From a virus: a stretch of DNA of 43,624 bases. Of the stretch, positions 1 through 43,624 are shown one piece after another. The translations under genes and the position numbers were made by a program. The notes under the pieces were generated by a model. The model searched no databases and was not told the DNA's origin. It saw nothing but the letters and a program-made list of their open reading frames with translations. Position 1 is the first letter of the stretch. Each line of letters begins with the position of its first letter. Location of the stretch: IMG/VR virus record IMGVR_UViG_3300042007_000262, positions 1 to 43,624 of that record, one strand, 5' to 3'.

Positions 1-180
1 ATGATTGAACCCCCTTCGAGCCCTGACAAAACGGCCTTGCTCGCCGAGCTCGAATCCCTTGTTCTCGACTGGGATCAGGAAGCGAAAGCCCGGCACATCG
101 ATGGCATGGCCGAGTCCGCGGACACGCTACGCGCTTGCCGCAATGAACTGAAGGCGATCGTGCGGCGCCACAAGCCGTAG
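1..180 (+). CDS. Small hypothetical protein (59 aa) at the left prophage edge
   Basis: An ATG-initiated frame of 59 codons ends in TAG at 178-180. The product is acidic in its first half and basic at the C-terminus (ends RRHKP), and looks mostly helical. I do not recognise a family. It converges on the methylase gene, whose stop codon lies 2 bases away. Being the only + strand gene at this end, it may belong to the phage attachment-site border or be a cargo gene. No upstream sequence is available to judge its ribosome binding site. Confidence 0.5.
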   Translation: MIEPPSSPDKTALLAELESLVLDWDQEAKARHIDGMAESADTLRACRNELKAIVRRHKP

Positions 181-182
181 CC

Positions 183-974
183 TCATAACAGTTGCGCCTG
201 GCTGTCGTCCCAATTCTTGATGATCAGTTCGCCGGCGGCCGCCTCGCGGCCGGTGCGGCCGACCGTGTAGCGGATCTGCAGCGGCACCATCGTGAAGCCG
301 TCGAACACTCGTCGTATCTCCGGATGGTCGTTGATGGAGAGGACCACCTTGCCCTGGCACGATCGCATCATACTGGCCATGCGCTCGTACTCGCCGAAGG
401 GGAAGTCGACGCCGTAGCCTTCGGTCTCCCAGTACGGCGGATCCAGGTAGTGCAGCGTCGCCGGCCGATCGTAGCGCTGCAGGACCTCGTGCCAGGGCCC
501 GTGCTCGATGATCACGTTGGCCAGGCGCAGATGCACCATGCTGAGCTCTTCCTCGATGCGCAGCAGGTTGAGCCTTGGTCCGCTGCCGCTGGCCACGTAG
601 CCGAAGTTCTGGCCGTGGACCTTGCCGCCGAACGCGAGCTTCTGCAGGTAGTAGAACCGGGCGGCGCGCTGAATGTCGGTCAGCGTCTCCGGCCGCTCCA
701 TCTGCGCCCACTCGAACATCTCGCGCGAGACCAGGCTCCAGCGGAACATACGGACGAACTCGTCCAGATGATGCCGCACGCAGCGATACAGGCGCACGAG
801 CTCGCCGTTGATGTCGTTCAGCACCTCGACCGGCGCGGGGTACGGCCGCAGCAGTAGCGCGGCCGCTCCGCCGGCGAAGGCCTCGACGTAGCACTCGTGC
901 GAGGGGAAGTGGGGATAGAGGTGGCGCAGCAGCTTTCGCTTGCCGCCTGGCCAGGGAATGATCGGGTTTGGCAT
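183..974 (-). CDS. DNA adenine N6-methyltransferase, D12 class (Dam-like)
   Basis: The 263-aa product transfers a methyl group from S-adenosylmethionine to adenine in DNA. The N-terminal PWPGGK motif (residues 7-12) and FAGGAAAL (33-40) form the SAM-binding site, and the catalytic DPPY lies at 178-181, the order of alpha-class D12 enzymes. Length is typical for the family. It is the last gene of the leftward late operon. In phages such enzymes usually protect DNA from host restriction or mark it for regulation. Target specificity cannot be read from the sequence; GATC is only a guess from family resemblance. No partner restriction gene is present. Confidence 0.92.
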   Translation of the reverse strand: MPNPIIPWPGGKRKLLRHLYPHFPSHECYVEAFAGGAAALLLRPYPAPVEVLNDINGELVRLYRCVRHHLDEFVRMFRWSLVSREMFEWAQMERPETLTDIQRAARFYYLQKLAFGGKVHGQNFGYVASGSGPRLNLLRIEEELSMVHLRLANVIIEHGPWHEVLQRYDRPATLHYLDPPYWETEGYGVDFPFGEYERMASMMRSCQGKVVLSINDHPEIRRVFDGFTMVPLQIRYTVGRTGREAAAGELIIKNWDDSQAQLL

Positions 975-1107
975 CGTTGCGTGTCCTGATAGGCTGGACC
1001 GGCCTCCGCGGAGGTGGCAGGGCCCTGGGCTGGGGACACGTGCGCAATCACGTGATTCTTCTGGCGGCCGCCGGCGTGTTCCAGCACGTCGGTGGTCGCC
1101 CTGTCTT

Positions 1108-1344
1108 TCAACCTTTTGTCTCCACCGGGTCGTGGCCGTAAGTGCGCTCGTCCTGGATGCGGCCGTCCTTGCCCTTGATCAGCAGCTGCGCCGGACTGCC
1201 CTGCAGCCAGGCGCGGTTGCCGGCGTCGACCGCGTACTCGATCGCCGGTTGCTTTAGGTCAAACGTCCCCATGACGACGCTGTCGCGGGTCACGCTCCAG
1301 CCGCCGTCGACGTCGGGTATTACTTCAAATCGGATGCGTCTCAT
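1108..1344 (-). CDS. DUF2188 domain protein
   Basis: The 78-aa product has the DUF2188 pattern: an N-terminal strand, a DGGWSV motif, and a conserved C-terminal segment with GKDGRIQDERTYG. The function of the family is unknown; it is common in phages and near stress or small regulatory genes. The ATG at 1344 overlaps the stop of the upstream tail gene by one base (TGATG), so translation is probably coupled. A GTG one codon earlier (1347) is an alternative start. The 133 bases between this gene and the methylase hold no convincing gene. Confidence 0.72.
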   Translation of the reverse strand: MRRIRFEVIPDVDGGWSVTRDSVVMGTFDLKQPAIEYAVDAGNRAWLQGSPAQLLIKGKDGRIQDERTYGHDPVETKG

Positions 1345-1835
1345 CACGGCTCCTGGGAAGTGAGGCGGTCGTAGATAAGGGAGTTCTGCAGCGGGTCGCC
1401 TTCCGGATCCAGTGCGATCGCGTAGTACGCCTGGTTACCCGGCATGATGTTCGGGAACACGAAGTAGCCGTCCTCGTCCGTCACCTGCAGGTCGACCAGG
1501 AAGTTCGTCCGGCGGAAGAACAGCGCGACGCGCACGTTGGCCAGTGGGTTGTCCTCGAGCGTTTCCGGATCGCGCTGCAGCACACGACCGCGCAACTCAT
1601 AGTTCGGCAGGACAGGATTGGAACCTGCAGGCACTGATCCCCACCATGCCGGGGTCGACGAACGCGTGCGGTAGAAGAACCCGTAGCTGTGCGGGTGTCC
1701 CGTATGGCCAGCCCAGCCAGGCGTGTAATAGGCCGGGATCGAGGCCGCCATTGCATTTCGCGTCGTCGCACGCGGAGTGACGTTGTGCTCATTCCAGAGC
1801 GATTGGCGGGTCAGCAACGGACCGAGATCTGCCAC
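1344..1835 (-). CDS. Tail-associated protein with carboxypeptidase-regulatory-like beta domain
   Basis: The 163-aa product starts with GTG at 1835, three bases after the TAA of the preceding gene. Its C-terminal half (about residues 78-155) reads as a beta-sandwich of the carboxypeptidase-regulatory/CarboxypepD type, with LRGRVLQRDP, PLANVRVALFF and DEDGYFVFPNI, a pattern seen in phage tail and fibre proteins. The N-terminal half is rich in aromatic residues and prolines. It lies in the fibre/tip cluster at the end of the late operon and probably contributes to the distal tail. The exact role is not known. Confidence 0.6.
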   Translation of the reverse strand: MADLGPLLTRQSLWNEHNVTPRATTRNAMAASIPAYYTPGWAGHTGHPHSYGFFYRTRSSTPAWWGSVPAGSNPVLPNYELRGRVLQRDPETLEDNPLANVRVALFFRRTNFLVDLQVTDEDGYFVFPNIMPGNQAYYAIALDPEGDPLQNSLIYDRLTSQEP

Positions 1836-1838
1836 TGG

Positions 1839-2792
1839 TTACTCCCAAGTGTCCGACGTCTCGACGATGATGCTGCTCGACGAACCACCGCGAATCACAA
1901 TGAACTCCCGGCCCGCGAGATCACCTTGCCCCGAGAACGTATCCAGATGGCCGAAAATGCTCGAGGCGTGGCAATGCGCCCACAGGCCGGGGAAAACGCC
2001 GCGGATGTTGTACGGACTCGAGGTCGGGTCGTGGCAGAAGACGGGCGCCATGAGCAACGCACCATCGGGCCCGTGCGGATAGCTGACACCGCCCGATCCC
2101 ATAGTCGCCGTTTGCTTGACGTAATCGCTGTGCCAGCCCATTGCAACCGGCGAGCCCAGCTGGTCGAAACGCCGGGCCATGTGCAGGGAACCATGCGCAC
2201 CGCTCAACGACGACGGCTGATTGAAATACTGCTGCGACGTATAGGGCGCGGATGTGCTCGGGTCGTGCAGCAGAAACGTATGGGTCGCGTCGCCAGTCTT
2301 GTACGACAGGATGTCACCGAACCCATAGAACGAGTTGTTGTACTCCTGCGTGGTTTGCTCCGGGTAGTTGTCGATATAGATGTAGAACCGCTTTTCATCG
2401 GCCCACACAATCCACTCACGCGCATTCGCTGCGGTGCTGGAGGTGTATTTCGTCCACCAATAGCCACCGCCGGATTGCTGAACTTCGGTGGGGAATGGCT
2501 GCGGCGTTCCGGTATTGACGTCGCTCATCGCTTCGAACCCACGAACGCGTGCTGCGCGATTTGTGGCTGCGGTGCTCGTGTCATCGACGCGGAGATACAT
2601 GCCGTTCGAGCCGGCGCCGTTGCGGAACACGGCGAGATTCGTACCGGTGTAGGGCTTCGTCCAGCCTGCCGCGGCCTTCGAGCCGTAGCCAGTGACGAGG
2701 CACTTGTCGAGCAGGTTGATCAGGTCTCCGGGCGTATTGCCTCGCAGCGCGGGAGCGCTGGCATCGGAGGAACGGTAAACGCGCATTGTCAT
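1839..2792 (-). CDS. Putative virion/tail fibre protein (317 aa)
   Basis: The product is rich in Gly, Ser, Thr, Tyr and Trp, as expected for an extracellular beta-rich phage structural protein, and has no membrane segment or signal peptide. ATG at 2792 follows a GAGG ribosome binding site. In style and length it resembles the two structural proteins at 9017-9931 and 9931-10884, with a similar alternation of short beta-strands and loops, but I cannot show homology by eye. Position among the fibre genes supports a distal tail or receptor-binding role. Confidence 0.55.
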   Translation of the reverse strand: MTMRVYRSSDASAPALRGNTPGDLINLLDKCLVTGYGSKAAAGWTKPYTGTNLAVFRNGAGSNGMYLRVDDTSTAATNRAARVRGFEAMSDVNTGTPQPFPTEVQQSGGGYWWTKYTSSTAANAREWIVWADEKRFYIYIDNYPEQTTQEYNNSFYGFGDILSYKTGDATHTFLLHDPSTSAPYTSQQYFNQPSSLSGAHGSLHMARRFDQLGSPVAMGWHSDYVKQTATMGSGGVSYPHGPDGALLMAPVFCHDPTSSPYNIRGVFPGLWAHCHASSIFGHLDTFSGQGDLAGREFIVIRGGSSSSIIVETSDTWE

Positions 2793-2802
2793 GGGTGTTT
2801 CC

Positions 2803-2973
2803 TCACATGGTTAGAAGGATCATGTAGTTGGTACTGAGTAGGCCTTCCTCGCCGCCGCCACCGTCATCGACACCAAAGTTGAAGACGATGTTTGGTGTCG
2901 CCGGCGGCGTGTACGGCGCGGCCTTGAACGTGAAGACGATCTCGGGCGAAACGGGCGGCGTGTAGTCGGCCAT
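2803..2973 (-). CDS. 56-aa protein with two YTPP...I-V-F-x-F repeats
   Basis: ATG at 2973 is two bases after the stop of the collagen-like gene, and the frame ends in TGA at 2803-2805. The protein contains the unit YTPPVSPEIVFTF (residues 4-16) and again YTPPATPNIVFNF (21-33), followed by a Gly/Glu linker and a hydrophobic C-terminus. Similar YTPP motifs occur at the end of the J-like protein encoded upstream (FTYTPPVV). It is likely a short structural peptide of the tail tip or fibre. Confidence 0.7.
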   Translation of the reverse strand: MADYTPPVSPEIVFTFKAAPYTPPATPNIVFNFGVDDGGGGEEGLLSTNYMILLTM

Positions 2974-2975
2974 CG

Positions 2976-3806
2976 TCAGATACCTGGAACGATCGACACG
3001 ATGTCGTACTTGCTGTCGGTGCCGTCATAGACGAAGCCGACCTTGTCCGCTCTGTTCGCGGCCGACGTATTGAAGTAGGCAGTGATCAGCGTGTTGAACC
3101 GCACGTCACCAGGCAGCGTGACGGTGCGTGCGCCCGTGGCGTCCTGTTTCAGCTTCAGCACGCAGCCCTGACCATCGAGCGCCCCGGAGAACGTGAACGT
3201 GGTGTTCGCCGTCAAGGTGACGCGGATCTCGTCGTAGGCGTTCCAGTCGCAGTTGGTCGAGCCGCTGTCCGTGTTCGTGATCAACTGGACGCGCCTGTTC
3301 GCCGAGATGCCAGCTGGACCTTGCGGGCCTTGCGGACCCTGCGGCCCGACCAACGACGCCAACCACTGCGCCTGCGTGCCGCCGAAACCGTTGGCCACCG
3401 CGACCTGGTACGCGCTCAAGCCGGCAGGACCTGCAGGGCCGGTGCTGCCCGTCGCGCCCGTGCTGCCGGTGGCGCCGGTCGGGCCTTTGAGGTTGATGCC
3501 CGCGGGCCACGCGCCGGCGGCCTTCGGACCGTACAGGATCGGGTTGCCGGCGTTTGGGTTGATCGCGTAGTCGCCGTCGAAGCCCAGGCCGGCGCCTGGC
3601 GTCGACGTGACGGTGTGGATCATCGACGCATTCGTGGTGATGTACGGCAGATCGTTGTACGCGGTGACGCCGTCGCCGAGTTTCATCTTGCGCGTGTCAC
3701 GCTCGATGACGAGCTCGCGCACCAGCGGCACCTCGTTGACCGTGGCCAGGTTGGCGGCTGTGCCGCCGCGCACCAGGAACCGCAGCTGCTCGTAGACGTA
3801 GGTCAC
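2976..3806 (-). CDS. Collagen-like tail fibre protein
   Basis: The 276-aa product begins with GTG at 3806, overlapping the upstream stop as GTGA. The first ~60 residues resemble the N-terminal attachment domain of phage fibre and hyaluronidase proteins (LVRELVIERDTRKMKLGDG, then TAYNDLPYI). Two Gly-X-Y collagen-like tracts follow: one near 108-130 (GPTGATGSTGATGS...) and one near 152-165 (GPQGPQGPQGPAG), separated by a short globular spacer with GFGGTQAQWLASL. The C-terminal ~110 residues are beta-rich. Collagen tracts in phage fibres normally trimerise. A role in host recognition is inferred. Confidence 0.82.
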   Translation of the reverse strand: MTYVYEQLRFLVRGGTAANLATVNEVPLVRELVIERDTRKMKLGDGVTAYNDLPYITTNASMIHTVTSTPGAGLGFDGDYAINPNAGNPILYGPKAAGAWPAGINLKGPTGATGSTGATGSTGPAGPAGLSAYQVAVANGFGGTQAQWLASLVGPQGPQGPQGPAGISANRRVQLITNTDSGSTNCDWNAYDEIRVTLTANTTFTFSGALDGQGCVLKLKQDATGARTVTLPGDVRFNTLITAYFNTSAANRADKVGFVYDGTDSKYDIVSIVPGI

Positions 3807-6037
3807 GGCGTCACCTCGCCACCGTCGATGACGGTCTCCACGGGCGAATAGCTGCCGGCGGTGATGACGCTGGGAACGACCGGCACGACGGGCGGCGTGT
3901 ACGTGAACGTGCGCTCGTGTTTCTGCCAGCTTTCGCCGTTGTCGGAGATCGCGTAGAGCTCCATCGTGGTGCCGCCGGTGTGGTCGAGCACAACCGTCGC
4001 TGTGTTGCCGGCGATGTCCAGTTTCTCGACGATCAGTTCGTCCAGCACGTTGAAGAAGCGAAGCGCATAACGCGTCGTCGCTTCAGGGCCAATGCTCGAG
4101 GCCTCGCTGTCGATCAGCTGGTCCAACTGCAGCAAGCGATCGCGATGTGCCCACGTCACGGTGAACGAGCCGGAGACGGCCGCCGGCGCCGGCTCGCCGT
4201 TGATGCGAACACGACCAGGCGGGTACGGCAGTGCTTGGCGCTTGATCATCTCCAGCGTGTCGGTCGGTGCATCGTCCGGATCCAGCAGCTCGGTACTGGT
4301 GCGGGTAAGCACCTTTGCGTCGACTTCCTCACCTTCCAGGTACTCGGTCAGGTCGAAGGCGCCGGCGTCGTCGTAGATCCACACGACGGTGCCGGCGATG
4401 TGTGCGGCCGGGATCGTGTCGACGCAGCCACGGCCCATTGTTATCGCGCCAGTGTCGGCGTTGATTGAGTCGATACGCCAGACCTCGTTGTCGACCAGCG
4501 CGGCAAAGCCGACCTCGACCTGGTCCAGGTCCTGCGCGCCCAGGAGCGTCACGGATGTGGCCGTCGCGGTGATGTCGGTGGCCAACACGCCATTCGGCAC
4601 CCAGTCGCCGGCACCACGCAGCGCGAATTCGCCCGACCCGGTACGCGTGGCGAGCTCGAAGTTGTACGTCAGGCCAGGCGGACGAGCCGCGAGCGCGCCC
4701 AGGGTGCAGATCTCTGCGGGCCTGGCCTCGAGATCGGCGGCCGTCAGGTTCCTCGCCAGGTCGCGGTAGCTCGCCTCGAAAACGCGGCGCTCGGAGGCGG
4801 GCTTGGCTTCGGTATCTACCGGCGTGTGCGTCGACGTCTGCGAGTTGACCCAACTTGTCGCCGGCAAGCCGAAGACGTCCTGCAGCCCGACGATGGTGAT
4901 GGTGCCATCGGCGAGTGTCCCGCCGTTCTTCGTGCCGGCGCGCAGGATGACGTTCTCGATGCCGCTGTCCGGATCCGAGATGCGGAACGGCTGGCCAGGC
5001 CGAAGCTTGTAGCCGCGACGATCGAGGCGAACCTTGTAGCGCTTCAGGCCCGACGCGGCGATCGTCACGTCTCGCTGCGCGATACGCTTGGCGAGATCTT
5101 CCGTAGGCAACCCCGGGTAGGCCTTCGCTTGGCTAATCGTCCGGCCTGCAGACTGCACCCCCGCCGGATCCGTGACGCGCACTTGGCCGTCCTTGTCGGT
5201 GATTGGGTCGCGCCAGGTGACGACGATCTCGTTGACCGCATCGGCGCGTGCGGCCGAGTCGTCCTCATCGATGCCGAGCAGGCCGCTGTCGCGGGTGAAG
5301 AGCGGAATGGTTTCCGGATCGTAGTCGTCGCGGATAAGTCGCAGCGTTAGCAAGCCGGTGCTGTACTCCGGTACGCACACGGCGCCGATGTGATCGGCCA
5401 CGATCTGCAGGAACTCGTTGACGTCGGATGAGCGCGTCCAGCGCATGCACAGGCCGAATCCTTCGGCTGCCAGCGTGTCGGCGGCGGCGGCGAACGAGTC
5501 CAGGTCGATGAAGGCGCGGTCCAGGCCGCGGCCGACGCGCCGATCGGTGGTGACCTGCAGGATGATGTGCGCTGGATTCATCGCCTTGATGGCGCCGTTC
5601 CGCAACGGAATCACCGCCTTTTCCGGGTACCAGCAGTCGTCGTTCTCCCACCCCTTCAGGGAACGGCGCACCCGCACTTTCCACGGCTTAGGTGACTTGC
5701 TGAAGGAACAGATCAGCCCATTGAACACCATCGTGAAAACGCCGCGGAACGCCGGCAGCAGCGTCCCGTGCAGACGCTGCAGGTACGGCAGTGGCGCCTG
5801 GTCAGGTGCGCCCATGAGCACATCCAGCGTGCCCTGAATTCCGCCTTCGCCCTTGTCGCCACCGAATAGGTTCGGTCGATTGATGTAGATCTGCTGATTG
5901 CCCGTGACGCTGCCGGTCCAAGCGCGCTTGTTGTCGACCTCGATCGCCATGAACTCGTCGATGGGGCCGCGGCTTACACCGATGTGCAAGCCGAAGAAGT
6001 AGCGGAACCCGATTGTCGGCTTTGAACCCTTACCCAC
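3803..6037 (-). CDS. Tail tip attachment/host-specificity protein, J/TipJ-like
   Basis: This 744-aa protein starts at GTG 6037, placed six bases after a GGAGG ribosome binding site, and overlaps the preceding stop by 8 bases. It has the organisation of the central tail-hub protein family: an N-terminal region with a PYLQRLHGTLLP segment, a middle hub domain, and C-terminal fibronectin-like beta domains that end in a YTPP motif. It follows the DUF2163-type tail gene and small tip genes, the normal place for the J-like protein. Expected location is the distal tail tip, contacting the receptor. Confidence 0.78.
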   Translation of the reverse strand: MGKGSKPTIGFRYFFGLHIGVSRGPIDEFMAIEVDNKRAWTGSVTGNQQIYINRPNLFGGDKGEGGIQGTLDVLMGAPDQAPLPYLQRLHGTLLPAFRGVFTMVFNGLICSFSKSPKPWKVRVRRSLKGWENDDCWYPEKAVIPLRNGAIKAMNPAHIILQVTTDRRVGRGLDRAFIDLDSFAAAADTLAAEGFGLCMRWTRSSDVNEFLQIVADHIGAVCVPEYSTGLLTLRLIRDDYDPETIPLFTRDSGLLGIDEDDSAARADAVNEIVVTWRDPITDKDGQVRVTDPAGVQSAGRTISQAKAYPGLPTEDLAKRIAQRDVTIAASGLKRYKVRLDRRGYKLRPGQPFRISDPDSGIENVILRAGTKNGGTLADGTITIVGLQDVFGLPATSWVNSQTSTHTPVDTEAKPASERRVFEASYRDLARNLTAADLEARPAEICTLGALAARPPGLTYNFELATRTGSGEFALRGAGDWVPNGVLATDITATATSVTLLGAQDLDQVEVGFAALVDNEVWRIDSINADTGAITMGRGCVDTIPAAHIAGTVVWIYDDAGAFDLTEYLEGEEVDAKVLTRTSTELLDPDDAPTDTLEMIKRQALPYPPGRVRINGEPAPAAVSGSFTVTWAHRDRLLQLDQLIDSEASSIGPEATTRYALRFFNVLDELIVEKLDIAGNTATVVLDHTGGTTMELYAISDNGESWQKHERTFTYTPPVVPVVPSVITAGSYSPVETVIDGGEVTP

Positions 6038-6242
6038 GGGCGGCCTCCTCGCGCACTATCTCGACCACGCGCAACGCCAGCGCATCGTCCGTGGCCTCCA
6101 GCACGCTCAGCGGCACGCCTTCGGCAGCGGCCGTTGCCGGCTTGATGCCGTAGCGCTTGAGTACCTTCAGCCCGCCACGAGCGCAGAACCCTGCAGCTCG
6201 TGCGTGGCGCGCGAATGCGCGGAGCTCGTCCTGATCGCTCAT
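6030..6242 (-). CDS. Small tail-tip-region protein (70 aa)
   Basis: ATG at 6242 overlaps the previous stop as ATGA, which decides this start over a longer frame beginning at 6311. The product (MSDQDELRAFARHARAAGF...) is helical and Ala/Arg-rich, with a possible helix-turn-helix-like stretch around GGLKVLKRYGIKP. No family is recognised. It sits between a membrane-anchored small protein and the J-like protein; such short genes are frequent there, and a role in tail tip assembly is only an inference from position. Confidence 0.7.
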   Translation of the reverse strand: MSDQDELRAFARHARAAGFCARGGLKVLKRYGIKPATAAAEGVPLSVLEATDDALALRVVEIVREEAARG

Positions 6243-6475
6243 TTCCCACCCGTCGCCTTGATGGGCGTGTTGCGGTAATCGCCGTAGCCCAGCACCATCC
6301 AGTCGGGGCACCAGACATCGCCGAAGATCATCGCCTGGTCGGTACCTTCCTCGAACTGTGGGAAATCGAACTCACTCAACGACGGCGGCCGCTCGTTCAG
6401 CGGCTTCGGCATGTTCGTCACCGCGAGGTAATAGGCGACGATCGCAACGGCGAGGTAGACAAGTGCGGCGTACAT
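6239..6475 (-). CDS. Small membrane-anchored protein of the tail module (78 aa)
   Basis: Residues 2-20 (YAALVYLAVAIVAYYLAVT) form one hydrophobic segment at the very N-terminus. The rest is hydrophilic and proline-containing, with a conserved-looking FGDVWCPDWMVLGYGDYRNTPI tail segment. Genes of this type occur between DUF2163-like and J-like tail genes in related prophages. The hydrophobic helix may insert into the host membrane or be buried in the tail tip. Function unknown. Confidence 0.72.
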   Translation of the reverse strand: MYAALVYLAVAIVAYYLAVTNMPKPLNERPPSLSEFDFPQFEEGTDQAMIFGDVWCPDWMVLGYGDYRNTPIKATGGK

Positions 6476-6484
6476 GGTGATCTC

Positions 6485-7300
6485 CTAGAAAACCGTCTTT
6501 CCGTCCATCGGAGAGCGGGACGGCAACCCAGGGATGCCGCCATAGTTGAGGATGTTGTTGAACTTGCTGCAGCCGCCTGGACCTGTGGTCTGATCGCACC
6601 CCGGGAAGGCATCGACCTGCATGCCAGCACGCAGGCCGTAGCTCGATCCCATGAGCAGGACGGTGTCGCCCGTGTGGCCGGAAATACTGCGGCGCTCAAC
6701 GCCGCCGTCGACGTTCCACTCCAGGAAGCCGCCGGCGAACCATCCATCGGGTTTGTCCGCGAAGGCAGGCGCCTTGGCCAGGATCGGGTTGACGTCGGTC
6801 AGCACCGCCGGCACGCGGAACGGTTCCTTCGGTGCGCGGCACTCCAGATCGAACACGACGTGCGGGCAGTTCTTCTGCCACGACAGGCGCAGGCCGCGCG
6901 TGTACATGGTGTTCATGATCGAGTCGCAGATGATCTCGACCATGTCGTTCGGACGGCGCACGCTTTGCACGGAGCCCATCCAGATCGGCTCCGCATCCAG
7001 TTCGCCCACATGGGTGCGGCGCAGTACCAACTGAACTTTCTCGCTTGTCGGGGTTCCGCGGAACAATTCCGCCAGCGGGAAGTCCTTCGGCGCCTTGATG
7101 GTCAGCGTCTCCTGCTCGGCGTCGCCGAACTCGCGGATCTCTCCACGCTCCAAGCCCACGGTCGCGACATACAGCTGAGTGCCGAACAGGTAGTCGGCTT
7201 GCGCAGACGTATGCCGGTAGTGCTTCGTTCCTCGAACGAAGTCGTACAGTTCGATCGGGGTGCCCAGCGCGATCGACGTTTCCCGGGATGACGTGCTCAT
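6485..7300 (-). CDS. DUF2163 / phage BR0599 family minor tail protein
   Basis: The 271-aa product shows the C-terminal signature of the BR0599/DUF2163 tail family: AFPGCDQTTGPGGCSKFNN followed by a YGGIPGLPS segment, with two conserved cysteines. The N-terminal half is beta-rich. Members form part of the distal tail in siphoviruses and gene transfer agents. The gene overlaps the preceding one by four bases (ATGA at 7297-7300). Confidence 0.85.
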   Translation of the reverse strand: MSTSSRETSIALGTPIELYDFVRGTKHYRHTSAQADYLFGTQLYVATVGLERGEIREFGDAEQETLTIKAPKDFPLAELFRGTPTSEKVQLVLRRTHVGELDAEPIWMGSVQSVRRPNDMVEIICDSIMNTMYTRGLRLSWQKNCPHVVFDLECRAPKEPFRVPAVLTDVNPILAKAPAFADKPDGWFAGGFLEWNVDGGVERRSISGHTGDTVLLMGSSYGLRAGMQVDAFPGCDQTTGPGGCSKFNNILNYGGIPGLPSRSPMDGKTVF

Positions 7301-9015
7301 GCCGGCACCTCCAGATCATCGCGGACCCCGCGGAAGGTGACGGCCAGATGTGTGATCCCGTCCGCATCGGTCGGATGCTCGAGCTCGACGTCGTCCTGGC
7401 TGAGACGGCTCATCACCAGGTAGCTGATCCGGCGCACCTGCGCCGGCGTCACGTTGACGCCCAGCGACGCGTCAAGCACAAGGCGCTCGGTGTCCTCGTT
7501 CAGTTCTTGGGATGCGGTGATGCGGCGGTGCAACGCCGTGCCGTTCTTGAGTTCGATGCGGATGTCGCGGCGGCCGATGCCGGCTGCACCGTGGAGCGTG
7601 TAGCCGCACCAAGCCACGTCGATCGTCTGCGAGAACGCCGTCACCGGCGCCGCCAGTTCCAGGTCCTGGGCAAAAGTAGGCAACCACCAGGCGCGCTGCT
7701 GGCCGCGCAGGCCGTATAGCAGCCCGCGCATGGCCAGGTACTGGCCGCGATCGCCGCACAGCCAACGATAGCCCTGCAGGGGCAGCCCGAGGCCAGCGGT
7801 ATCGATCACGCCGGGGATGCCGGTGCCGTTGTCCAGCGGCCGCGCCAGGCGTTGGAACTGCGCGGTCAGGTCCTCGACCTCGTTGGGGGCCACCTCCAGC
7901 ACGGGGAAGCCGCGGTACATCGTCGTCGGCGTCGCGGGAGTAAAGTCGACCGGATCGACCAGCTGCATGCGGACGCTGGTCGACCACATGCGGTCCGTGA
8001 GGCGGTTGAACTGCGGCTGCGTCTCCAGCCGTCCGTTGCGTACCGGATACAGCTTCGTGCCGCGTGGCCAATCGCGCTGAAGCGGATTGGTCAGCACCAG
8101 CGTGTTGCCGCCAGTGATCTCCTGGATCTCAACCACCTCGTAGCGGGTGGCGTCCTTCCCAAGGAGGATCGCGAGTCCGCCGGCGCGATACTCGCGCCCG
8201 CCCTGCGTTGACAAGCTGCTCGCGCCAGCGGTCAGTTCCTGGCGAATCAGTTCGACGTCATGCCACACCGGCACCGCCCACACTCGCGAACCCCAGGCGT
8301 ACACGCTGAGGTCCAGCAGCGCCCGCTCGCGCCCGTCGGCGAGCGCGGCGAACTCGTAGCTGCCGCGGGGCGCAGCGCGCAGTGCGATGCGCTGCGAGGC
8401 CGCGCTGGGGCTTTCCAGCACGTCGGTCAACCAGGACAAGCGCTCGATCACCGGCAGGTCCCAATTCGGCGAGAGCGTCCAAGCCGTGATCCGCGTGCCG
8501 GTGATCGGCAGCTGCGCCGACACGCCGCCGGCGAACTCCCAGGTGATGGTGGCGTTGATGACCGGCGGCCCGCCCAGGCCGATGCCGATCTGCCACACAC
8601 GCGACTGCAACGCGGCGAAGGTCATTGGAAGCGTGTCGGGCCCGGTGACCGTGAGGCCGCCGCCGTTCACCACGACGACATCTTCCAGCTGCTGCGGCGT
8701 GAAGTAGGCGTTGAACACCTCCACTTCCCGGGTCTGCACGGAAGGCAGGTTCCCAAGCGCCAGGCGCTGGGGTCGGATGTGGATCCTGTTGTAGAACTGG
8801 TCGAAGTAGGAGCGCGCAATGCGCTGAGCGCCGATCGCGCGGCCGAGGCCCTTGGCCAGGCGATGCAGCGGCCGCGGCATGCTGCCGATCCGTTGGTGGA
8901 CGTAGCACCGCGGCGTGAACAGTTCCTCGTCGAACTCACGCAGGTCGGTCGAAAGGTGCGGGTTGACCGCGCCTGTCAGCGATGTGCGAACCTCATAGCC
9001 GATCAGAGCCGCCAT
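7297..9015 (-). CDS. Large tail protein, hub/baseplate-type (572 aa)
   Basis: ATG at 9015 lies one base after the stop of the upstream gene; a longer frame to 9228 is rejected because it runs into that gene. The product is soluble, beta-rich and aromatic-rich, and its last residues (HLAVTFRGVRDDLEVPA) resemble the ends of tail proteins that precede DUF2163 genes. It lies between fibre-like structural proteins and the DUF2163 protein, downstream of the tape measure. The likely role is distal tail or hub component; no catalytic motif is seen. Confidence 0.72.
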   Translation of the reverse strand: MAALIGYEVRTSLTGAVNPHLSTDLREFDEELFTPRCYVHQRIGSMPRPLHRLAKGLGRAIGAQRIARSYFDQFYNRIHIRPQRLALGNLPSVQTREVEVFNAYFTPQQLEDVVVVNGGGLTVTGPDTLPMTFAALQSRVWQIGIGLGGPPVINATITWEFAGGVSAQLPITGTRITAWTLSPNWDLPVIERLSWLTDVLESPSAASQRIALRAAPRGSYEFAALADGRERALLDLSVYAWGSRVWAVPVWHDVELIRQELTAGASSLSTQGGREYRAGGLAILLGKDATRYEVVEIQEITGGNTLVLTNPLQRDWPRGTKLYPVRNGRLETQPQFNRLTDRMWSTSVRMQLVDPVDFTPATPTTMYRGFPVLEVAPNEVEDLTAQFQRLARPLDNGTGIPGVIDTAGLGLPLQGYRWLCGDRGQYLAMRGLLYGLRGQQRAWWLPTFAQDLELAAPVTAFSQTIDVAWCGYTLHGAAGIGRRDIRIELKNGTALHRRITASQELNEDTERLVLDASLGVNVTPAQVRRISYLVMSRLSQDDVELEHPTDADGITHLAVTFRGVRDDLEVPA

Positions 9016-9016
9016 G

Positions 9017-9931
9017 TCACGGCCCGTCGTAGCGGATCGCCCAGCCGAGCGTTCCGGTGTGATTGATGTTGTTGCCGCCGTCGCGGGAACCCGGCGCCGA
9101 GTTCTTGCGATACCACGGGTAAGCGCGCCACCGATCGGCGCCGTCAGGAATAAGTTCACCCGGATCCACGTTGTCAATTCGCAGCAGCCTGGCATGCGCC
9201 AGATCCGCAACAAGCGAGATCTTTGCATCGGGACGGCGCTGCCAGATCTTGAAATCGATCATCGCACTGGCGGCGTTCACCGTGCTCGGCTGCCGGGCGT
9301 AGCGCGGCGCGGCGGGCCGACCGGCGAAGGCCTGGTTCAGACCAGTATTGTCTCCGAGATGACCGCTCCAGCCACGCCCATCCAGGCCGTGGTGGACCGA
9401 CGAGCTCAGCGCGGTGTCGCCGTAAACCGTCGCGCGGTCAAAGAACAGCGCGGTGCATGCTTGGTTGTTGCCTTGATATCCGCCGCTCTCCGGATCCAGG
9501 GTGATTCCGGTATTCGTGCCGGCCGAGTGTGCCGTCGCGCCGTACCACAACCCGGTGCCGAGCACGCCCTGGACGTCCGAGATGCCGAACGCGGCCCATT
9601 GGTGGAACTCGACGTTGTACTTGATGATCAGGTAGACCTCGTCCGGATTCTCATGGACGTGGATGTCATAGGCCACCGGGAACGCCACCGCCTGGCCCGC
9701 GATCTGCGTGATGCGGCCGATGACCGGGGATGCGCCGGTGAGCGCATTGGCGCCATCGATGCCGGTGCCACCGCGAATCGACAATGCCGTCCCGCTCGAC
9801 GTCAGCTGCAGGTAGGCGGCGCCCTTGTGCAGCACGCTGCCGGACCAGGTCCAGCCATTGGCGGTGCAGGCATCACGCAGCGCGGTCACCAGCTGCGCGA
9901 AATCGTTGGCCGTGCCAGGGTAGAAGGCCAT
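9017..9931 (-). CDS. Phage virion structural protein (304 aa)
   Basis: ATG at 9931 overlaps the upstream stop as TGATG, which sets the start. The product begins MAFYPGTANDFAQLVTALRD, followed by a beta-rich body with Gly/Asn/Trp-rich loops. I do not recognise a named domain. Position just after the tape measure group suggests a distal tail component. Together with the genes at 9931-10884 and 1839-2792 it forms a set of similarly built structural proteins. Confidence 0.68.
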   Translation of the reverse strand: MAFYPGTANDFAQLVTALRDACTANGWTWSGSVLHKGAAYLQLTSSGTALSIRGGTGIDGANALTGASPVIGRITQIAGQAVAFPVAYDIHVHENPDEVYLIIKYNVEFHQWAAFGISDVQGVLGTGLWYGATAHSAGTNTGITLDPESGGYQGNNQACTALFFDRATVYGDTALSSSVHHGLDGRGWSGHLGDNTGLNQAFAGRPAAPRYARQPSTVNAASAMIDFKIWQRRPDAKISLVADLAHARLLRIDNVDPGELIPDGADRWRAYPWYRKNSAPGSRDGGNNINHTGTLGWAIRYDGP

Positions 9932-10884
9932 CAGCCCATCTCCATGCAGTAGTAGTCGTTGAAGCCGGTGCGGGCGCCGTCCTGGATGATCAGGAACGGC
10001 CGACCGGCGACGGCGAGAATGTCGGTGATGATCGTGGTCAGCGACTTGCCGGCCTGGTCGACGACTTCCGTTCCGCCAAGCTGCAGGACGTTCTCCACTG
10101 CGTTGTCGAAACCGGGGATGTAGAACAGGCCGTCGAGCGCGCCGTACAGGTTCGGCACCGAGTCGTTCAACTCGATGCGCATCGGGAAGTAGTTCGCGCC
10201 GGTGGGCCGCACCTGGTAGCTGTCGCCGCTTGCCGCCGTGCCGCACAGCCATGCGTTGTTGTACGGATAGCAGTCGGGCTGTTTCCACACGCCGTCGTTG
10301 CCCCGCAGGCGCATGTTTGGCCGCGTGCCCTTGTAGGGCATGGAGATGGTCGGATCTGAAAAGCGCGTCGCCGGCGAGCCGTTCAACATGCCGGCACACA
10401 CCAGCGGGGCGCGGAACTCGCCAGGTGTCGCATAGGGCAGCATCTTGCCGACGTAGCCGCTCATGTAGACCGGCGTGCCCACTTTCATCGCCAACGCGAT
10501 GCGCTGGCCGTTAGCGATCATGTAGTACTCGATCGCCTGGTTGTGTGCCGGGACGCCCGACAGCATCGCCCCGGGCTGGCCGTCGAAGTCCGTGCTCGGC
10601 ACGTAGCCGACGAAGACGCCGGCGACCAGGTTGTAGTAGTCCGCGCTGACGCTCTGCTGGGTGCGGAAACCAATGAAGATCTCGTCGGTGCCGCCCAGGC
10701 CGGTGCCCTTCAGAATGAGCTCACGGTTCGCGGCCGCTTCGTTGTAGCGCAGGATCTGGAACGCCTGGCCGGCAGACACCAGCGCACTGTTCGTCGTCGC
10801 GAATTCCGCGATGCGATCGAGCATGTCGTAGTGCGCCAGGCCGCCGGCACCGGCGCTCGTTGCCGTCCCAATTTCCCAAGCCAT
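9931..10884 (-). CDS. Phage virion structural protein (317 aa)
   Basis: ATG at 10884 shares its A with the TAA of the tape measure gene (TAATG), so translation is coupled. The product begins MAWEIGTATSAGAGGLAHYD and is beta-rich, without membrane segments. It is the first gene after the tape measure, where distal tail proteins are normally found. No specific family is recognised by eye. Confidence 0.68.
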   Translation of the reverse strand: MAWEIGTATSAGAGGLAHYDMLDRIAEFATTNSALVSAGQAFQILRYNEAAANRELILKGTGLGGTDEIFIGFRTQQSVSADYYNLVAGVFVGYVPSTDFDGQPGAMLSGVPAHNQAIEYYMIANGQRIALAMKVGTPVYMSGYVGKMLPYATPGEFRAPLVCAGMLNGSPATRFSDPTISMPYKGTRPNMRLRGNDGVWKQPDCYPYNNAWLCGTAASGDSYQVRPTGANYFPMRIELNDSVPNLYGALDGLFYIPGFDNAVENVLQLGGTEVVDQAGKSLTTIITDILAVAGRPFLIIQDGARTGFNDYYCMEMG

Positions 10885-13800
10885 TACCGGCCTCCTTTGT
10901 TGACCATCTGCCGGATCGTCGGCAGGTTGGCCCGAACGTGTGTCATGACCATCTTCTCGCCGGCGCCGCCGGTCATCGCCGAAGCGAGCTCGGCAGGATC
11001 CAGCACCACAACATTGCGCAGTGCCACAGTCGGTCCGCCGAACGCGCCTTCGTTTGCCGCCGGCGCCTTGTCCCAAGCCGGCGGCGCAAGGCTCGGTGTC
11101 GAGCCGCTGGTCGCCAGGCCGCCGTCGGCGTACTGGGCCCACTGGTGCAGGGCCGACATGCCTTGCTTGTTGAACTGCTCAAGGAACGCGAGCGCACCCG
11201 GCTGTCGGACGACGGCCGAACGCGTGACGTACTCGTAGTCGGACAACTGGGCGTTGATGCTGTCGCTCGTTCCCGTGCCCGGCCCGCGCACATGGCCACC
11301 GGTGGCGTAACCGCCACCGCCCTGGAAGTTCGCGTTCGACAGCAGCGACGCGATCTGCGCGCCTTGCGCCAACGCACCGGCGATGAACGGGATGTTCTGC
11401 GGAAAGCCGTACTTGCTCGCTTCCGAGACGTTGTTAACCAGTGCGACGGCCGCCTGGGCGATGGCGAATGCCTTGCTCAAGGCGAACAGCGCCCGGTACG
11501 TCTTGCTCTGCTCGCCACCATAGGCTTTCGCAATATCGGCCAGCTGCCCGAACGTGGCGCTCGCCGCGGCGAGCATGGCCTGTTGCCGCGCAGACTCGAT
11601 CTGGCGCAGCGCGTTCTGGTGCTGCAGCGTGAGCGCCTGCTCCTGTGCGTTCCATTGCGACTCGACGCCGATCTTCTGCTCACGAAATTTCTGCAGGAGG
11701 GCCAGCTGGTCGGCGTACCACTTCTCGAGCTCGGCCTGCGCCTTGAACGTCTTGCCGACCTCGCCCTGGGCTCCACCCACTTCCGGGGCCAAGCCCTCGA
11801 ATTCCGGAGGCTTGGCGAAGGCGCCAGTGACGACACGGCCCATCGCTTGATCGTAGGCCGCCTTGTCGGCGACGCCCGACTTCAGCGCATCGTTGAGCAC
11901 CTTGACCTGGTCGATCGCACCCTCGAGCGCGATCTCGGCCGGCGTGCGCAGGGCTTCGCGGACCTGCTCGTAGGCCTTCTTCGTCTCTTCGAGCGCCTTG
12001 GCCGCTTCCTTCTTCGCCTCGACATTGGCGCGTTCGCTGTCGAGCAACTGCGCGTAATCGACCAGCTGCTGCTTGACGCTCTCGCTGGCGTTCTTGTACG
12101 CGCCATCCTCGATCTCATAGCGGATCCGCGCCGCCTCGCTGACCTTGTCCTGGCCCTCGGCCAGTTCACCTAGGAGCGCGACCTGCTTCTGCAGATTCTC
12201 GACCTCGCGCAGCGCATCCCGATCAGGATCTTCGTCCTTTTTGTCCGCACGGGCCTTGGGCTTCTTCTCTTCGGTTTCCTTCTCGATGGCCTTCTTCAGG
12301 CGCTCGTAGGAGCCGTCGTACAGCCGGTCGTCGTTCGGATTGACCGCCGCGATCTTGTTGTACTGCTCGATCAGCGTGTTGAGGCGCTGCTGGCGCTCGG
12401 CCCGCTTGTCGGTGCGGGCGAGCTCGCGGTCGATCGCGGCGGCGGCGCTGACCGCATCGTCCTGCAGCTTTTGGTTCTCGGCGCGATCACGGGCCGCCTG
12501 GTCCTCGCCGTCCTTTTTCTGCTGCCACTGCGCGATGTTCTTCTGTTCCAGCGCGATGCGCTGGCGCAGGGTCTCGTTGGCGCGATCGGCTTGCGCCTGG
12601 GTGAGGATGCCCAGACGCACGTCTTCCTTCAGCTCGGCGCGGCGCTGGTTCGCCATCAGGATGCCGCGCTGGCCAGCGGCGATGCGTGCCTCCGCGTCTT
12701 CCCGCCCGATGTCCTTGATCGCCTGCCAGGTCGAGCGCACGGCGCCGCGCACGGCGTACCAGGCGCGCTCCAGAGAGCCGGCGTTCGCGCGCATCTCTTC
12801 GACGCGTTGAGCCGTCGCGTTGGCCAGGGCATCGGTGGCAGCCTTCACCGCGTCCTGCGTGCGGCCCTGCGCCTCGAGCGACTTGACGTTCTCGTACACC
12901 TCGAGCGTCAGGAAGTGGTACTGATCGTTGAGTTCGACCAGGCCCTCGGTCGGCGACTTCGCCAGCGCGATGATTCGGTTCGTGGTGTCCTCGATGCTGC
13001 GCCCGGTCAGTTCCGACAGGTTGACTGCGGCGGTGGCAGCGCTCTCCAGCGCCCCGCCAGCCAAGCGTCCCGACCCGGCGAGGGCTTCGAGCGAGGTTTG
13101 TGCGGCGGCATAGTTGTCGGTCGCCTCGCCGATCTCGTTGCGCATCTGCGACAACTGCCCGGTGGTGACGCCGGCGATGCGGCCGGTGGAGATCAGCGCC
13201 GTATCGAAGGCGCGTTCCTGCAGATAGTTGATGGCCAGGGCGGCGGTCAGTCCGCTGACTGCCAGAGCGAGGCCGCCGATCGCGACCCCGGCGCCGCTGG
13301 CCAGGCTGCCCGCGATACCGGCGCCATTGCCCAGTTGGATCAGCTGGCTGCCCGCCAGCTGCCATTGCCCGGTGACCCCGTAGGTAACCAGCTGGGAGAG
13401 GTTCCGCTGCGTCTCACGCGTCGACAGATTGAGCGTGCGCATGCCGTTGGCGGCCTGGTTCGCCCCGTCGCGGATAGCGAGCAGGCGTGTGCGCTCGTCC
13501 GCGATGCCGGCCATCGCGCGGTTGTAGGCTTCGCGCGAGATGCGGCCGCGGTCGACTGCGTCCTTGAGCCGCGCCTCGTCCGCCTGCAGGCGCTTGAGGC
13601 CAGCACTGGCCTTGTCGTATCGGCCGATCGTGGTGTCGATCGCCTTGCCCGACTTCTCGCCTTCTCGCGTGAGCCGCGCCTGCTCGTCGTTGAGCTTGCC
13701 CAGCGCCTCGTCGTATTCCTCGGCGCTGATCAGCCCGCGGCTCATGGCACGATCGAGCATCTGCTCGGTGTCGGCCAGATCCTCGAAGCTGCCGGCACCG

Positions 13801-14129
13801 GCCTCGAGGCGTTCCTGCAGATCGCGGATCAGGCCCATCTCCGCGGCGACCGCCTGTTGGGTGGCGCGACTGGCCTGCTGCACGGCGCGACGCGCCTCGG
13901 CGTTGCGGCCGAGGCTGGCGGTCAGGTTGTCGGTGGCAGCCGTCTGCTGAGCGATGCCGTCGCCAGCGCCGGTACCGACGTCGCTGCCGAGCGCGCCCAT
14001 CTCGGCGTTGGCCTGGGCGGTGGCGTCGGAGATCTTCCGAATGTTGTCGACGGTACGCTCGGAAGCGCGATCGGCGGACTGAAAGTCCGCCTTCATCCGC
14101 ATTTCCATCTCGAAGTCGCGATTCGCCAC
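10884..14129 (-). CDS. Tail length tape measure protein
   Basis: The 1081-aa product begins with GTG at 14129, immediately after the TAA of the GT frame. Long coiled-coil segments rich in Ala, Glu, Lys and Arg fill most of it. A hydrophobic stretch lies at about 270-303 and another in the last third, and the C-terminal part has the tape-measure signature GYATGGHVRGPGTGTSDSI. It acts as a ruler and scaffold for tail tube polymerisation and is ejected at infection. Using the usual 0.15 nm per residue, the tail would be about 160 nm long (estimate). Confidence 0.93.
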   Translation of the reverse strand: MANRDFEMEMRMKADFQSADRASERTVDNIRKISDATAQANAEMGALGSDVGTGAGDGIAQQTAATDNLTASLGRNAEARRAVQQASRATQQAVAAEMGLIRDLQERLEAGAGSFEDLADTEQMLDRAMSRGLISAEEYDEALGKLNDEQARLTREGEKSGKAIDTTIGRYDKASAGLKRLQADEARLKDAVDRGRISREAYNRAMAGIADERTRLLAIRDGANQAANGMRTLNLSTRETQRNLSQLVTYGVTGQWQLAGSQLIQLGNGAGIAGSLASGAGVAIGGLALAVSGLTAALAINYLQERAFDTALISTGRIAGVTTGQLSQMRNEIGEATDNYAAAQTSLEALAGSGRLAGGALESAATAAVNLSELTGRSIEDTTNRIIALAKSPTEGLVELNDQYHFLTLEVYENVKSLEAQGRTQDAVKAATDALANATAQRVEEMRANAGSLERAWYAVRGAVRSTWQAIKDIGREDAEARIAAGQRGILMANQRRAELKEDVRLGILTQAQADRANETLRQRIALEQKNIAQWQQKKDGEDQAARDRAENQKLQDDAVSAAAAIDRELARTDKRAERQQRLNTLIEQYNKIAAVNPNDDRLYDGSYERLKKAIEKETEEKKPKARADKKDEDPDRDALREVENLQKQVALLGELAEGQDKVSEAARIRYEIEDGAYKNASESVKQQLVDYAQLLDSERANVEAKKEAAKALEETKKAYEQVREALRTPAEIALEGAIDQVKVLNDALKSGVADKAAYDQAMGRVVTGAFAKPPEFEGLAPEVGGAQGEVGKTFKAQAELEKWYADQLALLQKFREQKIGVESQWNAQEQALTLQHQNALRQIESARQQAMLAAASATFGQLADIAKAYGGEQSKTYRALFALSKAFAIAQAAVALVNNVSEASKYGFPQNIPFIAGALAQGAQIASLLSNANFQGGGGYATGGHVRGPGTGTSDSINAQLSDYEYVTRSAVVRQPGALAFLEQFNKQGMSALHQWAQYADGGLATSGSTPSLAPPAWDKAPAANEGAFGGPTVALRNVVVLDPAELASAMTGGAGEKMVMTHVRANLPTIRQMVNKGGR

Positions 14130-14779
14130 TTAGTTCTTCCTCAGTTCCTGCACCCGTTTCTTAGCGGCTTTGCCGTCCCACACGCTCTGCACTGCGATCA
14201 CGATGTCTTCGATGTAGTCGGCGCGTGCCTGTCGCTCGCGCCGGTTGACTGCGGACAGGAGCTCCTTCAGTTGTCGCTCAGTGAGTCGGGCGAGTTGGTC
14301 GAGGTTGCCGAGGCCGGCGCCGGCGAGTTGGGCGAAGAGTCCGTACCAGTCGACGTCGGTATTGCGCGTTGCCGTTCCTCGCGCATCTCCACGATCACCT
14401 CGTGAACGAAAAAACTGCTGTTCACCGCGAACCAGGTCGACATGAACACTTCGGCCTCGTCGCCCTGCAGGCCGCGAACCCACTCGGGCTCGACGTCTGC
14501 GGCTTGCGCGGCGATCGGAATGACCACGTCCTGGTGTACGCCGAACAGACGACGGATCTGCGCGTACCGCAAGTCGCCGCCAGCGCACATGACGTGCATG
14601 TCGGCGATGAACTTCGCGGCGCGGTGCGCGATCTCCAGGCCCTCGAAGAACGAGTACTCGCGCACGGTGACCTGGCGGCCGGAGAGCGTGAGCGGCGTAT
14701 CCGGCTTGAGCGAGGCCAACTTCTCCGCCGCCGAGGGTTCCTCGGCGACGGGCTTCTGCTTTTCTACCTTGCGTGCCAT
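14130..14779 (-). CDS. Tail assembly chaperone fusion gpGT via programmed -1 frameshift
   Basis: Ribosomes that slip back one base at T TTT TTC (14408-14414) read 124 residues in the G frame and then 92 residues in the -1 frame, giving a 216-aa product that ends in TAA at 14130-14132, directly before the tape measure start. The -1 part begins RSRGDRGD and then contains a well-formed helical domain (VDWYGLFAQLAGAGLGNLDQ, LTERQLKELLSAV), more protein-like than the zero-frame tail. The T-type domain is expected to recruit major tail protein to the tape measure. Confidence 0.87.
14267..14779 (-). CDS. Tail assembly chaperone, gpG-like (unshifted product)
   Basis: The 170-aa product lies between the major tail protein and the tape measure, the fixed position of the lambda G gene. 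The first ~124 residues form the conserved part, ending at NSSFF; after it the zero frame continues for a low-complexity Ser/Thr/Pro tail of 46 residues ending LSDN. gpG-type proteins bind the tape measure and major tail protein during assembly and are absent from virions. A slippery heptamer inside the gene produces the longer GT form. Confidence 0.88.
   Translation of the reverse strand: MARKVEKQKPVAEEPSAAEKLASLKPDTPLTLSGRQVTVREYSFFEGLEIAHRAAKFIADMHVMCAGGDLRYAQIRRLFGVHQDVVIPIAAQAADVEPEWVRGLQGDEAEVFMSTWFAVNSSFFVHEVIVEMREERQRAIPTSTGTDSSPNSPAPASATSTNSPDSLSDN
14408..14414 (-). other. Slippery heptamer T TTT TTC for -1 frameshifting
   Basis: In the G frame the codons read AGT TTT TTC, so the heptamer fits the X XXY YYZ rule exactly. 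Downstream are an imperfect 7-bp hairpin at 14388-14406 (TTCACGA with TCGTGGA, loop GGTGA, one G-T pair) and a second, perfect 6-bp hairpin at 14363-14385 (TGCGCG with CGCGCA). Either may stimulate frameshifting, although the first starts closer to the heptamer than is usual. Confidence 0.85.
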
Positions 14780-14783
14780 GCGC

Positions 14784-15536
14784 TTAGGCCGCTTCCTGCA
14801 GTTCGATCTTGCCGAAGTTGCCGAGCTCGTCGTCGTTGCCCTGGTCCGAATCGAACAGGACGGCGCCGCTCAGCTCCATCGTGCCGAAGCTCTCGTTGAT
14901 CATCGGAAGCTGCGAGGACGGATCGAACTGGCAGCGGTACAGACGGACACGCACGCGGGTGTTGTCCAGCGTGTTGATGCCGTCCAGCACCAGATAGCGC
15001 TCCGGCGGACGCTGGGTGAACATCGCGACGTCGACCGACGCGCCGTGGCTGTAAGCGGCCTTGAACGGCTGGGTGTACGTGGCCACGTCGAGCAGCTTCA
15101 GGATGCCGCCCTGGGCGGACTCGAGCTCGTAGTCGTCGACGGCGACGGTCACCGGAGTGCCGGCGCTGTCGGTGAGCACCAGCGACGACACGGTGCCATG
15201 CTCCAGCATCACGATATCGTTCGCGGTCAGGCCGGCCGGCAGGATCTCGCCGGTAACCGAACCTGCGGCCGTGTCCACGACGGCACCGTAGAGGCCCAGC
15301 GCCAGGTTCGCGCCGGTGAGCCAGTTCAGGGTGAGCGCGATCTCTGCTTCGTTGCCCTTCTGCAGGCGCGCCGAGGTCACGCGGTTGCCCGAGTAGCTCT
15401 CCTTGCGGGTTTCGGATTCGGTGCTGAGCGACACGTCGCACTTCGGTGCGTCGCCGACCCAGACCAGCTTGCCGGGTTTGCCACCCGCGAGCCGTTCACC
15501 GAGATAGATCTTGCCTTGGAACGAAAAGTCTTTCAT
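14784..15536 (-). CDS. Major tail tube protein
   Basis: The 250-aa product starts MKDFSFQGKIYLGERL and has the beta-rich pattern of lambda-V-like major tail proteins, with segments such as SLSTESETRKESYSG and ATYTQPFKAAYSHGASV. It lies immediately upstream of the G/GT chaperone pair and tape measure, the standard siphovirus order. It polymerises as rings around the tape measure to form the tube. A GGAGA ribosome binding site precedes the ATG at 15536. Confidence 0.85.
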   Translation of the reverse strand: MKDFSFQGKIYLGERLAGGKPGKLVWVGDAPKCDVSLSTESETRKESYSGNRVTSARLQKGNEAEIALTLNWLTGANLALGLYGAVVDTAAGSVTGEILPAGLTANDIVMLEHGTVSSLVLTDSAGTPVTVAVDDYELESAQGGILKLLDVATYTQPFKAAYSHGASVDVAMFTQRPPERYLVLDGINTLDNTRVRVRLYRCQFDPSSQLPMINESFGTMELSGAVLFDSDQGNDDELGNFGKIELQEAA

Positions 15537-15591
15537 CGCGGGTGTCTCCGTAAGTTGAAGCGATGGTTAGTGGAGCCTTTGGGGCTGCTGA

Positions 15592-15861
15592 TCAGCCCTG
15601 CGGGCGTGTGGTGCCGTGCGGCGTATTCGCGGCAGCACCGCCCGCGACGTTCGTGGTGCCCGGACGCGTGGTGCCGGCGGCGGTACCGGCGGCATCGATA
15701 GCGGGCTTGTCGAGGACGCCGGCGTCCTTGAGGAACTTGGCGTCGTGTTCGTTGACCTGGATCTGGATGCCGTCGGGACCCGGACGCAGGCGCTTGCCGG
15801 CGTGCGTGTGCGGCTTGTAGATCGTGACGGTCTGCAGGTTGCTGGGTTTCGGATCGTTCAT
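15592..15861 (-). CDS. DUF7210-like small phage protein (89 aa)
   Basis: Residues 10-50 follow a pattern seen in many phages: a strand, THAGKRLRPGPDGIQIQVNEHDAKFL, then a KDAGVLD segment, consistent with the DUF7210 type. The C-terminal 35 residues are a low-complexity Ala/Gly/Thr/Pro tail. It lies between tail completion genes and the major tail protein. Function unknown. ATG at 15861 overlaps the previous stop as ATGA. A GC hairpin (GGGCTG/CAGCCC, about 15580-15596) lies at the gene's end without a U-run. Confidence 0.62.
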   Translation of the reverse strand: MNDPKPSNLQTVTIYKPHTHAGKRLRPGPDGIQIQVNEHDAKFLKDAGVLDKPAIDAAGTAAGTTRPGTTNVAGGAAANTPHGTTRPQG

Positions 15862-16460
15862 TTCATTTCTCCAGTGCTGGGGAGAGGGCGACCGCCCTCG
15901 TAATAGGCGAGCAGCCGCTCGACTTCTGAGCGCAGGACGCCGGCGGCGTAGTCCGCCAGGCGCTCCGGGCGACGGCCCTTGCGCAACATCTGCGCCACGC
16001 TCGGGCCGTACTCGACGACCAGCGGTTGCCGCATCTGTCCGATGTAGCGCCCTGCTGTCATCTTTCGCTTCGGGCCTTCGCGCCGGACGACTTGCTTGTT
16101 GCCGCTGTTGAGGCCAGCGAAGAACGAGCCCTCGCGCAGCGTGCGGCGGCCGCGGAACGGCGCCGCCGTGACGCCGCGACGCGTCTGCCGGGCGCGGAAA
16201 TTGCGCAGGCCGATGCCGCGGAAGTAGCCGGTCAGGCGCAGGCCGTCCGGGATCTCGCGCGTGCCGATGTCCTGGCGCACGCGTGCGGCCTGGATGTCGT
16301 ACTCGGCCTGGATGTCGCGGCGCGCTTCCACCGGCAAACGCCGGCGCAAGGTCTGCACAGCGCGCTTCTGCACCCAGGGTAGATAGCTCTGCAGCAAGCC
16401 GAGGTTGCGCGAGACCTCCAGCGCCTTCTGCAGTTCGAAGTTGAGGACGCCGAGCTTCAT
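15858..16460 (-). CDS. Tail completion protein, minor tail protein Z-like
   Basis: The 200-aa product is highly basic, with an N-terminal helical region (LQSYLPWVQKRAVQTLRRRL), a central RG-rich section, and a C-terminal helix. This composition and the place between the tail terminator-like gene and the major tail protein fit the lambda gpZ-type minor tail family. It would act at the head-proximal end of the tail. The ATG overlaps the preceding stop as ATGA. The family assignment rests on composition and gene order rather than a sharp motif. Confidence 0.6.
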   Translation of the reverse strand: MKLGVLNFELQKALEVSRNLGLLQSYLPWVQKRAVQTLRRRLPVEARRDIQAEYDIQAARVRQDIGTREIPDGLRLTGYFRGIGLRNFRARQTRRGVTAAPFRGRRTLREGSFFAGLNSGNKQVVRREGPKRKMTAGRYIGQMRQPLVVEYGPSVAQMLRKGRRPERLADYAAGVLRSEVERLLAYYEGGRPLPSTGEMK

Positions 16461-16882
16461 CGACGGTACCTCGTGCTGTACATCTGCTGGATCACCTGCT
16501 CGGCAAGGCCGTCAGGACGATCAAGGATGATCGACTCTTCAAACTGGAGCGTCAGCGCGCTCGGCATGGGTGCGTACTCATCGAGCGCATGCTCGATGTC
16601 CTCATCGATCGCGGTCGTGAGTTCGTGCAGATTCTCCAGGTCTGCCGGAATGCGGGCCTCTACGATCAACGTGAATTCGCGCTCGCGCTTCGAGTTGGCG
16701 CCATCCGGATAGACGCGGCTTCCGCTGTACAGCGTGATGCGCGGGGCAGAAGGCGGGCTCTTCTCTTCCTCAGTGCGAACGTCGGCGCCAGCGTTCGTCA
16801 GGTAGCCGTTGGCCACGCTGATCTCCCGAAGGCGAACGGCGAGTGCCTCGATGATCTGGAAGGTGCGGGCCTTATCAGCCAT
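16457..16882 (-). CDS. Tail terminator-like protein (141 aa)
   Basis: The size, the opening helix (FQIIEALAVRLREI), the middle strand pair around ITLYSGSR and FTLIVEARI, and the acidic helix with LTTAIDEDIEHAL match the fold pattern of siphovirus tail terminators (lambda gpU type). It lies between the gpFII-like joiner and the gpZ-like protein, as gpU does relative to its neighbours. It should cap the tail tube and stop its growth. It overlaps the upstream gene by 8 bases. Confidence 0.66.
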   Translation of the reverse strand: MADKARTFQIIEALAVRLREISVANGYLTNAGADVRTEEEKSPPSAPRITLYSGSRVYPDGANSKREREFTLIVEARIPADLENLHELTTAIDEDIEHALDEYAPMPSALTLQFEESIILDRPDGLAEQVIQQMYSTRYRR

Positions 16883-17177
16883 ACATCACCGCCTTGGCCA
16901 CGTAGCCGTCGTCGCTGTCGAGGACATCGACCTTCTTCGACCATGCACCGACCACCACCAAGTCGCCCTGCACGGGCACCCACTGCGCGACCATGAAGCT
17001 GACGATCGTGACAGTGGCCACCACTTCGCCGTTTGTGCCGTAGCGCTCGACGCCGCGATCGATGACCACGCGCACCGGCACAGCGGCCTCCGCTCCGCGC
17101 TGCACGGTGCCGTCCCGTCCGAACACGTCGAACAGGTCCGTGTGAAGATCGGCGAAGGCCAGGTCTGCGTCGCTCAC
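16875..17177 (-). CDS. Head-tail joining protein, gpFII-like
   Basis: The start is GTG at 17177, overlapping the Rz1 stop as GTGA, giving a 100-aa protein (SDADLAFADLHTDLFDVFG...). The pattern LFDVFG, a strand-rich middle with VRVVIDRGVE, then PVQGDLVVVG and a C-terminal VDVLDSDDGYVAKAVM matches the gpFII/Gifsy-2 type head-tail attachment family. It should join the portal/gpW assembly to the tail terminator. It is separated from the head genes by the lysis cassette, which is an unusual gene order. Confidence 0.75.
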   Translation of the reverse strand: MSDADLAFADLHTDLFDVFGRDGTVQRGAEAAVPVRVVIDRGVERYGTNGEVVATVTIVSFMVAQWVPVQGDLVVVGAWSKKVDVLDSDDGYVAKAVMYG

Positions 17178-17470
17178 GGCTTTGCTTCCTCCGGCACCGG
17201 GTTGCCTTGCACCTTGTCGATGCCGTCCAGCTGGATCTCGTACTGAATCAGGCACGCCTTGCGCTCGCCTGAAACCTCGAAGATCTGTCCGATCGGCGCC
17301 GTATCGCGCCATTTGCAGCGCTTGCGCAAATCCTCTTCGATTGGCACGTAGTACTTGACCGGCTTCTCGATCACGTCCTTCGCAGGCTTGACCACCTGAC
17401 GGTTCGCACCGCAGGCGGCCAGCAGCGATGCCGCGGCGAGCGCGGTCAGTAGTCGCGCAACGTGGGACAT
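17174..17470 (-). CDS. Rz1-like outer membrane spanin lipoprotein
   Basis: The 98-aa product has a signal sequence ending in the lipobox LLAAC, with the lipidated Cys at residue 20, followed by a short periplasmic domain with a second and third Cys (RKRCKW, KACLIQ) and proline-rich ends. It overlaps the end of the inner-membrane spanin gene by 25 bases in another frame, a common Rz/Rz1 arrangement. GGAGG precedes the ATG. With Rz it fuses inner and outer membranes in the last step of lysis. Confidence 0.85.
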   Translation of the reverse strand: MSHVARLLTALAAASLLAACGANRQVVKPAKDVIEKPVKYYVPIEEDLRKRCKWRDTAPIGQIFEVSGERKACLIQYEIQLDGIDKVQGNPVPEEAKP

Positions 17471-17949
17471 GCCGCCTCCAGTGCCTTGAGCGCCGCCTTG
17501 CAGGTGTCGGGCTTGTTCGCCGCCTCACGCTTGAATGCCGCGGTCGACTTCTCCGCGGCCTCCTGGCGGCGCTTCACCTCCGCCGTAGCCGCGGCGGACT
17601 GCGCACGCGCCTCGAGCAGGCGCTCCGCTTCCTTCCGGACGGCGTCCTCGAAGTCGCGCTCCTGCTTTTGATAGGTGGCCAGCTTCGACAGCAGTTCCTG
17701 CTCGCGTTCCTTGAACTTGGCCTGGTCCGCTTCGCGGCCACTCTTCTCCGCGTCGCGCTCGGTGGTGACCGATACGACGCGCTGCTCGGCGCGGTAGGCG
17801 TTGAGGGCGGCGATGAAGAACGCGATCGCGAGCAGACCGCACAGCAGCTTGAGTTTGCTGCCAGGCTTGCGGAGCCATTCCAGGAAGTCGGCAATCGCTC
17901 CGAGAACGAAGTCCCAGGCGGCCTTGAGCAATCGCAGAAAGGTCGTCAC
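17446..17949 (-). CDS. Rz-like inner membrane spanin
   Basis: GTG at 17949 overlaps the preceding stop as GTGA and gives a 167-aa protein. A membrane segment lies at about 33-50 (LKLLCGLLAIAFFIAALNAY), followed by a long periplasmic coiled coil rich in Glu, Lys, Ala and Arg. This is the topology of i-spanins. It pairs with the overlapping Rz1 lipoprotein. A short helix before the membrane segment (FLRLLKAAWDFVLGAI) is amphipathic. Confidence 0.83.
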   Translation of the reverse strand: MTTFLRLLKAAWDFVLGAIADFLEWLRKPGSKLKLLCGLLAIAFFIAALNAYRAEQRVVSVTTERDAEKSGREADQAKFKEREQELLSKLATYQKQERDFEDAVRKEAERLLEARAQSAAATAEVKRRQEAAEKSTAAFKREAANKPDTCKAALKALEAACPTLRDY

Positions 17950-18320
17950 TGGGCGGGCCTCCAGGGCATCACCATCAACATCGCGATCAGGTACTTGACG
18001 ATGACCACGTGCCAGCCAGGCAGCGGATACGGCGACACCCACTGGTGTAGGAGCACGACCAGGAAACAGAGCGCGATGCCAATGTGGCAGATCGCCCATA
18101 CCGCCCATCGCGCCCACTCGGCGACCTGGGCGCGATCCATGCTCTGGATCTCGCTCCACAGCGCGAGCCAGGCACGGGGCCGCAAGAGATCCAGGCTCCA
18201 GCCTGGCAGGCGCACCGGCGAGCTTGGCTGGTCGGTGTGTTTCAGGCGCCAGCAGATCGCGCTGAAAAGCGCGAAGGCGCCGAAGAGATTCGTGTAGTGC
18301 ATCACCGGCTGCTCAATCAC
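17946..18320 (-). CDS. Membrane protein of the lysis cassette (124 aa), possible holin/antiholin
   Basis: GTG at 18320 follows GGAGG with a five-base spacer and lies just before the previous gene's stop, so it is preferred over the ATG at 18302. Three hydrophobic segments are visible: residues ~10-26 (NLFGAFALFSAICW), ~75-96 (WAVWAICHIGIALCFLVVLL) and ~106-120 (VVIVKYLIAMLMVMPW). It lies between another membrane protein and Rz. The topology fits a holin or antiholin, but no signature proves it. Confidence 0.68.
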   Translation of the reverse strand: MIEQPVMHYTNLFGAFALFSAICWRLKHTDQPSSPVRLPGWSLDLLRPRAWLALWSEIQSMDRAQVAEWARWAVWAICHIGIALCFLVVLLHQWVSPYPLPGWHVVIVKYLIAMLMVMPWRPAQ

Positions 18321-18792
18321 GCTTGCCTCCCGCGAGCCGCTCGGACAAGGCCTGCACCCCACGCAGGACGCCGGGCAAGATCGGTTTGATGATGAAGCCG
18401 GCCAGGATCGCGGCGGCCGACTGCGGCGCGCCTCCGAACTTGGGATAGAAGTAGCCAAGCAACGTCAACGCGGCGCCGGCGAGAACCGCGTAGCACAACA
18501 CCACTAGGCCGAGCGCGCCCAGGCTGGCGAGCATGATCATCAGGCGGCGCCACCACGGCCCGTCCGCCGGCGGCGAGACGCGGCCGGCGTCCTTGTCCTT
18601 CAGCAGCAGCACGCCGATTAGCGCGCCGAAGATCGAGAACAGCAGGACTGATGTCTGCATGCCGAACGGGAAATGCGCGCTGTTGCCCAGCGTGGTCGGC
18701 AGCACGTCCGGCGTCATCGCTGCACTGCCGGTGGCCACCAGGCCGGCGCCTGCGATCGCCTTGAGTGCGACCGTCACCGAGTCAGCCATCAT
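18313..18792 (-). CDS. Putative holin (159 aa, multi-spanning)
   Basis: The product has hydrophobic segments near 9-26, 47-64 (TSVLLFSIFGALIGVLLL), 85-115 and 125-140, and ends with a charged tail (LSERLAGGKRD) as holins do. It directly follows the lysin gene, with tandem ATGs at 18792 and 18789 at the stop overlap; tandem starts are also seen in lambda S, where they produce holin and antiholin. That parallel is suggestive only. It would form the inner membrane hole that times lysis. Confidence 0.68.
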   Translation of the reverse strand: MMADSVTVALKAIAGAGLVATGSAAMTPDVLPTTLGNSAHFPFGMQTSVLLFSIFGALIGVLLLKDKDAGRVSPPADGPWWRRLMIMLASLGALGLVVLCYAVLAGAALTLLGYFYPKFGGAPQSAAAILAGFIIKPILPGVLRGVQALSERLAGGKRD

Positions 18793-19217
18793 GCACGCAC
18801 CCCTGCGAGCTCGAGGCCCTTGACGATTGTTGCGTCGGACCAGTAGTGGCCGCCGTTCTCGTGGCGGGCGATGGCTTTCGCGATGCCGAAAGCCGTGTCG
18901 AACTTCGTCACATCGATCCGCGCGTCCGGATCCACGTTCAGCGCCTTGGCGACTTCGCGCACGTAGGCACTGGTGATGTTCTCCGTAGGCGGCGCCCAGC
19001 GGTTGATGATGGCCTTGACCGTGCGCAGGCCATGCTTGTTCTGATACGTCTGCAGGACCTTCGCCAACGCACGAAAACCGAACTCGGCCGAAGTGAAGAC
19101 GCAGAAGCGTGCCTCCTGCTTGCGGGCTTTCTCGCTGCGATCCTCGCCTTGCCAGGCGACGCCGCTGCGATCGATGTTGCCGGGATTGTTGTTGCGGACA
19201 CCGCGTGGCGCTGCCAT
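18789..19217 (-). CDS. Putative endolysin / phage lysin with RNNNPGNI motif
   Basis: The 142-aa product begins MAAPRGVRNNNPGNIDRSGVAWQG in pattern, the signature of a family of phage muralytic or structural lysin proteins (often annotated 'structural protein P5'), followed by FTSAEFGFRALAKVLQTY and a C-terminal helical region. It lies directly upstream of the holin-like and spanin genes, which supports a cell-wall-degrading role. It has no signal peptide, so release would depend on the holin. The chemical specificity is not evident. Confidence 0.75.
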   Translation of the reverse strand: MAAPRGVRNNNPGNIDRSGVAWQGEDRSEKARKQEARFCVFTSAEFGFRALAKVLQTYQNKHGLRTVKAIINRWAPPTENITSAYVREVAKALNVDPDARIDVTKFDTAFGIAKAIARHENGGHYWSDATIVKGLELAGVRA

Positions 19218-19218
19218 G

Positions 19219-19323
19219 TCATTGGTCCTTGGACAGGCAGGCGCCCGCTCCGCCGTACGCGCCCTGACGAGGGGAAACGCGTGCGGCGGCCGGCGCCTGG
19301 AAGGTGGCGGTGTTGACGGTCAC
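19219..19323 (-). CDS. Possible 34-aa peptide gene upstream of the lysin
   Basis: A frame beginning with GTG at 19323 (VTVNTATFQAPAAARVSPRQ...) ends in TGA at 19219-19221, one base before the lysin ATG. The frame fills the otherwise empty gap between the DUF2190 gene and the lysin; spacing suggests translational coupling, and an AAGGA lies near its end as the lysin's ribosome binding site. There is no clear ribosome binding site for the GTG itself. It could equally be noncoding. Confidence 0.3.
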   Translation of the reverse strand: MTVNTATFQAPAAARVSPRQGAYGGAGACLSKDQ

Positions 19324-19331
19324 GTCAGGCT

Positions 19332-19688
19332 TCAGGCGACCTTGGGAACGCCGGCGCCGGGGCACAGGCGCACCAGCACTTCGGTGGTGCCGTTGCCGGC
19401 GGCTTCGACTGCGTAGCCGAAGTTCTCGACGTCCGGCACCGCGGCCGAGGCGACGATGACGCGGCTGGCGCTGACGTCCCAGGTCACGGGATCGCCGGCG
19501 GCGATGACCGCAGTGTTGAGCTTGGGCAGCCGGAACACGCCTTCGACGTGTACCGCAATGGTGGCGCCGATCGCGCCCTTGGTGACTGCGACGCCGAGCA
19601 TGCGGCCCTTGGTCACGACGCCGCCGCTCTCGACGGCCGCCGTGAGGGTCACGTCGAGGACGCGGCCGTCCTGGTGTGCGTTTTTCAT
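19332..19688 (-). CDS. DUF2190 family capsid-associated protein
   Basis: The 118-aa product has the DUF2190 pattern: a short N-terminal segment, VVTKGRMLGVAVTKGAIGA, VEGVFRLPK and a C-terminal strand region ending in VLVRLCPG. Such proteins accompany major capsid genes and may act as head decoration or cement proteins. It follows the capsid fusion gene by 80 bases and has a good GGAG ribosome binding site seven bases before its ATG. Confidence 0.85.
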   Translation of the reverse strand: MKNAHQDGRVLDVTLTAAVESGGVVTKGRMLGVAVTKGAIGATIAVHVEGVFRLPKLNTAVIAAGDPVTWDVSASRVIVASAAVPDVENFGYAVEAAGNGTTEVLVRLCPGAGVPKVA

Positions 19689-19768
19689 GTTGATTCTCCG
19701 AAAGTACGGGGTGAGGTGAGGTGGCGTGTGCAGGACCTGGGCGCCGGGCTAGCCGGCGCCCGAGCTCG

Positions 19769-21958
19769 TTACGCGCCGGGGTTCTTCTGCAGGCCGCGGT
19801 AGTCGGCGATCGCAGGTGCCGCGTCCAGGCGAACCTTCCAGGCGACGCCATCAACGGTGAAACCTTCGTGCTGCTCCAGGTACGGCGTCTGGTTGCCGTC
19901 CAGGTAGCCCACCACGATGCCGTCGACGATCGCCGGGTCGGCGGCGCCGTACCATGCAGTCGCGCTGTTGTCGTCCAAGCGACCGTCGTCCACCACATCG
20001 AACGTGTTCTGCACGATGTTGGGCGTGGTCAGGTTCTTGCTGCCGCTCACTTCGTACTGACTGGTGCGCACCGTGCGTGCCAGGCCACCGAGCGCGATCG
20101 GCGTCAGCAGCGTCTTCAGCGGCACACGGATCGTGTTGCCGTCCTTGTCCTTCTGCAGCGCCATCGCCTGGCGCATCTGGTCGACGCTGGTCGTGCTGAT
20201 CACCGAGCCGGTCATCAGGTTCTTGTGCTCGGCGCTGAACAACGCGAAGCCGTCCGCGAGGGTCGGATTGCTGGTCAGCAGGTTGAACACCGCCTTCGCG
20301 ATGGTGCGCTTGGCCGCCTGGCCGAGCTTGCGCGGCACGTCGCCGAACACGCCCAGGTCATCGTTGATGATTGCCTGGCGGGTGATCGAGAACAGGCGGC
20401 CGTAAGTGACGATCTGCATCGCCTGCGACTGCTCGCTGAAGGTGCCGTACTTGTACTCGCTGCCTTCCGGCACGATCAGCAGGTCGCTGAAGGCACCCAG
20501 GCCGACCAGGTTGGTCGGCTTGAAGTCCGGCACCGAAACGGCGCGGGTGAACTTCTCGAACTGCTCTTCTGCTTCCTCGTAGCCCTTCAGCACCGCCTTG
20601 CGGGCGGTGTCGCCCAGCAAGCCGGGGAAGTCCGATGTCGAGTGCGTGAAGGCCAGGCCAACGATTTCCTTGCGGTCCAGGCCGCGCGTGTTCACGCCGG
20701 CCTGCACCAGGCTCTCGCGGGCCAGGTCGACCATCGTGAAGCCGCGATACGGATTGTCACCTTCCGCCTTCGCGAAGCCGACGCGTGCTTCGATCGCGTT
20801 GCTCATCGCCTTGCGGGTCAGATCGCGCTGGTCGGCACCGGCCACGACGCCGGCGTTGCCGTTGAGCGGGCCGGCGCCGTTCGCCATCAGCGACAGGATG
20901 TGCTTGCCGACGTTGGCCGCGGTAACTGCGGGGTCCGCTTCGGCGATCACTTTCTCGACGTAGGCCTTGACGTCGGCGTTGCCCATGTGAGGCTTGGCCA
21001 TGTCCAGGATCTCGGTGTTGCGGGTGCGCAGCGCGGCGAGGGCTTCGTCTCGGGCTTTGGCGGCCGCCTGCTTTTGTTCTTCGGTCATTTCGACGTCTCC
21101 GGTGGTGTTGCCGGCGACCGCCGGCGGTATGGCGTCGGCGGTGGCCGACGTGTTCGGTGCAGCGTTTGCCGCCGCCCTGGCCGGGATCTCCCGGCCAGGG
21201 GCGGACGTGCCCTCGCTGTTGTTGTTCGGTGCGCGGAACGCAGCCGCAATCCGCTCGGGCATGCGCTCGAGGTACGGTGCGAACGAGGCCTGCGCGACGA
21301 CCTTGGCCTTCGCGTTCTCCGCAGCCTCTTCGGTCGCGGCGTCCTCGGTGATCACGTCGCAGAAGCCGAGTTCTTTCGCCTCGGCCGCGGTGTAGTAGTG
21401 GTCCTGGTAGTCGCGCAGGAGCAGGAGCATCGCGTCGACCGTCTTGCCAGTCTTGGCTGCATAGCTCGATGCGATCGAGCCCTCCATTACCTTGAGCACG
21501 TCGATGTACGCTTCCAGGTCGCGCACGTTGCCCCACGCGCCGCCCCACGGCGCATGCACCATGAGGATCGTGTTCGCGGCCATCTGCACCTTGTCGCCGG
21601 CGCAGGCGATTACGCTGGCGATCGAGGCAGCGATGCCGTCGATCGTGACGTTGATCGTCGCCTTGTGTCGCTTCAACGCGTTGTAGATGGCCAGGCCATC
21701 GGTGACGCTACCGCCGTAGCTGTTGATGCGGACTTCGATCGTTGTGGCGGTGATGTCGTTGAGTTGCTTCACGACATCGATCGCCGCCACCGACTCACCC
21801 CACCAGCTGTCGCCGATGTCGCCGTAGATCAGGAGCTCGGCGGTGTCGTCGCCCTTGGCGATGACCTCCAGGCGGCCGGGAATGGTGGCCACGGGACCGG
21901 CGGCGGCAGACGCCGCGATCGCGATGGCAAGGGCGGCGGACAGGTGATTGCGCTTCAT
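19769..21958 (-). CDS. Prohead protease / major capsid protein fusion
   Basis: The 729-aa product joins a ClpP-like (S14) head maturation protease to an HK97-type major capsid protein in one frame. Numbered from the ATG at 21958, the protease spans ~25-205, with the likely triad Ser112 (GIAAS), His135 (MVHAP) and Asp186 (DHYYTAAEAKELGF). A linker rich in Ala/Pro/Thr (~235-290) leads to a helical scaffold-like delta region (~292-345) and then the capsid domain to the C-terminus. Such fusions are known in some phages. The first 20 residues look like a signal peptide, odd for a cytoplasmic enzyme. ATG overlaps the portal stop (TGATG). Confidence 0.9.
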   Translation of the reverse strand: MKRNHLSAALAIAIAASAAAGPVATIPGRLEVIAKGDDTAELLIYGDIGDSWWGESVAAIDVVKQLNDITATTIEVRINSYGGSVTDGLAIYNALKRHKATINVTIDGIAASIASVIACAGDKVQMAANTILMVHAPWGGAWGNVRDLEAYIDVLKVMEGSIASSYAAKTGKTVDAMLLLLRDYQDHYYTAAEAKELGFCDVITEDAATEEAAENAKAKVVAQASFAPYLERMPERIAAAFRAPNNNSEGTSAPGREIPARAAANAAPNTSATADAIPPAVAGNTTGDVEMTEEQKQAAAKARDEALAALRTRNTEILDMAKPHMGNADVKAYVEKVIAEADPAVTAANVGKHILSLMANGAGPLNGNAGVVAGADQRDLTRKAMSNAIEARVGFAKAEGDNPYRGFTMVDLARESLVQAGVNTRGLDRKEIVGLAFTHSTSDFPGLLGDTARKAVLKGYEEAEEQFEKFTRAVSVPDFKPTNLVGLGAFSDLLIVPEGSEYKYGTFSEQSQAMQIVTYGRLFSITRQAIINDDLGVFGDVPRKLGQAAKRTIAKAVFNLLTSNPTLADGFALFSAEHKNLMTGSVISTTSVDQMRQAMALQKDKDGNTIRVPLKTLLTPIALGGLARTVRTSQYEVSGSKNLTTPNIVQNTFDVVDDGRLDDNSATAWYGAADPAIVDGIVVGYLDGNQTPYLEQHEGFTVDGVAWKVRLDAAPAIADYRGLQKNPGA
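21086..21100 (-). promoter_or_regulatory. Internal ribosome binding site and ATG inside the capsid fusion
   Basis: GGAG at 21097-21100 lies eight bases before an in-frame ATG at 21088-21086 (residue 291, MTEEQKQAAAKARDE). This is the best Shine-Dalgarno/ATG pair seen inside the gene, located exactly at the border between the linker and the scaffold/capsid part. It could yield a protease-free capsid protein, much as lambda Nu3 starts inside C. Not proven. Confidence 0.55.
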
Positions 21959-23499
21959 CAACTTTTCTCCGTGAGCGTGGAACGAACGACCGCATCGCGC
22001 ACTGCGGCGCGAGCGTTCGGATCGTTGGTCGGTGCAGCTTGGCCCAGCTGCAGCGATTCGCGCTGCTTGTGCCAGTCGGCGGTTTGTTGGAGCACTTCGT
22101 TCGGGTTGTTGCCGAGGGCGAGTGCGTTCTGCTGCGGCGATGTCCAGCCCCGATCTTCGTATTCACCGCGGGCCATCGCTTCCTTGAGCGGATCGATCCA
22201 CGGCATCATTGGCCGCACATAGGTCGACGCCATCAGGTGGCGCATTTCCCATCCGCGCGGGAGCTTGATCAGGCCGTCAAGCACCACGGCTTCGCAGAAG
22301 CGACGGCGCGTCTTGCGCACCGACTGTGCAATGAACTGTTCGGCGAGCATGAGGTACGCGCCCCACTTCTCGACGAGCTCCTGGCGCTGGGCGCTGTACG
22401 TGCCGTTGTAGTCGAGCGACAAGCTGCTGTAGCTCACACCAACGCCGCCGGCGGCGGCGCGCAACTGCTCTTTACGCCACGTTGCGGCGTTGGGATTGGG
22501 GCGGTTGCTGGCGATCGTGCCGACGTCTTCGCCTGGCAGGAGCTCGTCGAAGATCGCGCCAGGTGTCATGCGCAGATCGCGCACCTGGTCGCCGTTCGGC
22601 TCGATGATCAGCGCACCGCTGGTCGCGCCTCCGCCGTTCTCGCCCTTCTTGATGAAGGCACACATCGAGGCGGCAACCTTTGCGGCGATGCGCTCGGACT
22701 CTTCGTAGTCCTTAACGTCCTCGAAGCGCGACATCGACGACGCGAGAACCGACAGACCGCGCACCTGGTGCAGTCGGTCGATCAGCGCGATTTGGTGCAT
22801 GCGGTCGGCGCTTACCCGCTTCATCTCCAGGTTGAACCCGAGCACGTCGCCCGGATGGTTCTTGTATACGTGCCAGGCGAGGACGCGGCCCCAGTCGTTG
22901 CGCTCGCAGCCCTGCAGGATCTTGCGGCCTGGATCGGTGAAGTCGAGCGGCACCAGGTCCGCCTCAAGCATCTCGATCGCGTAGCGAACCGGAGTGTCGT
23001 AGGTCAACGCAGTGACAGGACCGATCAGGTCCTGGAAGTAGGTTTCGCCATCGCGGAACAGGCTGCGCGCCTGCAGCTGCTGGCAGCGGCCGTAGTCGTG
23101 TTGGCCGGTGACTTCCGGATGGTCCCACCAGTCGTCCCACAGGTCGTCGAGGTCCTGCGCCATCGCCCGATCGATCTCCCCGCCAGGCTTACGCGGTGCA
23201 GACAGCACGTCGATGCCGGAGCCGACCGTGTTCTGCACCAGGATGTTGATCGCGTTGCGTGCCAGGTCCAGATCGCGTTCGAGGTGGCGCGCCTGGTCGC
23301 GGAGTTGCTTGGCATCCATGCCGACGATGGCGTTGCCGCTGCCCCAGTCGCGTGCCAGCTTGCGGGCGCGACTGGGGCGCGTGACTTCGTGTGCGCGGGC
23401 GCTGACCTTGGCGTCAGCTAGCTGAGCGATCGACCGCGCTGCGCGATCGACCGGGATGGTTTCCAGCAAGCGCTGGCGAGCGGTGGAGGCGCTGCCCAT
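21958..23499 (-). CDS. Portal protein, lambda B family
   Basis: The 513-aa protein has the features of lambda-family portals: an N-terminal helical part, ARNAINILVQNTVGSGIDVLS, an acidic helix with DDLWDDWWD, a core with LFRDGETYFQ and FDELLPGEDV, and a C-terminal crown/clip region. It forms the dodecameric ring through which DNA is packaged and ejected. It follows the gpW-like gene with a TAATG overlap and precedes the capsid fusion. Confidence 0.93.
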   Translation of the reverse strand: MGSASTARQRLLETIPVDRAARSIAQLADAKVSARAHEVTRPSRARKLARDWGSGNAIVGMDAKQLRDQARHLERDLDLARNAINILVQNTVGSGIDVLSAPRKPGGEIDRAMAQDLDDLWDDWWDHPEVTGQHDYGRCQQLQARSLFRDGETYFQDLIGPVTALTYDTPVRYAIEMLEADLVPLDFTDPGRKILQGCERNDWGRVLAWHVYKNHPGDVLGFNLEMKRVSADRMHQIALIDRLHQVRGLSVLASSMSRFEDVKDYEESERIAAKVAASMCAFIKKGENGGGATSGALIIEPNGDQVRDLRMTPGAIFDELLPGEDVGTIASNRPNPNAATWRKEQLRAAAGGVGVSYSSLSLDYNGTYSAQRQELVEKWGAYLMLAEQFIAQSVRKTRRRFCEAVVLDGLIKLPRGWEMRHLMASTYVRPMMPWIDPLKEAMARGEYEDRGWTSPQQNALALGNNPNEVLQQTADWHKQRESLQLGQAAPTNDPNARAAVRDAVVRSTLTEKS

Positions 23500-23714
23500 T
23501 ACGTCACCCCGCCGAAGTCGGCCGTGGCGTATCCGGGGCGTCCACCGCGCCGCTCAGACGCCACGGCCCGCTGCAACTTCTCGATCTCGGCGCGGATTTC
23601 CTTGAGGTCGGCGTACCGGAGCTCGCGGTCGCCGAAGCGCACCGACTGACCCTTGAGGATCTTCACCTCAGCGGCCCGGTAGAGTTCGAGGCGTTCTTCG
23701 TTGATCGTCGGCAT
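23499..23714 (-). CDS. Head-tail connector, gpW-like
   Basis: The 71-aa product starts at ATG 23714 (MPTINEERLELYRAAEVKIL). It shows the gpW pattern: an N-terminal helix, a short KGQSVRFGDRELRY hairpin, a second helix (DLKEIRAEIEKLQRAV) and a flexible Arg/Gly-rich tail. Length is close to lambda gpW (68 aa). It binds below the portal to close the packaged head. The longer frame to 23798 is unlikely as it extends into the cargo-gene promoter region. Confidence 0.82.
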   Translation of the reverse strand: MPTINEERLELYRAAEVKILKGQSVRFGDRELRYADLKEIRAEIEKLQRAVASERRGGRPGYATADFGGVT

Positions 23715-23821
23715 GAGGACAGGTTCCCGCCCGAGCCGTGCCAGAACTAGGCAAAACCGGGAACGCGTCGTCACCGAAAACCCTGCGCTGGCGGGCATTT
23801 ACAAACTTTTTTGTCCCGTCT

Positions 23822-23851
23822 TTGCCAAAACGCGGCACGCACCCGTATCGT
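23822..23851 (+). promoter_or_regulatory. Candidate sigma-70 promoter for the cargo gene at 23892
   Basis: TTGCCA at 23822-23827 (one mismatch to TTGACA) is followed after 18 bases by TATCGT at 23846-23851. The element faces a + strand gene set in an otherwise leftward operon, so a private promoter is expected. It is a match by eye only. Confidence 0.5.
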
Positions 23852-23891
23852 CTAGCTTTGATTCGGGCTTCACGCCCCGCAGGAGGACCGC

Positions 23892-24236
23892 ATGCTCGCC
23901 CTGATTTTCGTGGCCGCCCTGGCCGCCAGTTCGACTGACCCCGCCGAAGCCGAACGCGTTGGCATCGAGCGCGCCCAGGCGATGATCGCCGAGAAGCTGA
24001 AGGACCCCGAGGCGGCGCGGTTCAAGGACGTCCAGTTCAATCCGGAGACTGGCGTCGCCTGTGGCCAGGTCAACACCAAGAACTCGTTCGGCGGCTACAT
24101 CGGATACCAGGACTTCATCGTCAAGGGCGACTTCGCGCTGACGCGAGGCGAAGCCGCCGCCTCGTTGCAACCACTGTTCGATGAAGGCTGGAAACAGTGC
24201 AAGCAGCCACGCGCCGCGGCCGCGCCCGCCACGTAG
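23892..24236 (+). CDS. Exported small protein, likely lysogenic-conversion (moron) gene
   Basis: The 114-aa product has a typical signal peptide (MLALIFVAALAAS, then DPAEAE) and a small mature domain with the segments KLKDPEAARFKDVQF and GVACGQVNTKNSFGGYIGY, ending in an Ala/Pro tail. Two cysteines may pair. It is transcribed against the surrounding late genes, between gpW and a Mor-like gene, has AGGAGG upstream of its ATG and a possible own promoter. This matches the definition of a moron expressed from the lysogen. The KDPESARF-type domain recurs in phages and mobile elements; its molecular role is unknown to me. Confidence 0.82.
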   Translation: MLALIFVAALAASSTDPAEAERVGIERAQAMIAEKLKDPEAARFKDVQFNPETGVACGQVNTKNSFGGYIGYQDFIVKGDFALTRGEAAASLQPLFDEGWKQCKQPRAAAAPAT

Positions 24237-24249
24237 CGGTGTCACCGCT
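24235..24249. other. Perfect inverted repeat between convergent genes
   Basis: AGCGGTG and CACCGCT flank a single base, overlapping the stop of the cargo gene and the end of the Mor-like gene. It could act as a bidirectional transcription barrier, but no T-run follows on either strand. Confidence 0.35.
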
Positions 24250-24535
24250 TCGGCTTCGGCAATCCTCCAGGGAAGAGTCGGTACAGCTGGCGCCGGGACA
24301 CCTGGTAATCGCTCATCACCCGCTTGACCGCATCGCCGCGCTCCAGCGCCACGCGGATCTGCGCAACCTGGTCGTCGCCGCGCACGACGGGAAAATACGG
24401 GCGCTGGCCGGCGAAGCACGCCATCACCGAATCGACGAACGGCTGCGCCATGCGTTCGCTGACGCCAACATCCCGGATCAGCGCCTCTGTGATCTGAGCG
24501 CGGATCTCGGCCTCGCGCTTGCGCGTCGCGTTCAT
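24242..24535 (-). CDS. Mor-type HTH protein
   Basis: The 97-aa product starts at ATG 24535, overlapping the terminase stop as ATGA. The C-terminal half (VAQIRVALERGDAVKRVMSDYQVSRRQLYRLFPGG) is a helix-turn-helix of the kind found in Mor/C activators of Mu and related phages. The N-terminal helices may dimerise. Located at the end of the packaging genes and before the head genes, it could regulate late transcription. Mor identity is judged by pattern only. Confidence 0.62.
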   Translation of the reverse strand: MNATRKREAEIRAQITEALIRDVGVSERMAQPFVDSVMACFAGQRPYFPVVRGDDQVAQIRVALERGDAVKRVMSDYQVSRRQLYRLFPGGLPKPKR

Positions 24536-26598
24536 AGGCCCCACCCGTCGCGCGTGCCAATGCCAGCGTGCCGACGCGGTGGGCGTGGTGTTTCACGGGA
24601 ATCCACGGCGGCCGGTTGCATCGCCGGCGCCGGTGCCGGCAATGGCGATGTTTCACGGGAATCCGAATCGGGTAGCGGACTGAAGAGGTCGACTGCCGGC
24701 TCGAGCCGTTCCTCTAGCACCGTCCACTCGTGGTCGCGGATCATGTCCAGGCGCACCGCGGGGCTCAGCGCGGCCCAGTACGCGTACACCATCGTGTCGA
24801 ACGATTCGTTGCGTGCGCCCTTCGGCGTGATCCAGCGCTTCGCGTTGAGGTCGTAGTACTCCACGGTCAGGCCCTTGTAGTACTCGGGCGTCAGCTGGCC
24901 AGGATCGGGCTTCAACGGGTCGAACGGCTCACCCTGGCCACCCGGGAAGCGGAGCATGCGCCGCTCGATGTCTGTCTCCGGATTCGCGTCCGCGGTCAAT
25001 CGCCCGAACAGGATGTGCTTGGCCACGTCGGTGCCGACGCCCCACACGCCCACGCTTCGCGCGATCGTGCGATCGCGGTCGTTGACTTCGGTCTTCGCCG
25101 GCTTGTACACGACGCGCTCTGACTTTGCCGAGCGACCGCGCACCACGTAGAGCTTCTGCGGGCGGAATCCGCCAGCGACTTGGACCAAGCGCGACTGACC
25201 GGAGCGGAGCACCTTCGACTTCACGTACTGCGCCACCATTTCGGTCCAGTTGCCACCGTCGATCGCAACCGCCTCGCCGATCATCATCGCGCCACCGCAG
25301 TTGCGGTAGCTGCGCATGAGCCAGGCATCGAGTTCAGCGTAGCCTTCCGGCGTCGACGGATCGCCGGGAATCACGTCGTAGTCGACGACCGAGGCGCGCT
25401 GGCCACGGCCCCAACCGATCACCTGCGCCTCGAAGCGGTCGTGCTGGCAGTCGACGCCGATGGTCAGCACCAATGAACCACGTGGAACACGGCCGCGGTG
25501 CCGGCCAGGTTCGGCACGCGCCGCGATGATGTCCGGGTCGGCCTGCTGCCGTTCGCCCTCGAAGGCCAGGCCTTCGTAGGTGTTCGTGAAAGTGACTTGC
25601 TTCGACGGATCCGCTTTGGCCTTGGCGCGCTCGCCGGCGATGTACAGCCATGACTCGCCGAGTCGATACGGCGCGTACAAGGCGTTGAGGTGGAAGCCCG
25701 GCACGTCGCGCTCGGGAAAGCGGGCGATCCACACGGCCCGCTCGAACATCCAATCCTTGTGCGTTTCTTCGATCGCCTTGCCGCAGTGCTCGCACAGGTA
25801 TGTGCCGTCGTCCTGCAGGTTGTCCATGCGCAGGACCTGCAGGCGTTCGCAATGAGGGCATGGCACGTGGCGTTCGCGCTGGTCGCTCGCCTCGTACTCG
25901 TCGTCGATGATGCTGTCGCCCTTGATGGTGGGCGAGCTGCAGAGATAGATCTTGCGACGGCCCTGGTAGGTGCCGGTGCGGCGGATGGCGGCTTCCAGTG
26001 CGCTGCCCTGGCCATTGAGGTTGCGCAGGAACTCGTCGACCTCGTCGCAGTAGAGGTAGCGGACCGGCATCGAGCGCACGGCCACCGAACTGTTCGCTGT
26101 CGCAATGACCAGGATGCCGCCGGGGAACTCTTTCGCGCGGACGGTGTTGCCGCTGTCGCGGCTGCGCGCAGGCGGGACCACGCGGCTCCATTCCGGGCTT
26201 GCCTCGATCGACGGCGCGATACGCTGCTTGCTATGTCGCTCGGCCAGGTCGATGCCCGGCACCAGCAGCATGATCGGGCCCGGGTCGTGGCACATGTTGT
26301 GCCCGATCGCGTTGATCAGCACTTCCGTGCCGCCGACCTGCGTCGGCTTCTTGAAGACGATCTTCTCGGCCGGATGGCTGGGCGACAGCACGTCCATGAT
26401 CTCGACCAGGTGCGGGTTGCGCGTGTTGCGCCACGGGCCAGGCTCGGCCGAGCTCGCTTCCGGCAGCACCCGGTAGAGCTCGGACCACATGCTGATCGTG
26501 AGCGGCGCCCGCGGCAGCCAGGCCTTCGCCCACGCCTGGTCGACGATGTCCTCGGCGTTACCGAGAAGGTCGACGAAGTCGGCGTCGTCGAAACTCAC
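24532..26598 (-). CDS. Terminase large subunit, lambda gpA family
   Basis: The 688-aa protein packages DNA into proheads. Walker A-like KPTQVGGT lies at 84-91, Walker B YLYCDEVDEF at 181-190, a zinc-binding pair C247/C250 and C269/C272, and the start of the nuclease domain with IGVDCQHD (Asp383). This is the gpA (GpA-type) terminase layout used by cos phages. The C-terminal ~40 residues are a Pro/Ala-rich tail containing two DSRET repeats, encoded by the parS-like 16-mers described separately. It overlaps the small subunit gene by four bases. Confidence 0.94.
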   Translation of the reverse strand: MSFDDADFVDLLGNAEDIVDQAWAKAWLPRAPLTISMWSELYRVLPEASSAEPGPWRNTRNPHLVEIMDVLSPSHPAEKIVFKKPTQVGGTEVLINAIGHNMCHDPGPIMLLVPGIDLAERHSKQRIAPSIEASPEWSRVVPPARSRDSGNTVRAKEFPGGILVIATANSSVAVRSMPVRYLYCDEVDEFLRNLNGQGSALEAAIRRTGTYQGRRKIYLCSSPTIKGDSIIDDEYEASDQRERHVPCPHCERLQVLRMDNLQDDGTYLCEHCGKAIEETHKDWMFERAVWIARFPERDVPGFHLNALYAPYRLGESWLYIAGERAKAKADPSKQVTFTNTYEGLAFEGERQQADPDIIAARAEPGRHRGRVPRGSLVLTIGVDCQHDRFEAQVIGWGRGQRASVVDYDVIPGDPSTPEGYAELDAWLMRSYRNCGGAMMIGEAVAIDGGNWTEMVAQYVKSKVLRSGQSRLVQVAGGFRPQKLYVVRGRSAKSERVVYKPAKTEVNDRDRTIARSVGVWGVGTDVAKHILFGRLTADANPETDIERRMLRFPGGQGEPFDPLKPDPGQLTPEYYKGLTVEYYDLNAKRWITPKGARNESFDTMVYAYWAALSPAVRLDMIRDHEWTVLEERLEPAVDLFSPLPDSDSRETSPLPAPAPAMQPAAVDSRETPRPPRRHAGIGTRDGWGL
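24589..24664 (+). repeat. Two identical parS-like 16-mers, 60 bp apart
   Basis: TGTTTCACGGGAATCC occurs at 24589-24604 and again at 24649-24664. It matches the bacterial parS consensus TGTTTCACGTGAAACA at 13 of 16 positions, with the left half complete. The 44 bases between the copies and the outer flanks are not duplicated. The copies are in the same reading frame (20 codons apart) and encode DSRET twice in the terminase tail. Confidence 0.7.
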
Positions 26599-27239
26599 GC
26601 GGCCTCCGCCTGGTCGTCGGGCTTCGGCATGGCCAGGCCGGCCAGCGCCTTGCAGAACTCCCGGTCCGACTCTTCGAGCAGCTGCTCGATGCGGCGCGGA
26701 TCCGTCTCAAGCGCGAGCGTCGGCGCGAGGCGGCGCCGGCGGGAGGCCAGCACATCGAGCGCTTGCCGCACGTGGTGGGCGATGCGGTTCGTGACATCAG
26801 CCGCGTGCAGGAGGTCGCCGGCCTCGCGGGCGAGCTCGAGCTCGCGCTGCATCGCGCTGGCGCGCTTGTCGCGGGCGGCCTCGCGCTGGTAGTTCAGCCG
26901 GTCGGGGTCAGCCTCGTAGCCGCCCTCCGGCGCCGCCGTGGCGCCTGTGCGGGCGCTGGATGCGCCAGCGGCAGCCGGCGCCCGCTGGCGGCCGGTACGG
27001 TCGCCGCCGCGGCCAGGATCAAGCGTGGCGCGCAAGCGGGCATTCGATGCGTTCGGCAGCACCCGCCCGTCGCGGTCCAGGACCAGCATGTCGCGGCTCT
27101 TCCAGCGCGACACCATCGCTTCCGACACGCCGCGCAGCGCAGCGAACGCCGCCTGCGTGATGCCAACCTCGGCCGCCAGCGCCTGAAGATCGGCGGCGGC
27201 GGTCTCATTCCTGTCTGAGTTTTGCGGGCCGGTGGTCAT
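26595..27239 (-). CDS. Terminase small subunit (HTH DNA-binding)
   Basis: The 214-aa product has an N-terminal helix-turn-helix (LAAEVGITQAAFAALRGVSEAMVSRWKSR), a basic linker rich in Gly/Ala/Arg, and a C-terminal helical half (DPDRLNYQREAARDKRASAM...). This matches Nu1/DUF1441-type small terminases, which recognise cos and recruit the large subunit. It overlaps terL by four bases and is the first gene after the noncoding cos/iteron region. AGGAAAGG precedes the ATG. Confidence 0.82.
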   Translation of the reverse strand: MTTGPQNSDRNETAAADLQALAAEVGITQAAFAALRGVSEAMVSRWKSRDMLVLDRDGRVLPNASNARLRATLDPGRGGDRTGRQRAPAAAGASSARTGATAAPEGGYEADPDRLNYQREAARDKRASAMQRELELAREAGDLLHAADVTNRIAHHVRQALDVLASRRRRLAPTLALETDPRRIEQLLEESDREFCKALAGLAMPKPDDQAEAA

Positions 27240-27340
27240 TTCAGCCCTTTCCTGAAACCTTTCACACGTAACCCATTGAAATTAACCAAAAACTTTAGGC
27301 AGAAACTACGCGAGAATCGCGCGCTTGCTGCCCGCAGGAA
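27240..27340 (-). other. AT-rich leader upstream of the terminase genes
   Basis: Positions ~27262-27305 are distinctly AT-rich in a GC-rich genome, including TTAATTTCAATGGG on the - strand. This could hold the late promoter, an IHF-type bend site, or part of a cosB-like region. No promoter can be called with certainty. Confidence 0.35.
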
Positions 27341-27360
27341 GGTCCCCCCCGGGGAGGACC
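27341..27360. other. GC-rich near-perfect 20-bp dyad, candidate cosN
   Basis: GGTCCCCCCCGGGGAGGACC is rotationally symmetric except for one mismatched pair (positions 6 and 15). GC-rich dyads upstream of the small terminase gene are where cos nicking sites lie in lambda-like phages. The terminase is of the cos-cutting gpA type, which fits. Direct repeats CGTTCCACGG follow at 27363-27372 and 27377-27386. Confidence 0.45.
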
Positions 27361-27362
27361 CG

Positions 27363-27386
27363 CGTTCCACGGGGCACGTTCCACGG
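27363..27386 (+). repeat. Direct repeat CGTTCCACGG x2
   Basis: Two exact 10-bp copies start at 27363 and 27377 (14-bp period), right next to the GC-rich dyad. They could be terminase binding elements. Confidence 0.55.
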
Positions 27387-27451
27387 CCCGGGGCCCGGCG
27401 TGCCGCACCGCGGCATCGAGCCTGCCCGACCGTCGTTCCCGACCGCGCCGA

Positions 27452-27680
27452 GGTCGGGCTGAGGTTGGGATGCGAACGAACCGCAACGCCCGGCCTCTTT
27501 CCCGACCTGCCCAACCTGCCCAACCTGCATGGGTTTATGTGATGCGAAGAAGGTCGGTAGTGACTGCCATACGCACGTGAGCCCGAAAGGTCGGGAAGGT
27601 TGGGCAGCGCCGCAACACACTTAGCCCGAGGTCGGGCAGAGAGGTTGGGCAGGTCGGGCATGGGCGCCCTCAAGGTTGGG
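27452..27680. repeat. Cluster of GGTYGGG iterons, both orientations
   Basis: The heptamer GGTCGGG or GGTTGGG occurs in + orientation at 27452, 27463, 27589, 27598, 27630, 27643, 27652 and 27674 (with a partial copy at 27552), and in - orientation at 27501, 27510 and 27519. Within groups the spacing is 9-13 bases, close to a helical turn. The region is noncoding and lies between the replication and packaging genes. It could be a replication origin or a terminase-binding site; runs of G also allow G-quadruplex formation. Confidence 0.65.
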
Positions 27681-27686
27681 CAAGCC

Positions 27687-29093
27687 CTAGAAGGGGCAGT
27701 CGTCATCAACGCCTCCCGCCGGCTTGGGTGTGCCGTCGTCCCCCATATCCCCGCTTGCGCGCAGCCAGCGCCGTTCCCGCACCGCTCCGCCGTCGACAAG
27801 CATTCGTCGGTGCGTCCAGCCCAGGCGCTTCATGATTGAGGACACGCGCATCTGCTCGGGCCTGCCATGCTTGGCTGCGTCAGCGCCGATCGCGAACTGA
27901 AGAATCTCGTCTGTCGTAGTCCAGTCGACGCGGGTCGTGTAGGCCAGACGGTTCGGGTAGGCCTTGTCGCCCTGGCCCTGGCCCTCCAGCCACCGGCTGA
28001 TGCGCCCCTCCCAGCTGTCCTCGAAGTAGCGCGCTTCCTGTTCCTCGGCCGCATCGTCGGGCAGCTTCCACCAGGGAACGCCGGCGTCGAATAGGTGGAC
28101 CGCCTCAGCCCACAGCTGATCGCGCAGTTCGATGATCTTCTCGAGCTCGATCACGCCATCGTCCAACACGCGCACGGGTAGGAAGCGGCGGCCGCCGGTG
28201 TGGTCGCGCAGGTACTCGGTTTCGTTGGTGGTGCCGACGAAGACGCACTCGCGGCGGTACGACCGCGGCACCCGTTCATAGGGCGCCCGGTACTTGTCGA
28301 CGCGCCTGGTGATGGCGCCTTTGACGCTGGTGACGTCGGCTTTGCTGAAGCTGTCCATCTCGGCGATCTCGACGCCCCAGCAACCGAGGATGACCTGGTA
28401 GAAGTCCTTACCCGCGGGCGACTCTAGTGTTTCGACGTACCACTGTGCGCCGAACAGCGCCTCGAATGAGGACGTCTTCTTCTTGCCCTGGCCACCTTCA
28501 AGCACGAGCATGAAGTCGACCTTCGATCCGGTGAACGGTTGCTTCGGATCCATCCACAGCAGACGCGATGCGGCCGACACCATGAAGCACGTCGCGGCCT
28601 GCAGGTTGTAGGGCTTGTCCTCGGCGCCGAAGAGATCCACGAACATGCGCTCGACGCGCGGCGTGCCGTCCCACTTCAGACCGCGCAGGTACTCACGTAT
28701 CGGATGCCGGCGATGGCGCCTGGCCACGGTGATGACCGACTTCAGTGCGAGCTCATCGCTCACGCTCATGTAGTAGCGATCAGGCGACTGCAGCCATGCC
28801 GCTAGCTCGCAGCTATCCGTGTCGGTGAACTCGTCTCGATTGCCGCCGGTCCACGGCGGGTCCGAGGCCAGCACCACCTGGTTGCTCGACTCGTTGAGCC
28901 ACACCATGCCGGCGAGGTTCTCGTCGTTCTCCAGAATCATGATGCAGTTGTGCAGCGAACCCTCGACGCCGCCATCCTTGCGCCGCGTGAGCGAGTTCTT
29001 CCATGCGTTCGGATCGGAGTCGCCTGGCGGTGGCGGAGACCCACCACCGTCGACAACCGTGAACTTCTTCTTCGATCCTGCCACGGCGGTCAT
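27687..29093 (-). CDS. VirE-type phage replicative helicase/ATPase
   Basis: The 468-aa product starts at ATG 29093, overlapping the primase stop as ATGA. Residues ~105-400 form the virulence-associated E (VirE) type P-loop domain, with Walker A EGGQGKKKTS (199-208) and a Walker B-like VEIAEMDSF some 40 residues later; TTNETEYLRD and GRRFLPVRV are further family motifs. Together with the preceding primase it forms the phage replication pair. The product ends in an acidic DDDCPF tail. Confidence 0.88.
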   Translation of the reverse strand: MTAVAGSKKKFTVVDGGGSPPPPGDSDPNAWKNSLTRRKDGGVEGSLHNCIMILENDENLAGMVWLNESSNQVVLASDPPWTGGNRDEFTDTDSCELAAWLQSPDRYYMSVSDELALKSVITVARRHRRHPIREYLRGLKWDGTPRVERMFVDLFGAEDKPYNLQAATCFMVSAASRLLWMDPKQPFTGSKVDFMLVLEGGQGKKKTSSFEALFGAQWYVETLESPAGKDFYQVILGCWGVEIAEMDSFSKADVTSVKGAITRRVDKYRAPYERVPRSYRRECVFVGTTNETEYLRDHTGGRRFLPVRVLDDGVIELEKIIELRDQLWAEAVHLFDAGVPWWKLPDDAAEEQEARYFEDSWEGRISRWLEGQGQGDKAYPNRLAYTTRVDWTTTDEILQFAIGADAAKHGRPEQMRVSSIMKRLGWTHRRMLVDGGAVRERRWLRASGDMGDDGTPKPAGGVDDDCPF

Positions 29094-30160
29094 CCTCGAA
29101 TCACTTCGAGGTCGCCAACGCGCTGCGCGGCCCAGGTGGCCAGCTGTCGCGGGGTCCATCCATCATCGAGTGCGTCGGCAAGGTCCCAGCCTTTCGGCTG
29201 GCCCTCGGGATCGATGTAGCGCATCGCGCGAACGCCGGCGCGCTGCAGGAACTGAGCGACGCCAGGATGCTGCAACCCGCTGTAGTCGCGGTGGCCGAGC
29301 ATGGCATCGCGGCCCGGCTGATCGGCATCGGGCCACAGCACGACGTCGCGGCCAGCGAGCGGCGACCAATCGACGTAGGGAATGCCCTTGCCGCCACCTG
29401 GCCAGGTCACCACCGCGTACATCGGCAACGCGCCAGCGCCAGCCGCGCGGCATTTTTCGCCCTCCGGCATCAATACAGGCGCGAGCGGCTTCGCAGCCAG
29501 GTCATCGAGCCCGCAGAGCGGACGCGGCGTCGGGAAAGGTCGAATGCACCACTGCATCGCGCCATCGGGCCCGATGCACCAGGTGATGGTCGGAGTGATC
29601 TTGCCGTCGCCAAACTCGCAGCGCAGGACGTAGCCGAGCAGCGACCCGGCGCTGTTGCGATAGGCATCGGCACGCGTCGGCCTGAATCGCGAGTGGCGGC
29701 CATAGCCGATAATCTCGCCGTCGCCGTTCTTCACGGCGCGCTTGGGATTCCATATCGGCACGGTCCACCCGTCGTCGCGCAGTAAGTTCGGCGCATCGTC
29801 CGGGACAGGCAGCAACGGCACCCACTTCTGAACCGGGCCAGCCTCGACAGCAACCGGATCCGATTCCCGAATCGGTGCATAGTCGCGGTGGCCCAGCTTC
29901 TCGCAGGCCTCTTTGAAGTCCAGGTGATCGTGCCGCATGACGAAGGCGATCACGTCATGGTGCGCGCCGCAGCCGAAGCAATGCACGAAGCCCTTCGCCG
30001 GCGACACGTAGAACGACGGCGTGCGCTCCTGGTGGAAGGGACAGCAACCTTTCCACTCGGATCCGTCGCGCTTGAGTTTCACGTAGGCGCCGACGACGTC
30101 GACGATATCCACGCTGGCGCGCAACGCTTCGGTGTCGATGCGTGGTGCGGGCGCGTTCAA
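29090..30160 (-). CDS. Phage primase with CHC2 zinc finger and Toprim domain
   Basis: The likely start is TTG at 30160, which overlaps the upstream stop as TTGA and gives a 356-aa protein (MNAPAPRIDTEALRASVDIV). The zinc finger residues are C40, H43, C61 and C64, as in DnaG. A Toprim-like region follows, with LMPEGEKCRAAGAG and the metal-binding GRDVVLWPDADQPG. It synthesises RNA primers for phage DNA replication and is translationally coupled to the VirE-type helicase. Confidence 0.88.
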   Translation of the reverse strand: MNAPAPRIDTEALRASVDIVDVVGAYVKLKRDGSEWKGCCPFHQERTPSFYVSPAKGFVHCFGCGAHHDVIAFVMRHDHLDFKEACEKLGHRDYAPIRESDPVAVEAGPVQKWVPLLPVPDDAPNLLRDDGWTVPIWNPKRAVKNGDGEIIGYGRHSRFRPTRADAYRNSAGSLLGYVLRCEFGDGKITPTITWCIGPDGAMQWCIRPFPTPRPLCGLDDLAAKPLAPVLMPEGEKCRAAGAGALPMYAVVTWPGGGKGIPYVDWSPLAGRDVVLWPDADQPGRDAMLGHRDYSGLQHPGVAQFLQRAGVRAMRYIDPEGQPKGWDLADALDDGWTPRQLATWAAQRVGDLEVIRG

Positions 30161-30384
30161 ATCAGCGCACCTTTGCGGCGTGCCCCGAGCGCCTCCCGCT
30201 GCTGGCGGAACTTGATGGCCCGGTACTGCACGCGGAGATAGTCCGCGTTGCGCTCTCTGCAGGAATGCGGTGCGCCGCAACCCTTCGAGCAACCGGTAGG
30301 CAGCTTGGCGATCTCGCCGGCCCAATCTTCGAGCGGCAGCTTCGAGATAGCCATCGCAAAGTGCGAGCAGCACCACAGGCTCAT
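30157..30384 (-). CDS. Small Cys-rich protein (75 aa) before the primase
   Basis: ATG at 30384 overlaps the preceding stop as ATGA. The product contains SLWCCSHF near its start and CSKGCGAPHSCRER in the middle, suggesting a zinc-binding site, and a basic helical C-terminus (YRAIKFRQQREALGARRKG). Operon position suggests a role in replication or regulation. No family recognised. Confidence 0.68.
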   Translation of the reverse strand: MSLWCCSHFAMAISKLPLEDWAGEIAKLPTGCSKGCGAPHSCRERNADYLRVQYRAIKFRQQREALGARRKGALI

Positions 30385-30593
30385 TCGGTCACCTTCAGCA
30401 CCAGGCCGAGCTCGCCTTGCCGGCGCTGCGGCGCTTCCGACTCGCGTCGGAATCGCTCGCGCTCGGCGAGTGCCTCGTCGGGCGTCATCGGCGGTGCCTC
30501 GGTGTCGATCGCGGCGATCGCAGCAAGCACGCCGCGCCTCGATGCCGCGTTGGCGGGTTTCCAGCAGCGGCGTCGAGCGGGCTGCGCGCGCAT
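30381..30593 (-). CDS. Uncertain small gene (70 aa), possibly frameshifted
   Basis: The frame from ATG 30593 ends in TGA at 30381-30383. The second half (VLAAIAAIDTEAPPMTPDEALAERERFRRES in overlapping pieces) looks like real protein, but the first 20 residues (RRRCWKP) do not. In a neighbouring frame, GTG at the TraR stop (GTGA overlap) would give IGDARAARSTPLLETRQRGI, which looks more natural and then degrades. The two good halves join if one base is gained or lost near 30525-30535. The gene may therefore be broken or affected by a sequence error. Confidence 0.45.
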   Translation of the reverse strand: MRAQPARRRCWKPANAASRRGVLAAIAAIDTEAPPMTPDEALAERERFRRESEAPQRRQGELGLVLKVTE

Positions 30594-30599
30594 CGCCGA

Positions 30600-30836
30600 T
30601 CACCGCTGCCTTGCCCAGGGCGCGAACTGTGCGTTGCGCCGTTGATGTTCTTCCTCGCACTCATCGCAGCGCTGGGCGCCTTGCGCGGTGCGCTCGGGTC
30701 GAATCGGTTCGCCACAATCTAGGCGCTCGCAGGTTGTGCGGCCGGCCCGCGCGGTGCGCTGAGCCTGATGCCGTTTGATTGAGTCCTGCACGTGTTCGTC
30801 GTTGAACGACTGCAGGTGGTCCATTGCGTCAGGCAT
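30600..30836 (-). CDS. TraR/DksA-family zinc finger protein
   Basis: The 78-aa product begins with a helical segment (MDHLQSFNDEHVQDSIKRHQ) and carries the four-cysteine zinc finger CERLDCGEPIRPER...CDEC typical of TraR/DksA proteins. TraR-type proteins bind the RNA polymerase secondary channel and alter host transcription without ppGpp. The start at 30836 overlaps the upstream gene by 8 bases; a second ATG four codons later (30824) is possible. It belongs to the leftward early operon. Confidence 0.85.
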   Translation of the reverse strand: MPDAMDHLQSFNDEHVQDSIKRHQAQRTARAGRTTCERLDCGEPIRPERTAQGAQRCDECEEEHQRRNAQFAPWARQR

Positions 30837-31413
30837 GCGTCCGGTCCCCTTCCGGCATGAGTGCTGTAATCGAACGACGAACCGACAGCACAGCGCTGAT
30901 CAGGTCGTCGGACTTGTTGAGAATCTGCAGGGCGTGCTTCAGATCAGCCTCGTTGATGCGGCCGTCGGCCATCGCTGGCGCGATCGCACTCAACAGTTCG
31001 CCGAATTCCGTGCTGAGTTCGCCGACGCTACTGACCGCGTTCGTGTCGACGTTATCGATGCGAACGCAAAGATGGCCACGTCGACGCGCGAGGTCGCGTT
31101 CGCAATCGGAGCGGAAAGGCTCGGGCAACGCGGACACCCACGCGTCCTCGAGGTCGGCCGGCAGCACCTTGACCGTGCCGTCCATATAGCGGCGCAGCAC
31201 CTGGCCGTTGTCTTTCATGGCTCGGCAGAGCGCATCGCCTTCACCGAGGCGCAACTTCACCTGGCGAACATCGGGCGCGACCAGTGCGTGGTAGCGCTCC
31301 GCGACGGCCATCGCGAACGAGTTCGCGTTCGTTGCTGTCTCGTCGAGCATGCGCCGGGTGTATCCGAAGATCACCGACTGGCGCGGCGGCAGATACTGAG
31401 GCCCGCGCTTCAT
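30829..31413 (-). CDS. Early phage protein (194 aa), possible CII-type regulator
   Basis: The product sits where cII lies in lambdoid phages, third in the Cro operon and before the replication genes. It has helical segments throughout; residues ~55-90 (RLGEGDALCRAMKDNGQVL, then RYMDG) could form a DNA-binding helical unit, and the C-terminal part (INEADLKHALQILNKSDDL) is helical as well. I do not recognise a definite family; the CII idea rests on position. The ATG overlaps the previous stop as ATGA. Confidence 0.62.
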   Translation of the reverse strand: MKRGPQYLPPRQSVIFGYTRRMLDETATNANSFAMAVAERYHALVAPDVRQVKLRLGEGDALCRAMKDNGQVLRRYMDGTVKVLPADLEDAWVSALPEPFRSDCERDLARRRGHLCVRIDNVDTNAVSSVGELSTEFGELLSAIAPAMADGRINEADLKHALQILNKSDDLISAVLSVRRSITALMPEGDRTHA

Positions 31414-31574
31414 GCGGAGGCCCTCGCTGGTGCGAGAGGATGCAGGCTATGTTCGATCACACCCGCCTTCGGTTCACTGCCCTGCACGAGTTCCACGTCG
31501 AACGTGGTCGCGGTCAGGTCATGGCCGTCATGTTCCAGCTGGCGCCGAGCGCCTCCCCTGTTAGGCGCGTACAT
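31410..31574 (-). CDS. Small early protein (54 aa) after the Cro-like gene
   Basis: ATG at 31574 is directly adjacent to the Cro-like stop (TGA ATG) with GAGG eight bases upstream, and the frame ends in TGA overlapping the next ATG. The product (MYAPNRGGARRQLEHDGHDL...) has an Arg-rich start and a central strand (TATTFDVELVQG). The tight couplings on both sides make it a real gene. Function unknown. Confidence 0.75.
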   Translation of the reverse strand: MYAPNRGGARRQLEHDGHDLTATTFDVELVQGSEPKAGVIEHSLHPLAPARASA

Positions 31575-31883
31575 TCAGGCCGCCTCAGCGGGTCGCACCC
31601 GCTTCGTGTAGCTGATGACGGCGCCGGCGGCGTCGCGGTGCCACTCCAGGTCGGGCAGCAGCTGCTCGACGGTGACCAGGCCAAACTCCCGGGCACGGTC
31701 GGCCGCGGCCGGCGACTCGGCGACGATCCCGGCCACCGCGCGCTCGATGGCGATCGCGGTGTCCTCGTCGAACCCGTGCTGCAGCCAGTAGTGGACGTGA
31801 CCCGAAGCCGGCTTCCCCTTGACCCGGCGGGCGAGCTCGGTTTGGGTGCCGCAGATGGCGATGGCGCGCTGTAGTGCGTTCAC
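31575..31883 (-). CDS. Cro/YdaS-like regulator
   Basis: The 102-aa product starts with GTG at 31883. The N-terminal part (LQRAIAICGTQTELARRVKG, then SGHVHYWLQHGFDEDTAIAIERA) is a YdaS/Cro-type helix-turn-helix. It is the first gene of the leftward early operon and is divergent from the repressor across three operator-like palindromes, exactly the place of Cro. It should repress the lysogenic promoter and allow lytic growth. The C-terminal ~35 residues are outside the HTH and not recognised. Confidence 0.82.
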   Translation of the reverse strand: MNALQRAIAICGTQTELARRVKGKPASGHVHYWLQHGFDEDTAIAIERAVAGIVAESPAAADRAREFGLVTVEQLLPDLEWHRDAAGAVISYTKRVRPAEAA

Positions 31884-31895
31884 GGAGGCCCATAT

Positions 31896-31959
31896 GCAAG
31901 AAAACTTGCGACAAGTTACCGCAAACTTTTTTGCGGCGCAAGGCTGCAAGATCCCTTGT
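31896..31959. promoter_or_regulatory. Operator triad between Cro-like and repressor genes
   Basis: Three 14-bp palindromes of the form GCAAG-N4-CTTGC lie at 31896-31909 (GCAAGAAAACTTGC), 31921-31934 (GCAAACTTTTTTGC, degenerate inner bases) and 31946-31959 (GCAAGATCCCTTGT). Their centres are exactly 25 bp apart. They lie between the divergent starts at 31883 and 31960, so they must cover both promoters. The last one touches the repressor ATG, which implies a very short or leaderless repressor message. Confidence 0.85.
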
Positions 31960-32550
31960 ATGCAACTAGGCCAGATCGTCGCGGAACTGATGAAGCAGGA
32001 GGGGCTCAGCCTGTCCGGCGTAGCTGAACGCGTGCGCGCCCAGGGCGCCCATAACGTGAAGCACCAACACATCCAGCAGCTGATCGAGTTCCCAAACCGG
32101 CGGCCGCGCTATCTGCCAGAACTGGCGAGGGCGTTCGGTTTCACTGTGGAGCAGCTGATGGCGTGGCGCCCCGGCGACATTCCTAACCGCGTTCAGGAGT
32201 CGAGCTCAGTCTACGGATCGATGTCGCACGACATGCGAAGCGGGCTTGAGAGGATGGCCTCCACGGTCAAGTTGCTTCAGTACATCGTGGAGATCCAGAA
32301 CGGCCCGCCCGAGGCGCTCCACGACCCCTACCTTCTCACCATCGCCCACGAGATCGTCTCGGAGGCTGGCGAAGCCGTCACTGATAGCAACCTGATCGAG
32401 TTCAGCCGGCGGTTCGCCGCCAGACAACGCGAGCGGGAGATCAACGATGGCACTAAGCGAAAATCGACTTCGGGAACTGGCGGGGATGATCTCGGCGCGC
32501 ATGGACGAACTGCGTCCGGCGCCGGCGGGAAGGGCAAAACCGCAACTTAG
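31960..32550 (+). CDS. Prophage repressor, CI-like HTH protein without S24 domain
   Basis: ATG at 31960 gives a 196-aa protein. Residues 1-72 form an HTH region (MQLGQIVAELMKQEGLSLSG, VKHQHIQQLIEFPNRR, LARAFGFTVEQLMAWRPGD). The rest is helical and charged, ending with a low-complexity Gly/Thr/Lys tail. No Ser-Lys S24/LexA-type self-cleavage domain is visible, so induction may not follow the usual RecA route. Its end overlaps the next gene by 104 bases in another frame. An upstream ATG at 31894 would run through the operators and is unlikely. Confidence 0.78.
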   Translation: MQLGQIVAELMKQEGLSLSGVAERVRAQGAHNVKHQHIQQLIEFPNRRPRYLPELARAFGFTVEQLMAWRPGDIPNRVQESSSVYGSMSHDMRSGLERMASTVKLLQYIVEIQNGPPEALHDPYLLTIAHEIVSEAGEAVTDSNLIEFSRRFAARQREREINDGTKRKSTSGTGGDDLGAHGRTASGAGGKGKTAT

Positions 32551-32830
32551 AGTCGTCACTACTCCGAAGCCCACGCTGTGGGATTCGATCACCCGCGAGT
32601 GCGTTCTTAAGCGGGTACGCTTCCTGCGCGATCGCTGGGGCATGCACTGCTTGGTCGACCAGGCGACGTTCAACGTGCCGAACCTGGATTGTCTCGAAGA
32701 CGAGGATCTCGCACGCCTGCTGCACGACATGGAGCATGCCCGCGAGTGCAGCCGCGACGGCATCGATTGGGAGGAGGCCGGGCTGATCCGGTCGGTCGCC
32801 CGGCACGTCCCCTTGGACGCGTTCGACTAA
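32447..32830 (+). CDS. Repressor-cotranscribed protein of unknown function (127 aa)
   Basis: The frame starts at ATG 32447 inside the 3' end of the repressor gene; a second ATG at 32486 preceded by GGGG would reduce the overlap. The product has a helical start (RLRELAGMISARMDEL), a linker, a middle section LWDSITRECVLKRVRFLRD, and an acidic C-terminal region (CLEDEDLARLLHDMEHARE). It ends before the terminator at 32899, so it is expressed in the lysogen with the repressor. It might modulate the repressor or act as an exclusion factor; neither can be shown. Confidence 0.7.
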   Translation: MALSENRLRELAGMISARMDELRPAPAGRAKPQLRVVTTPKPTLWDSITRECVLKRVRFLRDRWGMHCLVDQATFNVPNLDCLEDEDLARLLHDMEHARECSRDGIDWEEAGLIRSVARHVPLDAFD

Positions 32831-32898
32831 CAGCCGGACCGCAATTCTGCGCAAAAAGCGGCATTCGCCCCCTGTAATCAGGCCCTCGTAGACCGCTC

Positions 32899-32931
32899 GC
32901 AAGCCCCGTTTATCGGGGCTTGCGTCTTTTT
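32899..32931 (+). terminator. Intrinsic terminator of the repressor operon
   Basis: A perfect 10-bp stem GCAAGCCCCG/CGGGGCTTGC with loop TTTAT (32899-32923) is followed by GTCTTTTT. It closes the repressor transcript just before the next promoter/operator region. Confidence 0.92.
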
Positions 32932-32942
32932 ACGGCATCGCC

Positions 32943-32985
32943 GCAAGAAAACTTGTTGACTTGGCCGCAAGTTTTCTTGCAGTAT
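32943..32985 (+). promoter_or_regulatory. Second operator pair and rightward early promoter
   Basis: Two copies of the same palindrome as in the Cro/repressor region lie at 32943-32956 (GCAAGAAAACTTGT) and 32967-32980 (GCAAGTTTTCTTGC), centres 24 bp apart. A -35 element TTGACT (32956-32961) is followed after 18 bases by CAGTAT (32980-32985), so the second operator sits in the promoter spacer. Repressor binding would shut off the operon beginning at 33101. This is the equivalent of lambda OL/PL. Confidence 0.82.
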
Positions 32986-33003
32986 CGCGCTCGCCCCCTC
33001 CGC

Positions 33004-33078
33004 GGGGCGGCGGCCGGCAGGCCACCAGCTGGCTCCCCTCCAGCGGCCCCATCCCCAGGGCCAAACCTGCCGGCCGCC
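33004..33078 (+). ncRNA. Structured 5' leader of the rightward early operon
   Basis: GGCGGCCGGCAGG (33009-33021) and its exact complement at 33066-33078 form a 13-bp stem that encloses 44 bases with an inner hairpin GGCCC/GGGCC (33045-33062). A competing hairpin CGCCCC/GGGGCG (32992-33009) lies at its 5' edge. The element lies between the promoter and the first gene's AGGAGG. It may be an antitermination RNA (HK022 put-like in concept) or control translation. Confidence 0.6.
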
Positions 33079-33100
33079 TTCCTTTCACCAGGAGGCGCCC

Positions 33101-33358
33101 ATGTCGCATCTGCTGCAGAACCATCCCGGCCTCGTCGCGATCTTCGTGCTGATCGCGCTGGCCTTCCTTGCTGTCGTGCTCGCGATGGCGTTCGGCTGGG
33201 CCCGCCAGCGGGCCGAGCGTCTCGAGCACATGCAGCGTTCCGTCAACGCGATTCGGTGGCCCGGCAGCAACCCGGCGCCGCACCAGCGCAAACCGGTACC
33301 GCCGCCAAATCCACCGCGACGCACTGCACGCGCCGAGATGCGGAGTCGGGCGCGATGA
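33101..33358 (+). CDS. Single-pass membrane protein (85 aa), first gene of the rightward operon
   Basis: AGGAGG precedes the ATG. Residues ~10-32 (LVAIFVLIALAFLAVVLAM and following) form one membrane helix, with a short N-terminal part and a basic, proline-rich C-terminal tail likely in the cytoplasm. As the first gene expressed after induction or infection it may act at the membrane, for instance in superinfection exclusion; this is inference. No family recognised. Confidence 0.72.
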   Translation: MSHLLQNHPGLVAIFVLIALAFLAVVLAMAFGWARQRAERLEHMQRSVNAIRWPGSNPAPHQRKPVPPPNPPRRTARAEMRSRAR

Positions 33359-33681
33359 ACGATCAGTCGATACTCATCAACACCTGCCAGGGCTTCCCAC
33401 TGCGCTTCAGCTACAGGCCGGAATGGGACTCCATCAGCGCGGCGCTGTTCCTGCGCCCCAGCCGCAGTGATCGCAAGCTCGGAATCAAGAACGGCAGCAC
33501 CCTTGTGTTCGTCGCAGGTGATCGCGCGCAGAGGATTCGCCTCCAGGAACCCGAAGAAGAAGGCGACGGCTACGCGGTGTGGCTGGCCAGCACCGCATTC
33601 GATATCGATCAGCCGACCCATGCACGCATGAAGGAATGGATCGCGAGCACGTTCCCAGTCAGCGGGAGCGCGCCGCGATGA
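33355..33681 (+). CDS. Hypothetical early protein (108 aa)
   Basis: ATG at 33355 overlaps the upstream stop as ATGA. The product (MNDQSILINTCQGFPLRFSY...) appears to be a compact alpha/beta protein, with strands around TLVFVAGDRAQRIRLQ and an acidic loop EPEEEGDG. No motif is recognised. It belongs to the chain of coupled small genes in the rightward early operon. Confidence 0.68.
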   Translation: MNDQSILINTCQGFPLRFSYRPEWDSISAALFLRPSRSDRKLGIKNGSTLVFVAGDRAQRIRLQEPEEEGDGYAVWLASTAFDIDQPTHARMKEWIASTFPVSGSAPR

Positions 33682-33965
33682 TCATGCACGACATCCCACC
33701 GTCTTCGCCGCTCAAGCACGAATCGTGCGGCCACGTCGCCCACCTGATCGAAACGCGCGGGCGGGTGAAGATCGACCCGCGCCTGTTCGGCATGCCTGCT
33801 CGGCAATACCACGTCGAGTGCACCCACTGCGGCGTGGCCACGCCACCCGTCTATTCCCAACGTACCGCCGAGCAGCTGTGGAGCTACGGCGAGGCCTCGT
33901 TGGTCCCGCTCACACAGCTGCCGATCCTCCGCCTCGCTGCGGAGCGCTCGCTGCTGGCCGCTTGA
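33678..33965 (+). CDS. Small zinc-ribbon-like protein (95 aa)
   Basis: ATG at 33678 overlaps the previous stop as ATGA. Cys/His pairs HESCGH (residues ~15-20) and VECTHCG (~47-53) suggest a zinc ribbon. The rest is helical, ending in RLAAERSLLAA. Small proteins of this type are common in phage early regions (for instance Lar-type restriction alleviation proteins), but the identity here is not established. Confidence 0.66.
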   Translation: MIMHDIPPSSPLKHESCGHVAHLIETRGRVKIDPRLFGMPARQYHVECTHCGVATPPVYSQRTAEQLWSYGEASLVPLTQLPILRLAAERSLLAA

Positions 33966-33976
33966 AGGAGCTCGCC

Positions 33977-34219
33977 ATGCAACTGATCCAGATCATGTCG
34001 CCCCAGCCGGCGGCACGCCACACCAGCAGCCGCGCCGACGACGCCGAAGTGACGAAGGCGGTCCGCCGACACGCGCAGTCGATCGGCTGCGACTCCAGCA
34101 ACACGCAGGCCGCCATCGCGTGGGCGCTGCGCTCGCCTGGCCACACGCTGCAGGCCGTGCGTGAGGGTCGCCGTCGCGCAGAACAGCTGCGCGGGCGACA
34201 AGCCCCCGTACCCGCCTGA
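33977..34219 (+). CDS. Small basic early protein (80 aa)
   Basis: AAGGAG precedes the ATG by six bases. The product has a helical core with DDAEVTKAVRRHAQSIG and AAIAWALRSPGHTLQAVREG and a basic C-terminus, possibly nucleic-acid binding. It is the last gene before the internal terminator at 34243. No family recognised. Confidence 0.68.
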   Translation: MQLIQIMSPQPAARHTSSRADDAEVTKAVRRHAQSIGCDSSNTQAAIAWALRSPGHTLQAVREGRRRAEQLRGRQAPVPA

Positions 34220-34242
34220 AACACATCCCTTTCGCCCAATCC

Positions 34243-34270
34243 CCCGGCGGAAGTTCGCCGGGTCTTTTTT
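34243..34270 (+). terminator. Intrinsic terminator inside the rightward early operon
   Basis: A 7-bp stem CCCGGCG/CGCCGGG with loop GAAGTT is followed directly by TCTTTTTT. The next gene begins at 34286 with no recognisable promoter between, so transcription of the remaining 8 kb, including the integrase, needs read-through or antitermination. Confidence 0.88.
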
Positions 34271-34285
34271 CCCGCCGAGGCCACC

Positions 34286-34567
34286 ATGTCGAACAAGCAC
34301 ATCCTCCCGCCGCTGCAGCGCCAGGCGCTGCTCTCGATGCTCGCCGATCCCGAGCGAGCGCTCACCCGCGTGCCTGGCGGTTTCTACTGCCCGGCCAACT
34401 GGCCGCACCCGGTATTCACGGGCCGCACCATCAAGGCGATGGAGCGAGACGGCCTGGTCAAGCTCGACGCGCCGCTCTGCACCACGCGAGTCGAGTTCAC
34501 CGACGAAGGCGCGGCGATCGCTACGCAACTGCACGAAGCCGACCAGGCGCAGGCAGGTGCGGCATGA
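34286..34567 (+). CDS. Hypothetical early protein (93 aa), winged-helix-like
   Basis: The segments LPPLQRQALLSMLADPERAL, GRTIKAMERDGLVKLDAP and TRVEFTDEGAAIATQL follow the order helix, recognition-like helix, and strand pair of a winged-helix domain. It is the first gene after the internal terminator and has GAGG before the ATG. A DNA-binding role is plausible but not shown. Confidence 0.66.
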   Translation: MSNKHILPPLQRQALLSMLADPERALTRVPGGFYCPANWPHPVFTGRTIKAMERDGLVKLDAPLCTTRVEFTDEGAAIATQLHEADQAQAGAA

Positions 34568-34920
34568 CGGTCGACACGGCAATTCGTCGGCTGCTCGCGC
34601 CCGAAGCGATGCCAGCGCGTGACGCAGAAGGCTGGGTTCAGCACCCCGACCTGGACTTCCTGGTGGTTGATGGCCCCGATGGCGCGGATCTGCCAATCGA
34701 CCCGGAAAAGATGAAGGCCGCGGGCTACGAGGCCTTCTACATCGGCCTCGAGCACGACCAGCACGAGGGCCAGGCTGCATACGACGAATACTTCAAGCAT
34801 GGCGGCAACGCTGCGCGTTGGGAGCCCCGTCCACCGATCGGCAAGGGCTGGCGCCTGATCGCGATCTACGACACCGACGACGGCCCTTACGCCATGTTCG
34901 TCAAGGCGGTGATCGCATGA
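34564..34920 (+). CDS. Hypothetical acidic early protein (118 aa)
   Basis: ATG overlaps the upstream stop (ATGA). The product is acidic (DLDFLVVDGPDGADLPIDPE, YIGLEHDQHEGQAAYDEYF) with a C-terminal strand pair (WRLIAIYDTDDGPYAMFVKAV). Small acidic phage proteins sometimes mimic DNA or inhibit host enzymes; there is no direct evidence for that here. No family recognised. Confidence 0.68.
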   Translation: MTVDTAIRRLLAPEAMPARDAEGWVQHPDLDFLVVDGPDGADLPIDPEKMKAAGYEAFYIGLEHDQHEGQAAYDEYFKHGGNAARWEPRPPIGKGWRLIAIYDTDDGPYAMFVKAVIA

Positions 34921-35168
34921 ATAAGTCCGTGATCGTCTTCGGTCCAGCCGGATGCGGGAAAACGACCAACGCCGTGCGCCTCGCACAGCACTTCGGTTTG
35001 AACAAGATAGCCGATGAGGCTGATCTCAGTTCGCAGCCCACGCACCGCGGCTGGGAACTGGACACGCTGTACTTGGTGCAGGAGCGGCCAACGTGGGCGC
35101 CCGAAGAAGCGCGGCGCGTGATCGAGTTCTACGACGCGATGGCACTCGCGAAGGCCGGTGCGGCATGA
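34917..35168 (+). CDS. Mini P-loop protein (83 aa)
   Basis: Residues 4-15 (SVIVFGPAGCGKTT) form a full Walker A motif at the start of a very short protein. There is no clear Walker B or sensor; the chain ends soon after WAPEEARRVIEFYDAMALA. It may be a minimal nucleotide-binding protein or the remnant of a larger ATPase. ATG overlaps the previous stop as ATGA. It is compact and in frame with no sign of an adjacent lost half. Confidence 0.72.
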   Translation: MNKSVIVFGPAGCGKTTNAVRLAQHFGLNKIADEADLSSQPTHRGWELDTLYLVQERPTWAPEEARRVIEFYDAMALAKAGAA

Positions 35169-35491
35169 AGCGGCGCGACATCAAGAAGTGCTGCCGCTGC
35201 GGTTGCGGCGTTGCCAAACACGGCATCGTGTTCTACACGCTGCGCCTGCAGCAGTGGGGCCTGAACCCGCAGGGCATCCAGCAGACGCACGGCCTCGAGC
35301 AATTCTTCGGCGGCGGCGCGGCTGGTGCTGCGCTGGCAGGAATCATGGGCGCGGATCCCGACATCGCCGTGCCTTTAAGTGAGCCAGGCAAGGATCTATG
35401 GGTGTGCGCCGAATGCGCCGTCACGCCCATGTCGCTGCTCGGCTTCCTGCAGGACGACATCGAGACGGAACACCGCGAGGACGCGGCATGA
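35165..35491 (+). CDS. Early protein with paired CxxC motifs (108 aa)
   Basis: The N-terminus KKCCRCGCGVAKHG and the late segment WVCAEC provide Cys pairs that could bind one zinc ion, separated by a Gly/Ala-rich middle (GGGAAGAALAGIMG). ATG overlaps the previous stop as ATGA. The fold is unknown; it may be a zinc ribbon split by an insertion. Confidence 0.66.
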   Translation: MKRRDIKKCCRCGCGVAKHGIVFYTLRLQQWGLNPQGIQQTHGLEQFFGGGAAGAALAGIMGADPDIAVPLSEPGKDLWVCAECAVTPMSLLGFLQDDIETEHREDAA

Positions 35492-35772
35492 AGCTCCCAC
35501 CGATCAACTGGCCGATCTACTGCATCGCCTTCTTCTACTGGCTGATCGAAACCTCCGCCTTCGGTTGGAACTGGACACCAGGATCGCCGGCGGAAGTGCT
35601 CGCCGATGGCATTGCGTTCGTGCTCTTCGCGATGGCGCTGGCGTTCCCTCCGAAGGCTCGTCCATCAATGCGAATCAGGCGCGTCGTGGGCAGCAACGGC
35701 GAACAGAAAGGCCTCTTCATCGTCGTGGACGCCGGGATACAGATTCACGAAGCCGAGGACCTGCGGGCATGA
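35488..35772 (+). CDS. Membrane protein (94 aa)
   Basis: Two hydrophobic segments lie at about 8-22 (WPIYCIAFFYWLIET) and 38-54 (ADGIAFVLFAMALAF), with a soluble C-terminal part containing strands around GLFIVVDAGIQIHE. ATG overlaps the previous stop as ATGA. No family recognised. Confidence 0.68.
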   Translation: MKLPPINWPIYCIAFFYWLIETSAFGWNWTPGSPAEVLADGIAFVLFAMALAFPPKARPSMRIRRVVGSNGEQKGLFIVVDAGIQIHEAEDLRA

Positions 35773-36401
35773 GCGCCGCCAAGCAACACGGCGCCAAGCG
35801 CACCGGGCGCGCATCCCTGGTGCGCAAGTTTCTCGGCGGTCAGCGCACGTCGAAGTCCGCCCGCGAGATCTTGGACGCGGTGGAGCCAGGCGGAAGCATC
35901 AACCTCATGACCGCCACGCTGGGCACGCTTCTGCGCTCCGGTGCGGTGGAGAAGCACGGAGCCGGCTTGGGCCAGGTGCGCTGGCAGATCGCCCGCCGCA
36001 ATGCGACCTCGCCAAAGCCAGCTGCGCGAGCAATGAAGACATCCGCCGTCGCGACTCAGAAGGCGAAGCCGGCCGTGGCGGAGTCGGCGTCGAAGAAAGT
36101 CACGCGATCCGCGCCCACGCCGAAGGTCTCCAAGACCATCGTCCAGCCGACGCGCAAGTCTCGCGTCGAGCAGAAGACGAACTTCGCCGCGCCGCTCAGC
36201 ACGGTCAAGGCCGTGGCCAAGCCCAGCGCAACAGCTGGGTTCGAGACCGTCGACGACTTCCTCCGTCGCGGCGGCCGCATCCAGGTGCTGCGGCCGGGCG
36301 AGTGCTCCCAGCCGCTGCAGTACGACCACTCGCACTACGCCGAGCAACGCGCCAAGGGGCGCACCACCCAGCAACGAACCCGCGCCAACAAGGGCGCTTG
36401 A
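35769..36401 (+). CDS. Winged-helix protein with basic H1-like linker (210 aa)
   Basis: Residues ~15-77 (SLVRKFLGGQRTSKSAREIL, INLMTATLGTLLRSGAVEKHG, GQVRWQIAR) form a winged-helix-like DNA-binding domain. Residues ~80-160 are a Lys/Ala/Pro/Thr-rich, flexible basic region as in bacterial histone H1-like proteins. The C-terminal part (ETVDDFLRRGGRIQVLRPGE) is a small globular segment typical of phage proteins, with a basic tail. It probably coats or regulates DNA. ATG overlaps the previous stop as ATGA. Confidence 0.68.
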   Translation: MSAAKQHGAKRTGRASLVRKFLGGQRTSKSAREILDAVEPGGSINLMTATLGTLLRSGAVEKHGAGLGQVRWQIARRNATSPKPAARAMKTSAVATQKAKPAVAESASKKVTRSAPTPKVSKTIVQPTRKSRVEQKTNFAAPLSTVKAVAKPSATAGFETVDDFLRRGGRIQVLRPGECSQPLQYDHSHYAEQRAKGRTTQQRTRANKGA

Positions 36402-36413
36402 AGGAGAACGCGC

Positions 36414-37025
36414 ATGTCCGATTATCAGCAACTCAGCGGCCCCGATTTTCTGGACGCCGTATCCCAGGCCGAGACCGCGAACGGTCTGACGATCAACGGC
36501 GCCGAGTACAGCCGTCGCGCCGACCAGTGGAAGGACGATCTCAAGGCGCTGGAGCTCGCGCAGTCCCTGGTCGACATTCACCAACGGGCGATCGACAACA
36601 TGCGGCGCAATGCTGCGCACGCCTACGACCTGATCTCTCGCGTCCGCCCCGACACCGATCACCTAGACGACTACGAAAGCGTGCGCATGACGCTGTCAGC
36701 GATCGGTGACGTGCGCTTCGGACCGACTGCCTGGGCCGACAACGTCGATCCGTTCGGTCGCAATCCGCGCCTCATGCCGATGCCTGGCGATCGCTACTAC
36801 CTGCCGGTGGAAGTCGCTGCGTCGGCGTACAAGGACAATGGTGTATCCATCACCTACCGGCCGATGTTGCGCACCGACGCCGGCATTCTGGAGCCGAAGA
36901 AAGACCACGCATTCGTGGTGCTCGGCTGCCCCACCTGGTCGCATGGCGCGATCGGCGTGGTCGCCTCGCCGCGGCTGGCCTTCGAGGCCTGTCCGCTGAG
37001 CGAGACCGTCGAGAAAGCCGCCTGA
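36414..37025 (+). CDS. Hypothetical phage protein (203 aa)
   Basis: AAGGAG precedes the ATG at 36414. The first ~90 residues are helical and charged (KDDLKALELAQSLVDIHQ), the rest alpha/beta with DNVDPFGRNPRLMPMPGDRY and a final strand region. No motif or family is recognised. It is one of the longer genes of the operon and not obviously related to its neighbours. Confidence 0.7.
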   Translation: MSDYQQLSGPDFLDAVSQAETANGLTINGAEYSRRADQWKDDLKALELAQSLVDIHQRAIDNMRRNAAHAYDLISRVRPDTDHLDDYESVRMTLSAIGDVRFGPTAWADNVDPFGRNPRLMPMPGDRYYLPVEVAASAYKDNGVSITYRPMLRTDAGILEPKKDHAFVVLGCPTWSHGAIGVVASPRLAFEACPLSETVEKAA

Positions 37026-37026
37026 C

Positions 37027-37230
37027 ATGCGGTCCGTCACGCTCAAAAAGACGCGCAGCGTCGGCAAGTCCGAGGTCCTCGTGCGCCGGTGCCGGCAGTG
37101 CGGCTGCACCGACATGCGGGCTTGCGCTGGCGGCTGCTGGTGGGTCGAGCCGGATCTCTGCAGCAGCTGCAAGGTGCCGCCGGCGACGAGCAACCATGGC
37201 GCCGTCACGCCTACGGATCGGCGCGCATGA
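37027..37230 (+). CDS. Cys-rich zinc-ribbon phage protein (67 aa)
   Basis: The pattern CRQCGCTDMRACAGGCWWVE followed by DLCSSC is a conserved phage/mobile-element zinc ribbon with at least seven cysteines, four of which likely bind zinc. The start is one base after the previous stop. Function of the family is unknown. Confidence 0.72.
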   Translation: MRSVTLKKTRSVGKSEVLVRRCRQCGCTDMRACAGGCWWVEPDLCSSCKVPPATSNHGAVTPTDRRA

Positions 37231-37544
37231 ACGTGCGCGCCATCGCCGGCCGGGCGCTCTTCAGCGACCGCATCGAGATCCAGCTGCTGCAGCGCACCGA
37301 GACCGGCCTATACGCGGCTCGACTCAGCTGGCAGCACGTCCCTGAAGGTGCCGAGGCTGAGCGCACCCAGTCACTCGACCTCGCTGCTGCCCAGGAGCTC
37401 ATGGATTCGCTGTGGCAATGCGGACTGCGACCGAGCGAGGGCTCCGGCTCTGCAGGCGCGCTCGCGGCCACGGAGCGCCACCTGGCTGACCTACGGCAGA
37501 TCGCCTTCCACTTCATGGAGCAGCCCCACCAGGGCGGCTCCTGA
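37227..37544 (+). CDS. Hypothetical early protein (105 aa)
   Basis: ATG overlaps the previous stop as ATGA. The first half is beta-rich (RIEIQLLQRTETGLYAARLS), the second half helical (LDLAAAQELMDSLWQCGLRP), ending with a helix around LADLRQIAFHFME. This architecture is common in small phage proteins lying before ParB-like genes, but I cannot assign a function. Confidence 0.68.
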   Translation: MNVRAIAGRALFSDRIEIQLLQRTETGLYAARLSWQHVPEGAEAERTQSLDLAAAQELMDSLWQCGLRPSEGSGSAGALAATERHLADLRQIAFHFMEQPHQGGS

Positions 37545-37577
37545 TGTTCACAACCACCCACTACTGACGAGGAACCT

Positions 37578-39563
37578 ATGAACGCACAGCCATCCATCAT
37601 CCAGGTGCCGCTCTCGCAGCTGCGCCTCTCCCCACGCAACGCCCGCAAGACTGGCGGCCACGACATCGAGGGCCTGGCGGCATCCATCGCCGCGCACAAC
37701 CTCCTGCAGAACCTGACCGTGACACCGGCACTGCGTGAGGACAAATACGAAGTCGTCGCCGGCGGACGGCGCTTGGCTGCGATGCAGCTGCTCCGCGATC
37801 GTGGCCAACTGGATGCCGAGTTCAGCGTGCCGTGCAAGCTGATAGTCGACGACACCGTTGCGCTCGAAGCAAGCACCGCCGAGAACACGCTGCGCGAAGC
37901 GATGCACCCCGCGGACCAGTTTGTCGCGTTCAAGGGCATGGTCGACAACGGCAAATCAATCGACGATGTCGCCGCCCATTTCGGCGTCCAGCCGGCGATC
38001 GTTCGGCAGAGGCTCAAGCTGGCCAACGTAAACCCGAAGCTGGTCGAGGTGTATCGCGAGGGCGGCATGCAGCTGGACCAGCTGCAGGCACTGGCATTGA
38101 CCGACGATCAGGAATTGCAGCGCAAGGTGTGGTTCGGCAGCAAGGAAACATGGCAGCGTCGCGCTGACGAGATCCGCAAGCGCATCACGAAGCAGGAGGT
38201 AGGGCCAGATAACCCGCTGGTCAAGTTCGTTGAGCCGTCGCTGTACGAGGCCGCTGGCGGCCCGATCCGCAACGATCTGTTCACTGGCCAGGTTTACTAC
38301 GGCGACTCAAGCCTGTTGAACACGCTGGCGAAGAATAAGCTCGACGCGATCGCGCTGCAGGAGAAGGACGCGGGTTGGTCTTGGGTAGAGGCGCACATGC
38401 TGCTCGACTATTCGCAGCAATCGGCCTATGCCCGCAGCACGTTCGCCCCTAAGCGCACGAAGCCCACGCCCGAGGACGAGGCGCGCACCGCGGAAATCGA
38501 GAAGCGGTTGAAGGAAATCGAGGCGATCGAGGAAGCCAGCGAGCTCGAGCTCGACGACGTACTGCAGAACGAACAGGACGCGCTTCAGTCGGAACTCGAA
38601 CTGATCGAGTCAAAGCGGGAACAGTGGCCGGCCGAAGCCAAGGCCAAGACCGGCGTGCTGATATACCTGGATCGCTATGAGGGCCTTCGGATCGAGCGCG
38701 GCCGCTTGCGGCCTGGCCAACGCGAAGGCGCCGCCACCAAGACCAAGGGCAAGGATGGCAAGCCGGCGAAGGCGGCTCTCAGCCAGGACATGGTGCAACG
38801 CCTCGAGATGCACCGCGTTGCCGCAATTCGCGAACACATCGCTGCTGATCCAGCCAAAGCGCTGCAGCTGCTGCTTGCGCATCTGCTGACGAAGCTGTTT
38901 TCGGATGGCTATTCCGAGTCCACGCTTGATATCGCGCCTGAAAATCAGCACCGCAAAGCACGCGGTCTGATCGACTCGAAGTTCGCCGACCTGGCCAAGT
39001 CGCCGGCGCGAAAGGCGATCGACGATCGCTTAGCCGAATGGAAGAAGGCCGGGTTGCCCGGCAAGTCCTCCGACATATATGCGTGGCTGGGAACGCAGAG
39101 CGAGGCCAAGCGGCTGCAGCTGCTCGCGCTGGCCACCGCACTCACCCTCGGCAGCAATCCGGGCACACGAGGCTATGCGCTGGCCGAACAGTTCGGTGTC
39201 GACATGACCAAGTGGTGGACCGCCACTCCCGAGACGTTCATCGGTGTCGTTCCGAAGGCGCTGCTCGCCGAAGCTGTCAGCGAAGTCGCCGGCAAGGCTG
39301 AAGGCGAGGCCGTATTGCTGCTGAAGAAGGACGGCGCAATGGCCGAGGCCGCGAAGAAACTCGCCGGCACGGGTTGGCTGCCGAAACCGTTGCGCGGCGC
39401 TGGCTACAAAGTCGGCAAGCCCGCATCCGCGAAGGCCGCCACACCGGCGACTGCGCCAGCGGCGAAGAAGGCGCCGGCGGCCGCGAAGAAGGCCACGAAG
39501 AAGGCGGCCACCAAGCCCGTCAAGAAGGCCGCGAAGGCGGTGCTGAAGAAGGGGGCCAAGTGA
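37578..39563 (+). CDS. ParB-like partition protein with histone-H1-like tail (661 aa)
   Basis: The N-terminal ~200 residues are a ParB domain: PLSQLRLSPRNARKT, VVAGGRRLAAMQLL (GxRR CTP-binding box), ENTLREAMHPADQ (ENxxRExMHP box) and an HTH (SIDDVAAHFGVQPAIVRQRL). A long middle part contains coiled coil (~300-350) and unknown helical domains. The last ~50 residues are a Lys/Ala/Pro tail as in bacterial H1-like proteins (KKAPAAAKKATKKAATKPVK). No ParA is encoded here. GAGGAA precedes the ATG. It may bind the parS-like sites in terL or organise phage DNA; related long ParBs exist in plasmids and ICEs. Confidence 0.85.
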   Translation: MNAQPSIIQVPLSQLRLSPRNARKTGGHDIEGLAASIAAHNLLQNLTVTPALREDKYEVVAGGRRLAAMQLLRDRGQLDAEFSVPCKLIVDDTVALEASTAENTLREAMHPADQFVAFKGMVDNGKSIDDVAAHFGVQPAIVRQRLKLANVNPKLVEVYREGGMQLDQLQALALTDDQELQRKVWFGSKETWQRRADEIRKRITKQEVGPDNPLVKFVEPSLYEAAGGPIRNDLFTGQVYYGDSSLLNTLAKNKLDAIALQEKDAGWSWVEAHMLLDYSQQSAYARSTFAPKRTKPTPEDEARTAEIEKRLKEIEAIEEASELELDDVLQNEQDALQSELELIESKREQWPAEAKAKTGVLIYLDRYEGLRIERGRLRPGQREGAATKTKGKDGKPAKAALSQDMVQRLEMHRVAAIREHIAADPAKALQLLLAHLLTKLFSDGYSESTLDIAPENQHRKARGLIDSKFADLAKSPARKAIDDRLAEWKKAGLPGKSSDIYAWLGTQSEAKRLQLLALATALTLGSNPGTRGYALAEQFGVDMTKWWTATPETFIGVVPKALLAEAVSEVAGKAEGEAVLLLKKDGAMAEAAKKLAGTGWLPKPLRGAGYKVGKPASAKAATPATAPAAKKAPAAAKKATKKAATKPVKKAAKAVLKKGAK

Positions 39564-39970
39564 TGGGATACCTGACCAACGGCCTCACTTTCAACGCGCT
39601 GCGCGGCGCCAACTGCGCGAGGCTGCCCGAGTTCAAAAACGCCAAGGGCGAGCCCGCACACAGCGAGCCGGACGGATCCGACTGGTCGCTGTCGGCTTGG
39701 TCGAATGCCGTGCTCGGCGAGCTCGGCGAGGCTGCCAACATCATCAAGAAGGTCGAGCGCGGCGACCTCACTCTCGACGAGGCTCGGCCGGCGCTGGCGA
39801 AGGAGTTCGCCGACGTTGCGACCTACCTGGACATCCTGGCATTCCGCGCCGGCGTCGACCTCGGCCGCGCAACTATCGACAAGTTCAACGAGGTGAGTGA
39901 TCGCGTAGGTAGCCGCGTGTATCTGGCCGCAGACGACTGGCACTACCGAGAACGAGGCGGTGCCGCATGA
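39563..39970 (+). CDS. MazG-like nucleotide pyrophosphohydrolase (135 aa)
   Basis: The helices SAWSNAVLGELGEAANIIKK (with ExxE-type residues) and KEFADVATYLDILAFRAG (ExxD motif) form the metal-binding core of the MazG/all-alpha NTP pyrophosphatase fold. Such enzymes hydrolyse NTPs or ppGpp-related nucleotides and are frequent in phages. The ATG shares a base with the ParB stop (TGATG). Confidence 0.84.
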   Translation: MGYLTNGLTFNALRGANCARLPEFKNAKGEPAHSEPDGSDWSLSAWSNAVLGELGEAANIIKKVERGDLTLDEARPALAKEFADVATYLDILAFRAGVDLGRATIDKFNEVSDRVGSRVYLAADDWHYRERGGAA

Positions 39971-40179
39971 GCATGGACTACCTGCGTCGGACCTACGGCG
40001 TCAATGTGAAGCGTGGCCAGCGTGTTGCGTTCGGCGCCGGCGATCAGCGGAAACTCGGAACCGTGACTGGCGCCTGCCACTACGTGCATATCCGATTCGA
40101 CGGGCAACGCCACAGCGTGAACGTCCATCCAACGGACGCGGATCTGAGCTACCAGGTAGCGGAGGTGTCGCATGCCTAA
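39967..40179 (+). CDS. Small beta-rich early protein (70 aa)
   Basis: ATG overlaps the MazG stop as ATGA. The chain (VKRGQRVAFGAGDQRKLGTV, YVHIRFDGQRHSVNVHPTD) reads as a small SH3-like or KOW-like beta barrel that could bind nucleic acid or protein. No family is proven. Confidence 0.68.
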   Translation: MSMDYLRRTYGVNVKRGQRVAFGAGDQRKLGTVTGACHYVHIRFDGQRHSVNVHPTDADLSYQVAEVSHA

Positions 40180-40396
40180 GCAGAAGATTCGCACCACGAC
40201 ATTCGCCCGCGTCCAGGTGACCGTAGAAGTGCCCGCTGGCAGTTGGGGCACTGGCTGCGAACTCTCCCAGGTGTACCAGCAGGCGTCGGAAAGTGCGATC
40301 GGTACGCTGCGCAGGCTGTTCGTGGGGCAGAACGTGCGCATCGTTGGCGTTGCGAAGGTCGAGGCGGTCACCACAAACGCCGAGGGATCGCGCTGA
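40172..40396 (+). CDS. Small early protein (74 aa)
   Basis: The ATG lies 8 bases before the previous stop. The product has a strand region (RVQVTVEVPAGSWG), a helix (LSQVYQQASESAIGTLRRLF) and a closing strand (NVRIVGVAKVEAVTT), a beta-alpha-beta order. No family recognised. Confidence 0.68.
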   Translation: MPKQKIRTTTFARVQVTVEVPAGSWGTGCELSQVYQQASESAIGTLRRLFVGQNVRIVGVAKVEAVTTNAEGSR

Positions 40397-40992
40397 TGGA
40401 CGACTTCCGGCCTCAGTTCACCGGCTTCGGGCCGGACGTCACTCACCGAGCGCCGCGATCAGCGGCCCCGCCTCCGGAGCAACCACCCGTGACCATCATT
40501 TCCAACAACGCGAACCGCATCCTGGATCTCATCACAGAGAACGGCGGATCCATGAGCGGCGACAAGCTGCGCGTGGAAGTCGCGGATCTGTCGCCGGTCG
40601 ACCGGCGCAAGGCGATCGGCAAGCTACGCGAAGAAGGCCGTATCGTCTCCACAGGCGCCACCACGCGGGTAACGTATTACTTGCCAGGTCAGAAGCGTAG
40701 GCCTGACGAGCAGCAGCGCACAGCGGACATCGCGGCGTTCCAGCAGGGAGAGGAGATCGCAGCGCGTGTCCAGGCGATAGCTGGCCTGGTCAAGCCGCCG
40801 GTGCCGGACTACGCGCCGGTGTGCATGCATGTTCCGTTGCCTGACAACGTGGCGCCCGAACTGCAGTTGATGGCGGCGCTGGACTTCATCACCGACAAGA
40901 TGTTCCTGCAGCACTTCGGTATTGGCCTCGACGACGCGCACGTCGCGCGTGCGACGTCCTGGCTGGCCAGCAAGTACCAGGTGCGCACATGA
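40396..40992 (+). CDS. Winged-helix domain protein (198 aa)
   Basis: ATG at 40396 shares a base with the previous stop (TGATG). Residues ~40-95 (NRILDLITENGGSMSGDKLR, DRRKAIGKLREEGRIVSTG, RVTYYLPG) form a winged-helix DNA-binding domain. The C-terminal ~100 residues are helical and unknown. It may regulate the integrase region or be a replication accessory factor. Confidence 0.7.
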   Translation: MDDFRPQFTGFGPDVTHRAPRSAAPPPEQPPVTIISNNANRILDLITENGGSMSGDKLRVEVADLSPVDRRKAIGKLREEGRIVSTGATTRVTYYLPGQKRRPDEQQRTADIAAFQQGEEIAARVQAIAGLVKPPVPDYAPVCMHVPLPDNVAPELQLMAALDFITDKMFLQHFGIGLDDAHVARATSWLASKYQVRT

Positions 40993-41189
40993 AGATCGCC
41001 GGCGTACCCGCCAGAAAGCCGGACCTGATCCGTGCTGCCATTCGCAACTTGGACGACACGAACCTCGGCCAGTTGATCACCGAACTCGCCTTCAGCACGA
41101 AGCTCGAGCAGTCCGCGCTCCACTTCGCGCGGAACGAGCAGCGCCGGCGGAATCGCCAGGCCAAGAAGGCGGCGAAGGCAGCCCAGTGA
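40989..41189 (+). CDS. Small basic early protein (66 aa)
   Basis: ATG overlaps the previous stop as ATGA. The product is helical and has a strongly basic C-terminus (NEQRRRNRQAKKAAKAAQ). Possibly a DNA-binding accessory factor for excision, given its place two genes before the integrase; this is inference. Confidence 0.66.
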   Translation: MKIAGVPARKPDLIRAAIRNLDDTNLGQLITELAFSTKLEQSALHFARNEQRRRNRQAKKAAKAAQ

Positions 41190-41407
41190 TCGGTCATATT
41201 CTCCAGTTCGAGGATCTGCAGGAGCTATGCCGGCCGGGCGAGCACCCGCGCCTGGCCACGGTCGTAAAGTGGGCGGACGCCGCCGGGATCCGCTACAAAT
41301 TTGACGGGAAGGGAGGGATCTGGACTACTCTCGATGCCCTTAATGCCGCGCTCGGCGTCGCCGCGGCGAACGACAGCGCCGCCTACGATCCCAGCCAGGT
41401 GTTGTGA
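41186..41407 (+). CDS. DUF4224-like protein, possible excision factor (73 aa)
   Basis: GTG at 41186 overlaps the previous stop as GTGA. The pattern FEDLQELCRPGEHPRLATVV, KWADAAGIRYKFD, GGIWTTLDALNAALG corresponds to the DUF4224 type of small winged-helix proteins usually encoded directly before phage tyrosine integrases. A directionality (Xis-like) role is plausible. Stop and integrase ATG overlap (TGATG). Confidence 0.74.
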   Translation: MIGHILQFEDLQELCRPGEHPRLATVVKWADAAGIRYKFDGKGGIWTTLDALNAALGVAAANDSAAYDPSQVL

Positions 41408-42588
41408 TGGCCGGCCGCAAGCGCAAGTTCGATCCGACGATTCCGAAGCACATCGACCAGGCTGGCATTCCGGCCGGTATCTATTGGGACGGCCGCTGGG
41501 GCGGTACCTGGTACGTGCTCGAGCGATCGCCCGAGGGTAAGCAAAAATGGCGCAGCGTGGCTCCGGCCACGGCCCTGCTGAGCGATCTCCACGTGATTGC
41601 CGAGGCCAGGGCAGGCAAGACCGACCGCAACGTCCTGCGCGCCTTGTGCGAGGCATTCGAGGAAAGCCCGCAGTTCCGCAAGCTTGCCAAGGCCACGCGC
41701 ACCGATTACATCTACTGCCGCGGTGTCGTCGTGGACCTCAAGACGAAGCTCGGGAAGCCGTTCGGCGACTTAGTCACCAGGAAGATCAAGCGGCCGTTGG
41801 TGCAGCTGTTGATCGACGCGATCGCCGGCGGCACCGAGCGCGACGCGACGGGCGCCTTGATTCCCACGCCGAGTAAAGCGGTCCACGTCCAGCGCTACCT
41901 CAGCCGCTTGTTCGAGTGGGGCGCAAACCGCGGCTTCAACGACGTCAACCCGGCCGAAGGCATCGAACTGCCAGCGGAACGCAAGCTGCGGCGTCTACCT
42001 GAAGCGCAGGCCATGACCGACCTGGTCGCATTCGCTCGCGCCCGCGCCGGCACCCGCGGAAAGACTGGCAGCGTGGCGCCGTATTTGTGGGCCACGATCG
42101 AAATCGCGTACATGCTTCGCTTGCGCGGGATCGAGGTCACCACCCTGACGGATGCGCATGCACTCGATCAGGGGTTGATGACGAACCGGCGCAAGGGCAG
42201 CCGCGACAATATCACCACCTGGACGCCCCGCTTGCGCGAGGCGTGGGATTACCTCATCAAGTTGCGTAGCGAGACATGGGCGAAAAAGAAATTCCCAGTA
42301 CCCATGCGCGCGGACCAGCGCTTCCTGGTCGTGACGCTGAGCGGCGACCCGATCAGCAAGAGCGGCTTTGATTCAGCCTGGCAGCGCCTTATCCAGCTAG
42401 CCATGAAGGAGGGCAAGATCTTGCCCGAGCAGCGCTTCGGCGCGCATGACCTGAAACGGCGCGGCATTACGGACACGCCTGGCACTCGCGGCGAGAAGCA
42501 GTTGGCCAGCGGGCACACCAACGAGCAGATGCTCGACGTCTACGACTACAGCCTGCCGGTGGTCAGACCATCCGGCGATGCCTCATAA
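41407..42588 (+). CDS. Phage tyrosine integrase
   Basis: The 393-aa protein has an N-terminal arm-binding and core-binding region (to ~residue 175) and a C-terminal catalytic domain. The expected catalytic positions are visible: Arg in MLRLRGIEVTTL, the H-x-x-R box as HDLKRRGITD, and SGHTNEQMLDVYDYS with His and the nucleophilic Tyr near the C-terminus. It recombines attP with attB in tRNA-Asn; the attR lies 100 bases downstream. An in-frame GTG at 41404 is an alternative start. Confidence 0.93.
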   Translation: MAGRKRKFDPTIPKHIDQAGIPAGIYWDGRWGGTWYVLERSPEGKQKWRSVAPATALLSDLHVIAEARAGKTDRNVLRALCEAFEESPQFRKLAKATRTDYIYCRGVVVDLKTKLGKPFGDLVTRKIKRPLVQLLIDAIAGGTERDATGALIPTPSKAVHVQRYLSRLFEWGANRGFNDVNPAEGIELPAERKLRRLPEAQAMTDLVAFARARAGTRGKTGSVAPYLWATIEIAYMLRLRGIEVTTLTDAHALDQGLMTNRRKGSRDNITTWTPRLREAWDYLIKLRSETWAKKKFPVPMRADQRFLVVTLSGDPISKSGFDSAWQRLIQLAMKEGKILPEQRFGAHDLKRRGITDTPGTRGEKQLASGHTNEQMLDVYDYSLPVVRPSGDAS

Positions 42589-42684
42589 AATAGAGTCGGC
42601 CGCCCAAGAAAATCAGCACCTTACCCGCCGCTCACACATAAAATGAAACTAATTAAGTTACTGATTCTAAAGGCTTGCAGAAGC
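42589..42684 (+). other. Phage attachment arm between integrase and attR core
   Basis: This AT-rich spacer (for example ATAAAATGAAACTAATTAAG) holds no gene. AAAGGCTTGCA at 42669-42679 reappears at 42740-42750 beyond the tRNA fragment, forming an 11-bp direct repeat with a 71-bp period. It probably contains integrase arm sites. Confidence 0.6.
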
Positions 42685-42731
42685 GACTGTTAATCAGGGG
42701 GTCGTTGGTTCGAGTCCAACTTCGGGCGCCA
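42685..42731 (+). other. attR: 3' fragment of tRNA-Asn (anticodon GTT)
   Basis: The sequence runs from the anticodon arm (GACTGTTAATC, loop CTGTTAA, anticodon GTT) through the variable region, a good T arm (GTTGG/CCAAC with TTCGAGT loop), the acceptor 3' strand TTCGGGC, discriminator G and CCA. The 5' half of a tRNA is absent, and the 5' side of the anticodon stem pairs only for the two pairs next to the loop. This is what remains when a phage recombines into the 3' half of the gene; the intact tRNA-Asn should lie at attL. Confidence 0.88.
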
Positions 42732-42739
42732 GAAATATC

Positions 42740-42773
42740 AAAGGCTTGCATCGATCGATGCAGGCCTTTTTTT
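42740..42773 (+). terminator. Terminator downstream of the tRNA-Asn fragment
   Basis: A long palindrome, AAAGGCTTGCATCGA paired with TCGATGCAGGCCTTT (one G-T pair), is followed by a T tract to 42773. It is probably the original host tRNA terminator. Confidence 0.85.
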
Positions 42774-42951
42774 GTGCCCTGTGGGAAATGGCTTGGGAAA
42801 ATTCCGTGTCCCACATTGCAGCCATCCATTCCGAAGGCTGCGTGGCTAGGATCAATACCGCGCGGAAATGAAACGGGCGCTGTGGATCGGAAAACGACCG
42901 ACCTAGGCCGGGATGCTATTTATTCGACTTATCCCAGCGTTTAGGCAATCC
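42774..42951. other. Host intergenic stretch without recognisable gene
   Basis: About 180 bases lie between the tRNA terminator and the decayed P2-type gene. I see no gene, promoter or repeat I can support; a short frame crossing the tRNA fragment is not real. Confidence 0.5.
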
Positions 42952-42956
42952 CAAGT

Positions 42957-43624
42957 TCCTTCAAGCATGTCTATCACCACGCCATCGTGATTGCGGCGCT
43001 ACATAACTTGGCCGGTGAGCATGACCTACAGCCGTGCATCGCTTCAAAACTGGACCACATTGCCACCTCACATCTGGACCAAACCGAGGAGAGCGACGCC
43101 AATCCGCTAACGCGTAGCGGACGCTATGACGCGGTTGCCGCGATAAAGGCGGTCGCGCTGACTTTTTGCCAATTGGCGTGGGCGTGACGCCCACGGGCAA
43201 GCCACTGTCGAGCGCATCGATCACGCGCGCCGCCGGAGACCAGCACCGCTTCAGCATGGCTGACCGTGAGGTGTATAGCGGCGTGCGTGCCTACTGGCAC
43301 GACAAAGCTGGGGCAGATCGCAAATCGGTGTTGGTCGGCCGCAGCGACAACGCCAAGCGCTTACGGGAGAGCTACGCCAATGAGGCGGAAGCCCGCGACC
43401 ACGCGCAAGCGGAGTGGAACCGCATTCAACGCGGCGCGGCGAAATTCAACTACACGCTGGCACTGGGGCGTGGCGATCTGTATCCGGAACAGAGGCTGCG
43501 GGTCTTTGGCTTTAAGCCGGAGATCGACGGCACCGATTGGCTGATCGCGCAGCTTGTCCACCGTATCACCGGTTCCTCCGGCTTCACCACCTCGCTAGAG
43601 CTGGAAACTTCAATCGGGGTGTAG
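42957..43624 (+). pseudogene. Decayed P2-type late control/tail protein D (N-terminally truncated, frameshifted)
   Basis: Two frames together give a P2 gpD-like protein, a tail protein of myoviruses. The first (from ~42957) has LAGEHDLQP and SHLDQTEESDANPLTR; the second (to the TAG at 43622) has GKPLSSASITRAAGDQHRFS, YWHDKAGADRK, LYPEQRLRVFGFKPEIDGTDWL and TTSLELE. The switch is at ACTTTTTGCC (43161-43170): one extra T would restore LTFLPIG. About half of the N-terminal part of gpD is missing. The remnant shows that a P2-like prophage once occupied this side of the tRNA-Asn. Confidence 0.87.

Follow-up and report, generated by a model that had tools for sequence, protein, structure and literature searches.

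A Probable Lambda-Like Immunity Region with GCAAG-N4-CTTGC Predicted Operators and a YdaS-Type Cro in a Viral Genome

We analyzed IMG/VR record IMGVR_UViG_3300042007_000262 from positions 1 to 43,624 on one strand; this whole stretch of 43,624 nucleotides is referred to as the window. Two divergent genes are separated by a 76-bp gap between their starts (31883 on the minus strand and 31960 on the plus strand). The plus-strand gene (31960–32550) encodes a putative repressor of 196 amino acids, consisting of a 434-like HTH and a helical C-terminal domain. The minus-strand gene (31575–31883, GTG start) scored better than the curated threshold for the YdaS family (PF15943, E = 1e-8), so the description of its product as Cro-like in the initial annotation was borne out and refined to a YdaS-family protein. 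The next gene of the putative lytic operon encodes a CII-like regulator (30829–31413, minus strand; phrog_4834, E = 1.9e-54; PF06892, E = 2e-5, just below the cut-off), and the minus-strand order then runs through primase and helicase to packaging, head, and tail genes.

The gap contains three palindromes of the GCAAG-N4-CTTGC type, centered at 31902.5, 31927.5, and 31952.5, exactly where the initial annotation had placed them. These predicted operators were designated O1 (nearest cro; 31896–31909, GCAAGAAAACTTGC), O2 (middle; 31921–31934, GCAAACTTTTTTGC), and O3 (adjoining the repressor ATG; 31946–31959, GCAAGATCCCTTGT). O1 showed the exact consensus with 0 mismatches and O3 had 1 mismatch. 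O2 was the weakest, as had been claimed for the middle site, with 2 mismatches placed one per half-site in the symmetric form GCAAA/TTTGC. The start-to-start distances were 25/25 bp, in agreement with the equal intervals described earlier. Lone matches with up to 2 mismatches occurred at chance level in the whole window (31 against 29.5 expected). The evenly spaced triple was far above chance: no such triple arose in any of 300 Markov shuffles of the whole window or 20,000 local ones. A scan blind to both motif and spacing recovered exactly O1-O2-O3 with a score of 27 (shuffles: mean 21.0, sd 0.94, maximum 24). When at most 1 mismatch was allowed, four matches were found in 43.6 kb, all within this array, OR (O1 and O3), or a second cluster, OL (32943 and 32967).

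The array covers 64 of the 76 bp, and any promoter for either gene must therefore overlap the sites. In a consensus scan, none of PR, PRM, and PL showed a strong sigma-70 promoter. As read from the letters, TTGCGC-N17-TAACTT in the window and TTGATT/TTGAAA-N17-TAGTTT/TAGCGT in the relatives L024/L022 are possible PR candidates; in a possible alternative layout, O1 would lie inside the promoter spacer. No Shine-Dalgarno sequence was visible ahead of the repressor ATG, against which O3 directly abuts, and translation of the repressor may be leaderless.

Two further sites, located ~1 kb from the array, were absent from the initial annotation. These OL-like predicted operators, a (32943–32956, GCAAGAAAACTTGT, 1 mismatch) and b (32967–32980, GCAAGTTTTCTTGC, 0 mismatches), are 24 bp apart. 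They are placed past a predicted intrinsic terminator of the repressor operon (32898–32931, plus strand), for which the argument is its position and not its score, since one was found and 1.3 were expected by chance. The sites surround the −35 box of a candidate PL promoter (32956–32985, plus strand) composed of TTGACT (32956–32961), 18 bp, and CAGTAT (32980–32985), with operator b in the spacer; these hexamers did not reach the thresholds applied in the consensus scan. The cluster faces the plus-strand genes, at the far end of which lies the integrase gene (41404–42588). Judged by sequence and position, the region 32943–32980 is thus the predicted counterpart of lambda OL/PL, with PL itself a candidate promoter.

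In the AlphaFold2 model of the repressor (mean pLDDT 74.5), an N-terminal domain of five helices is joined by a low-confidence linker to an all-helical C-terminal domain. The HTH of the repressor resembled that of the 434 repressor both in structure (Foldseek probability 1.00, TM 0.82 of target) and in profile comparison (E = 1e-6); Pfam alone gave no match in this protein. Scans with Pfam, PHROGs, and NCBIfam found no S24 peptidase in the protein. The 434-like HTH, the S24 result, and the helical C-terminal domain together describe a CI-like head attached to a body of another kind. The earlier proposal of a different repressor family therefore stands for the C-terminal half, which is unlike known repressors, but not for the DNA-binding domain. 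TALE-repeat matches from a PDB profile search spanned only 25–60 residues and were judged to be chance. The repressor gene is overlapped by a partner gene (32447–32830, plus strand; phrog_27415, E = 9.6e-32), which accompanies the repressor C-terminal domain in relatives. The predicted fold of the partner protein gave no PDB match. In locus L083, the gene after a related repressor (L083:1086–1547, minus strand) encodes a partner-like start followed by a PAS domain (PF08447, E = 2.5e-12), which suggests that the partner position could house signal sensors.

Relatives with GCAAG-type sites were collected by scanning for the paired pattern. One close relative encodes a repressor 87% identical to that of the window, and many prophages encode repressors at about 37% identity, two of these being in S. 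maltophilia genomes. Three sites at 25/25 followed by an ATG were found in 54 loci with 12 distinct ORs; this search required the ATG after site 3, a number of the loci duplicate a single record, and most Stenotrophomonas loci are near-duplicates, so that few independent lineages are represented. O1 was kept in relatives, and O3 held the same place relative to the ATG. Between the window and the set at about 37% identity, 26/30 half-site bases are identical (25/30 for three variants), compared with 12–13/22 spacer bases. The OL pair was exactly 24 bp apart in every GCAAG-type locus with enough sequence, at 981–1283 bp past the repressor ATG. The initial annotation had named loss of the sites in relatives with the same repressor as the observation that would speak against operators; we looked for such loss and instead found the 25/25 spacing of OR and the 24-bp spacing of OL retained. 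The best-matching site was O1 in the window and O3 in most Stenotrophomonas prophages. Since the ranking of site quality differs between families, the order of occupation cannot be read from it.

When this region of the window or its proteins served as queries, DNA and protein searches matched no named phage, and Stenotrophomonas phage S1 was reached only with a Stenotrophomonas relative as the query. Searches with the C-terminal domain and the partner gene led to relatives carrying other HTHs, namely S1, about 25 S1-like prophages, L080/L113, L081–L084, and L123. The S1-type arrays consist of TTTAGC-N5-GCTAAA palindromes at 25/25, with the middle site degenerate and weakest, as in the unrelated array of the window, where the initial annotation had suggested that this site may set the order of occupation. 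The OR spacing is thus the same in both types, whereas the S1-type OL pair is 27 bp apart (e.g., L097, L120, L095) compared with 24 bp in the GCAAG type. The downstream sites were present in 17 of the 17 S1-type loci listed, one of which ends after the first OL site. L080/L113 carry TGTAAGC-type sites at 23/25. In L082, L083, and L084, the motif-free scan stayed at background level with no significant array; L081, with an unassigned start codon, lay outside that scan.

The relationships of the two repressor domains conflict, and the operators track the HTH. The HTH of the window matched those of L024/L022 (z 41–46), with all others at or below 4.6. Its C-terminal domain, in contrast, matched best those of L084/L081 (z 20–23) and more weakly that of L024 (z 8), while the C-terminal domain of L024 was closest, outside its own type, to that of L113 (z 30–32). 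The type of the divergent Cro also changes together with the HTH and the operators. Co-variation of operators with the HTH argues, indirectly, that the N-terminal domain of the repressor reads the palindromes, and the parallel exchange of Cro suggests that Cro may read them too.

The layout was compared with those of known switches. As in lambda CI/Cro, three OR sites lie between divergent cro and repressor genes, OL lies past the repressor gene, and the integrase is on the OL side. The OR spacing of lambda, 24/23 bp, is similar to that of the window. Lambda has three OL sites located over 2 kb away, whereas two OL sites were detected in the window about 1 kb away; the operator sequence, the Cro family, and the repressor C-terminal domain (an S24 peptidase in lambda CI) also differ. 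Phage S1 (NC_011589) shares with the window a homologous repressor C-terminal domain and partner gene (gp44/gp43). S1-type loci share the three OR sites at 25/25 and have an OL pair about 1.5 kb away; in S1 itself, O1 and O3 are clear at 50 bp and the middle site is degenerate. S1 differs in its unrelated HTH (z about 0), its Cro, its TTTAGC-N5-GCTAAA operator, and the OL spacing of 27.

Among the switches studied so far, those of Rac and CP-933P, both of the YdaS type, come nearest, and experiments on them revealed an equivalent design (PMC5700373, PMC8630535). In Rac, the region bound by RacR contains three repeats, and GCCTAA/TTAGGC palindromes lie in the gap (PMC5700373). We measured the Rac OR palindromes of E. 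coli K-12 at 25 and 26 bp, and found two palindromes 25 bp apart with a weaker third beyond racR, in an OL-like position (L128:2330–2394). The divergent YdaS, the three palindromes in the gap, and the downstream pair are therefore shared; the operator sequence differs, and RacR showed no detectable similarity to the repressor of the window (hhalign probability 1.5%). Because Rac has 25/26 bp despite its unrelated RacR, a spacing of ~25 bp appears common to such switches and need not come from a shared C-terminal domain, which weakens the idea that this domain fixes the 25-bp spacing. CP-933P was compared on the basis of published statements. There, experiments established that both PaaR2 and YdaS bind a shared region and control it and that the repressor transcript is leaderless; an OL/PL region is also present (PMC8630535). 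The PaaR2/YdaS/YdaT system also shares YdaS as Cro, a CII-like next gene, OR with OL, and a repressor without a RecA-cleavage peptidase (PMC8630535). Its operators are different, comprising four inverted repeats and three pseudo-symmetric sites, and its repressor is followed by toxin-antitoxin genes instead of the phrog_27415 gene.

These results led us to conclude that the region is very probably a lambda-like OR/OL immunity region of a temperate phage, in which the repressor acts at OR and OL and the YdaS-type Cro opposes it. This conclusion draws on what was observed: the sites with their spacing, the order of the genes, the OL pair, conservation in relatives, and the exchange of operators together with the HTH. 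The resemblance to lambda OR1-3 with a different operator, as initially annotated, is likewise backed by the flanking genes, the sites kept in relatives, and the OL counterpart. In the proposed switch, a repressor dimer would bind each OR site via its 434-like HTH, and neighboring dimers would touch through the helical C-terminal domain. In the lysogen, repressor at OR would silence the minus-strand lytic operon, and repressor at OL would shut the plus-strand operon that has the integrase at its far end. With O3 against the ATG, abundant repressor may limit its own synthesis. During lytic growth, Cro would shut off the repressor via O3, thereby committing the phage to lysis. That the repressor would fill both OR and OL and that Cro would act through the same region follows the examples of lambda, Rac, and CP-933P. 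We infer which protein takes which site and in which order; activation of the repressor promoter and OR-OL looping may also take place, and the inducing signal would presumably act other than by S24 self-cleavage.

Alternatively, the palindromes could serve a single regulator such as the repressor, with YdaS acting elsewhere or at an overlapping element, so that the array would be an autorepression element and not a two-protein switch. In CP-933P it was not settled exactly which sequences PaaR2 and YdaS recognize, and repeats of two overlapping types occur there (PMC8630535), which leaves room for such an arrangement. However, the footprints of these two proteins overlap (PMC8630535), and exchange of the HTH and operators brings with it another type of divergent Cro; we therefore consider the single-regulator explanation unlikely.

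Far less probable is that the GCAAG-N4-CTTGC units act in transcripts as RNA hairpins with a 5-bp stem and a 4-base loop. Each unit can indeed fold in this way, and the symmetry of O2 is kept by a paired change, but the five copies keep a constant spacing of 24/25 bp across two distinct promoters, one copy lies between the −35 and −10 elements of candidate PL, and O3 ends right at the ATG. Moreover, unrelated palindromes occupy the same places in S1-type phages. Binding of a host regulator instead of a phage protein is just as improbable, given that the sites are restricted to OR and OL within the window and that the operators of S1-type and GCAAG-type phages, both associated with Stenotrophomonas, differ according to the HTH of the phage repressor. 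A lambda-like immunity region remains our preferred explanation.

The lambda-like OR/OL function is ordinary; what sets it apart is a new operator sequence, together with an unfamiliar C-terminal half of the repressor and its partner. The region would provide a sequence-complete lambda-like switch outside enteric phages, and its GCAAG-N4-CTTGC operator code implies that S. maltophilia and related prophages should show cross-immunity. The natural HTH swaps allow one to distinguish the C-terminal domain from the promoter or DNA geometry as the determinant of spacing, and the locus offers a case for studying the induction of a repressor that lacks an S24 peptidase. Tentatively, and with considerable doubt, we propose that the C-terminal domain and the phrog_27415 partner might form a constant oligomerizing module sensing a non-SOS signal, onto which interchangeable HTH/Cro/operator heads are plugged. 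If so, new immunity specificities would arise while the operator geometry stays near 25 bp, and L083, whose partner has a PAS end, would be a signal-sensing version.

Additional features were observed elsewhere in the window. Just past the integrase gene, 42682–42732 resembles a 3′ tRNA gene half, and the GTT in its anticodon-like loop points to tRNA-Asn as a possibility; ARAGORN reported no complete tRNA there. This half is probably the attachment site. The DNA beyond it (42733–43624) is seemingly flanking sequence that, by eye from its translation, holds part of an apparent second, P2-like tail gene. Finally, matches to ParB-like partition families (phrog_7783, phrog_6218) were found at 37578–39563 in the plus-strand operon of this integrase-bearing phage.
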